Source: Deltaproteobacteria bacterium
Lineage (GTDB): Bacteria > Desulfobacterota > Desulfomonilia > UBA1062
Reading direction: 5' to 3'
Length of the DNA stretch: 64,000 nucleotides
NCBI GenBank assembly: GCA_015486075.1
Contig: WFSG01000005.1
Span: 1 to 64,000 of the forward strand
The notes below the pieces were generated by a model that was not told the origin of the DNA, made no database searches, and saw only the letters and a program-made list of their open reading frames with translations. Below are positions 1-64,000 of the stretch, one piece after another. Position 1 is the first letter of the stretch. Each line of letters begins with the position of its first letter. The position numbers and the translations under genes were made by a program.

Positions 1-2
1 GA

Positions 3-152
3 ATATCGATAGGGCATCCAATTGGTTGCACTGGAGCAAGGATAGTAGTTGCCCTCATGAATGAAATGAGGAGAAGAAACGTAGAACTGGGACTTGCCAC
101 ACTTTGCATCGGAGGCGGCCAAGGAATGGCCATGGCCATTGAGGCTGTATAA
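3..152 (+). CDS. Thiolase family protein, C-terminal end (5' part outside window)
   Basis: This is the last 49 codons of an acetyl-CoA acetyltransferase/3-ketoacyl-CoA thiolase, which makes or cleaves acetoacetyl-CoA or longer 3-ketoacyl-CoAs. The fragment holds two hallmark motifs: GHPIG with the catalytic His, followed by GARI, and CIGGGQG with the Cys that acts as acid/base, just before the stop. The normal C-terminus of the family is therefore complete and only the window edge truncates it. It is one of only four plus-strand genes in the left arm. The family is secure; chain-length specificity cannot be judged from this piece. Confidence 0.9.
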   Translation: MSIGHPIGCTGARIVVALMNEMRRRNVELGLATLCIGGGQGMAMAIEAV

Positions 153-160
153 AATGCATA

Positions 161-190
161 TAAAAAGGGCCCTCAAAGAGGGCCCTCAAA
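161..190 (-). terminator. Intrinsic terminator of the subtilase gene
   Basis: On the minus strand the arms AGGGCCCTC and GAGGGCCCT flank a TTT loop and are followed directly by a run of five T. It lies 17 bases past the stop of the minus-strand protease gene. Read on the plus strand, after the thiolase stop, there is no T run, so it should work mainly for the protease transcript. Confidence 0.85.
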
Positions 191-202
191 GGGGAGTATA
201 GT

Positions 203-1585
203 TCAGATGTCGGCTCTTGGTGAGCCAACAGATGGAATTAGCACCAAGACGAGTATAAGCACTATTAAACAAGGATTTGCTGGTGTTTTCTCCGAGATAC
301 CTATCATGCACATGCCACCGCCGCCACCACCTCCCTCGCCTGCAACTAGAGTGGGTGCTTTGCCTACCATATTGGCCGTGCTTGGTGGATCAGACGCCTG
401 GTCTGAGGGGAGCGCATGTTCGGGCGTACCAAGTAGTGCATTATATGCATTAATGCAACCACCGCAATCAAGCAATTTATCAGAGTAATTGTCTGCCATA
501 ACCGAGGTCCTTAGAATCCTGTCCCTCACATCACTATAAACCATACCCGGATTTTCGCTTTCTACCATGGCCGCGATTGCAGTTACAAACGGAGCGGCAA
601 ACGATGTACCGCAAGCCCAGTTTACATAGGCATCACCTATAGTGGTTGTTACGATACCAACACCCGGAGCCGCGATATCCACAGTATTTAGGCCATAATT
701 AGAGAAACTGGCCAGTTCGTCATACCTGTCCATGGCTGCAACGGTTATAATGTTATCCAGGTTATAGTTAGATGGGTAGTGGTCATGGGTGTCATTATCC
801 TCCGAGGAGTTTCCAGCCGAGGTAACAAACAGCACGCCATGATCCCTTGCATACTTGATGGCATCCTCTAGAGCGTTGGAGAAAGAATCAAATCCCCAGC
901 TTGCATTTATGATGTCTGCGCCGTGATCAACCGCATAATATATGGCATCCACGGCATCAGATACATAGCCAGAACAGTCATCGTTCTTTTCTTCCATGAA
1001 TTTTAAAGGCATTATCTTTATAGGTACATCCCAATCTACACCCGCCGTACCTTCGTTGTTATTACCAATCGCACCTATGATCCCACACACCTCGGTGCCG
1101 TGCCCGGCGTTATCCTCGGGCTCGGCATCGTTGTTTGCAAAATCGTATCCACTTACAAGCATGCCATTGAGATCAGGATGCTGAATATCAACCCCTGAGT
1201 CAATCACGGCAATAACTACCTCTGAACCCGGCGGCTCGCTTCCAATAAAATCCCAAGCTAGATCTAGATCTACATCTACCCATTCGTCTTCACTGTAGGG
1301 CCAATCATTGGGCACCTGCTCAGGCCTTATCACGTAATCAGGTTCTGCATACTCAACATCCTTCAAATTACTCAGGTCGTTCAGGGCCTTTTTGACATCA
1401 TCAACCGCGAGCCTTACCGGCCTGCCCTCTTCAGATATACCTGATGCCACGTAACTTTCGGCAAGGCTACTAGATGGTCTGAACTTTACTATGATTGACC
1501 CGGGTCTATAATCTGCACCCATGGATACCTGCGATACCATGAATAATATCAGTACTCCGATTATTACTCTGGATGTAAGCCTCAT
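203..1585 (-). CDS. Secreted subtilisin-like serine protease (S8) with C-terminal Cys/hydrophobic anchor-like tail
   Basis: A secreted peptidase of 460 residues. Residues 1-23 form a signal peptide. About 25-90 is a fervidolysin-type inhibitor prodomain ending near YAEPDYV. The S8 catalytic domain spans about 110-385 with Asp129 (VIDSG), His162 (GHGTEV), oxyanion Asn259 (SAGNS) and Ser328 (GTSFAAP), so it should be active. A Pro/Ser/Ala-rich linker leads into a run of seven Gly (418-424), then Met, Cys426, a second Cys439 and a hydrophobic segment (439-450) ending SPRADI. That tail resembles the Gly-rich, Cys-containing C-terminal sorting signals (JDVT-, Synerg- and Myxo-CTERM style), but lacks the usual basic end. 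The ATG is preceded by a G-rich Shine-Dalgarno. Its own terminator suggests a single-gene transcript. Confidence 0.93.
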   Translation of the reverse strand: MRLTSRVIIGVLILFMVSQVSMGADYRPGSIIVKFRPSSSLAESYVASGISEEGRPVRLAVDDVKKALNDLSNLKDVEYAEPDYVIRPEQVPNDWPYSEDEWVDVDLDLAWDFIGSEPPGSEVVIAVIDSGVDIQHPDLNGMLVSGYDFANNDAEPEDNAGHGTEVCGIIGAIGNNNEGTAGVDWDVPIKIMPLKFMEEKNDDCSGYVSDAVDAIYYAVDHGADIINASWGFDSFSNALEDAIKYARDHGVLFVTSAGNSSEDNDTHDHYPSNYNLDNIITVAAMDRYDELASFSNYGLNTVDIAAPGVGIVTTTIGDAYVNWACGTSFAAPFVTAIAAMVESENPGMVYSDVRDRILRTSVMADNYSDKLLDCGGCINAYNALLGTPEHALPSDQASDPPSTANMVGKAPTLVAGEGGGGGGGMCMIGISEKTPANPCLIVLILVLVLIPSVGSPRADI

Positions 1586-1721
1586 AACCTATACCCCCCT
1601 TAAGGAGATATAGGGCAAAGCTAATGCCACAATTTTGACTACATATCTTGGGATAAAATATCAGTTTATACAACTGGTTATACATAACAACGGAAACATA
1701 GTCTATCTTTTGACAATTACC

Positions 1722-1745
1722 TTTGCGTAATCTTAATTACACAAA
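1722..1745. repeat. 10-bp inverted repeat upstream of the protease gene
   Basis: TTTGCGTAAT, CTTA spacer, ATTACACAAA: ten-base arms with a single G.U-type mismatch and a four-base loop. It sits about 135 bases upstream of the protease start and just beyond the end of ksgA. No T run follows on either strand, so an ordinary terminator is unlikely; an operator or an RNA hairpin at the end of the ksgA transcript are both possible. Confidence 0.45.
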
Positions 1746-1778
1746 AGTAGTTCTGGTTACAATTAGGTAGACCCTCAA

Positions 1779-2576
1779 TCAGGTTTGCTGGATCCTTTTG
1801 TATACCCGAGCTATTCTGTAAAAATCTCCAGGAGAAAGGGCTTGAGGCCTTGATGTCAAGTCTATACGGGCAATCCTTGCAATCTCTTCTAGTCTCACCT
1901 GGTCAACGCCATCAAGGTTTACAAGAGAATTCTTGAGCATCTTCCTTCTAAAGCTAAAACATGCAAACACCACTTTTTTAAATAAAGACATATCCATGTC
2001 ATCCGGCAAATCTCTCTGCTTTGGCAAAAGTTTTAACACCATTGAATCTACCTTGGGTCTTGGGTAAAAGTTCTTCGGGCCTACTATAAAGCCTGGCACG
2101 GTATTAAATACTATACCCGCAATCACGCTCAGTGCAGAATATGTATGCGATCCTGGGTCTGCACAGATTCTTAGCCCCACTTCTTTTTGAACCATAATCA
2201 CAATCTCGGAAAAATAGCCAGGATTATTCACTAGTTTCATTAACACCTTTGAAACTATGTTATACGGTAGGTTAGCTACTAGCTTCGACCACCTAGGTAC
2301 AAGGCCTTCCAATTCCATTTCAAGTATGTCGCCGTGGACTAATCTTACATTGCTAGCAATTTCAGAGTCGTCTGCAAGCAACCTGTAAAGGCCGTCATCC
2401 TTTTCCACAGCGACAACGCTACCTACCTTTCCTGACAGGACCATGGTAAGTACACCCCTACCTGGCCCTATCTCCAATACAGTATCTATCGGGTCCAGTG
2501 CTGCAAATTCTGCTATTCTTGTTGCTATCTCGGAATTAAGAAGAAAATTCTGCCCAAGGGAACGCTTAGGTCTCAT
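1779..2576 (-). CDS. rsmA: 16S rRNA (adenine1518/1519-N6)-dimethyltransferase
   Basis: RsmA/KsgA transfers four methyl groups from SAM to two adjacent adenines in the 3' terminal hairpin of 16S rRNA, late in small-subunit assembly. The protein starts MRPKRSLGQNFL, the family's N-terminal signature. It has the SAM motif EIGPGRG (about 35-41) and the catalytic NLPYN motif (about 102-106), with a C-terminal helical domain carrying SFRRKMLKN. The chosen ATG overlaps the tsaD stop as ATGA and has AGGTGG eight bases upstream; an upstream GTG at 2588 would add four residues. It is the downstream gene of a tsaD-rsmA pair. Confidence 0.96.
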   Translation of the reverse strand: MRPKRSLGQNFLLNSEIATRIAEFAALDPIDTVLEIGPGRGVLTMVLSGKVGSVVAVEKDDGLYRLLADDSEIASNVRLVHGDILEMELEGLVPRWSKLVANLPYNIVSKVLMKLVNNPGYFSEIVIMVQKEVGLRICADPGSHTYSALSVIAGIVFNTVPGFIVGPKNFYPRPKVDSMVLKLLPKQRDLPDDMDMSLFKKVVFACFSFRRKMLKNSLVNLDGVDQVRLEEIARIARIDLTSRPQALSPGDFYRIARVYKRIQQT

Positions 2577-3634
2577 GGAATCTTCCACCTGGACAAGGCA
2601 TTCATGGACAGATCAGAGACATGGCCTTCAATAAAATACCTTATACTTGCAATACCTATCATGGCAGCGTTATCTGTGCAAAACTTTTTATCAGGTATAA
2701 CAAGGTCTATACCATGTGACTTTGAGATAGCAGCCAAACGGTTCCTCAGGCGGAAGTTGGATGCAACCCCTCCTGTTACCACAAGCCTTTCCATGTCAAA
2801 ATCCTTCAAGGCCTTAAGTGCCTTTGTCTCGAGTACATCAAAGACCGCTTCCTGGAAGGCCCGGGCTATCATAGGTATATAATGTCCCTTACCCTTTTTG
2901 GGGGACATCCTCCTAGGTAACCCCGAAAACCCCAATCCCTTCTCCGGGAATATGTCTAATTCCATTACAAGCCTTAACACTGCAGTCTTTAGACCGGAAA
3001 AGCTGAAATTATAAGTACCGTCTGATATCATGGGCCTTGGTAGGGTAATCTCATTGCTATCATCAGCAACCTTTCCAGAGATACGTTCTATCTCTATGCC
3101 ACCAGGATAGCCTAGGCCAAGAAGTTTAGAAACCTTATCAAATGCCTCGCCAGCAGCATCGTCTAAGGTATGCCCTATTTCCTCGACTCTATCCGGTCCA
3201 ATGACACGGTACATAGAGGTATGCCCCCCGGATATGACCATGCCTATGTAAGGATATCTAGGCTCATTCTCAATCCATGCTGCATTTAGGTGTCCTTCAA
3301 GGTGATTGATACCGCATACAGGGATCCCTAGACCATAGGAAAGGCCCTTGGCAAATGATATGCCTACTAGGAGTGCACCCACAAGTCCGGGACCCTGCGT
3401 TACAGCAATACCATCAAGTTCGCCTAAGGAAATTGATGCATCTTCAATGGCCAAATCAATTGTTGGACGTATAAGTTCTATATGTCTCCTCGATGCTATC
3501 TCTGGTACAACACCGCCAAAAGGCGCATGGTCTGATATTTGGGATACAACCACATTGGAGAGCACACGCCTGTTGTCTCCAACAACAGCTGCAGCAGTCT
3601 CATCGCATGAGGTCTCTATTGCAAGAATGTACAT
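2573..3634 (-). CDS. tsaD: tRNA N6-adenosine threonylcarbamoyltransferase
   Basis: TsaD (Kae1/Gcp) transfers the threonylcarbamoyl group from TC-AMP to A37 of ANN-decoding tRNAs, working with TsaB and TsaE. The 353-residue length is normal. The ASKHA-fold start LAIETSCDET is at about 4-13. Metal ligands H111 and H115 lie in NHLEGH. The conserved VTQGPGL and VVTGGVASN motifs are present, with a final metal-binding Asp in FCTDNAAMI. It is translationally coupled to rsmA through an ATGA overlap. A TrmO-like enzyme at 38.6 kb would methylate the same modified base. Confidence 0.97.
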   Translation of the reverse strand: MYILAIETSCDETAAAVVGDNRRVLSNVVVSQISDHAPFGGVVPEIASRRHIELIRPTIDLAIEDASISLGELDGIAVTQGPGLVGALLVGISFAKGLSYGLGIPVCGINHLEGHLNAAWIENEPRYPYIGMVISGGHTSMYRVIGPDRVEEIGHTLDDAAGEAFDKVSKLLGLGYPGGIEIERISGKVADDSNEITLPRPMISDGTYNFSFSGLKTAVLRLVMELDIFPEKGLGFSGLPRRMSPKKGKGHYIPMIARAFQEAVFDVLETKALKALKDFDMERLVVTGGVASNFRLRNRLAAISKSHGIDLVIPDKKFCTDNAAMIGIASIRYFIEGHVSDLSMNALSRWKIP

Positions 3635-3790
3635 CAGCCCACCTCTTGTCTTTGTGACTAACTATCAAGTACTCATAATATCACAGAGAGAAGGGCTAAG
3701 GAAACAGGCATCCTTACTTAAGAACATGCCATGCAGGGCTTACCTTATGTGACGGACGGAACGGAATAGATAAGAAAACTTTTTATCATA

Positions 3791-4477
3791 TCACTTTGAA
3801 GAAACTTCTTCCCTTGGCATGGAGTGTACCAATCTGAGTTTGCCAGAACTATCAAATACATAAAAAGTCACATTATCCCACCTGCTTAACCTTGATGGTA
3901 TATGTATCACCATCTGTTTATAGTTATGTATAGTGAAGGGAAGGCCCCTATCAGGAATAGAAGGAACACCTCCATCCATGGCCACTGGTGGATAGCTAAC
4001 ATATCGCCCTCCCCCATGGAAAACGGCAAATAAATGCCCACTCGCTACCTCTTGCACCTTAATATTAACCACCTTAAGCATGATTTTTGTATCTGTTATA
4101 CTTATATCTTGGAGGCCTACAGTGGGTGGATATACCTTTGGCGCCTTTGTTATCTCCTTTATTACTATCCTCTGTCCGTCAATCGCGGGAGCCACCTGTT
4201 TTTTCAGCGATATTATCTCCTCGTCCTTGCGGGCTATCTCCACGTTCAATGCCTTTATCTCTCCAACCTGGGCCTCAATCCTTGTTCTTAAATCACGGTT
4301 TACCCTGTATGAATCTATAACCAGGTATGTAAGTACTAAGAGCCCTATTACTAGCACAAGAAAACCCAATACTATGACCCTCAGGAACCCAGGACCCATG
4401 TTAAGGATAGGCTTGCCACCTGTTGTGCTTACTATCATAACATGATACGGTCCGTCGCTTTTCATAGCCTTCGCCAT
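3791..4477 (-). CDS. Membrane-anchored coiled-coil protein of unknown function
   Basis: I do not recognise a named family. The 228-residue protein has a short cytoplasmic N-terminus, one membrane segment at about 33-54, a probable coiled coil at about 58-95 rich in alternating Glu/Lys/Ile, and a C-terminal periplasmic domain (about 115-228) with beta-type alternation. Its start overlaps the end of the L,D-transpeptidase gene upstream by 16 bases, so the two are almost certainly co-translated. The inference is an envelope scaffold working with that transpeptidase. A weak analogy to bitopic envelope proteins such as TolA- or PilN-like anchors cannot be confirmed. Confidence 0.7.
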   Translation of the reverse strand: MAKAMKSDGPYHVMIVSTTGGKPILNMGPGFLRVIVLGFLVLVIGLLVLTYLVIDSYRVNRDLRTRIEAQVGEIKALNVEIARKDEEIISLKKQVAPAIDGQRIVIKEITKAPKVYPPTVGLQDISITDTKIMLKVVNIKVQEVASGHLFAVFHGGGRYVSYPPVAMDGGVPSIPDRGLPFTIHNYKQMVIHIPSRLSRWDNVTFYVFDSSGKLRLVHSMPREEVSSK

Positions 4478-5763
4478 CTCTCCTTAATGATATAGAACCT
4501 GTGATCTTTTCTTACCAGATCGAGTTTTTTTACACCCACGTCACTGTACCTGTCAGAGGAGAATGTCTGTTTTGCCACCACGTGCCAGTACACGCCGTCG
4601 CGTAAACTCCTTATATTTTCAAATGTTATAGTTATATCCTTGTAGCCAGAGAGATGCTTTGCCTTTTCCTTGAAAAAATGCTCTCTTTCTGGGAAGGAAT
4701 CCAGATAAAACGTTGCCATAGTCTTCATGTCCTTGGATATCCACGCGTTTCGCCAATTGTCTATGAAGGCATATAACTCCCTTTCAAGGCGTGTATCTAG
4801 ATGCCTAGCAACTGTTGTCCATTTCCTAGCCATATTAATAGGTACGAACTGTTCTGCAAGGATAGCTGGCTTGTTTCCATTGTGAGTGATGTAAACAAAT
4901 TTCACCCCTTTTGTGCGAAAATGGTCACCCGAAAAATCTTCCAAGAAAACAGCTAGCGCATATTTCTTTGAATCTATTATCCTTATCCCGTCGGTATCTA
5001 TGGAGATTATGCTATACTTTCTGAACAACCTTTTTTTCCTCTCCAGGAATTTATCAAGCGTGTAATTACTAGCCCATCTGAATTTGGGAGAATAGCAAGC
5101 CCTGAACCCTTTTAAATCCTTAGACTCCCATGTCCTCAGCCATTTACTGACAAAGGCTTTATATATTGCTGCTCTTTTTTTAAGATCATCTCTCGTCGAA
5201 TAAGTGACATGATCAAATACAACAATAGGGGTCCAGTACCTGTACAGGTAGCGAGACAGACCCTTGAGATCGTAATTGGCAAGCGAGATACAACCATGCG
5301 TATCTCTTGTGCTCAGGGGAAATTCCCTCCCATGAATCCATATACCGTCCCCATCCCTCATATCTATCTTATCAACAGGATTAGGATAGTTGAGCACATA
5401 TGCCCTCCATCCATAATACTTAGGCAAGTGATCTCCATTTATTATTGCCCTGAAGAAGTAAATCCCCTCGGGCGTGCGGTTATCTCCTTTTTGTACCTTG
5501 TCACCCGGGTTTTTGCCTGTTGCACATGGAAAGGTTTTTAACCTGTCCAGCCCCCTATAAACATAAAGCTTCTGCAAAGATTTATTAACTAGGACTGTAT
5601 AACTATTATGGTCTACATCCATTAAAGCACATGGTACACCTCCTGCGTACAACAGACGGGGAAGACACCATAACATGCACACAAACAAAAACCAGTACTT
5701 CACACGTCGTCTACCCATAGGTACATATTTGTAAACGTAATTTAACCTGTCATTAAAGTACAT
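4462..5763 (-). CDS. L,D-transpeptidase (YkuD) with two NTF2-like domains
   Basis: A periplasmic peptidoglycan cross-linking or lipoprotein-attaching enzyme. After a basic stretch and hydrophobic export segment (about 20-40), the YkuD domain covers about 50-180 with IHG (His144) and the catalytic THGCIS motif (His156, Cys158). The rest (about 190-433) holds two copies of an NTF2/SnoaL-like fold, each opening with a Trp-rich helix: FVSKWLRTWESKDLKGF near 195 and FIDNWRNAWISKDMKTM near 337. This duplicated tail resembles DUF4440-type substrate or ligand pockets seen behind some L,D-transpeptidases of this group. The second possible start, Met16, would shorten the pre-signal region. Confidence 0.9.
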   Translation of the reverse strand: MYFNDRLNYVYKYVPMGRRRVKYWFLFVCMLWCLPRLLYAGGVPCALMDVDHNSYTVLVNKSLQKLYVYRGLDRLKTFPCATGKNPGDKVQKGDNRTPEGIYFFRAIINGDHLPKYYGWRAYVLNYPNPVDKIDMRDGDGIWIHGREFPLSTRDTHGCISLANYDLKGLSRYLYRYWTPIVVFDHVTYSTRDDLKKRAAIYKAFVSKWLRTWESKDLKGFRACYSPKFRWASNYTLDKFLERKKRLFRKYSIISIDTDGIRIIDSKKYALAVFLEDFSGDHFRTKGVKFVYITHNGNKPAILAEQFVPINMARKWTTVARHLDTRLERELYAFIDNWRNAWISKDMKTMATFYLDSFPEREHFFKEKAKHLSGYKDITITFENIRSLRDGVYWHVVAKQTFSSDRYSDVGVKKLDLVRKDHRFYIIKERWRRL

Positions 5764-5810
5764 AAAAACACCCGTAAATCAAACATATTAAACATGGTAG
5801 CCATAAAACC

Positions 5811-6347
5811 TTAAATAGTTTGCCTGTCAAACAAGGTCTCAATCTTATAGCCCAGATCTTCTATCCTAGACCTTCCACCTTCCATGCGATCAAAAACTGC
5901 AACTACCATGTCAACTACCAGGCCCTCTTCTAGTGACCTTTCTATAGCCTTTTCCGTACTTGCTCCTGTTGTAATAACATCTTCCACAATAACGACCCTC
6001 TGGCCGGATTTTATAGGACCCTCTATCCACTTTTGTGTCCCATGTGTTTTTTGTTCTTTTCTCACTATGAAAGAACGCAGGTGCCTTCCAGCGCCCAGTG
6101 CTACAAGGCTTGTGGCAACTGCAATTGGGTCTGCTCCAAGGGTCATTCCCCCAATGGCATCCACATCCCTGTCCCTTATCATGTCAAAGATTATGGACCC
6201 TATAAGATATGCGCCCTTTGGATTCAGCGTTACCATGCGGAGATCAACGTAAAGATCAGACACCTTTCCCGAAGACAGGACAAATCTACCCCATCTCAGT
6301 GCATCTCTTAATATAAGATCTTTAAGGGCTTCATACTTTTCATGCAT
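5811..6347 (-). CDS. pyrE: Orotate phosphoribosyltransferase
   Basis: PyrE joins orotate to PRPP to give orotidine 5'-monophosphate in de novo pyrimidine synthesis. The 178-residue type I phosphoribosyltransferase carries the PRPP-binding loop VVIVEDVITTGAS at about 118-130 and the catalytic-loop segment RKEQKTHGTQKWIEG at about 96-110, with Lys98/Lys100. Its start overlaps the end of purB by eight bases, so pyrimidine and purine steps share one transcript. Confidence 0.95.
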   Translation of the reverse strand: MHEKYEALKDLILRDALRWGRFVLSSGKVSDLYVDLRMVTLNPKGAYLIGSIIFDMIRDRDVDAIGGMTLGADPIAVATSLVALGAGRHLRSFIVRKEQKTHGTQKWIEGPIKSGQRVVIVEDVITTGASTEKAIERSLEEGLVVDMVVAVFDRMEGGRSRIEDLGYKIETLFDRQTI

Positions 6348-7638
6348 CCTTGAAAACCCTCATAAAGATTGTATCAACGTGCTTCAGGTGATGTGATGTA
6401 TCGATTAGTTCGTCTAGCTTCTCTCTACCGAGGATCTTCATAATATCTCTATCCTGTGACAAAAATGCCTTAAAATCACCCTTGCCCTCCCATACTGGCA
6501 AGGCGTTTCTCTGTACCCAGCTATAGGCCGTATCCCTTGCAACACCATTTTCAACAAGAGCTAACAGCACATCCTGTGATGCCCACAGTCCTTTTGTTAT
6601 CCCTATATTTCTCTTCATGTTATCAGGATAAACCACAAGGCCATCTACAATACTCTTTAACCTTACAAGAGCAAAATCAAGTAACGTTGTTGCATCAGGG
6701 CCTATAACACGTTCCACACTTGAGTGACTTATATCTCTCTCATGCCACAAAGCCACGTTCTCCATTGATGAAAGGGCATAGCCCCTTAGTAGGCGGGCAA
6801 GACCTGTTATATTTTCCGATAAAACCGGGTTCTTCTTGTGAGGCATGGCTGAAGAGCCTTTCTGCCCCTTGCCAAAAGGCTCCATCACCTCCAAGACCTC
6901 GGTACGCTGAAGGTGCCTTATTTCAATGGCTATTTTTTCAATGCTCGATCCTATAATAGCTAGTGTGGTAAAAAATTGTGCGTGCCTATCACGCTGCAGG
7001 ATCTGCGTGCTTACTGGTGCTGGCTTTAAACCTAGACTGGAGCACACCCTTGCCTCTACCTCAGGGGGCACATGCGCAAACGTGCCCACAGCACCCGAGA
7101 TCTTGCCATACGAAATATTATCCATTGCAGAGCGCATCCTCTCCAGGTTCCTCGCCATCTCAGAATAATACAGTGCAAATTTCAACCCAAAGCTGGTGGG
7201 TTCTGCGTGCACCCCATGAGACCTGCCCATTACCAAGGTGTCCTTATACTTAAATGCCATGTCCTTGAGAGAAACCATGAGGCCCTCTATATCCTGGACA
7301 AGAATCTCGGCACTTTCTCTTAAAAGAAGTGCATACGCTGTATCCAGCACGTCTGAGGAGGTAATACCCATGTGTATGTACCTTGCATCCTCGCCCACAT
7401 ACTCTGCAACGCAACTCACAAAGGCAATCACATCATGTTGGGTTATACTTTCGATCTCTAATATACGATTGATGTCAAAACGTGCTTTCTTTTTTATGTT
7501 CTCCAGGCTTTTGGCCGGCACCTTGCCTATCTCTGACCATGCCTCGCACACAGCGATCTCAACATCTAGCCATTTCTGATACTTATTTTGCTCTGACCAT
7601 ATCTCGGCCATTGGCCTACGGGTGTATCTAGCTATCAA
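6340..7638 (-). CDS. purB: Adenylosuccinate lyase
   Basis: PurB removes fumarate from SAICAR and from adenylosuccinate, acting twice in purine synthesis. The 432-residue protein has the superfamily signature GSSAMPHKKNP at 261-271, whose flexible loop holds the catalytic Ser. It also has TSSDVLDTA (about 93-101) and the conserved His in RSHGVHAEPT (about 139-148). It overlaps pyrE downstream by eight bases and the GGDEF-domain gene upstream by four, indicating an operon running from the signalling gene through purB to pyrE. Confidence 0.97.
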   Translation of the reverse strand: MIARYTRRPMAEIWSEQNKYQKWLDVEIAVCEAWSEIGKVPAKSLENIKKKARFDINRILEIESITQHDVIAFVSCVAEYVGEDARYIHMGITSSDVLDTAYALLLRESAEILVQDIEGLMVSLKDMAFKYKDTLVMGRSHGVHAEPTSFGLKFALYYSEMARNLERMRSAMDNISYGKISGAVGTFAHVPPEVEARVCSSLGLKPAPVSTQILQRDRHAQFFTTLAIIGSSIEKIAIEIRHLQRTEVLEVMEPFGKGQKGSSAMPHKKNPVLSENITGLARLLRGYALSSMENVALWHERDISHSSVERVIGPDATTLLDFALVRLKSIVDGLVVYPDNMKRNIGITKGLWASQDVLLALVENGVARDTAYSWVQRNALPVWEGKGDFKAFLSQDRDIMKILGREKLDELIDTSHHLKHVDTIFMRVFKDA

Positions 7639-8564
7639 TCGGACCTCCTCCTGTCCACCATGTAATTGCTACCCTCAAGAGCCTTTATGTATTTCTTTAT
7701 CTCTGTAATGTCGCTGGATACCTCTCCGTAATGCCTGTACCTCTTCCCCTGATTCAATACCACTGCTATGGAAATGGTCATTATATTAAACCTGAGAGTA
7801 TTCCCTGCCCTATCCTTTGATATTATTTCCCCTGCCTTGAGATCTTCATCATTATAAAAACTCCTGACAACCATGTCAAATTTATTGATAATATCCTCGC
7901 ATACCTTGCGAATATCCCCTATAGGGCATATAAAAACAAAATCATCTCCTCCAATATGTCCTACGAAAGAGTGATCCAACTTGTATTCACTAATCGTATT
8001 TGTAATGATTCTTGCAGTGGCAAGAATGACCTCGTCCCCACTACTGAATCCATACCTGTCATTGAATGGTTTAAAGTTGTCTATATCAACCCATGCAATA
8101 GCAACTTCAATACCCTCATCCAGCACCGCCTGTATACGCCTTATTATTGACTCATTACCAGGAAGCCTCGTCAGAGGATTTGTATCCAGAGCAGCATGTC
8201 GCCTTGAAAGGATGAACCTTATCCTTCTGTCCAATATTTCAGGACCGCTGTCTAGGACAATAAAATCGTCTACGATAACACCACCTTTAACAAGCAGGCC
8301 AGCGGGATCGTTGCTCTTTATAACAGCAACGATGGGGAGATGGCCATATACAGTATTCTCCCTGAGTGCATTTACACTATTACCTGTATCTCCTGCCAAG
8401 ATTCCGGAATCGACCAGTATAATGTCAGGCGGATCCGAGTAGAGATAAACCAAAATCTCGTTAGGATCGTCAACATATGTAACAACATCAAATATATTCT
8501 CTAGCACACCTGCTAGTTTGTTTTTTTTACCCTCTTTTTTGTTGCCCAAAAAAATGGCCTTCAT
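7635..8564 (-). CDS. GGDEF-domain protein with degenerate receiver-like N-terminus
   Basis: A probable diguanylate cyclase or c-di-GMP-related regulator of 309 residues. The first 125 residues look like a response-regulator fold with a candidate phospho-Asp in PDIILVDSG, but without the usual acidic pair at the start. The GGDEF domain starts at NPLTRLPGN (about 128), has the metal-binding WVDIDNFK (about 158-165) and a GGDDF signature (HIGGDDFVF). GGDDF departs slightly from GG(D/E)EF; activity is plausible but unproven. It heads the operon containing purB and pyrE, and an HDOD gene lies 12 bases upstream, suggesting a signalling trio with the two genes at 8577-9783. Confidence 0.85.
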   Translation of the reverse strand: MKAIFLGNKKEGKKNKLAGVLENIFDVVTYVDDPNEILVYLYSDPPDIILVDSGILAGDTGNSVNALRENTVYGHLPIVAVIKSNDPAGLLVKGGVIVDDFIVLDSGPEILDRRIRFILSRRHAALDTNPLTRLPGNESIIRRIQAVLDEGIEVAIAWVDIDNFKPFNDRYGFSSGDEVILATARIITNTISEYKLDHSFVGHIGGDDFVFICPIGDIRKVCEDIINKFDMVVRSFYNDEDLKAGEIISKDRAGNTLRFNIMTISIAVVLNQGKRYRHYGEVSSDITEIKKYIKALEGSNYMVDRRRSD

Positions 8565-8576
8565 ATACGTTTCTCC

Positions 8577-9410
8577 CTAGCCGAGCTTAAAGTTGTCCAT
8601 CTCCTGCAAATCTATGTAAGACTTTTTTATCAGGCCATCTACGTCCCTAGCCCACATTCCCAGGGAGTTCCATACCTCTTCTAACACTAGAGGGACAAAG
8701 GGGTCACCTCCCGAGCCAATGTCAAAAGCCCGTATAATGGCATCGGCCAGATGCACGACCGCAACCCTATCTTTTGCCTTTGGCGCCTCGTTTGGATTAT
8801 GGTGAAACATGACCGGAACGGAAAGCCTTTCAGGAAGGCTCCATTCGCTGGACAACCAACCACCTATTTCGCTGTGGTCCGTGCCTATAATCTTCCTTTC
8901 CGCTTCCCTGAACGAGCATTTATCCTTCTTTATCCTGTCAAGTATTTTATCATAGTCGGTAGGCATGGATACCCTTACAACCACTTTGCCTATATCATGA
9001 AGAAGGGCTGCGGTTGATACCTCCTCGGGCTCTGCTAGGCCCAGATCACGGCTGATTGTACCCGCCACAATGGCACACCCAAGCGAATGTTCCCATAGAC
9101 CTACCATAGATTTTTCCATTAGGTCAAAGACAGATGCCGACAAAACAACTCCCTTTATGACATTAAACCCGAGTAGTATAATTGCATGGCTAATAGAAGA
9201 AATCCTACCTGGAAAACCGTAAAAAGGAGAGTTTACGAGCTTTAGAACCCTAGCGCTCAACACCTGATCAGACGATATAAGTTTCCCTAGATCCCTTGCC
9301 GTAACATCCGGACTTTCTACCATTTTGGTCAGTTTCTTAACAACAGGAGGTAGCGTGGGTAAGGACTGTATTTTCTTCGTGATAGACTTTATATGTTCTG
9401 CCTTACTCAT
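8577..9410 (-). CDS. HDOD-domain signal-output protein
   Basis: A 277-residue protein made almost entirely of one HDOD domain, a metal-less relative of HD phosphohydrolases common in environmental bacteria. The family pattern is clear: IQSLPTLPPVVKKLTKM near 14, ISSDQVLSARVLKLVNSPFYG (about 45-65), and ISHAIILLGFNVIKGVVLS. A more HD-like second half has LLHDIGKVVVRV (about 136-147) and a later His in MFHHNP. The role is regulatory and usually tied to c-di-GMP or two-component signalling. It overlaps the small upstream gene by eight bases and precedes the GGDEF gene by 12. Confidence 0.88.
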   Translation of the reverse strand: MSKAEHIKSITKKIQSLPTLPPVVKKLTKMVESPDVTARDLGKLISSDQVLSARVLKLVNSPFYGFPGRISSISHAIILLGFNVIKGVVLSASVFDLMEKSMVGLWEHSLGCAIVAGTISRDLGLAEPEEVSTAALLHDIGKVVVRVSMPTDYDKILDRIKKDKCSFREAERKIIGTDHSEIGGWLSSEWSLPERLSVPVMFHHNPNEAPKAKDRVAVVHLADAIIRAFDIGSGGDPFVPLVLEEVWNSLGMWARDVDGLIKKSYIDLQEMDNFKLG

Positions 9411-9783
9411 CTATCGAATCCCCCTTGTCATACGTTGTTAAACCATGCTGTCCTTCCTCCTCATCTCCGTCTTCCTCTGCATCGGCAGCTAATATTGCCC
9501 TCTCTATAGCATCCTTCAATCTCTCCATTACTGGGTTGCCCTTGAACACCTCGAACTTCTCTTCTATCCTCGATAGCTTTTCCTCTGGGCTTACCTCTGG
9601 TATCCCCATATCTACAGGGTGACCCTTTAGAGTCACAATCCTTACATCCATCTTCTTGAGCTTCTCTATAATATTAGCAGTCAACTCCGTGCTCTCTGCC
9701 AAAAGAGCCATTCCCTTCTCATTGCTTACAGGCTTTGCCAGTATCATTCCTGGTTTTACCTTTGTAATGGGTACCCTCTGCAA
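9403..9783 (-). CDS. Small protein resembling the N-terminal domain of HD-GYP proteins
   Basis: A 126-residue soluble protein without a firm family name. The N-terminal half (ITKVKPGMILAKPVSNEKG, then AESTELTANIIEKLKKMDV) matches the pattern found ahead of HD-GYP or HD domains, where a KPGM..A.PV segment leads into a helix-turn-helix-like element. The C-terminal third is helical and acidic. It overlaps the HDOD gene by eight bases, so a stand-alone regulatory domain acting in trans on that HDOD protein is the natural inference. A 27-base gap separates it from metG. Confidence 0.65.
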   Translation of the reverse strand: MQRVPITKVKPGMILAKPVSNEKGMALLAESTELTANIIEKLKKMDVRIVTLKGHPVDMGIPEVSPEEKLSRIEEKFEVFKGNPVMERLKDAIERAILAADAEEDGDEEEGQHGLTTYDKGDSIDE

Positions 9784-9810
9784 ACTCCCTCTCCCCCTTG
9801 GATTATCTCC

Positions 9811-11694
9811 CTATCTAATACTAGAACCCACCTCGGGTTCCTTGTCAAATGTCAACAATGCAAAGTGCCCGTCCGGTGTTTTGGCTGCAAGCAGCATGCC
9901 TTGGCTCATGAGGCCCTTAAGCTTGACAGGCTTCAGGTTCGCAATCACAACGGTGTATTTTCCAACTAGGTCTCCAGGTGAATATTCCTTTCCTAGGCCA
10001 GCCACTATCTGTATCTTCTTTCCTATGTCCACCTCTAACTTTAAGAGCTTCTCCGTGCCCTCAACCCTGGACGCGTTTATTATCTTTCCTGCCTTAAGAT
10101 TAACCTTGGAGAAATACCCCATGTCGATAAAATCATCCCCGGTGGCCTGCTTTTTTTCCTTTTGAGGCTCTATGTTTTCGACCCTTGGGAAAAGGGCCTT
10201 TACCAGGCTAACCCTGTTACCTGGCCTCAAAACTCCGAACCTGGAGATAGAATCTATGCTTACCTCACCTGTATATCCTATCATATCTAAAAGCTTCGCT
10301 GACAGCGACGGCATTACCGGTTGCAACATCACACCAAGGAATCTGAGCCCTTCCATCAGGGTATAAAGAACAACCTTTAGCCTCTTGCTATCCTCTTTCG
10401 CCAGAACCCAAGGCTTGGCGGTATCTATGTACTTGTTCATACCCGAAATCAGACCCCAAATAGATCTTATAGCATTATGAAAGCTCAAGCCATCCATGTT
10501 CCTCTTAAACGCTTCTGCTGCCTCCAAGGCCAAGGACATTATACCTTCATCCACCTTGGGCCCATCCCCTCCAGGTTCAGGCACTATTCCCCCAAAATAC
10601 TTCTCAACCATGCTCAGGCTCCTACTTACCAAGTTGCCAAGATCATTCGCAAGGTCCGAATTATACCTCTGCACCATAGATGCCTCTGAAAAATTTGAAT
10701 CAAGGCCAAAGACCATATCCCGAACTAAGAAAAACCGGAATGCGTCAACCCCATACTTGTCTTTCAGTTCTAGCGGATCTACTACATTTCCAAGGCTTTT
10801 CGACATCTTGGTAGACTCAACATTCCAGTAACCATGTACATTAAGATGCCTGAAAGGCTTAAGCCCTATGGATTTCAACATAATAGGCCAGTACACAGCG
10901 TGCGGCTTAAGTATATCCTTTGCGATAAGGTGCTCACACGCCTGCCAAAACTTTTTGAAATCCTTTCCGTCGGGATAACCTATGCCAGTAAGGTAATTAA
11001 TAAGTGCATCAAACCATACGTAACATACGTAATCCCTGTCAAAAGGTAGTTCAATACCCCACTTAAGCCGTTTTTTGGGTCTCGATATGCACAGGTCTTC
11101 TATGGGTTCCCTAAGCATACCAAGCACCTCGTTCCTGTACCTGTCAGGCCTTATGAAATCAGGGTGCTCATTGATGTAATCCACTAGCCATGGCCTATAC
11201 TTTTCCAACTTAAAAAAGTAGTTTTCCTCTTGCACAAAGTTAACCTGTTGCATGTGGATGGGACATTTGCCGTCCTCAAGCTCGTCCTCCGTATAGAACC
11301 TCTCGCATCCTATACAGTAATATCCACCGTATTCTCCAAAATATATGTCCCCATTTTCGTATACTGCATTAAGTATTTGCTGCACTGTTTTTATGTGGTC
11401 TTCATCCGTTGTACGTATAAATCGGTTTATCTCTATATCCATCTTTGGCCACAAATCCCTGAACTTTGCACTGTTCTCATCAGCAAGTTTCTTCGGGGTT
11501 GTGCCTAGTTCCCTTGCCGTCTGGGCTATCTTGTCACCGTGTTCATCAGTACCTGTAAGAAAAAACACCTTTTTACCAATCAACCTGTTGTACCTTGCAA
11601 GAACGTCCGCAATTACGGTCGTGTACACATGCCCAAGATGGGGCTTGGCATTTACGTAGTATATAGGCGTGGTTATGTAAAAGTAATCGCTCAT
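9811..11694 (-). CDS. metG: Methionyl-tRNA synthetase with C-terminal tRNA-binding domain
   Basis: MetRS charges tRNA-Met with methionine. The 627-residue protein is class I: HLGH at 19-22, a Cys-containing zinc knuckle region (CIGCERF, then GKCPIH) near 128-147, and KMSKS followed by LGN near residue 300. An anticodon-binding helical domain follows. About 525-627 is a Trbp111-like OB-fold (FSKVNLKAGKI, IVAGLGKEYSPGDLVGK) that gives dimerisation and tRNA affinity. The ATG shares its A with the stop of the upstream PSP1-domain gene. Confidence 0.97.
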   Translation of the reverse strand: MSDYFYITTPIYYVNAKPHLGHVYTTVIADVLARYNRLIGKKVFFLTGTDEHGDKIAQTARELGTTPKKLADENSAKFRDLWPKMDIEINRFIRTTDEDHIKTVQQILNAVYENGDIYFGEYGGYYCIGCERFYTEDELEDGKCPIHMQQVNFVQEENYFFKLEKYRPWLVDYINEHPDFIRPDRYRNEVLGMLREPIEDLCISRPKKRLKWGIELPFDRDYVCYVWFDALINYLTGIGYPDGKDFKKFWQACEHLIAKDILKPHAVYWPIMLKSIGLKPFRHLNVHGYWNVESTKMSKSLGNVVDPLELKDKYGVDAFRFFLVRDMVFGLDSNFSEASMVQRYNSDLANDLGNLVSRSLSMVEKYFGGIVPEPGGDGPKVDEGIMSLALEAAEAFKRNMDGLSFHNAIRSIWGLISGMNKYIDTAKPWVLAKEDSKRLKVVLYTLMEGLRFLGVMLQPVMPSLSAKLLDMIGYTGEVSIDSISRFGVLRPGNRVSLVKALFPRVENIEPQKEKKQATGDDFIDMGYFSKVNLKAGKIINASRVEGTEKLLKLEVDIGKKIQIVAGLGKEYSPGDLVGKYTVVIANLKPVKLKGLMSQGMLLAAKTPDGHFALLTFDKEPEVGSSIR

Positions 11695-12671
11695 TACTTT
11701 CTCCTCTTCTTCTTTTTCCTTCTAGAAGATCCCTTTTTCGATTTCTTTTTTTTGATCTCGGTACTAGATTCTTCCTCGGACTCATTTACAATATCTTTAT
11801 TCGCGCGTTCCACCTTACTTATGCCCTCTGTAAGCTCCAGATACTCTTCCTCTGTCAGGATATCTGAAACACTCGCCTTCACAAACCTCCTATCCGGGGT
11901 CTTTGCAATAAAGCTCTGGTTCATTACGTTTATACTCACCACAGTGCACAGGCCCTGTTCCAAGTATACCTTTTTACCAGGCCTTGGCAGGGCCTCAATA
12001 AGATCAGAATATGCCTCCTGTTCGTACGCGAGGCAGCATTTAAGTTTTCCACAAAGTCCTGATATCTTGCCTGGATTAAGGTTCATGCTCTGATCCTTTG
12101 CCATCTTAAGGGAAATCCTTTGAAAACCACTTAAAAATTTGCTACAGCAAAGTTCCCTACCGCAGGAGCCAATGCCCCCTATCATGGCTGCCTCCTGCCT
12201 TGCCCCTATCTGCCTTAACTCTATCCTGGTTTTGCATCTCTTTACGAGGTCTTTTAGTAACTCCCTAAAGTCAACGCGCGTCTCTGCCACAAAGTAGAAT
12301 ATTACCTTTTTTTCGTCAAATGTCAGTTCCACCCTTGAAAGCTTCATGGGTAAAGACCTTGCCTCTATCCGCTCCAGGCAGTAGTTAAAGTACTCCTTCT
12401 CCTTTTCCCTTAGCCTCTGTAATTTCTTTAAATCTTCCTGGCTTGCCTTCCTCAATACTGGCTTTATATCACTGAGACCTTCTATGTCTGCCTTGGAGGC
12501 TTCGCTGAGAACCCTGCCGGTAGTTTTGCCGTTCTCTGTGTCCACCACGATAAGGTCGTGCTTCTTTAGCCTGACATCACTGGCTTCGAATATGTACGGT
12601 GTCGAGCTATTGTCAAACCTTACCCATATAAACCTTTTTTCTGATAATTGACTTCCCATAACCGTTCCCAT
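11694..12671 (-). CDS. PSP1-domain protein, YaaT family
   Basis: A 325-residue cytoplasmic protein of the PSP1/YaaT (RicT) family. In Bacillus, RicT works with RicA and RicF as an iron-sulfur complex affecting RNase Y maturation events. The PSP1 core has RQIGARQEAAMIGGIGSCGRELCC and later KISGLCGKLKCCL, giving the characteristic Cys-rich signature (about 165-215). The last 50 residues are very rich in Lys, Ser and Glu, a nucleic-acid-like tail. It is directly upstream of metG with a one-base overlap; this pairing recurs in Deltaproteobacteria. The exact role outside Firmicutes is unknown. Confidence 0.88.
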   Translation of the reverse strand: MGTVMGSQLSEKRFIWVRFDNSSTPYIFEASDVRLKKHDLIVVDTENGKTTGRVLSEASKADIEGLSDIKPVLRKASQEDLKKLQRLREKEKEYFNYCLERIEARSLPMKLSRVELTFDEKKVIFYFVAETRVDFRELLKDLVKRCKTRIELRQIGARQEAAMIGGIGSCGRELCCSKFLSGFQRISLKMAKDQSMNLNPGKISGLCGKLKCCLAYEQEAYSDLIEALPRPGKKVYLEQGLCTVVSINVMNQSFIAKTPDRRFVKASVSDILTEEEYLELTEGISKVERANKDIVNESEEESSTEIKKKKSKKGSSRRKKKKRRK

Positions 12672-12754
12672 GTTATCAATCTTATGAACAACTTTTCAAG
12701 CACCTTTACAAATCCTAGCATTTATACTTATAAATAGTATCCGAGGAGTAAACA

Positions 12755-13417
12755 ATGGGCAAAATAGAAGCAGCAGTAAAGAGTATACTAAAAGAGATAC
12801 CAGACAACGTGGAGGTTGTGGCGGCTGCAAAAACTAGGACTGCAGAGGAAATACTTGAGGCCATAGAAGCTGGTATACGTATAGTGGGGGAAAACTACAT
12901 ACAGGAATCACTTCCTATAATTGAAAAAATCGGAGACAAGGCAATATGGCATTTCATCGGTCACTTGCAAAAAAATAAGGCCAAGTATGTGGTACCACAC
13001 TACGACATGGTCGAAACCGTTGATTCTATACCGTTGGCAGAACAAATAAGCAAGTATGCAATAAAGCTTGACAAGGTAATGCCCGTACTCATTGAAATAA
13101 ATAGCGCCAGGGAGCCTCAAAAGTATGGAGTCTTTCCGGAGAAAGCCATTGATCTCATTACAGGCATAAAGGATTTACCAGGTTTAAAGATAATGGGTCT
13201 AATGACCATGGGCCCTGCAGTCAATGACCCGGCCCTTCTCAGGCCATACTTCGCGGAGACAAAGTCATTGTTCGACACCATAAAAAATTCTGGCATCGAT
13301 GGTATTGAAATGAAATATCTATCCATGGGCATGAGTGATTCATATCTGATTGCAATAGAAGAAGGTTCAAATGTAATCAGGATAGGCACAAAAATTTTTG
13401 GCCATAGAGCGTATTAG
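12755..13417 (+). CDS. Pyridoxal 5'-phosphate homeostasis protein (YggS family)
   Basis: A 220-residue single-domain PLP-binding TIM barrel that buffers PLP and affects amino acid and 2-oxoacid balance; it has no known catalytic substrate. The PLP lysine is expected at K26 in VVAAAKTRTAEEI. Other signatures are GENYIQE (about 50-56), WHFIGHLQKNK (about 68-78), and GLMTMGP with a C-terminal LSMGMS..Y and IRIGTKIFG. It starts 84 bases from the divergent YaaT-family gene, preceded by GAGG, and ends eight bases from the convergent histidine kinase gene. Confidence 0.95.
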   Translation: MGKIEAAVKSILKEIPDNVEVVAAAKTRTAEEILEAIEAGIRIVGENYIQESLPIIEKIGDKAIWHFIGHLQKNKAKYVVPHYDMVETVDSIPLAEQISKYAIKLDKVMPVLIEINSAREPQKYGVFPEKAIDLITGIKDLPGLKIMGLMTMGPAVNDPALLRPYFAETKSLFDTIKNSGIDGIEMKYLSMGMSDSYLIAIEEGSNVIRIGTKIFGHRAY

Positions 13418-13424
13418 AATTGCA

Positions 13425-14825
13425 TCAAGGTAATGCCTGCCTTGAGCTTAAATCCACTGAACCCACTCTTTGTGATAGTCTCCTGTCAAGGGGAATCTTG
13501 AGGGTAAAGACTGCTCCAGGATCCAGCTTTGGACTTGCCGATATCTCTCCCCCTATCTTAATTATTGCTATCCGCGCCTCGGTCAGTCCTAGGCCTATTT
13601 TTAATGGGTCTGTTGAAAAAAACGGTGTAAATATTCTTTCCATGTCAGCTTTCAGCCCATCTCCATTGTCATTTATATCTATTAAGGCATAACCAGGTAT
13701 CTTACGAATATTTATTACTATGTTTTTAGAATGAGCCTCTACACTATTCTCCAAAATCCTTCTAAGAGCAAGCCTTACATGATGTGCATCGGTATATGCC
13801 TTTACATTCCTATCGCCCACAATGGTAAATATCACATTGGGGTCGGCAGATGTTACAGTGTCCCTGACTAGCTCGGTTATATACTCCCAGGAAAGGGAAA
13901 GTTCCATATTTGCTACTTCTTCGTATCTCTCTATGCGCCTCACCATGTTTTCTATCCTAGATACAGATGCCTTCATGCTGTTTACTTCTTCAAAAGATTT
14001 CATTTTCTCCAGTCTTTTAATGTATGCCCCTATTACCATTATGGGATTACGGAGTTCGTGGGCAAGGCCCTGTATCATGCACTGAAGATCTTCTGCCTGC
14101 GTTACAAGCCTTTTCTGCATTGCACGTATTTCAGTTACATCCCTGCCAATTATTGACTGGGCATATACACGATTCCTCTCTATGAGGGGGGTACTCATCA
14201 TTGAAAAAACACCTAGCCTACCGTTTAACACGTTTAACCTTATCTCAGCCTTTGATGGTACCTTTTCAGTAAACGTTCTGTCTATCATACCCTGCATCTT
14301 TTCCCTGTCCTCTTCTACGACAAACTCTGAAAACCTCTTTCCAATTAGGCGTTCATTGTAGCCAGAAAGATATTTCTTTAGCATATCATTGCAGAACATG
14401 ATCCTTCCCGTAGGACCAATAACAAAGATGATATCTGTCGCATGCTTTATGATAGCGCTGAAACGCCTTGCATCTCTGAGCATGATAGACTTTTTTTCCT
14501 TGATAGCAAGATTCTTTTCTTCCAGGGTTTCTATTAGCCTATCCCCCATGTTGTAAGAATCAACAATCTCTTCATGCAATCCTTTAATAGCATTTATAAC
14601 CCTTGCATCCCGTGGTATGATGCCAGAGACCGTATCGGGTACGCTTTTCAGCCTCTCCCCGTCAGTGACTATATAAACATGTCCTTTTACACAACCATTA
14701 AGACTAAAATAAATATCGGGTTCTACAAATACAAGAGAGTTTTCCTGAACATCTCCCAGACAATCTATCCGCTCAGCTTTTACCCCCAATGGAGGTCCCT
14801 TTTTCCCCAACCAATATAGTCCCAT
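13425..14825 (-). CDS. Soluble PAS-domain sensor histidine kinase
   Basis: A cytoplasmic sensor kinase of 466 residues. There is an unassigned N-terminal region of about 100 residues, a helical linker, a PAS domain (about 120-235, TGRIMFCNDML, ending GRDVTEIRAMQ), a HisKA-like dimerisation helix with His256 in GLAHELRNP, and a HATPase domain with the N box (RRILENSVEA), G1 (DINDNGDG) and GLGLTEARI. No membrane segment is visible. No response regulator lies next to it, so its partner is elsewhere. The ATG at 14825 is preferred over an upstream TTG. It is divergent from the flippase-like gene. Confidence 0.9.
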   Translation of the reverse strand: MGLYWLGKKGPPLGVKAERIDCLGDVQENSLVFVEPDIYFSLNGCVKGHVYIVTDGERLKSVPDTVSGIIPRDARVINAIKGLHEEIVDSYNMGDRLIETLEEKNLAIKEKKSIMLRDARRFSAIIKHATDIIFVIGPTGRIMFCNDMLKKYLSGYNERLIGKRFSEFVVEEDREKMQGMIDRTFTEKVPSKAEIRLNVLNGRLGVFSMMSTPLIERNRVYAQSIIGRDVTEIRAMQKRLVTQAEDLQCMIQGLAHELRNPIMVIGAYIKRLEKMKSFEEVNSMKASVSRIENMVRRIERYEEVANMELSLSWEYITELVRDTVTSADPNVIFTIVGDRNVKAYTDAHHVRLALRRILENSVEAHSKNIVINIRKIPGYALIDINDNGDGLKADMERIFTPFFSTDPLKIGLGLTEARIAIIKIGGEISASPKLDPGAVFTLKIPLDRRLSQRVGSVDLSSRQALP

Positions 14826-15022
14826 ACGCAATATCTCGGAAATCTATGATATTTTCTTTATACCCCATGACTAGTAGGCCATGCATGAAGAAATCTAGCC
14901 TCCAGGCCAGGACAAAGTGCTGTTTTTAAAAAAGCTAGTTATTGTGACCACACAACAAAAGATAAATGCCATATGGTTACATTCACCATTGTAATATAGT
15001 CAGGTGATACAGTCTTGTAAGC

Positions 15023-16090
15023 GTGCTCTTTGTCTGCTATGAAAGGCTAATGTCAGAAGGAAAATCTTCCAAGGCAAGAAGATTATTACTGTTCTTTCTA
15101 ATTAGTGGGATCACGATTGGTATTGTAGTCATTGCATCATCAAACATCCGAACATTGGATGCACTTAAGCACATTGACCTAAGGGATATCTTGGCCCTGT
15201 GTATACTCACGTTCATGATGTACGTCTTTGATAGCATGAGAATAGTTGTACTGAGCAGGGCCATTGGCAAGAAGGTCCCTTTCTCTTATGCCATGAAAAC
15301 CATTTTCGTAGGCAGTTTCTTCGGTGCCATAACACCGCTACAGTCCGGCATGCTCCCAGCCGAGATTTACATGATGTTCAAATACGGGATCCCTCTGGGT
15401 TCCTCTATCTCCATAGACGCAATAAAGCGCATATCTACAATGGGCGTGCTTGCTTTTAGCGGCATGGTGGTTTTACTAACCAACAAGGAATTTACATCAA
15501 GCAGGTTCCTCATTTACATCTACTACTATGTTATATTCTTTTACTTTTTTATCTCTTTCATATTCCTTGGCGTTTACTTCTTTCCAAGGCAAACTATGTG
15601 GCTAGTTGATAAAATACTTGGCTTCCTCCATAGGCACAAGGTAATAAAAGATTACAAGGTGGATAGATACGTGCACGCAGTGGCCGACGATTACTACAAG
15701 GCCATAAATTTCTTTACCCACGAGGGTAAATCAGGCTTTTTTTTAGCTATTATCCTGACTATTCTACTTTTCTTCACAGATTTCATCATGGCACCTGTAA
15801 TTATACATGGCCTAGGCTACCCAGTGCCATTCTCTAAGGCACTGCAGGCACAGATTGTACTCTTCCCTGCACTGTACTTTTCTCCAACCCCAGGGGGAAG
15901 CGGGGTTGCCGAGGGAGGATTTGCCCTTTTATTTGCTAGCTTCATCCCTAAATACCTTATTGGCATATCCGTTGTTATATGGAGAGTTTTCACCTCTTAT
16001 ATCAGTGTTATCATTGGTAGTTTCCTTACCGTTGGCTTTATAGATATCGAAAAAATACTCGGCCCCAGATCAGGGGCAAATAAGCCTTAG
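15023..16090 (+). CDS. Lysylphosphatidylglycerol synthase TM-region/UPF0104 family membrane protein
   Basis: A polytopic inner-membrane protein of 355 residues with seven or eight hydrophobic segments. It belongs to the UPF0104 family, related to the flippase half of MprF and to AglD. Seen signatures: the loop FGAITPLQSGMLPAEIYMMFKYG (about 97-120) and SPTPGGSGVAEGGFALLF (about 291-308), the conserved GG.G..E motif. The likely role is moving a lipid or lipid-linked sugar across the membrane; the substrate is unknown. Start is GTG 15023 or ATG 15050; neither has a strong Shine-Dalgarno. Its last 21 bases overlap the convergent SAM hydrolase gene. Confidence 0.82.
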   Translation: MLFVCYERLMSEGKSSKARRLLLFFLISGITIGIVVIASSNIRTLDALKHIDLRDILALCILTFMMYVFDSMRIVVLSRAIGKKVPFSYAMKTIFVGSFFGAITPLQSGMLPAEIYMMFKYGIPLGSSISIDAIKRISTMGVLAFSGMVVLLTNKEFTSSRFLIYIYYYVIFFYFFISFIFLGVYFFPRQTMWLVDKILGFLHRHKVIKDYKVDRYVHAVADDYYKAINFFTHEGKSGFFLAIILTILLFFTDFIMAPVIIHGLGYPVPFSKALQAQIVLFPALYFSPTPGGSGVAEGGFALLFASFIPKYLIGISVVIWRVFTSYISVIIGSFLTVGFIDIEKILGPRSGANKP

Positions 16091-16801
16091 AGGCATGCCT
16101 AGCCTAGCACCGAGCATACTTGCAGCACTTCCCTTATTAGATACAACCTCCACTGTGCCAGAACTACCCTTTATAAGGCCAATGCTATCTCCTGGTATAT
16201 TTTCAAATGTATCCGCAACAAGGGATACAATACTATCCCCTATCTCCAGGTTGCACCCTGGTTTGAGGCTACTTGCATCTATGTTTGTTACCACATTACC
16301 GAAATGATCGATATGGACCACCAAGGGCCTCGATATATCAAGCATAAAAGGTCTCTCCACAGGAGGTCCCATTGCCTCAAGAGAGGTACCTGAGAGAATC
16401 CTGGACACAACAGGTGCAAAGATATCCCTTGCATGAAAGGTTGATGATATGGGACCTTCCGGCCTCCACCTAATCTCCCTCACTTCTTGCGCAGGTAGAA
16501 GAAATGAAAATATACCGTTATCCGGCCCAACCAGAATATGCCCGGCCTTTCTCAGGCCTATTACCTTCCTAGCTGTTCCCACACCAGGGTCCACGACAGC
16601 TAGGTGTACACTACCCACTGGAAACCAGGAATATGTGGTGTATATAAGCCATGCCCCGGAGATAACGGCAAAGGGTGGTATATCATGGGTGATATCCACA
16701 ATGCGCACATCCGGGTGCTCTGAGATTATCCTTGCCTTTACCTGTGCAACATAGCTATCTTTTAAGCCGAAATCCGTGAGCAAGGTAACTGTATTATGCA
16801 T
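16070..16801 (-). CDS. S-adenosyl-L-methionine hydrolase (adenosine-forming), DUF62 family
   Basis: This family uses a bound hydroxide to split SAM into adenosine and methionine and is related to the fluorinase and chlorinase of actinobacteria. The 243-residue protein shows LLTDFGLKDSYV (about 7-18) with the conserved Asp, DITHDIPPF, VVDPGVGT (about 69-76), VGPDNGIFS and IDHFGNVVTNI (about 173-183). The 23-residue halogenase insertion is not apparent, favouring hydrolase over halogenase. Why bacteria make this enzyme is unsettled. It is the gene after the SDR epimerase on the minus strand. Confidence 0.9.
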   Translation of the reverse strand: MHNTVTLLTDFGLKDSYVAQVKARIISEHPDVRIVDITHDIPPFAVISGAWLIYTTYSWFPVGSVHLAVVDPGVGTARKVIGLRKAGHILVGPDNGIFSFLLPAQEVREIRWRPEGPISSTFHARDIFAPVVSRILSGTSLEAMGPPVERPFMLDISRPLVVHIDHFGNVVTNIDASSLKPGCNLEIGDSIVSLVADTFENIPGDSIGLIKGSSGTVEVVSNKGSAASMLGARLGMPLRLICP

Positions 16802-16868
16802 GGCCCTTTAATATCCCAGAAATTCAAGAATAGTTCAAATTTTTGCCATCTTTTAATAACAGACTTTG

Positions 16869-17840
16869 TCACCAAAATCTCTCTAAAATTGTGGTCTTGC
16901 TTGATTTTACATGCCTAACAAAGGTCTCAAATGCACCTTTGGTATCATACTTGAATTTGTATCCAAGCTCCTTCTTCAACTTCTCATTACTGGCTATCCA
17001 CGGGTAGCGTACCATGTTGAGTGCTGGACTCGGGAACTCTGTTATAAACCTTAACCTCAGGAGCCACATCAAGTTGTTCAGTGGATACAAAACGGATGCA
17101 GGTAACTTTAAAGAATAGCCACCTAGCATGTGTATCATCTCGTCAAATGTCATGGTGCCGTCAGAGGCAAGGTTGTAAGCACCGCATTTCTTCTTTTCCA
17201 GGAGCTGATATATAATCTCCACCAAGTCATCTTCGTGTATGAATTGAAAAGGTATGGTATCCCTGGGCATCAGCACAATTTTCTTCTTGAGATGCTTGGC
17301 AAGAGGATTATCAAACCCAGGGCCTACCACAAAACAGGGCCTTATAATGGTAAGGCATATATCAGGGTGGGCTTCCTGGAACTCTCTACAGACATACTCA
17401 AGTTCTTTCTTGTTCTTTGAATAAGTAAAATCATCGTTCCCCCTCAATGGGCTATCCTCTGTTAGAATAGGGGGATTATCCTCATGAAATCCGTATGCAG
17501 TTGTAGAGGAGCAATGCAGTATCTGCTTGATACCTGCCCTTTTGCATGAATCTAGCAGGTTTCTCGTACCGTTTATATTTATGTCTTCCATGAGGGCCTT
17601 GTTGTGTATGGGCGGCAGCACAAATGCTGTATGTATTACCCAGTCAAAATCTTTACCTGAAAGCAGGGGATAGAGGTCATCCCTTATATCATGCCTGATA
17701 AACCTTAACTTCTTGGAGGTATACGCAGGCACCTTGATATCAATACCCACGACTTCTTCCACGTCCTGCTTTTTATCCAGTAGCCTAACCAGGCTTGATC
17801 CGAAATACCCTCCCACTCCAGTTATGAAAACCTTTTTCAT
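16869..17840 (-). CDS. NAD-dependent epimerase/dehydratase family (extended SDR)
   Basis: An extended short-chain dehydrogenase of 323 residues with the Rossmann motif TGVGGYFG (about 6-13), the acidic NAD-selecting residue in VGIDIK, HTAFV, and the catalytic pair Y..K in FTYSKNKKELEY (about 139-150) with an upstream SSTTAYG. Nucleotide-sugar epimerases, hydroxysteroid dehydrogenase-like enzymes and dihydroflavonol reductase-like proteins all share this layout, so the substrate is not assigned. The ATG at 17840 has GAGGG five bases upstream; an earlier ATG adds four residues. Position beside the racemase and the CoA-metabolism genes hints at a hydroxy- or keto-acid/lipid substrate. Confidence 0.88.
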   Translation of the reverse strand: MKKVFITGVGGYFGSSLVRLLDKKQDVEEVVGIDIKVPAYTSKKLRFIRHDIRDDLYPLLSGKDFDWVIHTAFVLPPIHNKALMEDININGTRNLLDSCKRAGIKQILHCSSTTAYGFHEDNPPILTEDSPLRGNDDFTYSKNKKELEYVCREFQEAHPDICLTIIRPCFVVGPGFDNPLAKHLKKKIVLMPRDTIPFQFIHEDDLVEIIYQLLEKKKCGAYNLASDGTMTFDEMIHMLGGYSLKLPASVLYPLNNLMWLLRLRFITEFPSPALNMVRYPWIASNEKLKKELGYKFKYDTKGAFETFVRHVKSSKTTILERFW

Positions 17841-17915
17841 GTAATCCCTCATCCTGCTCTAAATATGGCCTTGCGGCCTTGGATCCCTCCACTATGCCCA
17901 TACAAAGATCAATAC

Positions 17916-18761
17916 CTAGAACTTCTGCTCACCTGAGCCATGGTACGGGAACAGGGATTCCGTTGCTTTCATGAGATCCTCAGGCGGGGAATTGAACGTG
18001 GAGTGCCTGCTGATCCACGGGATTCCCGCTTTCTTCATGGAAGCCAAGACCTCTGCCATCCTTACTGCCGTTGAAATAACATCAACTAGGGGCACACCAT
18101 CTACTTCGTATAACCCATTTGGATACGTCTTCTCGCATCCTGGCGCCATGTGAACCACAGGCGACAAAATGGTTCACCCAGGCACCAGCACTTCTGCTCC
18201 ATCCTTTATGCATTCCCTGGCAACTTCCTTGAACCTCTCTATTATTGGGGTTGCATCTAGAAAACCCTGGAGGAAATCATCCGTTGTAGTCTCTGTACTC
18301 CTTATGGATACAACAGAATCCTCGAACCCGTACTTTGTTACAAGCTCTTCAACGATGGGTATTGCATACTTAGAGAATGTTATAAGCCCCACCTTTCTTC
18401 CCATCATATGCGCAAACATAAGCGAATTCTGCGCCACACCTATAACCGGTATGTCCATGTACTGTCTCAACGGGTAGATGTAAGGGTCCCAGTAGCAATG
18501 GACTACAATAGCATCGTAGCCCTTACCCTTGAGGCCTCTTACTGTCTCGTAGAGTTCAAAGGAATTCCATGCATTAAGTGCGTCCCATGCAAACTCGTCA
18601 ATACCCTCAAACCCCTTCTGCATAAGGAAAAAGTCTATTTCAGTATCAGGTTCTTTTAGTTTCTTTGCATTATTGACAAAGACTTTCCCTGCAATGTCCC
18701 TGTACATCTCTTGGCTGAGATCAACTGCCATGGGCGCCACTACTGCTATCCTTTTCCCCAT
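17916..18761 (-). CDS. Asp/Glu/hydantoin racemase family protein, probable selenoprotein (in-frame UGA at 18174-18176)
   Basis: Reading through one in-frame UGA gives a full-length 281-residue member of the Asp/Glu racemase superfamily, whose members use two cysteines as acid/base on either side of a carbon acid. Cys89 lies in DAIVVHCYWDP, the first catalytic site. The UGA is codon 196 in GAEVLVPG-U-TILSPVV, exactly where relatives have the second catalytic Cys (pattern LGCT or LGCAGM). Spacing of 107 residues fits the 105 known for hydantoin racemase (Cys76/Cys181). Downstream sequence (DGVPLVDVISTAVRMAEVLA) is the intact family C-terminus in the same frame, arguing against decay. The ATG has AAGGAGG five bases upstream. 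Substrate is unknown: hydantoin, maleate-type and arylmalonate-type activities are all in this superfamily. Neighbours are the SDR and the thiolase. Confidence 0.85.
18144..18176 (-). promoter_or_regulatory. Candidate bacterial SECIS element following the UGA codon
   Basis: In the mRNA, bases 18163-18144 fold as CGCC paired with GGCG, then UGUG paired with CACA, with a single bulged U on the 3' side and an apical loop GUU. The loop begins 18 nt after the UGA. Bacterial SECIS elements recognised by SelB need a short stem-loop just downstream of the UGA with a G among the first two loop bases; the E. coli fdhF element also has a bulged U and a GU-containing loop. All these features are seen here. 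An alternative pairing, UGAACCA with UGGUUCA, also exists. Function in vivo is inferred. Confidence 0.75.
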
Positions 18762-18947
18762 AAACACCTCCTTCTTTTTTTAACCTAGCAATACAGCCAC
18801 ATAAACCCACACCTATGTCATGCAACATATGATAGAACATAACAAGAAAGTATACTATTCAGCGCTCAAGACATGAGGCTTTTTCTCGGTATTTTCCCAA
18901 GACCCTGGACCACGCATGACCTTTACGTTTTACCATGAGCCCTGCAG

Positions 18948-18953
18948 ATTATA
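18948..18953 (-). promoter_or_regulatory. Possible -10 element upstream of the racemase gene
   Basis: A perfect TATAAT on the minus strand in the 253-base gap between thiolase stop and racemase start, preceded by a weak -35 (CTTAAA at 17-base spacing). It could give the racemase its own transcript with a leader of about 180 bases. The rest of the gap has no convincing gene; a 25-codon reading frame there has no homology I recognise. Confidence 0.35.
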
Positions 18954-19014
18954 CCTTTGTTGACCCTCTTTTTAAGCCAAAACTGTCTCTGAACCCAATC
19001 CTGAGACCTACTTA

Positions 19015-20253
19015 TTACGCCCTCTCCAGTATATGCACTGTCATGGACGCCTCTTCTACCCCTATGTTACCTCCACCGTTTTCTGTAAGGCCTATCCTGG
19101 CGCTCTCTACTTGTCTCTTACCTGCCTCTCCCCTTAATTGCTGAACAATCTCGTATATCTGGGCAAGACCTGATGCACCTATGGGGTGTCCCCTGCATTC
19201 AAGACCGCCACTTGTATTGATGGGTTTCTTGCCGCCAAGCTTGGTGGCACCCGACTCTGCAAATATACCTCCTTCTCCTTCCGGGCAGAAGCCCATAACC
19301 TCGGTTTGATGCAACTCACCATAGGCCGTTGCATCATGAAGTTCTGCGAGATCAATGTCCTCTGGCCCAAGGCCAGCCATTTCGTAGGCCTTTTTTGATA
19401 ACCTTGCCCCTATGTCAATACCATCTAGATCCCTATCCATGCCTGAGCCAAGCACAGATGCCCTGATCCTCACGGGCCTGGCATCTCTAAGTTTCTTTAG
19501 GTACGATTCAGAGCAAAGGATGGCTGCAGCTGCTCCATCGCCAACAGGTGCACACATGGGCCTAGTAAGAGGATAAGCAACAGGCCTATCCTGCAACACT
19601 TCTTCCACGGTCATTGCCATCTGGTACTGGGCAAGCGGGTTCATTGAACCATGCCAATGATTCTTGGCACTTATCACAGCCAGTTGCCTCTGGGTAGAAC
19701 CATACTTGCTCATGTGCCACCTAGCCCCCATGGCATAAGCATCCATGAATATACTCCTGTCCTGGCCAGGGGGTGTCTGACCAGGCGGAATCTCTATCTC
19801 TACCTTCTTGCTTACCTCTTCAAAAAGCTTTATATGCTCATCCAGGTGTTCAACGTCCATACAAGAGGCATATGCGCCCAGGGAAAGAGCCTTGTTCGGG
19901 TGCGAAATCTTTTCTGACCCAAGAGCAAGGACGCAGTCATACATACCTGCCCTAATCGCGGTGTAACCTAGGTGAAAGGCGGTTGAAGCCCCCGCACAAG
20001 CATTCTCACAGTTTACAATGGGTATGGCATCTATCCCCATGTGCCATAGCATTACCTCTCCCCGTATGGAATGCTGGTTTGAAAACATGCCCCAGAATGT
20101 GTTGGATACATACGCTGCCTCTATGTCCTTTTTCCCAAGACCTGCGTCTTTCAACACTAGATCCACTGCATCCCTAGCCATGCTTATAACCGTTGCATCC
20201 GGATATTTGCTAAACCGTATCATTCCAACACCTATTACATAGACATCGTTCAT
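19015..20253 (-). CDS. Thiolase family protein (SCP-x/lipid-transfer type acetyl-CoA acetyltransferase)
   Basis: A thiolase-fold enzyme of 412 residues of the sterol-carrier-protein-x type, which typically cleaves 3-ketoacyl-CoAs of branched or steroid side chains. The nucleophile is Cys86 in NCENACAGAS. The catalytic His lies in ECRGHPIGASG near the C-terminus, followed by the terminal GLTENGGGN, where this subfamily lacks the CxG cysteine of classical thiolases. The ATG at 20253 has AAAGGGG seven bases upstream; an earlier start would add 11 residues with no signal. It lies between the ferredoxin-nitroreductase gene (upstream) and the racemase (downstream) in a run of CoA-metabolism genes. 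Confidence 0.9.
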   Translation of the reverse strand: MNDVYVIGVGMIRFSKYPDATVISMARDAVDLVLKDAGLGKKDIEAAYVSNTFWGMFSNQHSIRGEVMLWHMGIDAIPIVNCENACAGASTAFHLGYTAIRAGMYDCVLALGSEKISHPNKALSLGAYASCMDVEHLDEHIKLFEEVSKKVEIEIPPGQTPPGQDRSIFMDAYAMGARWHMSKYGSTQRQLAVISAKNHWHGSMNPLAQYQMAMTVEEVLQDRPVAYPLTRPMCAPVGDGAAAAILCSESYLKKLRDARPVRIRASVLGSGMDRDLDGIDIGARLSKKAYEMAGLGPEDIDLAELHDATAYGELHQTEVMGFCPEGEGGIFAESGATKLGGKKPINTSGGLECRGHPIGASGLAQIYEIVQQLRGEAGKRQVESARIGLTENGGGNIGVEEASMTVHILERA

Positions 20254-20307
20254 ATGTATTCCCCTTTCTCCAAAGTTGTTTATCAAATCACGACTAAAAG
20301 TTCTTTA

Positions 20308-21333
20308 TCATTCTATCCATTCCACGGGTACCGGCCCTCTAGCAACAGGGTTATCAAGCTTTCCCCTTGGATAACCCACGGATATACTTGTAACCAATTC
20401 ATACGGATACTCTATGTGTAGATCCTTTTTAAGCCAAGGTAAAAACTTGATCGCGCTTGCAATAAAACCAATATAACATGTGCCAAGCCCTAGGGAATGA
20501 GCTGCCAGAACCAGATTTTGGGTTGCTATCCCTGTATCTAAGTCGGGATTGGCAATACCCCTAGAGTCAGCCAGTACATGAATGACCACTGGCGCACCCC
20601 AAGTTATTGAGCCGCCTGCCTGATGTACCTTCTCAATGGCTGCAATGGGCCTCTGGTCCATCTCGTTCACCATGAAATAGCTACTCAGAGTTATTGCAAT
20701 GTCTCGCCACTTGGTTTTACCGGCATACATCCACTTGATCATGTCAAGTAGCTTGGCACATTGTCTGTCGACCTTATCAATCACATCTCTATTCGTCACA
20801 ACAACAAACTTGCATGGCTGACCATTACCGGATGAAGGGGCAAACCTGGCCGCTTCTATTATACGATCAACCAGCTCCTTGGGCACTGGCTTCCTTCTAA
20901 AAAGCCTTATGCTCCTCCTTCTGTAAATTACCCTCTCTATATCCGTAAGGTCCTTTTCTATATCTTCAAAATCTCTTTCAAGATCTTTCTTGCCAAACGG
21001 CATGGGTGGTCGCATCTCGCCTACCTTGTCATCAGGTGTCCTGTATCTGCCGTAGAGTACCCTGTATTCTCCCCGCATCCTTATGGCATTTGTTGGGCAT
21101 ACAGCTTCACAGTTATTGCATGCTATGCAGGCTAGATCCATGCCCCTGAATCCTGTGGCAAAAGGTGTTCTTTTTTTCTCATCCCATTGTAGGCATGAGG
21201 TCGGGCATGAATCAGCGCACAACTTGCAATGTACACACTTCTCTGCATCAAACTCGAATTTAGGGAAAATTGTAGGAGGAAGATGGGCACTTGTATATCT
21301 TTCCAGAATCTCCAGGGCCTTTTCTTCTATCAT
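20308..21333 (-). CDS. Ferredoxin (2 x 4Fe-4S)-nitroreductase fusion protein
   Basis: An FMN-dependent oxidoreductase of 341 residues. The N-terminus has two 4Fe-4S binding motifs, CVHCKLCADSCPTSC and CIACNNCEAVCP (within about 30-85). After a linker, the nitroreductase domain spans about 130-335 with RRSIRLF, the FMN-binding RFAPSSGNGQP, and a C-terminal ASAIKFLPWL..GYPRGK. Such fusions are typical of strict anaerobes and probably pass ferredoxin electrons to an enoyl or other unsaturated substrate; the true acceptor is unknown. The ATG at 21333 sits eight bases after GGAGG. Its place in the acyl-CoA cluster suggests an electron-transfer or reductase step there. Confidence 0.88.
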   Translation of the reverse strand: MIEEKALEILERYTSAHLPPTIFPKFEFDAEKCVHCKLCADSCPTSCLQWDEKKRTPFATGFRGMDLACIACNNCEAVCPTNAIRMRGEYRVLYGRYRTPDDKVGEMRPPMPFGKKDLERDFEDIEKDLTDIERVIYRRRSIRLFRRKPVPKELVDRIIEAARFAPSSGNGQPCKFVVVTNRDVIDKVDRQCAKLLDMIKWMYAGKTKWRDIAITLSSYFMVNEMDQRPIAAIEKVHQAGGSITWGAPVVIHVLADSRGIANPDLDTGIATQNLVLAAHSLGLGTCYIGFIASAIKFLPWLKKDLHIEYPYELVTSISVGYPRGKLDNPVARGPVPVEWIE

Positions 21334-21397
21334 ATCATGATCCTCCTTTTTTGTATGCATGTGTTTCTGTTTTTAGACATGTTCTTGTCATAGGGTG

Positions 21398-23101
21398 TTA
21401 CTTAAAATCTTCATAACTGTAAACTCTGGGATCATCCTTCCTGAACTCTTCCCTCAAGATACGATCTAGATTCTTTTCAGATGCTGTCTTGGGTATCTCG
21501 TCCACGACCTGTATATAAGATGGAACAGCGTTTTTCTCCAGGCTGTCTTTGAGGACCTTGAATATCCTCCCTATATCTACTTCCTGACCTTCGCTGGGCA
21601 CAATAGCCGCAACTATATCACTCTCGCCGGGGGCACCGCTCTCAGCAGGTATTCCATACACGCATACATCGGTGACCTCCGGCTGCTCGCCAAGGATCTT
21701 CTCTATATACTCAGGCTGGATAAAATCTCCTTGTCTCCTCAAGCCACCACCTTTCCTAAAATCAAAGTATAGCCATCCATCTGCGTCCCTGTGGCACATA
21801 TCGCCTGATCTCTGCCAGCCCCCCCTTGTCTTTTCCTTGGATGCCTTTTTATTACCATAGTACTCGACCTCAGCCTTGCCCTGGACTGGTCTGAATATGA
21901 GTTCTCCTATCTCACCCGGTTTGCACTCCGAATCATCCTCCCTAACTATCTTCATCTCGTAGATACCTTCAGGGGGCTTTCCAAAAGATCCTACAGGGCC
22001 TTGGCCAGGTGGTTTGTGGGCAAATCCACCCTCAACAGCTGCATACCACTCATGTATCTTAACATTAAACCTCTGCTCGAATTCCTCCCATATAGCAACC
22101 GGTGTCCCAGCACTTATAACGACTCTTACCGGGTTATCTCCATCGTCAGGCCTAGGTGGTTCGCTGTAAATACCCATCATCATGCCACCTAGTAACGAGA
22201 AAGTGGTGCAGGAGTATTTTCTGCAAATGTCCCATATCCTGCTCTTTGTAAACTTTTCGCTTATGACGGCCTTGATACCTGTGGCCAGCGCAGGAAATAC
22301 CGTAACTGCCTGTGCATTTCCATGTGTAAGTGATAGCCCGGTATAGGGTATATCATCTTCCTTATAATCCCATATTGATGCGAGCATGCCGTAAAGCATG
22401 AACCTTTCTGCCTTTAGCACTACGCCCTTTGGATCACCCGTTGTCCCTGAAGTGTATATAATCTGGCTTGGCCTCTTAAAGTCTACCTCGAGCATCTCTC
22501 TTGGCAGTTCAGGACTTTCCGATGAGAGTATATCCTTTATGTCAGGGTACTCTGGTGTGGGCTCAAGGAAGTGATGTGGCTTATACACCACGCCCAAGAG
22601 GCGAACATCCTTTATTTGGCCAGAAATCTCCCTTATGTTTTCCAGAAATTCAGCCGCGACAATTAGGCCCTTTGCATTGGAATTCTTTATCTGGTAGGCT
22701 AGTTTCTGTCCTTTGGATCTGGGATCTATGGGCACTACAATTGCTCCGATTGTAAGTGCTGCAAACATTGCGTACAAAACTTCCGGGTGATTTCTCATTA
22801 CAAGGGCAAAGGTATCACCCTTACCTATACCGTTACCGACAAGGACGCGTGCCAAGCGGTTCGAGTTCTCAAACAGATCCCCCATGCTAATTTTTTCATC
22901 CGAACCATCAGTATTGACAAAGATAAACGCCTCCTTGGCCGGATCAATGTTGCTAAGACCTAGAATCCTAAACATTGGAAGCCTGTCTATATCCACAAAA
23001 ACCTCCTTCCCTATATCAGATATCTTATATCCAGCTACGTTATTACCTTGCCTCCCGGTGGCGAACCTTATGTTTCTAGCGTATCCACGCCGGCCTATCA
23101 A
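21398..23101 (-). CDS. AMP-dependent acyl-CoA synthetase/ligase
   Basis: An ANL-superfamily ligase of 567 residues that adenylates a carboxylic acid and transfers it to CoA. The P-loop signature IIYTSGTTGDPKG lies near residue 213. The aryl/acyl-binding region includes HEWYAAVEGG (A5-like), then SGDMCHRDADGWLYFDFRKGG and a C-terminal catalytic Lys candidate in KTASEKNLDRILRE. The FDFRKGGGLRR hinge is a variant of the usual DR.K(D/G) motif. The acid is not evident; aromatic, crotonobetaine-like or fatty acids are all plausible. It follows the acyl-CoA dehydrogenase gene by 42 bases. Confidence 0.93.
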   Translation of the reverse strand: MIGRRGYARNIRFATGRQGNNVAGYKISDIGKEVFVDIDRLPMFRILGLSNIDPAKEAFIFVNTDGSDEKISMGDLFENSNRLARVLVGNGIGKGDTFALVMRNHPEVLYAMFAALTIGAIVVPIDPRSKGQKLAYQIKNSNAKGLIVAAEFLENIREISGQIKDVRLLGVVYKPHHFLEPTPEYPDIKDILSSESPELPREMLEVDFKRPSQIIYTSGTTGDPKGVVLKAERFMLYGMLASIWDYKEDDIPYTGLSLTHGNAQAVTVFPALATGIKAVISEKFTKSRIWDICRKYSCTTFSLLGGMMMGIYSEPPRPDDGDNPVRVVISAGTPVAIWEEFEQRFNVKIHEWYAAVEGGFAHKPPGQGPVGSFGKPPEGIYEMKIVREDDSECKPGEIGELIFRPVQGKAEVEYYGNKKASKEKTRGGWQRSGDMCHRDADGWLYFDFRKGGGLRRQGDFIQPEYIEKILGEQPEVTDVCVYGIPAESGAPGESDIVAAIVPSEGQEVDIGRIFKVLKDSLEKNAVPSYIQVVDEIPKTASEKNLDRILREEFRKDDPRVYSYEDFK

Positions 23102-23143
23102 AAAACAGGTAAAGATCCTTTACTCTTACTCAAGATGTTTTTA

Positions 23144-24430
23144 TTACCAACCAGCGCCAGTTCCGTAGCCAAGATCTTCGGAAAGGATTTTGTTGGCAAT
23201 GACAAGGGAAAGGCTCTCGTTTGACCCATCCTCTATTAGGGTTGACCTGATGTCTCTGAACAGTTTTTCTATTACATACTCTTTGCTTAGTCCATATCCG
23301 CCAAAGATTTGCATTGCATCGCATGCAACCTCGAATGCCGTTCTCGTGCAAAAGACCTTGGACGTGACCGAGTACTCTGTCCTTGGCGGATACGATGTCA
23401 TGTTGTAGTTCATCACCGCCCTAGAAAGCTGTCTTGAGGCCTCTACCTTTATGAACATGTTTGCAAGCTTTGCCTGTACATCCTGGTGCTCACAAATAGG
23501 TCTTCCACCTTGCACTCTCTCCCTTGAATACGTCAATGCCTCTTCAAAGGCTGCCCTTGCACCACCAAGGGCAAAGGTCGCCATACCTGCGTTGGCAACA
23601 CCTAGTATTAGGGATGTCATCTCCTCGTAGCTTTCCTGATCGCATATTACCCATTCATCGGGTATACGAGCATTGTCAAAGTATATCTCTCCCTGGGGAA
23701 GTTCTCTCTGCCCCAGCTTGTTCAAAGGCTTTGCCTTGGTTACCCCCTCCTGTGTTAGGTCAACTATAGCTATAGCACCCCCTGCCATGCCCATGGATGG
23801 GTCTATACCAAAAAATAGAGCTGCCTGCGAGGCCGTTGGCCCGCACGATACCCATGCAGACTTCTGGCCGTTTATGATCCACTCGTCTCCCTTTTTCTTT
23901 CCAACGACCTGATGCGTTATCTTGGGATCACGGAAAAAGGGCGTCTCTGACATAAGAATGTCAGAACCATGTGCTGGCTCTGTTATTGCCCAACAACCCG
24001 TTAACTTGCAATCCATGTCCTCCACAAAGGGTTTTATTATGGTCTCCTGAAGTTCTGGCCTTTCTGCAGCCACAATAGTACCAAAAAACGTCGGGAAATA
24101 ATCCACTCCAAGGGCAACGGCAAACCCAATACTTGCATAACCAAACTCCTCACACAGTATATGAAAAGACATTGGATCAAGCCCAATCCCGCCGAATGCC
24201 TCGGGGATAAAGGCCGTGTGATAACCGTTTCTGTGCATCTTTTTCATGGTTTCCCAGAACAGGGACCCTTCTTGTATCACCTCTTCCGGCGTCATCTTGT
24301 CAAGCTCAACCGCTGCTGGTCTTAGGTTCTCCACCGCGAATCTCCTCAAGGTCTGCTTCAAGGCCTCGTGTTCATCAGTTAATTCTAGAGCCATTGAATC
24401 TAAATCTAGGTAGTCATATGCCATGTCCAA
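23144..24430 (-). CDS. Acyl-CoA dehydrogenase
   Basis: A flavoprotein of 428 residues that introduces a trans-2,3 double bond into an acyl-CoA and passes electrons to ETF. Family features include the FAD/substrate segment CWAITEPAHGSD (about 142-153), GQKSAWVS, RIPDEWVI, the C-terminal FGGYGLSKEYVIEKLFRDIRSTLIEDGSNE (about 378-407) and a helical N-terminal domain. An extended N-terminal stretch and the RSTLIEDGSNE ending suggest a medium/long-chain or specialised ACAD; the specificity is unknown. A strong terminator separates it from the SCP2 gene upstream, so the transcription unit from here to the racemase may start at this gene. Confidence 0.93.
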   Translation of the reverse strand: MDMAYDYLDLDSMALELTDEHEALKQTLRRFAVENLRPAAVELDKMTPEEVIQEGSLFWETMKKMHRNGYHTAFIPEAFGGIGLDPMSFHILCEEFGYASIGFAVALGVDYFPTFFGTIVAAERPELQETIIKPFVEDMDCKLTGCWAITEPAHGSDILMSETPFFRDPKITHQVVGKKKGDEWIINGQKSAWVSCGPTASQAALFFGIDPSMGMAGGAIAIVDLTQEGVTKAKPLNKLGQRELPQGEIYFDNARIPDEWVICDQESYEEMTSLILGVANAGMATFALGGARAAFEEALTYSRERVQGGRPICEHQDVQAKLANMFIKVEASRQLSRAVMNYNMTSYPPRTEYSVTSKVFCTRTAFEVACDAMQIFGGYGLSKEYVIEKLFRDIRSTLIEDGSNESLSLVIANKILSEDLGYGTGAGW

Positions 24431-24456
24431 CCCTCCGTCATTATTGGTATTTTGTG

Positions 24457-24498
24457 CAAAAAAGGTAGGTCCCCATCTACGTTAGGGCTACCCTTTTT
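24457..24498 (-). terminator. Intrinsic terminator between the SCP2 and acyl-CoA dehydrogenase genes
   Basis: On the minus strand AAAAAGGGTAG pairs with CTACCTTTTTT (11 pairs, one G.U), with an inner CCC/GGG pairing and a T run at the 3' arm. The plus-strand reading also ends in a T run, so it may work both ways. It lies 65 bases after the SCP2 stop and 27 bases before the dehydrogenase start. Confidence 0.75.
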
Positions 24499-24562
24499 AA
24501 TAATCTAAAATGCTTAGCCTTGTTATTTCAGCTTGTTCTTTATTGCTTCTTACCCTTATGAC

Positions 24563-24946
24563 CTAAAGGCCAAATTTTGCCATGTGAGAGGGATAAAGTT
24601 CGTAAGCCGGCCTTACAACAGGCAAGAGTTTCATCACCTTGGCAACATTACCCTTTGCCTTAATCTTTCTCGTTGCAAGGGCAACTGGCAAACTCAGCTT
24701 TTTGGTCCAGAAGGCATGACAAGTATCTCCGGAGAGCTTCATTATAATATCTGCCTTCATGTCCTGGGTACCAAGCTTTACCCCTTCTGGAGAAACCCAT
24801 ATGGTAGCCGGAGGATCAAATATCTCAAACTTTATTACAATATCAGCCTTTTTGAGGGGGATCATGAAATCGTCCCTCTTTGCAAGCTCCTGCCAGAAAC
24901 TACCTAGGGATTCGTACAAAAAATCAGTATCCTTGAAAACAGCCAT
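24563..24946 (-). CDS. SCP2 sterol-binding domain protein
   Basis: A 127-residue soluble protein consisting of one SCP2 domain, a fold with a hydrophobic tunnel that binds acyl-CoAs, fatty acids or sterols. The pattern FEIFDPPATIWVSPEGVKLG, DIIMKLSGDTCHAFWTKKLSLPVALATRKIKAKGNVAKVMKLLP is typical, including the GN..K.MKL motif. Two other genes here, the SCP-x-like thiolase and the acyl-CoA dehydrogenase, are natural partners for a carrier of bulky acyl-CoAs. GAGGAGGT precedes the ATG. Its own terminator makes it a separate unit with a 261-base leader region. Confidence 0.87.
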   Translation of the reverse strand: MAVFKDTDFLYESLGSFWQELAKRDDFMIPLKKADIVIKFEIFDPPATIWVSPEGVKLGTQDMKADIIMKLSGDTCHAFWTKKLSLPVALATRKIKAKGNVAKVMKLLPVVRPAYELYPSHMAKFGL

Positions 24947-25052
24947 AATCTACCTCCTCTATATTTATTTATATTAAAAGACCTGGATGGAAATCTTCAT
25001 ACGTCCTATTGCAACAAACATACCGAGAAGATACAAACCTTGGCAAAGCAGC

Positions 25053-25067
25053 ATAACAGCCTGTTAT
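25053..25067. repeat. Near-perfect palindrome in the SCP2 upstream region
   Basis: ATAACAG-C-CTGTTAT, seven-base arms around one base, in the 261-base gap between the response regulator stop and the SCP2 start. On the plus strand it is followed by a T-rich stretch. It lies about 107 bases upstream of the SCP2 start and may be an operator; nothing else in this gap resembles a gene. Confidence 0.35.
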
Positions 25068-25207
25068 TACTATTTTTTCTTACATTAAAGACCCTGACGT
25101 AAAATGTTACCTTGCAATACTGCGAACCTTGTGTCTTAATCGAGACTCTTTATTTACATAATATCAGAAACTTGCATTGAAGCATACCTTTTTGCAAAAA
25201 CGCAAAG

Positions 25208-26596
25208 TCAATCAAGATACCTCTGCTTTTTCCTGTATAGGGTAGATAGGTCAAGGCCGGACAACTCTGATGCCTTTTTGATATCATTGCCTGTAGAGGC
25301 CAGCAAGCCCTTTAGGTATGACCTTTCAAATTCGGCCTTGGCCCTCTCGTATAGCAACAAATCTATTGTACTGCTCTCATCTTTCAGCGTATTACCCCTG
25401 TATTCCAGCGGCAAGGAATCAACATCAACGCTCTGGGAAGGGTTAAAAACCACTATGCGGTCAACGAGATTCTGCAATTCCCTCACATTACCTTCCCACG
25501 GACTAGCAAGCAAGGCTTCTATTGCCTTCTGGGAAAATACCTTGGTTTTAAGGCCGTGCTTTTTACAGGAAAGTCGCATAAAGTGATCAAGAAGCACGGG
25601 TATATCCTCTGGCCGTTTCCTTAATGACGGGACATTGATCCTTATCACGTTTATCCTGTAAAACAGGTCTTTCCTGAAAGACCCTGTATTCACCAATTCC
25701 CTGAGATCCTTGTTTGTAGCTGAAATCAGCCTGAAATTTACATGTCTAGCATTAGAGCTCCCAACACGCCTGATCTCGAAGTCCTGTAGCACGCGAAGCA
25801 GTTTTACCTGGAAAGACGGAGTTGTCTCTCCTATCTCATCAAGGAAAACTGTCCCTCCCTTTGCTGCTTCAAAATACCCCAGAGTCGTTTTTTCGGCACC
25901 TGTAAAGGCCCCCTTCTCGTGGCCAAACAGAGTGCTTTCGAGAAGGTTTTCCGGTACTGCACCACAGTTAACGGCAAAAAAAGGCAATCCCTTTCTGCTG
26001 CTACTTTCATGTATGTAGCGAGCAACAAGCTCCTTACCCACTCCGGTCTCACCCTCAATCAATACAGGCATGTCCATCACCGCTGCCCTAGATGCCACTT
26101 CCATGACCATTGCCATGGACTTGCTCTTATAAACAATCTTGCTCAAATCAGCATTGTAACGTACCTGCTGCCTCAACTGAAAATTTTCTTCCAAGAGCCT
26201 CCTTCTTTCCAGACAGTTCTTGATATCTATCTTTACCTTCTCCATGCTCGCAAAGGGTTTTAAGAAGAAATCGTTGGCTCCAAGACGCATGGCCTCAATA
26301 ACACTGTCAATATCACCGTAAGCCGAGATCATTATGATCATGGTGTCACTATCCTGCTCCCGGATCCTCTTGAGAACATCAAGACCGCCCAGACCAGGCA
26401 TCTTGAGATCCATTATTACAAGGTCAAACCCGCCCGGTGACCATAATTCAAGGGCCTGCTCCCCGTTCTTTGCCAAGGCCACCCTATAATTCTCCTCTGT
26501 TAGGATGGAGTTAAAGTACTCCAGTGTGTAGTCCTCGTCATCAACGACAAGCACGCTGATCTTTCCTCTATCCATATCCATAAAGTTCTCACTCAT
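25208..26596 (-). CDS. Sigma-54-dependent response regulator (NtrC family)
   Basis: A transcription activator of 462 residues. The receiver domain (about 12-125) has phospho-Asp63 in VIMDLKMPG and the Lys in FLKPF. The AAA+ domain (about 145-380) has Walker A GETGVGKE, the sigma-54-contacting GAFTGA loop in FGHEKGAFTGAE, Walker B GGTVFLDEIGE and the R finger region FRKDLFYRIN. A C-terminal Fis-type helix-turn-helix follows (KKASELSGLDLSTLYRK). It overlaps the kinase gene upstream by four bases, so the two form a cognate pair. No canonical sigma-54 promoter was found close by, so its targets are unknown. Confidence 0.96.
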   Translation of the reverse strand: MSENFMDMDRGKISVLVVDDEDYTLEYFNSILTEENYRVALAKNGEQALELWSPGGFDLVIMDLKMPGLGGLDVLKRIREQDSDTMIIMISAYGDIDSVIEAMRLGANDFFLKPFASMEKVKIDIKNCLERRRLLEENFQLRQQVRYNADLSKIVYKSKSMAMVMEVASRAAVMDMPVLIEGETGVGKELVARYIHESSSRKGLPFFAVNCGAVPENLLESTLFGHEKGAFTGAEKTTLGYFEAAKGGTVFLDEIGETTPSFQVKLLRVLQDFEIRRVGSSNARHVNFRLISATNKDLRELVNTGSFRKDLFYRINVIRINVPSLRKRPEDIPVLLDHFMRLSCKKHGLKTKVFSQKAIEALLASPWEGNVRELQNLVDRIVVFNPSQSVDVDSLPLEYRGNTLKDESSTIDLLLYERAKAEFERSYLKGLLASTGNDIKKASELSGLDLSTLYRKKQRYLD

Positions 26597-28452
26597 TCCT
26601 TGGCCTGGGGTAGAAAGATATTGAATGTAGAACCTTTCCCCTCTTTCGTATCCACCTCTATGCGGCCACTATGGTCCTTTATAATCCAGTACGAAAGTGT
26701 TAGCCCCAAGCCTGTTCCTCCGTCCACACCCTTTGTGGTAAAAAACGGCTCAAATATCTTTGACTTGTCCCTCTTTGATATTCCCTTGCCCCTATCTCTT
26801 ATACTTATCAACACCTCAGGCCTCTGGCCATCCAGGGCATGACAACCTATGTCTATCTGCCCCTTGCCATCCATTGCCTGGGCTGCATTCCACAGAATGT
26901 TTATGATGGCCTGTTCCAAGAGCACCATGTCACCCTTCACAGGATAAACCTTTCTGAAATCCTTCTTAAGTATGATCTCCTTGAACGGTGACTGCATATT
27001 GATTATATCAAGGGTAGAGTTAAGAAGGTCTATTACATCAAGCTCCCTGAAGACGCTCTTGTCTCCCTTCCTAGAAAATCTCAACAACCTTGACACAACA
27101 TTATTACAAGTATGGCCTGCTTCCCATATCATCTTGACGTAACGATAAATATCACTTTTAGGATCTACCTTTTTCAAAACAATATCAGATATGTTAACAA
27201 CTCCTACCAGGGGATTGTTTATCTGGTGAGCCAGAGATCCCATTATCTCCCCCAAAAAACTCATCTTTTGGCTCTGTATCAGGCTTTGCCTCAGTTGCTC
27301 GGTTTCTTCCACGTCCTTAGCTATCAGGAGTGTTGCTATGTTTGTACCTGTTCTGTCATCCAATATCTTGGTACTGTAAAGCTCAACCTGGAAAGGAGTT
27401 CCATCTGCCCTTAGGGCATTCACCGTGCCATACCATAGGCCTGAGCTAGATATCGCCTCATGAAGAATTTTAGTGTCCTCCCTCGTAAAAAACCTGTCTA
27501 CTAGGGTGTTGTAGGTCTGTTCTGCAGGCACTCCTAGCAGTTCCTCGGCTTTCCTGTTGAAGCTAACCACCCTCCTCCTGCTATCAACTGATATCACTAT
27601 GTTGGGCGATGCATCCAGCAATGCAGAGAGATACTTCTGAGAAAGCCTTAATTCTTTCCCTGTTCTCTCGGCATCCCTCCTTGCATTGTAAAGTTCTTTT
27701 TCTATCTCGCAGAAAACAGCGTAGCCCATGCCACGACCAAATGCACTGCCAAGCATCCTGAATGTCATATCCTCTTCATAAAACTGAGGCAAATAATGGT
27801 CCAAAAGTAGGTATACACGCGTTTTTTCGCCAGAGGCCAACTTGCTATGAGCATCTCTTACCTCTTTGTACCTGTACGTGTCCTTGAACACATACTCGAT
27901 AGGCTTTCCTATCGCAAAATCCCTGCTAATCTTTGAATTCTCCTCCTGCTTCCTATTAAACCTGATTATCCTTCCTTCACCATCAACAAGTATTATGCCT
28001 ATAGGGGCATCCTCTATAAAGTTCTCCAGGTAGGTGTTCAGCTTTTCCATCTCCTCCATCTCGTCCAGAATCCTAGTTGCATCTTTTATCACATGCATCA
28101 AAAAACTTTTTCCTTGCACTCCTGCCTCACACTTCTTGGACGAGACAAGAGTCTTTAATGTCTTCCCCTCCCTGTCTTTCATTGCCTGGACTACGCTACG
28201 TACACTACCTAGCTCCTGTATCTGCTCAAAGAGTCTATGCTTTTCGCTCTCCTCATCAAAAATCACGGATATATTGGTTCCTAGGAGTTCTTTTTCTTGG
28301 TAACCGAAGATCTCCTTTGCTCCATTATTCCATCCCAAGATTACTCCATGGATGTCGGTAAAGATTACTGCATCTACAAAATTTCCTATTATATCATCCG
28401 CGAGTTTCTTCGGTCCCTTCAATAATAGCTTTCCTATCAGATCGTTCTGCAT
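26593..28452 (-). CDS. Multi-PAS sensor histidine kinase, partner of the NtrC-type regulator
   Basis: A soluble kinase of 619 residues from the preferred ATG at 28452, which has GGAG five bases upstream; an earlier TTG at 28506 adds 18 residues. Three PAS domains are visible: about 20-125 (ending FLMHVIKDATR), 145-255 and 275-385 (LLIAKDVEETEQ). The HisKA region has phospho-acceptor His409 in GSLAHQINNPLVG, and the HATPase domain carries NILWNAAQAM, RDRGKGIS, FFTTKGVDGGTGLGL. No transmembrane segment is seen, so it senses a cytoplasmic or redox signal. Translation is coupled to the regulator by an ATGA-type overlap. Confidence 0.94.
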   Translation of the reverse strand: MQNDLIGKLLLKGPKKLADDIIGNFVDAVIFTDIHGVILGWNNGAKEIFGYQEKELLGTNISVIFDEESEKHRLFEQIQELGSVRSVVQAMKDREGKTLKTLVSSKKCEAGVQGKSFLMHVIKDATRILDEMEEMEKLNTYLENFIEDAPIGIILVDGEGRIIRFNRKQEENSKISRDFAIGKPIEYVFKDTYRYKEVRDAHSKLASGEKTRVYLLLDHYLPQFYEEDMTFRMLGSAFGRGMGYAVFCEIEKELYNARRDAERTGKELRLSQKYLSALLDASPNIVISVDSRRRVVSFNRKAEELLGVPAEQTYNTLVDRFFTREDTKILHEAISSSGLWYGTVNALRADGTPFQVELYSTKILDDRTGTNIATLLIAKDVEETEQLRQSLIQSQKMSFLGEIMGSLAHQINNPLVGVVNISDIVLKKVDPKSDIYRYVKMIWEAGHTCNNVVSRLLRFSRKGDKSVFRELDVIDLLNSTLDIINMQSPFKEIILKKDFRKVYPVKGDMVLLEQAIINILWNAAQAMDGKGQIDIGCHALDGQRPEVLISIRDRGKGISKRDKSKIFEPFFTTKGVDGGTGLGLTLSYWIIKDHSGRIEVDTKEGKGSTFNIFLPQAKE

Positions 28453-28640
28453 AATGACTCCATGCCCCCTTTGTAAAAGGTTCTGCATGCTAAGCCAATC
28501 CAACAATCGATAACAATACAGTATACTGATATCTTTTTATCAAACAACCTCAAACAACCATTAAAATTATAATACACCAGGAAGAGTTGTTGGCAATAGA
28601 CTTTGAAAAGAGCAGGGGCATCGTTAGGCGGCAATCATTA

Positions 28641-28675
28641 TTGACACTTACCCAAAGACGTGCAATACCTATCAA
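28641..28675 (+). promoter_or_regulatory. Possible promoter of the LapA-like gene
   Basis: A perfect TTGACA at 28641-28646, followed at about 17 bases by AATACC, a poor -10. It lies in the 247-base gap shared with the divergent kinase gene and 54 bases upstream of the plus-strand start. The -35 is convincing, the -10 is not. Confidence 0.35.
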
Positions 28676-28699
28676 AAAGCTGATTTAGAGGTCTTGATA

Positions 28700-28924
28700 A
28701 TGGGGCTACAGGATTTTAAAAACACGAGAGATAGTTCGAAGATAACCATTATTGTAATCATTGCCGTACTAGCTATTATATTCATCCTGCAGAATTTTGA
28801 ACAGACCTCTTTTCAATTCCTTATCTGGACTATATTTACAGGGCCCAAATGGATTATCATAACGCTTACATTTTTCCTTGGTTTTGCATTTGGCTACCTC
28901 TTTGCCAAGAAAAAACCAGACTGA
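28700..28924 (+). CDS. LapA domain (DUF1049) membrane protein
   Basis: A 74-residue inner-membrane protein of the LapA/DUF1049 family. Two hydrophobic helices (about 18-36 and 49-66) frame the central motif NFEQTSFQFLIW, the conserved N...F.FL...W pattern. In E. coli LapA works with LapB in controlling lipopolysaccharide synthesis; here no lapB is adjacent. The ATG has AGAGG eight bases upstream and is preferred to a TTG six bases earlier. The stop is one base from the icd stop on the other strand, leaving no room for a terminator. Confidence 0.8.
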   Translation: MGLQDFKNTRDSSKITIIVIIAVLAIIFILQNFEQTSFQFLIWTIFTGPKWIIITLTFFLGFAFGYLFAKKKPD

Positions 28925-28925
28925 G

Positions 28926-30152
28926 CTAGGTCTGCACAAGCCTCTCTACAACGGCTTCGGCAAACTCAGAACATTTAAGTAGTGTTGATCCTTCCATCTG
29001 GCGCGCAAGATCATAGGTAACCTGCTTGTCTAATATGGCTTTTTCCACGCCTTTTCTTATCATACTAGCTGCCTCTCCCCAGCCAAGATAATCAAGCATC
29101 ATTGCCCCGGAGAGGATAAGAGACGAGGGGTTTACCTTATCCTGACCTGCATACTTCGGCGCTGTACCATGCGTTGCTTCAAAAATGGCCGTGGGTATAC
29201 CTACGTTTGAACCCGGCGCCATGCCAAGTCCTCCTACCTGGGCAGCAAGCGCGTCTGAGATAAAATCTCCTATCAGGTTAGGGACGGCAAGTACGCTGTA
29301 CTCAGAAGGCCTAAGCAGGATCTGTTGAAACATTGAATCCGCAATCCTGTCGTTTACAAGCACCTTGTCCGATGGAGGGACATCACCATTAAGTTCACTC
29401 TCAAAAACCACCTTGTCCCTGAATTCATCCCGAATCACCTCGTAGCCCCAGTCCCTGAAGGCACCTTCCGTGAACTTCATTATGTTGCCCTTATGCACTA
29501 GGGTAACCACCTTTTTGTGGTTTGCTATGGCATACTCCATTGCCATCCTGACAAGCCTCTTTGTTGCTGTCTCAGATATGGGTTTTATGCCTACTCCAGA
29601 GTCAGTCCTTATACTAGTTGACAGCCTTGCATTGAGAAAATCTATAATTTCACGTGCCTCCGGACTTCCCTTTGACCACTCAATGCCGGCATATACATCC
29701 TCCGTATTCTCTCTAAAAACCGTTATATCCACTAGTTCCGGCCTTTTCACAGGAGAAGGCGTACCACTCAAATACCTTACCGGCCTTACACACGCAAAAA
29801 GGTCCAGTCTTTGCCTTAGGCTCACGTTAAGGCTCCTGTATCCACCACCCACAGGTGTGGTTAAAGGGCCTTTTATCCCTACGATATATTGCCTTATTGC
29901 CTCTATGGTCTCCTCGGGCAAAGGCGTTCCATACCTTTCATTACCTTTATCACCTGCATAGACCTCTTGCCAGGCAACCTTGCGAGAGCCTCTATAGGCC
30001 CTCTCCACGGCTGCATCTATTACCCTTCTCGCAGCCCTCCATACGTCAGGTCCCACTCCATCTCCCTCTATAAAGGGAATAACTGGGTTATCAGGGACCA
30101 GCAGTTTCCCGTCCTTGAACTCTATCTTTGCTCCCAAGTGCGCCATAAACAC
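28926..30152 (-). CDS. icd: Isocitrate dehydrogenase, NADP-dependent type
   Basis: Oxidises isocitrate to 2-oxoglutarate and CO2. The 408-residue protein closely follows the E. coli Icd pattern: [33 protein letters not shown] with the substrate Ser, [29 protein letters not shown] and [19 protein letters not shown] selectivity residues are present (KY in APKYAG, and Y...R in VTYDLARQM). The start is GTG 30152 or ATG 30146. It lies six bases after a citrate-synthase-like gene, which suggests an oxidative citrate-to-2-oxoglutarate branch for glutamate synthesis. Confidence 0.96.
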
Positions 30153-30158
30153 GTATCC

Positions 30159-32081
30159 TCACTTCCCCTCGTTGTTCACCCGGTGTAACTCTTCCCAAAG
30201 AATTTTCCTGTACCTCTGCATATCCTTCTGAGTCATTATAAGCCCCTTTGCCTCGTACATGCTCTGTATTGCCTTCACAACATCTTCGAACCTTATATCA
30301 AGGCCAAGGACACCTACCATCTCGTCATTCTCGTCAAATATTGGAGCAGACACGGTTATAATCAAGGCACCCGTTATCCTGGATGTGCAGATACCGCTTA
30401 CATGCATCTTCCCGTCCTCTATGGTATTGATAAACCACTCTCTGTCTGAGCAGTCCTCGTGTTCCCCCATACGCTGCTGAAACTTGCCTCTATACTCTGG
30501 CTGGGTAATATTCTGTGTTACCTTGATCCCATTTAAGTCAGTCACGTATGCAAACTGTATAAAGGGGTATTCCTGTATAAACTCCCGTGCCACTGGTTCC
30601 ATCTTCTCTGGATTCATGGATCTGAATGCTTCGTTCCTCAGCAACTCTTCTATCAATTGGGCAGCGTATTCTCGGGCCTCGTACTTTATGAGGTCAAATC
30701 CGGAGAGCGCTACCTGAGGTATGAAACGCGTGGCAAGCTTCTCCATCTCCTCGTCAGATATAGCCGTAACCCTTCCTTCCTCGAAATACCTCATTACGTG
30801 CTGGTAAATCTTTGATACACCTGGATGTCTCTTGTCTATCCTGTCTTCTCCCTCTAGACCAAAGTGCGCGTTAATCCACAAGGCTATGCCGGCTTTACCA
30901 GTCTTATCTGTAATAGCCACCTTGATGGGCCTGCCAAGAATCTTGTCCGTGTCAAAAATGTTATAGACCTCTTCGTTCTTTATAAGACCATCTGCATGAA
31001 CACCTGCACGCGTGACATTGAAGTTCTCCCCCACGAATGGGTAGTTTGGAGGTATGTTGTAGTCCATCTCTTCCTTTACGTAACGTGCCATCTCTGTGAT
31101 TGCACGTGTATCTACCCCGTCCTTGTTACCCCTCAGAGAAAGGTATTCTATTACCATTGCCTCTATGGGCGTGTTCCCTGTACGCTCCCCAAACCCAAGG
31201 AGCGTACCATTGACTGATGCACATCCGTAAAGCCATGCTGTGGTCGCATTTACAAGACCCTTGTGAAAATCATTGTGCCCATGCCACTCTAAGAGTTCTC
31301 CAGGCACACCTGCATCGTCTATCATCGCTCTTACGAGCTTGTCTACAGCCCTAGGCAAAGCTGTGCCAGGGAAAGACACCCCGAATCCCAAGGTATCACA
31401 AAGCCTTATCTTCACGTCTATACCGGACTCCTCCCTGAGTCTCATAAGCTCCCTGGCAAAAGGTACACAGAAACCGTATATGTCTGCCCGAGTTATATCC
31501 TCGAAATGGCACCTTGGGATGATGCCAAGAGAAAGGGCCTCTTTTACGATACCAACATACGAATCAAAAGCTTTCCTCCTGTTCATACCAAGCTTCAAAA
31601 ATATGTGGTAATCAGAAACCGAGGTCAGTATACCTGTCTCCGAAAGGCCCATGTCTTTTACTAGCTTTAGGTCTTCCTTCTTTGCCCTTATCCATGAAGT
31701 GACCCTTGGATACTCGTATCCCTTGCTCAGGCATGCCTCTACTGCCTTCCTGTCCTTTGCTGTGTACAGAAAGAACTCGCTTGCCCTGATAAGCCCTGCC
31801 TTTCCACCAATCCGGTGCAAAAAATCAAATAGTGTCTCTATCTGGCTTACTGTAAACGGGACCATTGATTGCTGCCCATCCCTGAACGTGGTATCGGTTA
31901 TGAAAAGCTCGTCTGCAGGCTGTATCTGCGTCAGCCTCAGATCAAAGTCTATCCTTGGAACCTCGGTATAGGTATATATTCCCCTCAGGAGATTTGGTTG
32001 GTTTACGTCATTGATGCCTGTTATATAGTTTGTCCCCGGCGTGTAGTAAAAAACCTTTTTCTTGTCATCCCAGGAACCCAT
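30159..32081 (-). CDS. Homocitrate/2-isopropylmalate synthase-like enzyme with C-terminal Cache domain, candidate Re-citrate synthase
   Basis: A DRE-TIM metallolyase family enzyme of 640 residues. Residues about 57-430 form the HMG-CoA lyase-like barrel: ITDTTFRDGQQ (about 61-71), HFEDITRADIYG, RLCDTLGFG, and the metal-binding LEWHGHNDFHKGLVNA with GFGERTGNTPIEA. NYPFVGENFNVTRAGVHADG resembles Re-type citrate synthases of strict anaerobes. Residues about 480-630 look like a Cache/PDC sensor domain (QFAYVTDLNGIKVTQN, DREWFINTI, GVLGLDIRFEDVV). Adjacency to icd supports citrate formation; homocitrate, citramalate and isopropylmalate synthase remain alternatives. The ATG at 32081 has GGAGG six bases upstream. 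Confidence 0.82.
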   Translation of the reverse strand: MGSWDDKKKVFYYTPGTNYITGINDVNQPNLLRGIYTYTEVPRIDFDLRLTQIQPADELFITDTTFRDGQQSMVPFTVSQIETLFDFLHRIGGKAGLIRASEFFLYTAKDRKAVEACLSKGYEYPRVTSWIRAKKEDLKLVKDMGLSETGILTSVSDYHIFLKLGMNRRKAFDSYVGIVKEALSLGIIPRCHFEDITRADIYGFCVPFARELMRLREESGIDVKIRLCDTLGFGVSFPGTALPRAVDKLVRAMIDDAGVPGELLEWHGHNDFHKGLVNATTAWLYGCASVNGTLLGFGERTGNTPIEAMVIEYLSLRGNKDGVDTRAITEMARYVKEEMDYNIPPNYPFVGENFNVTRAGVHADGLIKNEEVYNIFDTDKILGRPIKVAITDKTGKAGIALWINAHFGLEGEDRIDKRHPGVSKIYQHVMRYFEEGRVTAISDEEMEKLATRFIPQVALSGFDLIKYEAREYAAQLIEELLRNEAFRSMNPEKMEPVAREFIQEYPFIQFAYVTDLNGIKVTQNITQPEYRGKFQQRMGEHEDCSDREWFINTIEDGKMHVSGICTSRITGALIITVSAPIFDENDEMVGVLGLDIRFEDVVKAIQSMYEAKGLIMTQKDMQRYRKILWEELHRVNNEGK

Positions 32082-32083
32082 GT

Positions 32084-32908
32084 TCACCCTCCTTTCTTAG
32101 GTACATATGCACCGCTAGGTATTTTCTCTGGGTCTGGCGCCCCTGCTTCCCTTCTCGCCTCAATAATCTCATCCACCGAGATATCTCTTGGTATCTTAAG
32201 GTCCTGCCCTACGTAGATTACCATTGGATCCTTTATCTGGTCTCTGTTGGCCTTGTATATGAGTGGCCACATGTAAGAATCGTTGTAAATCTCATGCCTT
32301 GCAGCTATACCTGGCAGGGTATCCCCGGGTTTTACAACATATATCTTAGGGTACATCTCAAACGCAGCTGCATGCTCTTTTTGAAGTGTACGCATTCCAG
32401 AACTCACTTCCTCGCTCAGGGCCTTTAACCTTTGCTGCTTTGCCTGGGCGGTCATGTCCTTAACCACAGAAGCTTGTCTATAAAAGTTATCACTTAGCTG
32501 CCTTAACTTTTCATAGTCCAAGGCCGCATAGCTGTTTTGCATCTCCTGGTACAGAAGGAAAAGCTTAAAGGCCTCATCAGGCACATACCTAAAGGCAGAA
32601 ATGGAAGCCACCTGCATCATCTCCTGAGTTGCAGCATGCATTATTGTGTTGGCCTGCCTATCGCAAGCCCTTAAATGCCTAAGGGCTAGGCTGAAGTCCT
32701 GCATTGCTTCTAGGTCCTTCCCCATGCGATAGGCTTCCAGACCCCTCTCAAAGGCCTCTTTTGCCTTATTGGTCTCTACAGCATTCTGTTCTTCCAGGAC
32801 ATGGGTAGCCCTTGAGCGTTTGCCTGTTAGTGCCTTTTCTGAAGTACTGGTTGTTGCACAACCTGAAATGACTACTAACAAAAATAGTGCACAGAAAAGT
32901 CTCTTCAT
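32084..32908 (-). CDS. LysM-domain lipoprotein
   Basis: An envelope lipoprotein of 274 residues. The signal peptide ends in VVISGC with lipidated Cys17, followed by an Ala/Thr-rich stretch. About 40-180 is helical and DUF4398-like. A LysM domain at about 190-242 (YVVKPGDTLPGIAARH, then IYVGQDLKIP) binds peptidoglycan. It ends three bases before the citrate-synthase-like gene on the same strand and follows aspS by two bases, so it sits inside an apparent aspS-lysM-synthase-icd operon, although the functions differ. Confidence 0.9.
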   Translation of the reverse strand: MKRLFCALFLLVVISGCATTSTSEKALTGKRSRATHVLEEQNAVETNKAKEAFERGLEAYRMGKDLEAMQDFSLALRHLRACDRQANTIMHAATQEMMQVASISAFRYVPDEAFKLFLLYQEMQNSYAALDYEKLRQLSDNFYRQASVVKDMTAQAKQQRLKALSEEVSSGMRTLQKEHAAAFEMYPKIYVVKPGDTLPGIAARHEIYNDSYMWPLIYKANRDQIKDPMVIYVGQDLKIPRDISVDEIIEARREAGAPDPEKIPSGAYVPKKGG

Positions 32909-32910
32909 CT

Positions 32911-34680
32911 TTACTTCTTTATCACTTTTATACCTAGTTCGGCAATCTGTTTATCATCAACTTCGGCAGGTGCTCCAGTCAGCGGGCAGACAGCTTTCTG
33001 GGTTTTTGGGAAGGCTATCACATCCCTTAAAGAAGATGCCCCTGCGAGTATCATCACCAGCCTGTCAAGCCCGAACGCAATGCCTCCGTGAGGCGGTGCC
33101 CCGTAATCAAGGGCCTCAAGTAAAAAGCCAAACTTGCGCATACTTTCTTCTTCACTTATCCCTAGTATCCTAAACATCATTTGCTGCAAATCCCTGGAAT
33201 GTATTCTGATACTTCCTCCTCCTACCTCATAGCCGTTTATTACTAGGTCATAGGATCTTGCCCTTACTGCAAGGGGCTCTGTCTCAAGCAAGTCTATGTC
33301 TTCTTCCATAGGAGAGGTAAATGGATGGTGCCTTGCTACAAGCCTCTGATCCTCCTCGCTCCATTCCAGAAGAGGAAAGCGTACGATCCATACTGGGTTG
33401 TACGTATCTTCAGGTATAAGGGAAAGTTTCTCTGCAATATGCACCCGAAGGTTCCCAAGGCTTGGATTTACAACATCTGGGCTGCCTGCCACAAAAATTA
33501 AGATGTCGCCTATCTCAAAGCCCAACTTTTCAGCAATAGACCGCATCTCCTCCGCCTTCAAGAACTGTGCAATGGGAGATTTCCACCCATCCCCAGTCCG
33601 GCGTGCCCATAAAACACCCCTAGCACCGTAGGTCTTCACAATGTCCGCGAAGCCTTCAATATCCTTGCGGCTCAGGCCATGGGGGGCCTTTACATTTATT
33701 GCCTTGACCACGCCCCCTGCATTCACTGCCGAAGAAAAGACATTGAACCCGCTATCCCTTACAATTTCAGAAATATCACTAAGAAGCATCCCGAACCTGG
33801 TATCAGGTTTGTCAACGCCGTACAAGGCCATGGCTTCTTTATATTCAAGTCTCGTAAAGGGCTTTTTAAGCTCCACGCCCTCTGTTTCCCTGAAGACATA
33901 ACTAATCAAACCCTCTGACAATCCTAGGATGTCATCAATATCTAAAAAAGACATCTCCATGTCTATCTGCGTAAACTCCGGTTGCCTGTCGGCCCTCAAG
34001 TCCTCGTCCCTAAAACACTTAACTATCTGGTAATACCTATCAAACCCAGCTACCATCAGTAGCTGTTTGAACAGCTGTGGTGACTGTGGCAAGGCATAGA
34101 AACGGCCTGAAGCGACCCTACTTGGAACAAGATAATCCCTTGCCCCCTCAGGGGTACTACGCGTAAGAACCGGAGTTTCAACCTCTATAAAACCATTCTC
34201 ATCAAGGTATCTCCTCGCAGCCATGGTAACCTTGTGGCGCAAAAATATGTTGGCCTGGATCTCTGGTCTCCTAAGATCAAGGTAACGGTATCTTAACCGC
34301 ATGGCATCGCTCACCTCTACACCATCTTCTACAACAAAGGGTGGCGTATTTGCCTTGTTAAGAACCTCTATCCTATGTGCATATACCTCTATATCTCCTG
34401 TCTTCATCCTAGGGTTACGCATCTTTTCGGGCCTCAATTCAACCTTACCCTGGATAGCCACGCAAAACTCGGGTTTTATTATCCTCGCCACAGAATGAAC
34501 TTCAGGATAATCATCATTCGTGCAAACAATCTGGCAGATCCCTGTTCTATCCCTAAGGCTTAAGAATACCAAGTTGCCAAGGTCACGCTTTCTCTGGACC
34601 CAGCCCATGAGAGTCACCATACTACCTATGTCTTCCTTGGCTACATCTCCGCAATATTTACTTCGCTTAAGCTGCTGCAT
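32911..34680 (-). CDS. aspS: Aspartyl-tRNA synthetase
   Basis: Class II synthetase of 589 residues, bacterial type: N-terminal OB-fold anticodon-binding domain ([22 protein letters not shown], about 26-47), motif 2 with [18 protein letters not shown] (about 217-234), a GAD insertion domain (about 310-410), and motif 3 [15 protein letters not shown] near 530. Whether it is discriminating or also mischarges tRNA-Asn cannot be settled from this window, which has no gatCAB or asnS. It begins five bases after hisS. Confidence 0.97.
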
Positions 34681-34685
34681 TACCC

Positions 34686-35945
34686 TTATAAAGCCTCCCT
34701 CCCTTTCAAACCTCCTTGCAATCTAGTCAAGGCCTCATCTCTGGGCACCCTTTCCTGAAACGACGTCTCCATGTCTTTTAGCGTAACCTCAGATCTAGAT
34801 ATCTCGTCATCTCCCAAGATCAAACAAAACCTGTATCCTGATCTAGCCGCCCTTCTCATCTGTGCCTTGAGACTCCTATCAATCACGGCCTGCGAAACTA
34901 TACCTGCCTCCCGGAGCTCACTCAGCATACGGATTGCCTCTTCCTTTACATTAACCCCTCCATGCACGGCCACAAAGCAACCCTGTTGCCTTTGCATCTT
35001 TGCATCAACGAGCAGCATCACCCTCTCAAGCCCAAAGGCAAATCCTGTGCCCGGCACATCCGGCCCACCTAGTAGCTTCAGCAAGCCATCGTACCTGCCC
35101 CCTCCTGCTACTGCATCCTGTGCCCCAAGGCCTCCAGCCTTTATTTCAAAGGTGGTCCTTGTATAATAATCAAGACCTCTCACAAGGAGATTGTTTTTGC
35201 TGTATGGTACACCCATGATCTCAAGATCCCTTAATACCTCGTTATAGTGCTCCTTGCAGGCATTACACAGGTATTCCTCAATGCGGGGGGCATCTTGTAC
35301 TATCCTCTGGCAAGAGATATTCTTGCAGTCCAGAACACGCAAGGGATTTGTCTCCAACCTACGCTTGCAATCATCACATAGGCCATCCCTATTCTGGTAA
35401 AGGAAAGCCTTCAAGGCTTTCCTGAATCTTGGCCTGCACTCCTTGCAACCGAGTGAATTGACCTCTATGTTAAGACCTCCAAGGCCAATCGCCTTTGATA
35501 TATCATATGCCATGCATATGCTCTCGGCATCCGAGAAAGGGCTTTCTTCCCCTATACGCTCGGCATTTATCTGGTGAAATTGTCTGTATCTCCCCTTTTG
35601 CGGCCTTTCATACCTAAACATCGGCCCTATGCTATAAAGTTTCTGTATAGGGTCTTCGGAAATCAGGCCATGCTCTATTACTGCCCTCAAGATTGAAGCA
35701 GTTGCCTCTGGCCTTAGCGTGAGTGAAGAGCCGCTCTTGTCCGGAAAGGTGTACATCTGCTTTTCAACAACATCAGTATCATGGCCTAGCCCTCTTTCAA
35801 AAAGATCAGTCCGTTCCACTATGGGTGTGCGGATCTCTGAAAATCCATATAGGCCAAGTACATGTCTCGCCTTTTTTTCAACCCAGCGCCACCTTTCCAC
35901 CTCCTGTGGTAGTAAATCGTTCATCCCCTTTATTGCCTTAATCAC
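34686..35945 (-). CDS. hisS: Histidyl-tRNA synthetase
   Basis: Class II synthetase of 419 residues. Motif 1 lies in the N-terminal [11 protein letters not shown], motif 2 is [17 protein letters not shown] (about 108-124), the HisA motif is [13 protein letters not shown] (about 256-268), and motif 3 is [13 protein letters not shown]-terminal anticodon-binding domain (about 325-419) follows. It is the first gene of the hisS-aspS pair common in Firmicutes and Deltaproteobacteria. Confidence 0.97.
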
Positions 35946-35993
35946 TTGAACCCTCCAGGTGATCCATTATAGCAGGGTTGTTGTCCAGGTCAA

Positions 35994-36869
35994 TCAGAGA
36001 CCTCGATCACTCTCTGACCTCAGGTAGCGAGACCCTCCTGTCTTCAATGCCATGTCTATCACCTCAAGTATGGCATCCTTGTCCTCTGGCAGGTGGCCCC
36101 TTATAGGTAAATAATTAGACGCATGCTGAGTACCAAACAAGCAATCACTAAGTTCAAGGTCTTCAACAAACCATCTCAATTCCCTCAAGGATTGCCATTT
36201 GTCGACGAGCTTGAAATCGCCTCCCATAATCTTCTCATACGTCCTCTCTAAAGGACCCAGCATCAAGGTTAGACAGGCCAGGTAATGTGGGTCAATCGCA
36301 TTTACTACCCTCGCAGAATCCTTTGCATGGACACGACTACCTTTAATGCCGCCGAGCCCAAGCAAAATTATGGTGGACAACCTGATCCCCGCATCTACTA
36401 CCTTGCGGCAACCTTCAATCATCTGCGCAGCACTCACCCCTTTCTTCACCTTTTTCAAAAGGTCATCATTCCCTGTTTCTATGCCTAGATACACGAGTTC
36501 AAGCCTAGCATCCTTAAGCTCTCTTAGCTCTTGCGTAGTCTTGTGAATAAGGTTTGTAGGCCCTGCATACGAAGATACCCTTTCAAGGTATGGAAAACTT
36601 TTATTCATGAGCTCGAGTATCTTAAGGAGATAAGAAGTCTCCAATGTCAAAGCATCCCCATCTGCCAAGAAGATCCTCCTTGCGTAAGGGTATATCTGTG
36701 ACATCTCCTTTACATCTTTTTCTATCTCGGAAAATGTGCGCACCCTGAACCTCTTACCCTTGTACATGCCACAGAACAGGCACTTGTTATAAGAACATCC
36801 TATAGTCACCTGGAATATAAGAGAGCGCGCCTCTGATGGTGGCCTGTAAAGTGGTAATTCGTATTGCAT
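35994..36869 (-). CDS. Radical SAM protein with CX4CX2C cluster motif
   Basis: An uncharacterised radical SAM enzyme of 291 residues. The cluster ligands are in TIGCSYNKCLFCGMYKGKRFR (about 23-43), so the spacing is CX4CX2C and not the classical CX3CX2C; I recognise this C..N.C.FC.MYK..F pattern from a widespread COG1032-like family. The SAM-binding GG-like region is DGDALTL, and later YLGIETGNDDLLKKVKKG with GLGGIKG. No auxiliary Fe-S or B12 domain is evident, and the reaction is unknown. It follows the Na/Pi transporter gene by six bases. Confidence 0.85.
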   Translation of the reverse strand: MQYELPLYRPPSEARSLIFQVTIGCSYNKCLFCGMYKGKRFRVRTFSEIEKDVKEMSQIYPYARRIFLADGDALTLETSYLLKILELMNKSFPYLERVSSYAGPTNLIHKTTQELRELKDARLELVYLGIETGNDDLLKKVKKGVSAAQMIEGCRKVVDAGIRLSTIILLGLGGIKGSRVHAKDSARVVNAIDPHYLACLTLMLGPLERTYEKIMGGDFKLVDKWQSLRELRWFVEDLELSDCLFGTQHASNYLPIRGHLPEDKDAILEVIDMALKTGGSRYLRSESDRGL

Positions 36870-36875
36870 AATGTC

Positions 36876-38516
36876 CTACTTCACCCCTGATAGCGATTCG
36901 GCGATGTTAAAAGCATGGTCTCCAATCTTCTCAAAGCTTGTTAACATATCCACGAATATAAGGCCTGCATCTGCATTGCAGGTCGCTGTCTTAAGCCTTT
37001 CCATGTGGCGTATACGCATATCAATACGCATCTGGTTAAGCCTACTTTCGTAAGGCCTTACCCTTTCCATAAGATCTCCCGGGGGGGTTTCTAGAGCCTT
37101 AATGATTACATCGAGATAGTCCCTTGTATGAAAATAGATTGTCCCTATCTCCTGTGTACCCTTTGGAGAAAAAATAAGGTTGTAATCTTTCTTCTTCTTG
37201 CACAGCTTGCCTAGGCTCTCGCAATGGTCCCCTATCCTTTCTAGATTACTAGCAATATAGATGTATGAAAATATCTCCTTTGATTCCTTGTCTGTGATAG
37301 GGCTTCGTGAAAGCTCTGTCAGGAAGGTATTTATCTCTTTCTGGAGATCGTCGACCAGATCTTCCTTCTCCGAGATTTTCTCAAGCGTATGCTCCGCGTT
37401 CTGGTTCTCTGTGAGCGCTTTACCTACCATGTCAAGCATAGCCTTGACCTCTCCTGCCATGTAGTTCACCTCTTTCTTGGCCTCCTCCAGGGCAACAGAG
37501 ACTGTTTCAATTATGCTTGGCTCAAGAGACTGTAACCTGAACTTTCTCTCCTCTGCCTCACCAGGTACAAGAAAGGTTACTATCTTGACAAGTACATTTA
37601 TCAAGGGAAGAAATAAGAGGTTGTTGGTAACATTGAACAGTGTGTGGAAATTCGCTATATGTCTGGCCATGTAAGGAAATGTCCCGCCAATCATCTGGTT
37701 TGGATTACCTGGGGTGACTAAATCGACAAACCTTACAAAAAAAGGGAAAATTATTAAAATTATAGATACGCCAACCACGTTGAACATTGTATGTGCCCTT
37801 GCAGCCCTTTTTGCAGTGACGTTTGTGCCAATGGCAGCTATCTCCGCTGTTATAGTAGTCCCTATGTTATCTCCAAGTACAAGGGAACATGCACCGGCAA
37901 AGTCAATAAGACCACTAGCTGCAAGTGCCATAACCAGCCCCACCGTAACGGAGCTGCTCTGGAAGAGCATGGTAATGGCCGTACCAACGAAGACCCCAAG
38001 TATTGGCGTGCGAGAAAAATTGACAAAGAGCCTAGACACCCATGGCATATGCCTTAGTGGTTCCATGCCCTGTTTCATTACAAGGAGACCGTAAAACACA
38101 AGCCCAAAACCTAAAAGCAGGTCCCCCCAGTACCTTACCTTTTCAGTCTTCCCTACCAGCTTTAAAAGCATGCCAATGCCTATGGCCGGCAAGGCATAAT
38201 CGCTTAAGTGAAAAGCAATGATCTGTGCAGTTACAGTCGTCCCTATGTTTGCCCCTAGTACAACCCCTATTGCCTGCCTGAGGGTCATGAGACCAGCATC
38301 CACGAGACCTACTGTCATAACCGTAGTGGCACTGGAGCTTTGTATGATAGAAGTTATGACCGTACCGGTGATAACAGCCACAACCCTATTGGTCGTGAAG
38401 GTTTCAAGTATTCGCCTGAGCTTGGGACCGGAGAGCCTCTGCAAACCATCTGACATGATCTTCATGCCAAAAAGGAATAGGCCAAGCCCTCCAAGTGCTC
38501 CGAAAAGTACCTCCAT
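36876..38516 (-). CDS. Na/Pi cotransporter family protein with PhoU-like tail
   Basis: An inner-membrane protein of 546 residues of the NptA/YjbB family. The N-terminal 330 residues hold about nine hydrophobic helices with the duplicated QSSSATTV (about 60) and QSSSVTVG (about 180) motifs and their partners GANIGTTVTA and GDNIGTTITA. The C-terminal 200 residues are PhoU-like helical repeats with acidic surfaces. YjbB-type proteins mainly export phosphate; related NptA proteins import it, and direction is not certain here. It begins 95 bases after the trmO-like stop. Confidence 0.93.
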   Translation of the reverse strand: MEVLFGALGGLGLFLFGMKIMSDGLQRLSGPKLRRILETFTTNRVVAVITGTVITSIIQSSSATTVMTVGLVDAGLMTLRQAIGVVLGANIGTTVTAQIIAFHLSDYALPAIGIGMLLKLVGKTEKVRYWGDLLLGFGLVFYGLLVMKQGMEPLRHMPWVSRLFVNFSRTPILGVFVGTAITMLFQSSSVTVGLVMALAASGLIDFAGACSLVLGDNIGTTITAEIAAIGTNVTAKRAARAHTMFNVVGVSIILIIFPFFVRFVDLVTPGNPNQMIGGTFPYMARHIANFHTLFNVTNNLLFLPLINVLVKIVTFLVPGEAEERKFRLQSLEPSIIETVSVALEEAKKEVNYMAGEVKAMLDMVGKALTENQNAEHTLEKISEKEDLVDDLQKEINTFLTELSRSPITDKESKEIFSYIYIASNLERIGDHCESLGKLCKKKKDYNLIFSPKGTQEIGTIYFHTRDYLDVIIKALETPPGDLMERVRPYESRLNQMRIDMRIRHMERLKTATCNADAGLIFVDMLTSFEKIGDHAFNIAESLSGVK

Positions 38517-38610
38517 CCCTTCTCCTGTGGTTACCAGTGCTTACTTATTGTCCCGGTCTTCAAACCATACCTGTGCTATTTTTTCAATCATTTTCAAAGT
38601 ACCCTACCTT

Positions 38611-39003
38611 TCACTTGACAGCTCTAAGAGGCCTAATGTCAAGGATGGGTGTACCATCTACCATGTCTAGACCCTCTACAAAAATCCTGGATCTATCAAG
38701 ACTTTTAAGGCTCAACACAGATAGCCCAATACGGTTAGGCCTATCTGGAGAACACAGGCTGAAAACCCCCCTAAGTTCGCCGGTTTTCCTTCTATGCTGT
38801 AGCAAGGTATACGAGGTTGAGCGATGAAAATAAAACAAGACGATTATTCTATCTACCGCCTCAAGGCCTCGAAGGCCATCAATGTAATCACCATAGATGT
38901 CAATCCAACCTGTCAACTTGGACGAGCTAAAGAAACTAGGAATTTCCTTTCTGGACTTTAGCCCGCAATGCAACACCCCTATGGGCCTATAACATATCTT
39001 CAC
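38611..39003 (-). CDS. TrmO-family (TsaA/UPF0066) tRNA methyltransferase, short form
   Basis: A 130-residue protein of the TrmO family, which uses SAM bound in a beta-barrel to N6-methylate t6A37 of tRNA-Thr. Signatures: YRPIGVLHCGLK at the start, the middle GLRGLEAVDRIIVLFYFHRS, and SLCSPDRPNRIGLSVLSL leading into GLDMVDGTPILDIRP. Compared with E. coli TrmO (235 residues) it lacks the C-terminal extension, like many archaeal and deltaproteobacterial forms, some of which may act on other substrates. The t6A synthase tsaD is in the same window. Confidence 0.85.
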   Translation of the reverse strand: MKICYRPIGVLHCGLKSRKEIPSFFSSSKLTGWIDIYGDYIDGLRGLEAVDRIIVLFYFHRSTSYTLLQHRRKTGELRGVFSLCSPDRPNRIGLSVLSLKSLDRSRIFVEGLDMVDGTPILDIRPLRAVK

Positions 39004-39066
39004 GCATATTACCTTTGATCTAGTTATATTAAATGATTATATGGTATATGCCTAGCAAGCCACGTT

Positions 39067-39741
39067 CTAGGGCACACAGCGTGCTTCTACATCTTCCTTC
39101 AGACTTCCCATGTAGCACTCAATAAACCTATGTATTATCTCTCTTTCAACAAAGACAGGTAAAGGCACTTTGCTCTCAACAATGGCTGCCCTGTAATACT
39201 TGGTGCTTAAACCGTCCGTGGACGGTTTAAGGCATTCATAACCCTCGAATTTCCTAAGACTCGAGCTTGATGGCCTAACATAAATCCCATTCCCCCTGTA
39301 CAGGGCTACCTCGCGCCTTGTAAGCATCCTCCATTCAAGCCTGTAGTTGTTGTGGTAAAACCTAACAACAATGGTGTAACCTGGATCAAAAAGAGGTATA
39401 TCTAGCCTGCCATCTACCAAAACCACATCCTTTAAGGTGCTATCCTTGATGGGTTTATTGTATAATATGCCAGTCTTATAGAAATCTCTGGAATAGCGCT
39501 TCACCATGGTCTTCCAGACCATCTCAGGAGCCGCATCTACACGGAGTACTCCCATCAGATAACGGGCTTCCCTTCCCTGGCTATCCTTGGACTTGTACCT
39601 GAGCACCTTAACTTGACCTACCACGGGCTTGGCTACTTCTTGAAATTGACCAAGTTCTCCACGGCCAGAGCCATAAGCAATACCAATGCCCGAGAAAAAG
39701 AACAATGAAAGTGTCAACAAAGGGTGCTTCATATAGGCCAC
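39067..39741 (-). CDS. Secreted START/SRPBCC-like protein
   Basis: A 224-residue exported protein with a signal peptide (about 1-24, ending AYG-SG). The remainder has the feel of a START/SRPBCC domain: GVLRVDAAPEMVWKTMVKRYSRDFYKTG (helix after a beta strand), then alternating strands and a long C-terminal helix FVEREIIHRFIECYMGSLKEDV. Such domains bind hydrophobic ligands in a cavity; no ligand can be named. It begins ten bases after gyrA, so it may be transcribed from the gyrase operon. Confidence 0.65.
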   Translation of the reverse strand: MAYMKHPLLTLSLFFFSGIGIAYGSGRGELGQFQEVAKPVVGQVKVLRYKSKDSQGREARYLMGVLRVDAAPEMVWKTMVKRYSRDFYKTGILYNKPIKDSTLKDVVLVDGRLDIPLFDPGYTIVVRFYHNNYRLEWRMLTRREVALYRGNGIYVRPSSSSLRKFEGYECLKPSTDGLSTKYYRAAIVESKVPLPVFVEREIIHRFIECYMGSLKEDVEARCVP

Positions 39742-39750
39742 TATCCCTTA

Positions 39751-42180
39751 TTACGCCACATCTTCCCCTATGTACCTAGTAAAATCGATTATCTTTTCTT
39801 CTGGCGCCAGCCTTATCATACGTACACCCTGTGCAGACCTTCCTGTAATCCTAGCCTGGGAAGTCTTGAGACGGATGATCTTACCAGTGTTAGAGATTAT
39901 TATTATCTCGTCTTTCTCTTTTACTACCCTGATACCAACAAGGTATCCAGTCTTGTCAGTAATTTTTACTGTATAAACCCCTTTCCCGCCTCTGTTGTGA
40001 ACAGGGTACTGCCTCACCGGAGTCATCTTGCCATAACCGTTCTCCGTGAGGTTTATAACGTAATCATCCATGGAAACGATGACATCCATAGCGACAACAT
40101 GGTCGTCACCCTCAAATCTTATAGCTCGCACTCCCTTGGCTTGCCTCCCCATCTCCCTTACCGCTTCCTGGCTAAAAATCGCTGCCTTTCCATGCCTTGT
40201 AGCCACGATAATATGCGCGTCTTCCCTTACTATTCTAGCCGCAATCACCTCGTCTCCGTGGTCAAGGCTACAAGCAATAATGCCCGATCTCAAAACCTTC
40301 CTAAAGGCCATTATGTTAACCTTTTTTATAAAGCCCCTCCTCGTTGCCATTAATACATATGCATCCTCGTCTAGGTCCTCGGGTACCACTAGGACTGCAC
40401 ATATACGTTCCTCCTTCTGCATGGGACGAATGTTTGCAACAGGTATCCCCTTGTTTCTTCTTTCTCTCTCAGGGATTTCATATACCTTTGTCTGGTAAAC
40501 CCTGCCAGTATTCGTGAAGTAAAGGATCGACGAATGGTTTAAGGCTACAAAGATGTGCTCTATAAAGTCATCAGCCAATGTAAGGCCCCCTTTTAAACCC
40601 ACACCTCCTCTTTTTTGCGTACGGTAACTCGTAAGCTCTGTTCTCTTTACGTAACCCCTCCTAGTTATGGTTACCACCATCTTCTCGTTTGGAATAAGAT
40701 CCCTCTCGTCCAGGTCCCTTACGGGTCCCTGGACCAAATCTGTTCTCCTCGGATCATTGTATGATGCCTTGATGGTCTGAAGCTCCTTCTTTATCACCTT
40801 CTTAAGCTCCTGTTTGTCTGAAAGGATCCTTTTCAACCTCACGATTTCCTGCTCCAGGTCTGAATATTCCTTCTCAATCTTTCCCCTCTCCAGGGCCGTG
40901 AGTCTCTGTAACCTCATGTCAAGAATGGCCTGGGCCTGTACCTCAGAAAAGCCAAACCTTTTTACCAGGGTCACTCTAGCCTCAGAAGGGCTAGGAGAAG
41001 CCTTTATAATGGCTATAACCTCGTCGATGTTCTCCAGTGCACGCAGGAGGCCTTCCAGTATGTGGGACCGTTCCCTCGCCTTTCTGAGATCGAACAAAGA
41101 TCTCCTAGTAACAACCTCTTCTCTGAAGCTTATGAAGGCAAACAGAAGTTCTAACAAGCCCATTCTTCTTGGTCTTCCGTTGTGTATGGCAAGCATGTTT
41201 ATATAAAATGTTGTCTGCAGATTCGTCAGGGTATAAAGCTTGTTTTTGATAATATCCTCGTTTGCATCTCTTTTAAGCTCTATTACAACCCTCAAGCCCT
41301 CTTTGTCAGACTCATCCCTTATGTCGGATATACCATCTATCCTTTTATCATGAACCAGAGAAGCTATACGTTCTATCAGGGCTGCTTTGTTCACCGCATA
41401 AGGTATTTCTGTTATAACAAGCGCCCTTTTGGACTTCTCTTCCTCGAGTTTAACCTTTCCTCTCAGTACAATACTACCCTTCCCTGTCTCATAGGCCTTG
41501 ACCAGGTCGTCTCCAGCAAAGGCTATACCTCCTGTTGGGAAATCCGGACCCGGTACTGTGTTCATAATATCTCGAAGCCTGAGTCCCTGATTATCTATCA
41601 GTTGTATAGTAGCATCCACGATCTCCCCAAGATTATGTGGGGGTATGTTGGTCGCCATGCCAACGGCAATACCAGAAGAGCCATTCACAAGGAGAAGCGG
41701 GATCCTAGTGGGCAGCACTGTGGGTTCCTTAAGGGACTCGTCGTAGTTTGGAACAAAGTCAACGGTTTCTCTATCTATATCAGAAAGCACCTCCTCTGTT
41801 ATCCTGGCCATCCTTACTTCTGTGTATCTCATTGCTGCAGGAGGGTCCCCATCTACTGACCCGAAGTTTCCCTGCCCATCCACTAGCGGATATCTGAGGG
41901 AAAACCCCTGGGCCATTCTCACTATTGTATCATATACCGCTGCATCGCCATGGGGATGGTACTTACCAATAACGTCACCCACTATTCTTGCGGACTTTTT
42001 ATACGGCTTGTTATGCGTATTACCGGCATCGTACATGGCGTAAAGCACCCTGCGGTGAACAGGCTTCATGCCATCCCTGACATCTGGCAGGGCCCTACCT
42101 ATAATGACGCTCATAGCATAATCAAGATAGGACCTACGCATCTCTGAATCGATGGACACGATGTTACTTTCAGTTTTCAT
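39751..42180 (-). CDS. gyrA: DNA gyrase subunit A
   Basis: The 809-residue breakage-reunion subunit of gyrase. Catalytic Tyr119 is in MRYTEVRM. The C-terminal beta-pinwheel carries the GyrA-box-like [11 protein letters not shown] near 525, supporting gyrase over topoisomerase IV. The quinolone-determining region reads [10 protein letters not shown] with Ala80 at the position of E. coli Ser83 and Asp84 at Asp87. It follows gyrB by 23 bases in a dnaN-gyrB-gyrA run. Confidence 0.98.
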
Positions 42181-42203
42181 GCATCACCTCGCTTCTTTTA
42201 ACA

Positions 42204-45711
<3,508 letters not shown>

Positions 45712-45898
45712 TTTATTTTACTCCTTATATATTTAAATAGTACTAAAGTTATCTTTATATGTTTATATCTTAGCTAACATTTTAATCTTACGGGTTGTTT
45801 AACGTACAAATCTTTTCAATAATCTTTATTAAGTAATCTATAAACATACCTTATATGTCAACAAGTCTGTAACATGTTTATAACAGAGATCAAAGCCT
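45712..45898. other. AT-rich gap between dnaN and parB with repeated ATGTTTATA motif; origin candidate
   Basis: About three quarters A+T. The nonamer ATGTTTATA occurs three times: 45759-45767 and 45874-45882 directly, and 45839-45847 inverted. The last, extended to TGTTTATAA, is one base from the reverse of the DnaA box TTATNCACA. The gap must hold the dnaN promoter and may hold part of the replication origin; no perfect DnaA box is present. Confidence 0.4.
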
Positions 45899-46756
45899 CT
45901 ATATAGGGCTATTCCCTGTGCTCATTATAAAATTGGCCACACGGTTCAACTCATCCCTCGAGGCTATGTCAATAATGATTCTCCCCTTATTCCTGTTCCA
46001 TGTGCATAGGACCCTTGTGGAAAGACTTTCAGAAAGCTGGCGTGAAATCATTTCTATTTCTTTATCAACTGTTTTTCTTCTTTTTATCTTTTCATTTTTT
46101 GTTTTTCTTACGAGGTCTTCAGCCTGTCGCACGCTTAAATTTTTGGATACGATCTTTTTAAGAAGAGAAACCTGCCCCTCGTATTTATCCATTGCAAGGA
46201 TGGCTCTGGCATGACCAGTTGTTATCAAACCCTTTCTCAAAGCATCCCTGGCTTCTTCTGGTAGGCCCATTAGTCTCAAGGCATTTGTTACTGTTGATCT
46301 ATCCTTCGACAGTGCTTCTGCTATTTCCTTGTGTGTTAGTTTAAACCTTTTGTTGAGGATATAATAACCCTCCGCCTCATCCATTGGGTTAAGATCTTCT
46401 CTTTGGATGTTCTCTATTAGAGATATTTTGAAAGCTGTATCGTCTGATATCTCCTTTACCACCGAAGGTATTTTTTTGAGTCCTGCAAGTAACGATGCAC
46501 GATACCTTCTTTCCCCGGCAACAATCTCGTACCTGGAGTTAACCCTTCTTACGATGATAGGAGAAATTATACCGTGTTGCTTTATAGAATCTGCAAGTTC
46601 TCTTACTGAATCTTCATCTAGAATCTTTCTCGGTTGAACCGGGCTAGGATATATCTCGTCCACGGAGAGTTCAACAACGCTAGTACCTTCAAACTCGATA
46701 TCTTCGGGCAGGATGGCATTGAGCCCCTTGCCTAATCCTTTATTCTTTTTAGCCAT
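45899..46756 (-). CDS. parB: Chromosome partitioning protein ParB
   Basis: A 285-residue CTP-dependent DNA clamp that loads at parS and spreads to aid segregation and SMC loading. The N-terminal domain has VVELSVDEIYPSPVQPRKI and the CTP-binding box GERRYRASLLAGLKKIP (about 77-93), a helix-turn-helix follows (LTHKEIAEALSKDRSTVTNALRL, about 135-157), and the C-terminus is a dimerisation domain. It overlaps parA by eight bases. A matching parS is 42 bases upstream of the parA start. Confidence 0.97.
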   Translation of the reverse strand: MAKKNKGLGKGLNAILPEDIEFEGTSVVELSVDEIYPSPVQPRKILDEDSVRELADSIKQHGIISPIIVRRVNSRYEIVAGERRYRASLLAGLKKIPSVVKEISDDTAFKISLIENIQREDLNPMDEAEGYYILNKRFKLTHKEIAEALSKDRSTVTNALRLMGLPEEARDALRKGLITTGHARAILAMDKYEGQVSLLKKIVSKNLSVRQAEDLVRKTKNEKIKRRKTVDKEIEMISRQLSESLSTRVLCTWNRNKGRIIIDIASRDELNRVANFIMSTGNSPI

Positions 46757-47528
46757 TTTCCCCTTTCCTTATAATTTCTTTTGCCAGCATTAGGTATCCC
46801 TGTGCGCCCTTTGAACTTATATCATAAAGGCAGATTGGCATGCCGTAACTTGGGGCCTCGGATAGCCTTACGTTGCGAGGGATAACAGTATTAAACACCT
46901 TTGAATTGAAATATCCTTTTACCTCTTTAGCAATATCCTGGCTTAGCCTTGTTCTAGGGTCGTACATGGTTAAAAGGATACCCGCAAGTTCTAGCCGGGG
47001 GTTGAATCTCTTTTTTATTACGGATAGCGTTTTCATGAGCCTTCCCAAGCCTTCCAGGGCATAGTATTCACATTGAACGGGAATTATAACCCTGTTTGCA
47101 GCTGTCAGCGCGTTTATGGTCAGTAATCCAAGTGACGGTGGACAGTCGATTATGACGAAGTCAAAGGACGTTTCGAGCAACGAAAGTGCCCTAGCCAACA
47201 TTCTCTCTCTGAGTGGTTGATTAACAAGCTCTAGCTCTACACCAGCAAGATGATACGAGCCAGGAACTGCGTACATTCCTTTTACACAGGTTTCTTCGAT
47301 AACAGACTGGAGGTCATTAGCCCCTATCATTACTTGGTATACATATCTGCCGGTATCTGCCTTGTTTATACCTAGACCAGACGTGGCATTGGCCTGCGGG
47401 TCCAAATCTATAAGCAAAACCTTTTTTCCAAGAACGGCAAGAGAAGCCCCAAGATTGACAGCAGTAGTTGTTTTCCCTACCCCACCCTTCTGATTGGATA
47501 CGCTTAAAACCCTCATCTCTATGATCAT
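46749..47528 (-). CDS. parA: Chromosome partitioning ATPase ParA (Soj)
   Basis: A 259-residue deviant Walker ATPase. SNQKGGVGKTTTAVNLG (about 11-27) is the P loop with the signature Lys; IDLDPQANAT (about 41-50) and VIIDCPPSLG are the A' and B motifs. It binds nonspecific DNA with ATP and moves ParB-parS complexes; Soj proteins can also regulate DnaA. The true start may be Met5, which begins MRVLSVSNQKGG. It is co-transcribed with parB. Confidence 0.97.
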   Translation of the reverse strand: MIIEMRVLSVSNQKGGVGKTTTAVNLGASLAVLGKKVLLIDLDPQANATSGLGINKADTGRYVYQVMIGANDLQSVIEETCVKGMYAVPGSYHLAGVELELVNQPLRERMLARALSLLETSFDFVIIDCPPSLGLLTINALTAANRVIIPVQCEYYALEGLGRLMKTLSVIKKRFNPRLELAGILLTMYDPRTRLSQDIAKEVKGYFNSKVFNTVIPRNVRLSEAPSYGMPICLYDISSKGAQGYLMLAKEIIRKGENG

Positions 47529-47530
47529 GA

Positions 47531-47548
47531 GGCTAGCATATGCTAGCC
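47531..47548. promoter_or_regulatory. Perfect 18-bp palindrome upstream of parA
   Basis: GGCTAGCATATGCTAGCC is a perfect palindrome beginning two bases before the first possible parA start. The position fits an operator over the parA translation or transcription start, or an mRNA hairpin that could hide the ribosome site. I do not recognise it as a known binding site. Confidence 0.5.
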
Positions 47549-47686
47549 CATATTAAAAGAGAAAATACAATGTTTCACGTGAAACATTTTTATAATTATT
47601 TTATAATTCAAAGACTTATATTAAGATTTTTATACATATGTGGTCTGAATACATTAAATGCATAGTTGATGCTACAGGTTTGATTT
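47549..47686. other. AT-rich gap holding parS; second origin candidate
   Basis: Between the parA start and the end of the upstream hypothetical gene. It holds parS and an A+T-rich stretch with TTATACATA (47630-47638), one base from a DnaA box. With the neighbouring strand switch it is a plausible part of oriC. Another near-box, TGTGTATAG, lies at 48221-48229 in the divergent promoter region beyond. Confidence 0.4.
47571..47586. other. parS: parS centromere site
   Basis: TGTTTCACGTGAAACA, identical to the universal 16-bp parS consensus bound by ParB in most bacteria. It lies 42 bases upstream of parA and is the only perfect copy noticed in the window. Confidence 0.97.
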
Positions 47687-48196
47687 TTATTTTATCCTTA
47701 TATAGAGTATGGCGGACAGGATCAGTACTGTTATCCATGCTGATATTGTATCTGACGCTCTTTTAGAGGGGTGCTCCACGATATAGCGTAGACCGTCACC
47801 TATTTTTTCTTGTTTTACAAGGGATGCAACGTCTCTGGCCATTCCATGGAACTCGTTAAAGCTGTTCGGTATAAGCACGTTTTTCCCTTTTGTGGAGATG
47901 GAAATAAATTGTCTAGACCCTAACGTAAGACCATCGATAAAGCTTATGTCATCTAAGGATATGTCTTTTTTGCCAAATATGTTGAAGACTATTATCCTGT
48001 CATCTAGAACCACGGTTCTCCTCAGCAGGCTATTAAAGCCTGTGATATAAAATAGTCCCATTAAGGTGAGTACAAGCACAAGGTGGACAGTCTCCATCTG
48101 TCTGTTGAACACATCGATAAGGACTGGTATTGAAAGTAATATTGCAATAGTCATAGGTATTCTGAAGGCATTTTTTATCTTGTAAACGCTTTTCAT
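47687..48196 (-). CDS. PH-domain-like membrane protein of unknown function
   Basis: A protein of about 169 residues from the ATG at 48196 (a TTG at 48232 would add 12). Two hydrophobic helices (about 12-52 together) precede a short beta-rich stretch with the pattern VVLDDRIIVFNIFGKKDISLDDISFIDG, typical of bacterial PH-like (bPH2/DUF304-type) domains. A C-terminal hydrophobic helix follows (about 150-166). The function is unknown. It lies upstream of parA on the same strand, separated by the parS gap, and is divergent from suhB. Confidence 0.65.
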   Translation of the reverse strand: MKSVYKIKNAFRIPMTIAILLSIPVLIDVFNRQMETVHLVLVLTLMGLFYITGFNSLLRRTVVLDDRIIVFNIFGKKDISLDDISFIDGLTLGSRQFISISTKGKNVLIPNSFNEFHGMARDVASLVKQEKIGDGLRYIVEHPSKRASDTISAWITVLILSAILYIRIK

Positions 48197-48251
48197 GTTT
48201 ATTATGTTACTAGAAAAGATTGTGTATAGCAAGGATCTATGTGGGTAATCA

Positions 48252-49004
48252 ATGCTTGACTTCGCGTTACATGTTGCACGTAAGGCAGGAGATTTTATAT
48301 CTGGTCACTTAGGCACGGACTTAGATGTCCTGCACAAGGGAAGAATAGATCTCGTAACAAATGTAGACAGGGAAAGCCAGAGGATAATTACTGATGCCAT
48401 AAAAGACAAGTTTCCGGAGCATTCCATCGTATCAGAGGAATCTTTCGTGAGGAGAAGGGAGGGTGAGTTTACATGGTATATTGATCCCCTTGATGGAACC
48501 ACTAATTTTGTGCATGCGTTGCCGGAATTTTGCGTATCTATAGCCCTCTATTTAAGGGATGAACCCCGCCTGGGTGTATGTTATAAACCTGTAACTGGTA
48601 ATGCTTTTTATGCAGAAAGGGGCAAAGGTGCCTTTATGGATGATACAAGGATTCATGTCTCAGAAACCGCGAAATTGGTTGATGCGCTTGTTGCAACTGG
48701 TTTCCCCTATGATACCTCCAAGCTAGGTCATATACTCAAGCGGTTTTCAAGGGTAATAAGCCGAGTGCAGGGTGTAAGGAGGCTTGGGTCTGCAGCTCTT
48801 GATCTATGTTACGTTGCATGCGGCATTTTTGATGGATTCTGGGAGCAGGGCCTAAGACCATGGGATATGGCTTCAGGTGCCCTTATAGTTCAGGAAGCAG
48901 GGGGAAGGATAAGCCTTTTCGATGGGGCAGGGTTTGATCTGTTTAAGGCCGAGATTTTAGCCACTAATAATAAGTTGCATGATGCCTTATCAAAACTCAT
49001 GTGA
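48252..49004 (+). CDS. suhB: Inositol monophosphatase family protein (SuhB-like)
   Basis: A Mg-dependent phosphatase of 250 residues that hydrolyses inositol-1-phosphate or related sugar phosphates; E. coli SuhB is also a NusA-linked antitermination factor. Metal motifs: SEES (about 57-60), DPLDGTTNFVHALPEF (about 79-94) and WDMASGALIVQEAGG (about 206-220). It starts the plus-strand arm, and its end overlaps tatD by 26 bases. nusA is also in this arm. Confidence 0.94.
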   Translation: MLDFALHVARKAGDFISGHLGTDLDVLHKGRIDLVTNVDRESQRIITDAIKDKFPEHSIVSEESFVRRREGEFTWYIDPLDGTTNFVHALPEFCVSIALYLRDEPRLGVCYKPVTGNAFYAERGKGAFMDDTRIHVSETAKLVDALVATGFPYDTSKLGHILKRFSRVISRVQGVRRLGSAALDLCYVACGIFDGFWEQGLRPWDMASGALIVQEAGGRISLFDGAGFDLFKAEILATNNKLHDALSKLM

Positions 49005-49797
49005 TTATATTGTTGTAGACAGCCATAACCATATACACTTCAATGAGTATAATGGGGACAGGTTGGATGTAATACACAGGGCTGCCTCAAGATGTGTACA
49101 GGCAATGGTGCTTGTTGGAATTGATCGCGAAGACTCCAAGAGTGCACTCAGTGTTGCAATGCAACACAAGGGACTTTACGTGTCTATTGGGATTCACCCC
49201 CAAAATGCTGGACTCTATGAAACAGAGGATGTGCTATCCCTCGCAGCCCTGTCAAGAGACACCAAGGTGGTAGCGGTTGGAGAGACAGGGTTTGATCTTT
49301 ACAGGACCCCGGAGACCCTTGATCTACAGAAAGAGCTTTTTAAGGCACACGTTGAGCTTGCAAGGGATCTGAACCTCCCCCTAGTGATACATACGAGGAG
49401 TGCCGATGCAATATTGCTTGATATGTTAGATGCGCTAGATGCCTGGGAGCTTGGAGGCGTGATACACTGTTTTTCCGGAGATATGAAGATGGCTGAGCAC
49501 GTTATAAAAAAGGGGTTTATGATATCCATACCAGGTGTAATCACCTTTAAAAATGCACAGGTGTTAAGGGATGTGGCAATGAACATTCCAGAAGAAAGCC
49601 TGCTCGTTGAAACCGATGCGCCATACCTTGCGCCAATGCCATACCGTGGTAAGAGGAACGAGCCTTCCTACGTTGTTAAAACCCTTGAGGCAGTATCACA
49701 GATACGGGAGGTAAGTATCACTCACATGGCGAATGTTACAACAGATAATTTTTGCAGGCTATTCTTAAAGGGAAGGGAACTGGAGGTAATAGAATGA
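48979..49797 (+). CDS. TatD family metal-dependent deoxyribonuclease
   Basis: A TIM-barrel metallohydrolase of 272 residues, TatD family, a 3'-5' exonuclease or AP-endonuclease-like enzyme in characterised members. The metal motif DSHNHIHF (about 14-21, in place of DTHCHL), GETGFD, VIHTRSAD, IHCFSG and ETDAPYLAP (about 210-218) are all present. It overlaps suhB by 26 bases and yjbQ by four. Confidence 0.93.
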   Translation: MMPYQNSCDYIVVDSHNHIHFNEYNGDRLDVIHRAASRCVQAMVLVGIDREDSKSALSVAMQHKGLYVSIGIHPQNAGLYETEDVLSLAALSRDTKVVAVGETGFDLYRTPETLDLQKELFKAHVELARDLNLPLVIHTRSADAILLDMLDALDAWELGGVIHCFSGDMKMAEHVIKKGFMISIPGVITFKNAQVLRDVAMNIPEESLLVETDAPYLAPMPYRGKRNEPSYVVKTLEAVSQIREVSITHMANVTTDNFCRLFLKGRELEVIE

Positions 49798-50192
49798 TAA
49801 AACACTTAGAGGTTAGAACAAGTTCCAGGGTTCAGCTACTCGATATTACGCCACAGATAAAAAAACTACTGATCTCAGAAGACGTTATCCAGGGGGTGGT
49901 TTTTATTTACGTTCCACACACGACATGCGGTATAACCATAAACGAAAACGCGGATCCCGGCGTGAGGCAGGATATACTTGAGACACTGGATCACCTAGCA
50001 CCAGAAGATGCCGATTATAAACACTTGGAGGGTAATGCAGATGCCCATATAAAAGCCAGTCTCATTGGTTCTAGCATAACGCTTTTTGTTGAGAACGGGA
50101 CGCCAGTGCTTGGAACTTGGCAGGGGGTGTATCTTGCAGAGTTTGATGGCCCTAGACAGAGGTCTATCCTTGTAAAGGTTGTTCCAACGTAA
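49794..50192 (+). CDS. YjbQ family protein (UPF0047)
   Basis: A 132-residue protein of the YjbQ/UPF0047 family, trimeric with a conserved His/Glu/Asp site; weak thiamine-phosphate synthase activity has been reported for E. coli YjbQ but the true role is uncertain. The motif HTTCGITINENADPGVRQDI (about 42-61) and ENGTPVLGTWQGVYLAEFDGPRQR (about 99-122) are complete. The ATG overlaps the tatD stop (ATGA) and follows GGAGG; an upstream ATG would add 14 residues inside tatD. Confidence 0.92.
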   Translation: MIKHLEVRTSSRVQLLDITPQIKKLLISEDVIQGVVFIYVPHTTCGITINENADPGVRQDILETLDHLAPEDADYKHLEGNADAHIKASLIGSSITLFVENGTPVLGTWQGVYLAEFDGPRQRSILVKVVPT

Positions 50193-50505
50193 GAGGTCCA
50201 TGACTGCAAGACCCTAGCTTTTTTAATTCCCAAAGCAGTATTTTCCCCTGCTGTCTTGTAGGGGACCATCTACAATCCAAACCATGTTTCTTCTTGTGCA
50301 AGATCTTTAAACGTGAAGGAAAGGCCTCGCCTGAAGATTGTCCAGTTGAAAAACTAGACCATGTAAATATGGAGATAAATCAGCCCCTGGCAGGTAAATT
50401 AGAAGTACTAGAATGTTAAACAATGATGCGTAAGTGAAAGATTGCTGTCCCCCTCTCGGGCGTCTTCTTGTAGCAGGCATTCAAGGGGTTGAGCCTAAAG
50501 ACGTG
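50193..50505. other. Intergenic stretch without a recognised gene
   Basis: Between the yjbQ-family stop and the tRNA promoter. Just after the stop there is a weak hairpin (GGTC/GACC) with a run of six T at 50219-50224, a possible terminator, then a UCCCCU/AGGGGA hairpin near 50245-50265. No coding pattern, tmRNA, SRP RNA or clear 6S RNA signature was seen. A small RNA cannot be excluded. Confidence 0.4.
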
Positions 50506-50535
50506 TTGACAAAGAGACAAATGATATTCTATTAA
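50506..50535 (+). promoter_or_regulatory. Promoter of tRNA-Gly
   Basis: TTGACA at 50506-50511 and TATTAA at 50530-50535 with an 18-base spacer. The tRNA begins eight bases after the -10, so transcription would start at or just before the mature 5' end. A perfect -35 at this distance fits a strong stable-RNA promoter. Confidence 0.7.
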
Positions 50536-50543
50536 GTTGCTGT

Positions 50544-50619
50544 GCGGGCATAGCTCAGCTGGTAGAGTGTCAGCTTCCCAAGCTGAATGTCGCGGGTTCG
50601 AGTCCCGTTGCCCGCTCCA
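50544..50619 (+). tRNA. tRNA-Gly, anticodon CCC
   Basis: A 76-nt cloverleaf. The acceptor stem GCGGGCA pairs with TGCCCGC, the discriminator is T, and CCA is encoded (50617-50619). The D arm is AGCTCAGCTGGTAGAGT, the anticodon arm TCAGC-TTCCCAA-GCTGA gives anticodon CCC, and the T arm is CGGGTTCGAGTCCCG-type. It reads GGG codons. Confidence 0.95.
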
Positions 50620-50644
50620 GGACAAAGGCTTGAGGGGGGTGAAG

Positions 50645-50671
50645 AAGTGGGCAACGGCCCACTTTTTCTTT
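50645..50671 (+). terminator. Intrinsic terminator between tRNA-Gly and rimP
   Basis: AAGTGGGC, AACG loop, GCCCACTT, then TTTCTTT. It lies 26 bases after the tRNA and ends five bases before the rimP ATG. It must either end the tRNA transcript only or act as a control point for the translation operon that follows. Confidence 0.85.
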
Positions 50672-50675
50672 ACTT

Positions 50676-51107
50676 ATGAGGAATACGGGTTTAATTAATG
50701 AGGGGCTGAGAGAAACAATAAGCCAGGAGGTGGCTATTATGGGCTTGGATCTTCTGGACCTGGTTTTTTCCGGAGGAGTGCTCAGGCTTACCATAGATAG
50801 GCCAGGAGGCGTTACGCTTGATGACTGCGTTGCCGTAACGAAAAGGATAGGAGTGATGCTGGATGCCGTGGATCCCATACCCGAAAGCTACAGGCTGGAG
50901 GTCTCGTCCCCTGGTTTAGACAGGATTTTAAGGAGACCTGAGGAGTTTGGTCATTTCTCGGGTAGAAAAGTGAAGGTTGCCACAAGGGAAACGACTTACA
51001 GGGGTATTCTGAAGGGTCTGGTTGGAGACGATGTAGTGGTTGAGGTTGATGGCAAGGATAAGAAGATAAAGCTAATGGAGATTGCAAAGGCCCAACTTGA
51101 CTTTTGA
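50676..51107 (+). CDS. rimP: Ribosome maturation factor RimP
   Basis: A 143-residue assembly factor for the 30S subunit. The N-terminal domain has the family pattern GLDLLDLVFSGGVLRLTIDRPGGVTLDDC (about 23-51), DAVDPIPESYRLEVSSPGLDR (about 66-86) follows, and an Sm-like C-terminal barrel covers about 87-143. It begins the classic rimP-nusA-infB operon. The ATG at 50676 lacks a visible Shine-Dalgarno because a terminator hairpin and T run stand immediately upstream; no alternative in-frame start fits the family's N-terminus. Confidence 0.94.
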   Translation: MRNTGLINEGLRETISQEVAIMGLDLLDLVFSGGVLRLTIDRPGGVTLDDCVAVTKRIGVMLDAVDPIPESYRLEVSSPGLDRILRRPEEFGHFSGRKVKVATRETTYRGILKGLVGDDVVVEVDGKDKKIKLMEIAKAQLDF

Positions 51108-51119
51108 TGGAGAGGAATT

Positions 51120-52370
51120 ATGGTACTGCACCTTTCAAAGGTAATTGAACAGATTGTGAAAGAGAAAGGACTGAGCGAAGAGGGCCTCATAGAGGTTATC
51201 GAGGCCGCTGTTTTAAGCGCGGCAAAGAAGGTGTACGGTGATCTTCCCAACATAGAGGCTCATTACAACCCTGATATTGACGAGGTTGAGGTGTTTCAGT
51301 TCAAGGTGGTTACAGACGAAGTTGAGGATCCCCAGATACAGATTTCCTTGAAGGAGGCGAGAAGGAGGCTTGATCCCAACTGCCAGATAGGCGATGAGCT
51401 CGGGGAGAAGCTGGATGCCTCAAAGCTTGGGAGAATAGCCGCTCAGAGTGCAAAGCAGGTTATAGTGCAAAAGGTGAAGGAAGTAGAGAGGGATGCGATT
51501 TACGACGAATTTATCACAAGGAAGCACGAGGTCATATCCGGGTTTGTACACAGGTTTGACAGGGGTGACATCATTGTAAACCTAGGCAAGGCAGAGGGCA
51601 TCTTAAGGGTCAAGGAACAAATTCCACAGGAGAATTTTAAGAGAGGAGATAGGATCCAGGCATATATCCTCGATGTCACCAGGTCTTTGAAGATGCCACA
51701 GATCGAGCTTTCAAGGACGCATCCCCAATTTCTCGTCAAGCTGTACGAGCTAGAGGTTCCAGAGGTGGCAGAGGGTATCGTGGAGATAGTTGCAGTGGCC
51801 AGAGAACCTGGTGTAAGGGCCAAGATTGCCGTTCGTTCGCATGACCCCAACATTGACCCAGTAGGTACGTGCGTAGGGGTCAAGGGTGCAAGGGTCCAGA
51901 ATATAATCCAGGAGTTAAGGGGAGAAAGGCAGGATATCATTCCATGGTCTGAAGACCCGGTAAGGTTTGTCTGCAATGCCCTCTCTCCGGCAAAGGTCAC
52001 AAAGGTCATAGTGGATAACGACGTGAGGACCATGGACGTGGTTTTACCCGATGACCAGCTCAGTCTTGCCATAGGTAGGAAAGGTCAAAACGTTAGACTT
52101 GTAGCAAGGCTCACCGGTTGGAAAATAGATGTCCGATCGGAGGAGAAGGATACTGTTGTTTCTTCTGGGGCAGTGGTCCCGATTACAAAGATCGATGGTA
52201 TAGATGATACCCTTGCAGAAGAGCTCAAGGATGCAGGGTATGAAAACATGGAGGACCTAGCCCATGCCGATGTGGAAAAGCTTATAGATTTCGAGGGGAT
52301 AGATGAAGAAACAGCGCGAAAAATAGTAGAACAGGCGACAGAATTCGTGAATGAAAGTGAGAAAAAGTAA
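51120..52370 (+). CDS. nusA: Transcription termination/antitermination protein NusA
   Basis: A 416-residue RNA polymerase-binding factor. N-terminal domain (about 1-125), an S1 domain (about 130-200, VISGFVHRFDRGDIIVNLGKAEG), and two KH domains with GTCVGVKGARVQNII and SLAIGRKGQNVRLVARLTGW. A C-terminal helix-hairpin-helix (about 365-416, FEGIDEETARKIVE) extends it beyond the minimal form. GAGAGG precedes the ATG. It overlaps the ylxR gene by 20 bases. Confidence 0.97.
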   Translation: MVLHLSKVIEQIVKEKGLSEEGLIEVIEAAVLSAAKKVYGDLPNIEAHYNPDIDEVEVFQFKVVTDEVEDPQIQISLKEARRRLDPNCQIGDELGEKLDASKLGRIAAQSAKQVIVQKVKEVERDAIYDEFITRKHEVISGFVHRFDRGDIIVNLGKAEGILRVKEQIPQENFKRGDRIQAYILDVTRSLKMPQIELSRTHPQFLVKLYELEVPEVAEGIVEIVAVAREPGVRAKIAVRSHDPNIDPVGTCVGVKGARVQNIIQELRGERQDIIPWSEDPVRFVCNALSPAKVTKVIVDNDVRTMDVVLPDDQLSLAIGRKGQNVRLVARLTGWKIDVRSEEKDTVVSSGAVVPITKIDGIDDTLAEELKDAGYENMEDLAHADVEKLIDFEGIDEETARKIVEQATEFVNESEKK

Positions 52371-52914
52371 AGGACCTTTTAGGCAATGCATAGCATGCAG
52401 AGAGGTAAGGCAAAAGGGAGAACTTTTGAGGTTTGTTAGAGTATCTACGCGCATGGTAACATTCGATCTTAGGGGTAGGATGCCTGGCAGGGGTGCATAT
52501 ATATGCCCTGACGCGGCTTGTTTTATCAAGGCGGAGAAAAGGGCATCATTTCAAAAGGCCCTTGGTGTGCCGGTGGTTGCAAGTGATCTCTTGAGTGATG
52601 TATTGAAGACCCTGACGGAAGACTTGCTGAAGAGGATTTTCTTTTATAGGGCAAGGGGAGAAGTTGTGGAAGGGGAATACGCCCTTTACAAGGCTAAACC
52701 AGGTGACTTGGTTCTATTTTCAGGCGAGATTCATAGGCGAAGGATAAAGGAAATGAGACAAGAAGGTATAGATGTCCTTGAAATACCTCTAGGGCATTAT
52801 GCAGATCTTGGCAGCCAGGACCTTTTGTGCGTAAGTAATGTTAAGGAAGACAGTTGGCTATACAAGGACGTGATGAGAATAGGTATGCTTTCCTCGGGAG
52901 GGCTTAATTCATGA
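52351..52914 (+). CDS. YlxR (RnpM-type) domain fused to L7Ae-like domain
   Basis: A 187-residue fusion. The first 80 residues are YlxR/DUF448: RKSKGPFRQCIACREVRQKGELLRFV and GRGAYICPDAACFIKAEKR, with the conserved Arg/Cys residues; in Bacillus YlxR (RnpM) binds RNase P. The second half (about 90-187) has the L7Ae/YlxQ kink-turn RNA-binding pattern (ARGEVVEGEYALYKAKPGDLVLFSGEI, then VLEIPLGHYADLG). In Firmicutes these are two adjacent genes, ylxR and ylxQ. It overlaps nusA by 20 bases and infB by four. Confidence 0.88.
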   Translation: MKVRKSKGPFRQCIACREVRQKGELLRFVRVSTRMVTFDLRGRMPGRGAYICPDAACFIKAEKRASFQKALGVPVVASDLLSDVLKTLTEDLLKRIFFYRARGEVVEGEYALYKAKPGDLVLFSGEIHRRRIKEMRQEGIDVLEIPLGHYADLGSQDLLCVSNVKEDSWLYKDVMRIGMLSSGGLNS

Positions 52915-55469
52915 AGAAAATGAGAGTTTTTGAGCTATCGAAAGAACTAGATATAGACTCAAGGGAGCTTTTGAAGATAGCAAAAGACCTCGCTATATCT
53001 GTTGAAAATACAATGAGCCTTCTTGATACACATGATATTGAACGGATAAAGAAACGACTGGGAAAGATAAGGGAGGAGGAGCATAAAGAAGAACCCCCAG
53101 AGGATGATGCCTATATAGAGAAAAGGGTTGCACCGAATGTTATAAGGAGGAGGGCCAAGCCGTCTTTGCACGTTGTAAAGCCTAAGGGGACTGAACCGTT
53201 AGAGGAGGTCCCTAGGGTTGATGAGAAGGCAAAAAAAGAGGCCCCCGAGAAGCCTTCGCGCGAAGTATCGGGAGTTGTAACTGAGGAGCCCAAGGAACAG
53301 GCGCTAGTTAAGGAAGCAGAAGCACCCGGGATCGTTTCAGAAAAAGGATTGCCAGAACCTGAAGAGGCGCCCGTGGAGATAGAGGAAGAAAAGGCCGAGG
53401 TGCCTGCGAGGGAAGAAGAGTTACCCGCGAAGGCGGAGCAGGCAATAGGAGTACTAGAGGAAAAGGAGAAAACAGAGCAAAAACAAAAAAAGAAGGAGAA
53501 AAAGAAAGGCAAGGCAAAGGTAAAGGCTGTAGAAGTGCCAGAGGCCGGGATAGCAGAGGAAGAGATACCCAAGGCCAAGAAAAAGGCTGTAAAGAAAGAG
53601 AAGCAGGTATTTAGTGGCAAGGATCTTTACGATGAGGGGCACATGCCTCTACATGGGAAAAAGCCTAAAAAGGCCAAGAAAAAGAAAGCCAGTGTCCCTG
53701 CTCCGCCCGTGAAGAAAAAGCTCAAGATAGCAAGCACCATAAACGTGGGGGTCTTGGCAAAAGAGATGGGGACAAAGGTCTCCCAGGTGATATCTACAAT
53801 GATGGATCTTGGAATGACGGCCACTCAGAATCAATACATAGATGCCGAGGATGCTATGATAGTGGCGGCAGAGCTTGGATACGAGGTTGAGGTCGCAAGG
53901 GACGAGATTAAGGAGGACATACTAAGTGCGCCAGAGTACAGGCCAGAGGATATGGGCCCTAGGCCACCTGTTGTAACGGTGATGGGGCATGTTGATCATG
54001 GGAAGACATCCATTCTAGATGCAATAAGGAAGGCTCATGTTACTCAGAGTGAGGAGGGAGGAATAACTCAGCACATAGGTGCTTACCAGGTTTTGTATAA
54101 AGATCGTAGGATTACTTTCATAGATACCCCGGGACACGAGGCCTTTACAGCCATGAGGGCAAGGGGTGCTATGGTAACGGACTTTGTGGTGCTTGTAGTG
54201 GCCGCGGATGATGGTGTTATGGATCAGACAAAAGAGGCCATAAATCACGCAAAGAATGCAGGTATACCAATAGTAGTGGCTATTAACAAGATAGACAAGC
54301 CAAATGCAAATCCACAGCGGGTAAAGGAACAACTGTCAGATTTAGGCCTGGTACCTGAAGAATGGGGGGGAGACACCCTTTTTGTTGAGGTGTCGGCAAA
54401 GAAACGCACAGGAATAGAGGAGTTGCTGGAGGCCATACTACTACAAGCAGAGATGCTGGACGTAAAGGCTGCGCTTAAGGGTAAGGCCAGGGGCACGGTG
54501 CTGGAGGCCAGGGTGGACAAGGGAAGGGGCCCTGTATGTACTGTCCTAGTGCAGAACGGTGTTTTGAAGCGAGGAGACGCCTTTGTGGTAGGGATGCAGT
54601 GGGGCAGGGTTAGGGCTATGTTGGATTTTACTGGTAACAAGATAAAGGAGGCAGGTCCTGCCACGCCTGTTGAGATCCTGGGCATCAGTGATATTCCTTC
54701 TGCAGGAGACCAGCTTATCGTTGTCCCAAACGAGAAAAAGGCAAGGGATGTAATTGATTACCTTAAAGAACGCAAGAGGACAGAGGCCCTTGGTGGAGAG
54801 AAGGCAAAGGTAACGCTCGACAGTCTGTATGGTAAGGTGGATGAGGGCGAAATACCCAATCTTAACCTTATAGTAAAGGCAGATGTCCATGGATCTGTCG
54901 AGGCCATTGTGAACGCGTTAAAAGGAATCGAAACCAGGGAGAGGCTTGAGGTAAACGTTATACATTCTGCCGTGGGTGGCATTACGGAGAACGACGTACT
55001 TCTTGCTTCCACATCCGGTGCTATAATTATAGGGTTCAACGTTCGTCCAGAGCCCAAGGTACGCGATTCAGCAAAGAGGTATGGGGTTGAGATAAAGCTG
55101 TATACAGTGATCTATGACCTGGTGGATGACATAAAACTTGCTCTCAAAGGTATGCTCGAGCCTGAGTATAAGGAGGTCAGCCTTGGAAGGGCAGAGGTCA
55201 GGGAGGTATTTAGGGTACCCAAGGTGGGCGTTGTTGCTGGCTGTATGGTTGTTGATGGCAAGATTGAAAGGGGTGCCTTGGCAAGGCTTGTGAGAGATAG
55301 CAAGGTTGCATATGAAGGGAAAATAGCTTCCCTCAGGAGGTTCAAGGACGATGTATCGGATGTAGCAGCTGGCTACGAGTGTGGGGTGGGTCTTGAGAAC
55401 TTCAATGATATAAAGGAGGGAGATTTAATAGAGGCATATAAGAGGGAAGAGCAGGAAGTGGAGCTATAA
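52911..55469 (+). CDS. infB: Translation initiation factor IF-2
   Basis: An 852-residue GTPase that places initiator tRNA on the 30S subunit. It starts with an IF2_N helix bundle ([22 protein letters not shown]), followed by a long low-complexity Glu/Lys/Pro/Ala linker (about 45-260) and a second IF2_N unit (about 265-330). The GTPase domain then has [11 protein letters not shown] (about 358-368), [14 protein letters not shown] and SAK. Domains II-IV end in the fMet-tRNA-binding C2 region ([17 protein letters not shown]). Its stop overlaps the next ATG by one base. Confidence 0.98.
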
Positions 55470-55753
55470 TGGTAATTGGTGCTCTTAAAGTGCAGGTCAG
55501 AATTGAAGGAGCGAGATCTCTAAAGGATAAACGTAGGGTCTTGAAGTCTGTAAAGGCCAAGATCTCTAGCATGAACATATCAACCGCCGAGGTGGGTGAT
55601 CAGGATCTGTGGCAGCTGTCCACCTTGGGCTTTGCAACTGTGAGTAATGACATGGGCCATGCGAATTCTACCATGGATCACCTGATGAACTTTCTACTTA
55701 GGCATCCAGGCATGTATGTTGTAGATAGTCACCTAGAGATAGTACATTTATGA
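55469..55753 (+). CDS. YlxP/DUF503 family protein
   Basis: A 94-residue protein of the DUF503 (YlxP) family, found next to rbfA and infB in many bacteria. Its pattern VRIEGARSLKDKRRVLKSVKAKIS and STAEVGDQDLWQLSTLGFATVSND is typical. Molecular function is unknown; its constant neighbourhood implies a role in translation or ribosome assembly. It overlaps rbfA by four bases. Confidence 0.9.
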   Translation: MVIGALKVQVRIEGARSLKDKRRVLKSVKAKISSMNISTAEVGDQDLWQLSTLGFATVSNDMGHANSTMDHLMNFLLRHPGMYVVDSHLEIVHL

Positions 55754-56103
55754 AAAAGCCTAGCAGAAGGCAAAAACGGCTTGGGGGTCTTCTCAAGGAG
55801 ACCCTCGCCGAGTTGATAGCTAAAAGGGTCAAGGATCCACGGTTAAGTCTTATTACAATAACAGACGTGGACATAACTAGTGACCTTGGCATAGCTCACG
55901 TATATTTTTGCATGATGGATCAATCTAAGATTTCCGATGCAACCAAGGGTCTGGAAAGTGCAGAGGGATATTTGCGCCGCGAGTTAAAGAAGGAACTTAG
56001 ATTGAGAAAGATACCTAACCTGGTATTCTCGTATGACAAGTCCCTGGATTATGGCTTGAAGATAGATGGCATCTTGGACAGGATAAAAGAAAAAGATGGA
56101 TAA
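55750..56103 (+). CDS. rbfA: Ribosome-binding factor A
   Basis: A 117-residue KH-like protein that binds the 30S subunit and helps 16S rRNA 5' end maturation. RRQKRLGGLLKETLAELIAKRVKDPRLSLITITDVDIT (about 5-43) and the later DLGIAHVYF are the family core, and PNLVFSYDKSLDYGLKIDGIL closes it. It overlaps both neighbours by short stop/start overlaps. Confidence 0.96.
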   Translation: MKKPSRRQKRLGGLLKETLAELIAKRVKDPRLSLITITDVDITSDLGIAHVYFCMMDQSKISDATKGLESAEGYLRRELKKELRLRKIPNLVFSYDKSLDYGLKIDGILDRIKEKDG

Positions 56104-57022
56104 GATAACTGAGATAATTCGTAAGTACAGCAGGTTTGAAATTATTACCCATATTCGTCCCGATGCAGATGCGGTTGGTTCGTCGCGGGCCCTGGGGTTT
56201 GCACTTAACTCCATGGGTAAGTCAATGCGTATATGGTACCCATCTCCTCCTGACGAGATATTGCTCATGACGCCGGCTCCTAAAGAAACTCTTGTGGACA
56301 GCCCAGAGTACACCATATTGGTTGATGTCTCTGACATGGACATGATTGGAGGTATAAAACCTCAAGGGAAGATAATAGTTATAGATCACCATATATCCAA
56401 CGATGGCTTTGGAACTGTTTGGTGGGTAGATCCACAGAGGTCATCCTCGGCAGAGATGGTCTATGAGATACTTTTAGACATGGGAGTAGACATAGACCCA
56501 CACATAGCGACTAACCTGTACATGGGGCTGTTCGGAGATACGGGTGGCTTTGTTCATCCTAATACAACTCCAGAGGTGTTGAAGATAGCGTACAATCTGT
56601 CCATGAAAGGGGCATCGCCGCCTGCCATTGCAGAACGCCTGAAAAAAAATAAGTCGTTGACCCATTACAACATAGTTTGCCTTGTCATGAAGCGGCTCAT
56701 AATAAACAATGGTGTATATGCGAGTTATATCACCAAAGACGATCTTGTATCCCTTGGCGCAAGGCCAGAGGACACATCAGGGGTCGTAGATGCCATAGCG
56801 TCCATCGCAGGCTCCAGGCTTTCCATACTCGTGCGTGAGGTTGACGACAACAAGGTCCACTGTGCAATCAGAGGCAGGGATGGACAGTCTGCAAGGTTGG
56901 TGGCCGAAAAATTCAGGGGAGGAGGACACAACCTGGCCGCAGGTTTTACTATCGATGGTAGTGCCGAGGGCTTGCTAGAAGAAGTAATTCGGGAAGGTTT
57001 GAGATGCATAAACACGGCGTAG
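56096..57022 (+). CDS. nrnA: DHH/DHHA1 phosphoesterase (NrnA-like)
   Basis: A 308-residue oligoribonuclease/pAp phosphatase that degrades 2-5 nt RNAs (including pGpG) and 3'-phosphoadenosine phosphate in characterised homologues. The DHH domain has HIRPDADAVGSS (about 20-31), VDVSDMD and VIDHHISNDGFG (about 95-106). The DHHA1 domain has the C-terminal FRGGGHNLAAG (about 274-284). It overlaps rbfA by eight bases and truB by 19. If it clears pGpG it would link to c-di-GMP turnover. Confidence 0.92.
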   Translation: MDKITEIIRKYSRFEIITHIRPDADAVGSSRALGFALNSMGKSMRIWYPSPPDEILLMTPAPKETLVDSPEYTILVDVSDMDMIGGIKPQGKIIVIDHHISNDGFGTVWWVDPQRSSSAEMVYEILLDMGVDIDPHIATNLYMGLFGDTGGFVHPNTTPEVLKIAYNLSMKGASPPAIAERLKKNKSLTHYNIVCLVMKRLIINNGVYASYITKDDLVSLGARPEDTSGVVDAIASIAGSRLSILVREVDDNKVHCAIRGRDGQSARLVAEKFRGGGHNLAAGFTIDGSAEGLLEEVIREGLRCINTA

Positions 57023-57903
57023 TCCTTGTTGACAAGCACCAAGGAATTTCATCACGACAGGTTGTTGATGCCGTGATGAAGGCCTTAAAAGTAAAAAAAG
57101 CCGGGCATTTTGGTGCCCTGGATCCATTTGCTACGGGCCTGGTTTGCGTTGGTATAGGGCAGGGAACAAAACTTTTGCCCTATCTTAATGATAGGCCTAA
57201 GGAATATTATGCTGTTATTGGATTTGAAATGAAGACAGATACGGATGATATTACAGGCTTACCCATAGAACAATACCCTCAAGTAGAGGTGGACATAAAA
57301 AGGGTGCAACAGTGGTTAAATGATCACAAGGGCTGGTTTACACAGGTTCCACCCCAGTACTGTGCCCAGAAACAGAAGGGTGTACCCATGTATAAATTGA
57401 AGCGTGCGGATAAAAAAGTGGCTCCACGGCCCAAGGAAGTAAGCATATCTGAAAGCGAGATACTTTCTTTTGGCAAGGACTGGGTAAGGATAAGGATAGA
57501 GTGCTCCAGGGGCACTTATGTGCGTGCCATTGCAAGGGATATAGGTTCATTCCTGGGTTGCGGTGGATACCTGAGGGAACTTAGAAGGACCTGGAGCGAG
57601 GGATTCTCCGTGGAGCAGGCAATAAATCTGGATGCCTTGGCGCAGAAGGTGAACCAAGGTAGAGATGTGGTTATACCTTTGCTTGATGTATTGAAACTGC
57701 CGACAATAAGGGTCATACAAGACGGGGTGAACGGTATAAGGGAGGGCAGGCCCATTCAGATATCCTGGTTGTTGGATGATTGCGAGGTAGAGGAAGGCGG
57801 AAGGGTTGCAGTGGTGGATGAGGAGATGAGACTACTGTGTATTGCGACCGTGAAGAGATACGAAGGTATATTCGGGTACATAGAAAGGGGCTTCAATGTT
57901 TAG
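57004..57903 (+). CDS. truB: tRNA pseudouridine(55) synthase
   Basis: Makes pseudouridine 55 in the T loop of tRNAs. A 299-residue protein with HFGALDPFATGLV (about 36-48) carrying the catalytic Asp, followed by KEYYAVIGFEMKTDTDD, and RIRIECSRGTYVRAIARDIG (about 161-180). A C-terminal PUA-like region follows. It overlaps nrnA by 19 bases. Confidence 0.97.
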   Translation: MHKHGVVLVDKHQGISSRQVVDAVMKALKVKKAGHFGALDPFATGLVCVGIGQGTKLLPYLNDRPKEYYAVIGFEMKTDTDDITGLPIEQYPQVEVDIKRVQQWLNDHKGWFTQVPPQYCAQKQKGVPMYKLKRADKKVAPRPKEVSISESEILSFGKDWVRIRIECSRGTYVRAIARDIGSFLGCGGYLRELRRTWSEGFSVEQAINLDALAQKVNQGRDVVIPLLDVLKLPTIRVIQDGVNGIREGRPIQISWLLDDCEVEEGGRVAVVDEEMRLLCIATVKRYEGIFGYIERGFNV

Positions 57904-57983
57904 TTGTTTACACGTGATAACAAGGTGTGATAGCATGCACCAAAAATAAGATGTACGCTAGAGATCAGTCAGGAGGAAGTGTT

Positions 57984-58253
57984 GTGGTATTAAGCACCGA
58001 GCAGAAAAAGGAGATTATTGACAAGTTTAAACGTTATGAAGGAGATACTGGCTCTCCCGAGGTACAGATCGCACTCCTCACGGCAAGGATCAATTACCTG
58101 ACGGAACATTTCAAGGTACACAAGAAAGATTACCATTCCAGGCGGGGACTGTTGATGCTCGTGGGGCAGAGAAGAAGATTGCTGGATTACTTGAAGGACC
58201 AGGATATCAAGCGCTACAGGGATCTCATAAAGGAACTTGGGCTTAGGAAGTGA
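57984..58253 (+). CDS. rpsO: 30S ribosomal protein S15
   Basis: An 89-residue protein from the GTG at 57984, which has AGGAGG seven bases upstream and gives the family N-terminus M(V)LSTEQKKEI. An ATG further upstream at 57927 would add 19 atypical residues. Core patterns [47 protein letters not shown] are complete. It lies between truB and pnp, the usual arrangement; the 80-base leader may hold an S15-binding fold, with a possible GGTGTG/TGCACC hairpin at about 57920-57940. Confidence 0.96.
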
Positions 58254-58260
58254 ATAGTAA

Positions 58261-60354
58261 ATGATTGTAGAAACAAGGAACACCAAGCAAAAGCTTGCCT
58301 TTGAGACGGGCAGGCTTGCCAGGCAGGCAAACGCATCCATATTGGCTATACAGGGCGACAGCCGTGTGCTGGTTACCGTAACCGTATCCAAGGATGAACG
58401 TAAGGGGGTTGATTTCCTTCCCCTTGTAGTGGATTACCAGGAGATGTCCTTTGCAGTGGGAAGGATACCTGGGGGATTCATAAAGAGAGAAGGCAGACCA
58501 AGCGACCAAGAAATCCTTACCGCGCGTTTTATTGATAGGCCCATTAGGCCCCTTATACCAAAGGGCTTTTTTAACGAGATACAGATAATTGCAACAGTAC
58601 TCTCAGGCGACCCGGCGAACAACCCGGACGTTATGGCCATAAATGCAGCATCTGCCGCACTTCACATATCTGAGGTACCATTTAATGGTCCATTGGGCGG
58701 GGTGAGGGTCGGCCTCATTGATGGTGAGTTTGTTATTAATCCTCCCCTTGACCACCAGAATGGCAGCGATATGGATATGATCGTTGTGGGCACTGCTGAT
58801 GCCATCGTGATGGTGGAGGGTGAGGCAAAGGAACTGCCGGAAGACACCGTTGTAAAGGCCCTGGATTTTGCGCACTCGGAGATAAAGAAGATATGCCAGG
58901 CACAGGAGGAGCTCAGGGAGAAGGCAGGTAAGGAGAAAATATCTTTTTCTGCGTATAAACCTGATGATGCCATGTATGAAAAGGTCAAAGCCTTTGCAGG
59001 GGACAAGCTGGAGCAGGTAATGATCGGTTCTTATGCAAAGCAGGACAGGCATGCGAGGACAGATGAATTAAGGGCTAAGACCTTGGAATACATTGGTGTT
59101 GATGCTGATGAAGCCTCCTTGGAGGTGAATGCATGCTTTTCACAGCTGGAGAAGGAGATAGTGAGGAGCCTGGTACTGAAAAGGAGCCAGAGGGTTGACG
59201 GAAGGAATGTAGACGAGATAAGGCCTATTGAATGCGCAGTTGGGCTACTTCCACGGGCCCACGGTTCAGCCCTATTCACACGTGGCGAGACACAGGCCCT
59301 TGCAATTACTACCTTGGGCACGTCCAGGGATGAACAGAGGCTGGAATCCCTTCTGGGTGAGACATCAAAGTCTTTCATGGTGCACTATTCTTTTCCACCC
59401 TTTAGCGTGGGTGAGGTAAAGCCTCTAAGAGGGCCTACGAGGAGGGAGATAGGACATGGAAACCTGGCGGAAAGGGCCTTAAAACAGGTTCTTCCCGCGG
59501 AAGACGTGTTTCCATATACCATAAGGCTAGTTTCTGAGATCCTTGAATCCAACGGGTCTTCGTCCATGGCAACGGTATGTAGCGGATCCATGGCGTTGAT
59601 GGATGCGGGTGTACCCATAAAGAAGCCTGTGGCAGGTATTGCCATGGGATTGCTCAAGGAGGGCGATTCTTTCCTAATCTTGACGGACATCCTAGGGGAC
59701 GAGGATCAGCTCGGCGATATGGATTTTAAGGTGGCGGGCACTGCTGACGGCATAACCGCACTCCAGATGGACATAAAGATTTCAGGTGTTTCTGGGGATA
59801 TACTGGCAGAGGCGCTGGAGAAGGCGCGTAAGGCAAGGCTATCCGTGCTTGAGAAGATGAATGCCACCATTGATAAGCCTCGGGATGATATCTCCCCCTA
59901 TGCCCCGAGGATATACACTATTACCATAAAGCCTGACAGGATAAGGGATGTTATAGGTCCTGGTGGTAAGATAATAAAGGAGATCATTGCCAAGACAGAG
60001 ACCACCATAGAGATAGATGATTCAGGCAAGGTTGACATTTTCTCACCTGACAAGGAAAAGGCACTACTAGCTATACGAATGATAAACGATCTCACCGAGG
60101 AGGTACAACTAGGGCATGTGTATGTTGGAAAGGTTGCCAAGGTTACGAATTACGGCGCCTTTGTCGATATATTACCAGGCGCCTCGGGTCTTGTTCACAT
60201 ATCTCAACTGGCCAAGGAGAGGGTTCAGAATGTACGGGACGTGGTGAAAGAGGGGGACGAGATACTGGTGAAGGTCATTGGCATTGATAAGGACGGCAAG
60301 ATAAGGCTAAGCCGCAAGGAGGCTCTTGACCAGGCTCTAAAGGGCAAGAGATGA
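58261..60354 (+). CDS. pnp: Polyribonucleotide nucleotidyltransferase (PNPase)
   Basis: A 697-residue 3'-5' phosphorolytic exoribonuclease and degradosome component. Two RNase PH domains are visible, the first with GFIKREGRPSDQEILTARFIDRPIRPL (about 77-103) and the second with RGETQALAITTLGT and ICSGSMALMDAGVP-like VCSGSMALMDAGV. They are followed by a KH domain (GPGGKIIKEIIAKTETTIEID) and an S1 domain (GHVYVGKVAKVTNYGAFVDILPG). It starts eight bases after rpsO and overlaps the peptidase gene by four. Confidence 0.98.
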   Translation: MIVETRNTKQKLAFETGRLARQANASILAIQGDSRVLVTVTVSKDERKGVDFLPLVVDYQEMSFAVGRIPGGFIKREGRPSDQEILTARFIDRPIRPLIPKGFFNEIQIIATVLSGDPANNPDVMAINAASAALHISEVPFNGPLGGVRVGLIDGEFVINPPLDHQNGSDMDMIVVGTADAIVMVEGEAKELPEDTVVKALDFAHSEIKKICQAQEELREKAGKEKISFSAYKPDDAMYEKVKAFAGDKLEQVMIGSYAKQDRHARTDELRAKTLEYIGVDADEASLEVNACFSQLEKEIVRSLVLKRSQRVDGRNVDEIRPIECAVGLLPRAHGSALFTRGETQALAITTLGTSRDEQRLESLLGETSKSFMVHYSFPPFSVGEVKPLRGPTRREIGHGNLAERALKQVLPAEDVFPYTIRLVSEILESNGSSSMATVCSGSMALMDAGVPIKKPVAGIAMGLLKEGDSFLILTDILGDEDQLGDMDFKVAGTADGITALQMDIKISGVSGDILAEALEKARKARLSVLEKMNATIDKPRDDISPYAPRIYTITIKPDRIRDVIGPGGKIIKEIIAKTETTIEIDDSGKVDIFSPDKEKALLAIRMINDLTEEVQLGHVYVGKVAKVTNYGAFVDILPGASGLVHISQLAKERVQNVRDVVKEGDEILVKVIGIDKDGKIRLSRKEALDQALKGKR

Positions 60355-61607
60355 TAGAGAAGACGGTCTTACCCAATGGTGTAAGGATCGTTTCAGAAGA
60401 TATCCCTGATGTTCGCTCCGTGTCCCTTGGTATATGGGTAGGTGCGGGTTCTAGAAGAGACCCAAGGGGCAAGGAAGGTCTGGCTCATTTTACGGAACAC
60501 ATGATGTTCAAAGGGACAAGAACCAGATCTGCCTTTGATATAGCCAGTGGTGTAGATGCCCTCGGGGGTGTGTTAAATGCCCATACAGCAAAGGAATACA
60601 CGGCATACTATGTAAAGGTGCTTGACGAGCACCTAGATAAGGCGGCCGATATTCTCGAGGACCTGTTCATGAACTCTACATTCCCGGAAGACGAAATCGA
60701 AAAGGAAAAGCAGGTCGTCCTGCAGGAAATCAGAATGTCTGAAGACTCTCCGGATGAATATATCACGGAGCTGTTCTCAAGAGAGTTTTTCAAGGGGACA
60801 TCTTTGAGCTATCCCATACTTGGCTCGGAAGACACGGTTAGATCCTTTAGCAGGGGGGACATCCTCGATTTCATCTCAAATTCGTACACGCCTGGGTCTA
60901 TAGTACTAGTGGGTGCTGGTAACATAAGGCACTCACAGCTTGTTGATATGGCTGCAGAGAGATTCAGCAGGCTGGATAGAAGAAGAGGCAAAGAGCAGGC
61001 TCTGGTGGAAAGGATATCTGGAGGTAGAGACCTTGTTGTGCAAAAAGACCTTGAACAGGTGCACCTGACCATTGGTACAAGGGGCCCTTCTATGGGTGAT
61101 GACAGGAGATGGGCATATATTGTACTTAACACCGTTTTCGGAGGAGGCATGAGTTCCATGCTTTTTCAGGAGGCAAGGGAACGTCTGGGCTTGGTTTATT
61201 CCATATATTCTTACATTTATAGTTATGAAGACTGCGGGGCCATGGCAGTTTACGCGGCCACCACGCCGGACAAGTTGGCGCAAACAATCAAAGTTGTTAG
61301 CGAACAGATGCTGCACGTTAAAAAAGGGGAATTCGGCGGCTTGACCCTGGATGATATAAAGGCTCAGATAAAAGGCCACCTTTTGCTTTCAAGAGAGAGC
61401 ACGGAGAGCAGGATGGGATCTATAGGTAAGAACGAGATATACTATGGCAGGGATGTGCCCATAGAGGAGATTCTTGAGAAGATAGACAGGGTAGGCTCAG
61501 ACGACCTTGTAACTCTGGCACAGGAGATATTTGTGAGAGAAAATATGACCTTTGTTGCGCTAGGCAAGGTTGTGGAGGAGGTAGAGCATCTTTCTTCTAT
61601 CCTCTGA
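60351..61607 (+). CDS. M16 family zinc metallopeptidase
   Basis: A 418-residue processing-peptidase-like protein of the M16 (pitrilysin) family with the inverted zinc motif HFTEH (about 46-50) and the downstream Glu in the E......E helix. The C-terminal half has the R/Y segment RERLGLVYSIYSY. The family partner in E. coli is PqqL-like or the YmxG peptidase of Bacillus, also next to pnp. Cytoplasmic location is likely as no signal is seen. Its end overlaps the convergent PilZ gene by 11 bases. Confidence 0.94.
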   Translation: MIEKTVLPNGVRIVSEDIPDVRSVSLGIWVGAGSRRDPRGKEGLAHFTEHMMFKGTRTRSAFDIASGVDALGGVLNAHTAKEYTAYYVKVLDEHLDKAADILEDLFMNSTFPEDEIEKEKQVVLQEIRMSEDSPDEYITELFSREFFKGTSLSYPILGSEDTVRSFSRGDILDFISNSYTPGSIVLVGAGNIRHSQLVDMAAERFSRLDRRRGKEQALVERISGGRDLVVQKDLEQVHLTIGTRGPSMGDDRRWAYIVLNTVFGGGMSSMLFQEARERLGLVYSIYSYIYSYEDCGAMAVYAATTPDKLAQTIKVVSEQMLHVKKGEFGGLTLDDIKAQIKGHLLLSRESTESRMGSIGKNEIYYGRDVPIEEILEKIDRVGSDDLVTLAQEIFVRENMTFVALGKVVEEVEHLSSIL

Positions 61608-61977
61608 TGTTATCCTGGATCTGATTTTGGAAATAGTTCCTCAAGTTGGACATTTCTCGCGTCTCCATATAATGACCAAGTACATCCTTCCATCCATTCC
61701 TGTGTTCCTTGGATATTGAAATACCGATAAGGTAAGAGGATTCAGAGACAGTATACCACTTAACTATTCCATCCATCGTTGAATCCTTGATTTCCATGGT
61801 TACATTTTTGTTAAGAAGTTCAAAAATATCCATAGGCATTTTTTGTATAGGCAGCTCGAGGCAGAGACCTTCTTTTGATATATTTTTTGTTACACAGGAT
61901 ACTTTTTTGGCCCCGAGGTACAGAACGACTGGCATTGGTCTCAGTAAACGTTTGAAATGGCGCCTTTCAAGTGACAA
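61597..61977 (-). CDS. PilZ-domain protein (c-di-GMP receptor candidate)
   Basis: A 126-residue protein with the PilZ binding motif at its N-terminus, ERRHFKRL (RxxxR type, about 4-11), followed by NISKEGLCLEL (about 32-42, (D/N)xSxxG). This should bind c-di-GMP; a GGDEF-domain protein sits at 7.6 kb. It is the only minus-strand gene in the right arm, and its end overlaps the M16 peptidase gene. Confidence 0.86.
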   Translation of the reverse strand: MSLERRHFKRLLRPMPVVLYLGAKKVSCVTKNISKEGLCLELPIQKMPMDIFELLNKNVTMEIKDSTMDGIVKWYTVSESSYLIGISISKEHRNGWKDVLGHYMETREMSNLRNYFQNQIQDNIRG

Positions 61978-62031
61978 GGGTTTTCTCCTTAATGTCTTGA
62001 TATCTTCTTTATAACTTGATAGGCAAAAAAG

Positions 62032-62775
62032 ATGCCAGTATTAAGAAATATAAAGCTGACGCTTAGTTATGATGGCACTGACTTCAATGGTTGGCAGCAT
62101 CAGAAAGGGTTAAGGACCGTACAGGGCGTTTTGGAGGATGCCTTAGACAAGATTTTCCCGTCTTATTCTAGGCTTGTATCGGCCGGTAGAACAGATGCAG
62201 GCGTGCATGCCTTAGGACAGGTTGTAAACTTTTTTACACCCGCCTCCATGGAGACAGGGTCCATAAAGAGGGCACTGAACTCGCTACTTCCTGAAGATGT
62301 GTATGTGCGCTCTGCCGAGGATGTTGAGCCGGGTTTCCATGCTAGATTTATGGCGGAATCGAAGACATATGTCTATATTATTGACACTGCTGTAGACATG
62401 AACCCGTTCATAAGAAAATATGCCTTGCAAGTATCTGGTAGTCTTGATATCCGTGGCATGGAAATCGCTGCAGGAGCTCTGGTTGGTGAGCATGACTTTT
62501 CTTCGTTTATGGGATCAGGTTCATCTGTAAAGACAGTGACAAGGAAGGTTTTTGTCTCGACGGTGTTCGTGAAGGGAAGCAGGGTATATTACATAATACG
62601 TGGTAGTGGCTTCTTGAGGCATATGGTAAGAAACATAGTGGGTACTCTTATCAAGGTAGGACAGGCAAAAATTGATCCTGAAGATATTGTGTATATAATG
62701 AATGCAAGGGATAGAACAAAGGCAGGACCAACAGCTCCGCCCCAGGGGCTGTACTTGCTGGGAGTAAGTTATTAG
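62032..62775 (+). CDS. truA: tRNA pseudouridine(38-40) synthase
   Basis: Makes pseudouridines 38-40 in the anticodon arm. A 247-residue protein with YDGTDFNGWQ (about 13-22), catalytic Asp in SAGRTDAGVHALGQVVNF (about 47-64), and RGSGFLRHMVRNIVGTL (about 190-206). It has normal length. No close Shine-Dalgarno is visible, but no better start is available. Confidence 0.96.
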   Translation: MPVLRNIKLTLSYDGTDFNGWQHQKGLRTVQGVLEDALDKIFPSYSRLVSAGRTDAGVHALGQVVNFFTPASMETGSIKRALNSLLPEDVYVRSAEDVEPGFHARFMAESKTYVYIIDTAVDMNPFIRKYALQVSGSLDIRGMEIAAGALVGEHDFSSFMGSGSSVKTVTRKVFVSTVFVKGSRVYYIIRGSGFLRHMVRNIVGTLIKVGQAKIDPEDIVYIMNARDRTKAGPTAPPQGLYLLGVSY

Positions 62776-62785
62776 GGAGGTGAAT

Positions 62786-63517
62786 ATGAGAGGAGTGGTT
62801 CTTGCGGGAGGTCTAGGCACCAGGTTGTATCCTTTGACAAAGGTCACGAACAAGCACCTTTTACCGGTATATAATAAGCCCATGATATACTATCCCATTG
62901 AGACGTTGACCAATGCCGGTATCGAGGATATCCTTGTGGTAACGGGTGGAAATAATGCCGGGGATTTCTTAAGATTGCTGGGAAACGGAAAGGCCTTTGG
63001 CCTTAAGCGGCTCCATTACGCGTACCAGGAAGGAGAGGGTGGTATAGCAGAGGCCCTTGGTCTTGCCGAGGCCTTTGCAGAAGGGCATCCCATCTGCGTG
63101 GTTCTAGGTGATAATATCATAGAAAAGAACATAGTGAAGGCCGTGGAGGCTTACATGCAGGAAGCAAGAGGAGCAAGGATTATGTTGAAGGAGGTGGAAG
63201 ATCCAAGAAGGTTCGGCGTTCCAGAGATTGAAGGCAATAGGATCGTCTGTATAGAAGAAAAACCTGAGCACCCAAAGAGCAATTATGCTGTGACAGGCAT
63301 TTACATGTACGATGCAAGGGTGTTTGATATCATAAAGGGCCTGAAACCCTCTAATAGGGGGGAGCTCGAAATAACAGACGTGAATAACGCATACATAGAG
63401 ATGTCAGAGATGCAATGGTCTGTGCTAGATGGTTGGTGGACAGATGCAGGTACAATAGAAAGTCTGCTTAGGGCAGGCAACTTGGTTGCGAAGACAGGGG
63501 CAAACAAGCTTCACTAG
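62786..63517 (+). CDS. rfbA: Glucose-1-phosphate thymidylyltransferase (short RmlA type)
   Basis: A 243-residue sugar-phosphate nucleotidyltransferase. MRGVVLAGGLGTRLYPLT (1-18) is the nucleotide-binding signature, then NKHLLPVYNKPMIYYPIETL, CVVLGDNI (metal Asp) and DAGTIESLL. The length is that of the short form, lacking the extra C-terminal helices of RmlA from enterics. The neighbouring dTDP-glucose 4,6-dehydratase favours dTDP-glucose as product. The ATG at 62786 has GGGAGG at proper spacing; a GTG six bases earlier is less likely. It follows truA by ten bases. Confidence 0.93.
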   Translation: MRGVVLAGGLGTRLYPLTKVTNKHLLPVYNKPMIYYPIETLTNAGIEDILVVTGGNNAGDFLRLLGNGKAFGLKRLHYAYQEGEGGIAEALGLAEAFAEGHPICVVLGDNIIEKNIVKAVEAYMQEARGARIMLKEVEDPRRFGVPEIEGNRIVCIEEKPEHPKSNYAVTGIYMYDARVFDIIKGLKPSNRGELEITDVNNAYIEMSEMQWSVLDGWWTDAGTIESLLRAGNLVAKTGANKLH

Positions 63518-63569
63518 GAAGCGTAAAAGCAATTCTTCATGAGGCCTAAAAAGTAATAGGGGTTTTAAG

Positions 63570-64000
63570 ATGAAGGTTTTGATAACAGGGGGATGCGGCT
63601 TTATCGGTAGTAACCTTGTGAGGTACTGCCTCGAGAGGTACAGCGACTGGGAGATAATAAACCTAGATCTTCTAACGTATGCTGGAAACTTGGAGAATAC
63701 AGAAGGACTCGAAGATGCCTACCCGGGCAGGTATACCTTGGTCAAGGGAGACATAGCCGACAGGGTCCTCGTCGCAGACCTTTTTGATAGATACAGTATA
63801 GACCTGATTCTCAACTTGGCAGCAGAATCCCACGTGGACAGGAGCATAAAGGATGCCAGCGCATTTATGAGGACAAACGTAGTGGGCACTCAGATCTTGC
63901 TGGATGCAGCGATAAGGCATGGAACAGGACGATTTGTACAGATCTCAACCGATGAGGTCTACGGTAGTCTTGGCAAGGCTGGTAAATTTACAGAGGATTT
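63570..64000 (+). CDS. rfbB: dTDP-glucose 4,6-dehydratase, N-terminal part (cut by window end)
   Basis: The first 143 codons of an extended SDR: MKVLITGGCGFIGSNLVRYCLE with the NAD motif (about 7-13), LDLLTYAGNLENTEGL, the NLAAESHVDRSIKDASAF motif (about 81-98) and QISTDEVYGSLG (about 127-138), where TDEVYG is typical of RmlB. The catalytic Tyr/Lys pair lies beyond the window. It makes dTDP-4-keto-6-deoxyglucose for rhamnose or other deoxysugars in surface polysaccharide. It begins 53 bases after rfbA. Confidence 0.95.
   Translation, partial: MKVLITGGCGFIGSNLVRYCLERYSDWEIINLDLLTYAGNLENTEGLEDAYPGRYTLVKGDIADRVLVADLFDRYSIDLILNLAAESHVDRSIKDASAFMRTNVVGTQILLDAAIRHGTGRFVQISTDEVYGSLGKAGKFTED

Follow-up and report, generated by a model that had tools for sequence, protein, structure and literature searches.

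A gene on the minus strand of the window (by which we mean the whole stretch of DNA analysed, 64,000 nucleotides from a Deltaproteobacteria bacterium) very probably encodes a selenocysteine (Sec) protein, its in-frame UGA at 18176-18174 being read as Sec; this reading is inferred from sequence, without protein or selenium evidence. The results of our analysis strongly support the inference that this is a new family of selenoproteins belonging to a known superfamily, that of the Asp/Glu/hydantoin racemases, with a Cys89/Sec196 pair whose chemistry is inferred and not shown. The best explanation as a whole, which we hold with moderate confidence, is that of a racemase-fold selenoprotein in which Sec196 and Cys89 would carry out proton transfer. 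The features of the gene are the following:

17916..18761, minus strand: putative Sec-containing gene of the Asp/Glu/hydantoin racemase family (281 residues with the UGA read as Sec; single TGA, PF01177 match across the UGA, allantoin-racemase fold)
18174..18176, minus strand: UGA codon of the predicted Sec196, where the family has its second catalytic Cys (TGA also in G001, L001 and L057; the nearest homologues without UGA have Cys)
18495..18497, minus strand: codon of Cys89, first catalytic Cys position (the aligned Cys is Ser in 3qvk; nearly invariant in 24 homologues)
18135..18137, minus strand: codon of Cys209, a possible resolving Cys (from the alignment: present in the UGA members, replaced by Ala in the nearest homologues that have Cys at position 196)
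18767..18773, minus strand: Shine-Dalgarno AAGGAGG (from the sequence)

The gene starts at 18761 and ends at 17916, its ATG lying 3' of AAGAAGGAGG, and the sole in-frame TGA is found at residue 196. Translated through the UGA, the protein matches PF01177 (Asp/Glu/Hydantoin racemase) with 100.4 bits (E 1.6e-28; curated cut-off 31 bits) over residues 37-236, the UGA falling inside the match, and we regard its membership of the Asp/Glu/hydantoin racemase superfamily as practically certain. Its best solved relatives by sequence are the allantoin racemase of K. pneumoniae (3qvj), the hydantoin racemase of P. horikoshii (2eq5) and the fungal epimerase OpaE; the sequence-best enzymes again come first when the AlphaFold2 model of the read-through protein (pLDDT 88.8, pTM 0.88) is compared with the PDB, 3qvj being the top match (E 3.2e-16, TM 0.70/0.80). 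No NCBIfam equivalog was found for the window protein, and weak NCBIfam matches to MtaA/CmuA methyltransferases near residues 166-199 (E about 0.01-0.1) were taken as chance.

In the alignment, the two cysteines of 3qvj that are replaced by Ser in 3qvk stand opposite Cys89 and residue 196; the catalytic cysteines of KpAllR are Cys79 and Cys184, with Cys90 and Cys199 as their equivalents in OpaE (PMC12661438). Both columns are nearly invariant Cys among 24 aligned homologues (UGA entered as C), and when tested for the catalytic cysteine pair the protein has Cys89 at the first position and UGA/Sec instead of Cys at the second. The allantoin racemases of K. pneumoniae (3qvj) and P. fluorescens (5lfd) and the hydantoin racemase of P. 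horikoshii (2eq5) share with it PF01177, the fold, the domain arrangement and catalytic positions about 105 residues apart, whereas the window protein has Sec for the second Cys, only about 20% identity to them and an insertion of 12-14 residues after the Sec site. The sequence-only reading had described a frame intact apart from one UGA, preceded by a normal start codon and Shine-Dalgarno, a UGA at the second catalytic Cys with Cys89 as the first, and a C-terminal part past the UGA that still matches the family. Each of these descriptions stands: the 281 residues contain one TGA only, the ATG has a good Shine-Dalgarno upstream, the alignment with 3qvj/3qvk agrees (spacing 107 versus 105) and the PF01177 match runs across the UGA to residue 236.

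TGA occurs at the identical codon, in frames that are otherwise open, in L001 (genome G366, 62% identical) and L057 (genome G420, 60%), which belong to a class other than that of the window and to two different families, and also in a fragmentary copy from the same-genus genome G001 (L002/L012/L060). The closest UGA-free homologues, L028 (42% identical) and L029 (48%, matched part only), carry Cys at the site (AEVLIPGCGLLSPALRLAPGA and AEVLIPGCGLMSPALRLAPGA, respectively, versus AEVLVPGUTILSPVVHMAPGC in the window), as do most UGA-free homologues at the position of residue 196. The three full-length UGA proteins group in a single clade of the maximum-likelihood tree (100/99), and L028 is the sister of this clade (99/98). 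The UGA form spans three genera and two classes, in a clade that is small (four genomes); class-wide searches centred on the genome of the window, on G366 and on G234 revealed no UGA members besides those of G001, G366 and G420, viral contigs contained no relative, and in the plasmid collection the best among the matches listed were at most 30% identical. (The G001 copy is split over two contig ends, L060 1-548 and L061/L016 1-300, and shows two deletions, an apparent one of 1 nt and another of about 23 nt, that reflect either draft error or a gene being lost.)

Substitution patterns indicate that the coding sequence past the UGA is under purifying selection, with dN 0.015 and dS 0.658 between the window and G001, and dN 0.076 and dS 0.435 between L001 and L057; for the pair of the window and L001, the synonymous sites have reached saturation, and pN is lower after the UGA (0.182) than before it (0.288). 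These data bear on the possibility that there is no selenoprotein here at all, an ordinary racemase gene having acquired the UGA by nonsense mutation or by an error of sequencing, or the gene consisting of two separate pieces. The apparent frameshifts at the contig ends of the G001 copy lend this some weight, as they imply that gene loss occurs or that the draft is poor; however, the same TGA is present in independent assemblies and at 60-62% identity, dN/dS is low past it, no intact Cys copy exists within the UGA clade and the Sec machinery is present in the window genome, and we consider this explanation highly improbable. Moreover, 80 of the 281 codons of the window gene are one step from a stop and it is the catalytic-Cys codon that is UGA in diverged lineages, which therefore cannot be ascribed to chance.

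The window genome, to which this search was confined (the genomes of L001 and L057 are not covered), contains selA (531 bits), selB (363 bits), selD (350 bits) and a tRNA-Sec or selC with a tca anticodon (77 bits). Global reassignment of UGA is ruled out, for 22 of the 48 ORFs of at least 150 residues end in TGA. (The selD gene of this genome, G000:C41:95950-96858, has one in-frame TGA and its predicted product is probably a selenoprotein itself.) According to the sequence-only reading, Sec insertion would have been refuted by absence of selB, selC and selD from the genome, by homologues all lacking Cys at the position or by a sequencing error at 18174-18176. None of the three was encountered: selA, selB, selC and selD were all found, Cys is present in L028, L029 and most other homologues with UGA in G001, L001 and L057, and an error is not supported because the UGA recurs in independent assemblies. 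That a random nonsense mutation is unlikely, as had also been argued, is borne out by TGA at the same codon in diverged lineages. Conserved UGA, Cys in homologues and sel genes together give strong support to the selenocysteine reading.

Downstream of the UGA we identified a candidate for the RNA element directing Sec insertion:

18136..18171, minus strand: candidate bacterial SECIS stem-loop (begins 2 nt past the UGA; GUU apical loop at a distance of 18 nt from that codon; the four UGA genes fold alike)

In the window it folds as UGAAC(CAUUUUG)U(CGCC)(UGUG)GUU(CACA)U(GGCG)C(CAGGAUG), and its energy ranges from -15.9 to -16.6 kcal/mol among the four UGA genes. All 52 pair cells are kept across these genes; four pairs have changed on one side and none on both, so that covariation is not demonstrated. 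The bSECIS constraints (PMC13188914) are met by the stem-loop in all four genes but also, in our control, by 8% of the 2072 TGAs of the window, a proportion that falls to 0.2% when an energy as low is demanded. The element thus provides consistent support for Sec insertion, not proof. A longer fold including bases before the UGA gave stronger energies, yet its structures differ among the four genes, and for this reason the downstream-only stem-loop is preferred. The Rfam model SECIS_1 (RF00031) had no match in the genome, nor any in the control genomes, so that its absence carries no weight.

The sequence-only reading knew of no described Sec member of this superfamily, and the sources consulted agree with it: there is no racemase entry and no PF01177 member in the 2026 inventory, which covers 119 families of prokaryotic selenoproteins (PMC13188914), and no racemase entry in the deep-Sep paper (PMC12013277) or in the 2022 selenoprotein review (PMC9312934). 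A racemase review mentions selenium in inhibitors only (PMC8142540), and full-text searches on selenocysteine or selenoproteins combined with the Asp/Glu/hydantoin racemase family yielded no description. The UGSC family (NF041046) was considered as the parent family and rejected (hhalign probability 1.4 against the racemase alignment, no NCBIfam match); its selenoproteins are likewise small, Sec-containing bacterial proteins found in the same phylum, but their motif is different and they show no profile similarity to the racemase alignment. The glycine and proline reductase selenoproteins GrdB/PrdB (PF07355) are also Sec enzymes that act on small amino acids (PMC13188914), but they belong to another Pfam family, with a UxxC motif, and the window protein has no PF07355 match. 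(Genome G073, from the same phylum, has about 20 UGSC matches, most with one in-frame TGA in open frames of approximately 560-640 residues and nearly all below the curated cut-off, an apparent expansion of UGSC-domain selenoproteins.)

The Sec gene lies in a run of genes on the same strand, with an SDR downstream and the genes from SCP2-like protein to thiolase upstream:

16869..17852, minus strand: NAD-dependent epimerase/SDR, next gene downstream (Pfam Epimerase; 88% identical in G001)
19015..20286, minus strand: thiolase of SCP-x/lipid-transfer type, conserved neighbour (Pfam Thiolase_C_1 and Thiolase_N; 60% identical copy near the L057 Sec gene)
20308..21360, minus strand: ferredoxin-nitroreductase (Pfam Nitroreductase and Fer4)
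21398..23101, minus strand: acyl-CoA ligase (Pfam AMP-binding; in L001 and L057 the Sec gene has ligases of another type close by)
23144..24430, minus strand: probable acyl-CoA dehydrogenase (ORF reading only, no family search)
24563..24946, minus strand: SCP2-like protein, conserved neighbour (Pfam SCP2; 38-39% identical copies in L001 and L057)

In L057 a thiolase (60%), an SCP2-like protein (39%), a PaaK-like CoA ligase and two amidohydrolases are found within about 8 kb of the Sec gene, and in L001 an SCP2-like protein (38%) and a CoA ligase are kept near it. The shared neighbours point to breakdown of an acid after its activation to a CoA ester, with no substrate assignment beyond that. 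A large TPR/sigma-54 activator adjoins the Sec gene in both L001 (3953-7087) and L057 (1821-4922), and the NtrC-type regulator of the window (25208-26596) is about 40% identical to these activators in the shared region. The gene directly after the Sec racemase in L057 (1083-1781) codes for a putative redox protein of the C_GCAxxG_C_C family (PF09719), for which the 2026 inventory lists selenoprotein forms (PMC13188914); it may bear on the redox alternative considered below.

In the racemase superfamily two cysteines serve as base and acid in a 1,1-proton transfer, and EcL-DER, which has an unequal Thr/Cys pair, catalyses a reaction reported to be one-way (PMC8142540, PMC12661438). From this two-Cys mechanism and the one-way behaviour of unequal pairs it is to be expected that Sec196 would be ionised, that Cys89 would act as the donor and that one direction would be favoured. 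EcL-DER and similar Asp/Glu racemases thus resemble the window protein in having an unequal catalytic pair, even if in EcL-DER it is the first Cys that has become Thr whereas here it is the second that has become Sec.

The selenol group has a lower pKa than the thiol. In the mechanism we propose, the ribosome would read the UGA as Sec by means of SelA, SelB, tRNA-Sec and SelD together with the stem-loop located 2 nt after the codon, and Sec196, in place of the second catalytic Cys, would stand opposite Cys89, on the other side of the cleft that separates the half-domains. We infer a 1,1-proton transfer that proceeds stepwise on a carbon adjacent to a carbonyl, in which the Sec196 selenolate, ionised at neutral pH, would take a proton and the Cys89 thiol would return one on the other face; one reaction direction would be favoured because the Sec and Cys side chains differ in acidity. 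The substrate would probably be one of the intermediates in the acyl-CoA degradation pathway encoded nearby, a weak inference from gene context, and the most likely reaction is inferred to be racemisation, epimerisation or isomerisation of such an acyl-pathway intermediate, with a directional bias due to the unequal pair. Although activity has not been shown, we infer that proton transfer is somewhat more probable than redox chemistry; the further proposition, of a non-redox use of Sec as general acid/base of a racemase or epimerase that needs no cofactor, with the reaction direction set by the Cys/Sec pair, seems to us evenly balanced.

The same selenoprotein could alternatively work by redox or nucleophilic chemistry, with Sec196 attacking or reducing the substrate and being regenerated by way of a selenenylsulfide formed with Cys209 (or Cys89), so that the fold would be re-used reductively. 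The best evidence for this is Cys209 itself, which lies 13 residues past Sec, is common to all UGA members and is replaced by Ala in the closest Cys homologues; in addition, a ferredoxin-nitroreductase gene is nearby in the window and a redox function is presumed for most known selenoproteins (PMC13188914). Nevertheless, both racemase catalytic positions and the whole fold are kept, and the nitroreductase is not seen in the L001 or L057 stretches examined, leaving the redox alternative possible but rather unlikely. We give still less credence to a Sec variant of the arylmalonate decarboxylase or maleate isomerase type, that is, a decarboxylase or cis-trans isomerase with Sec196 as the proton donor. 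Both kinds of enzyme appear among the fold matches (3ixl, 3dg9, 4fq7, 2xed), and the second Cys of arylmalonate decarboxylase, Cys188, is its sole proton donor (PMC4996985); but decarboxylases have Gly at the first position (PMC4996985), which is Cys89 in the window gene and Cys in the UGA members covering the site, and allantoin and hydantoin racemases match better in both sequence and fold. The shift towards redox or decarboxylation that the sequence-only reading had attributed to Sec remains untested, and a racemase or epimerase with an unequal pair is at least as likely.

Returning to the proton-transfer reading, Sec is costly to make and its known uses are mostly in redox enzymes or as a metal ligand. 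Recognition of the Sec racemase family would also enlarge the set of selenoprotein families by one that automatic annotation cuts at residue 195. If Sec does function in the proton-transfer pair of a racemase fold, the family would offer a natural Cys/Sec pair beside Cys/Cys relatives, and with it a direct test of Sec in acid/base catalysis.
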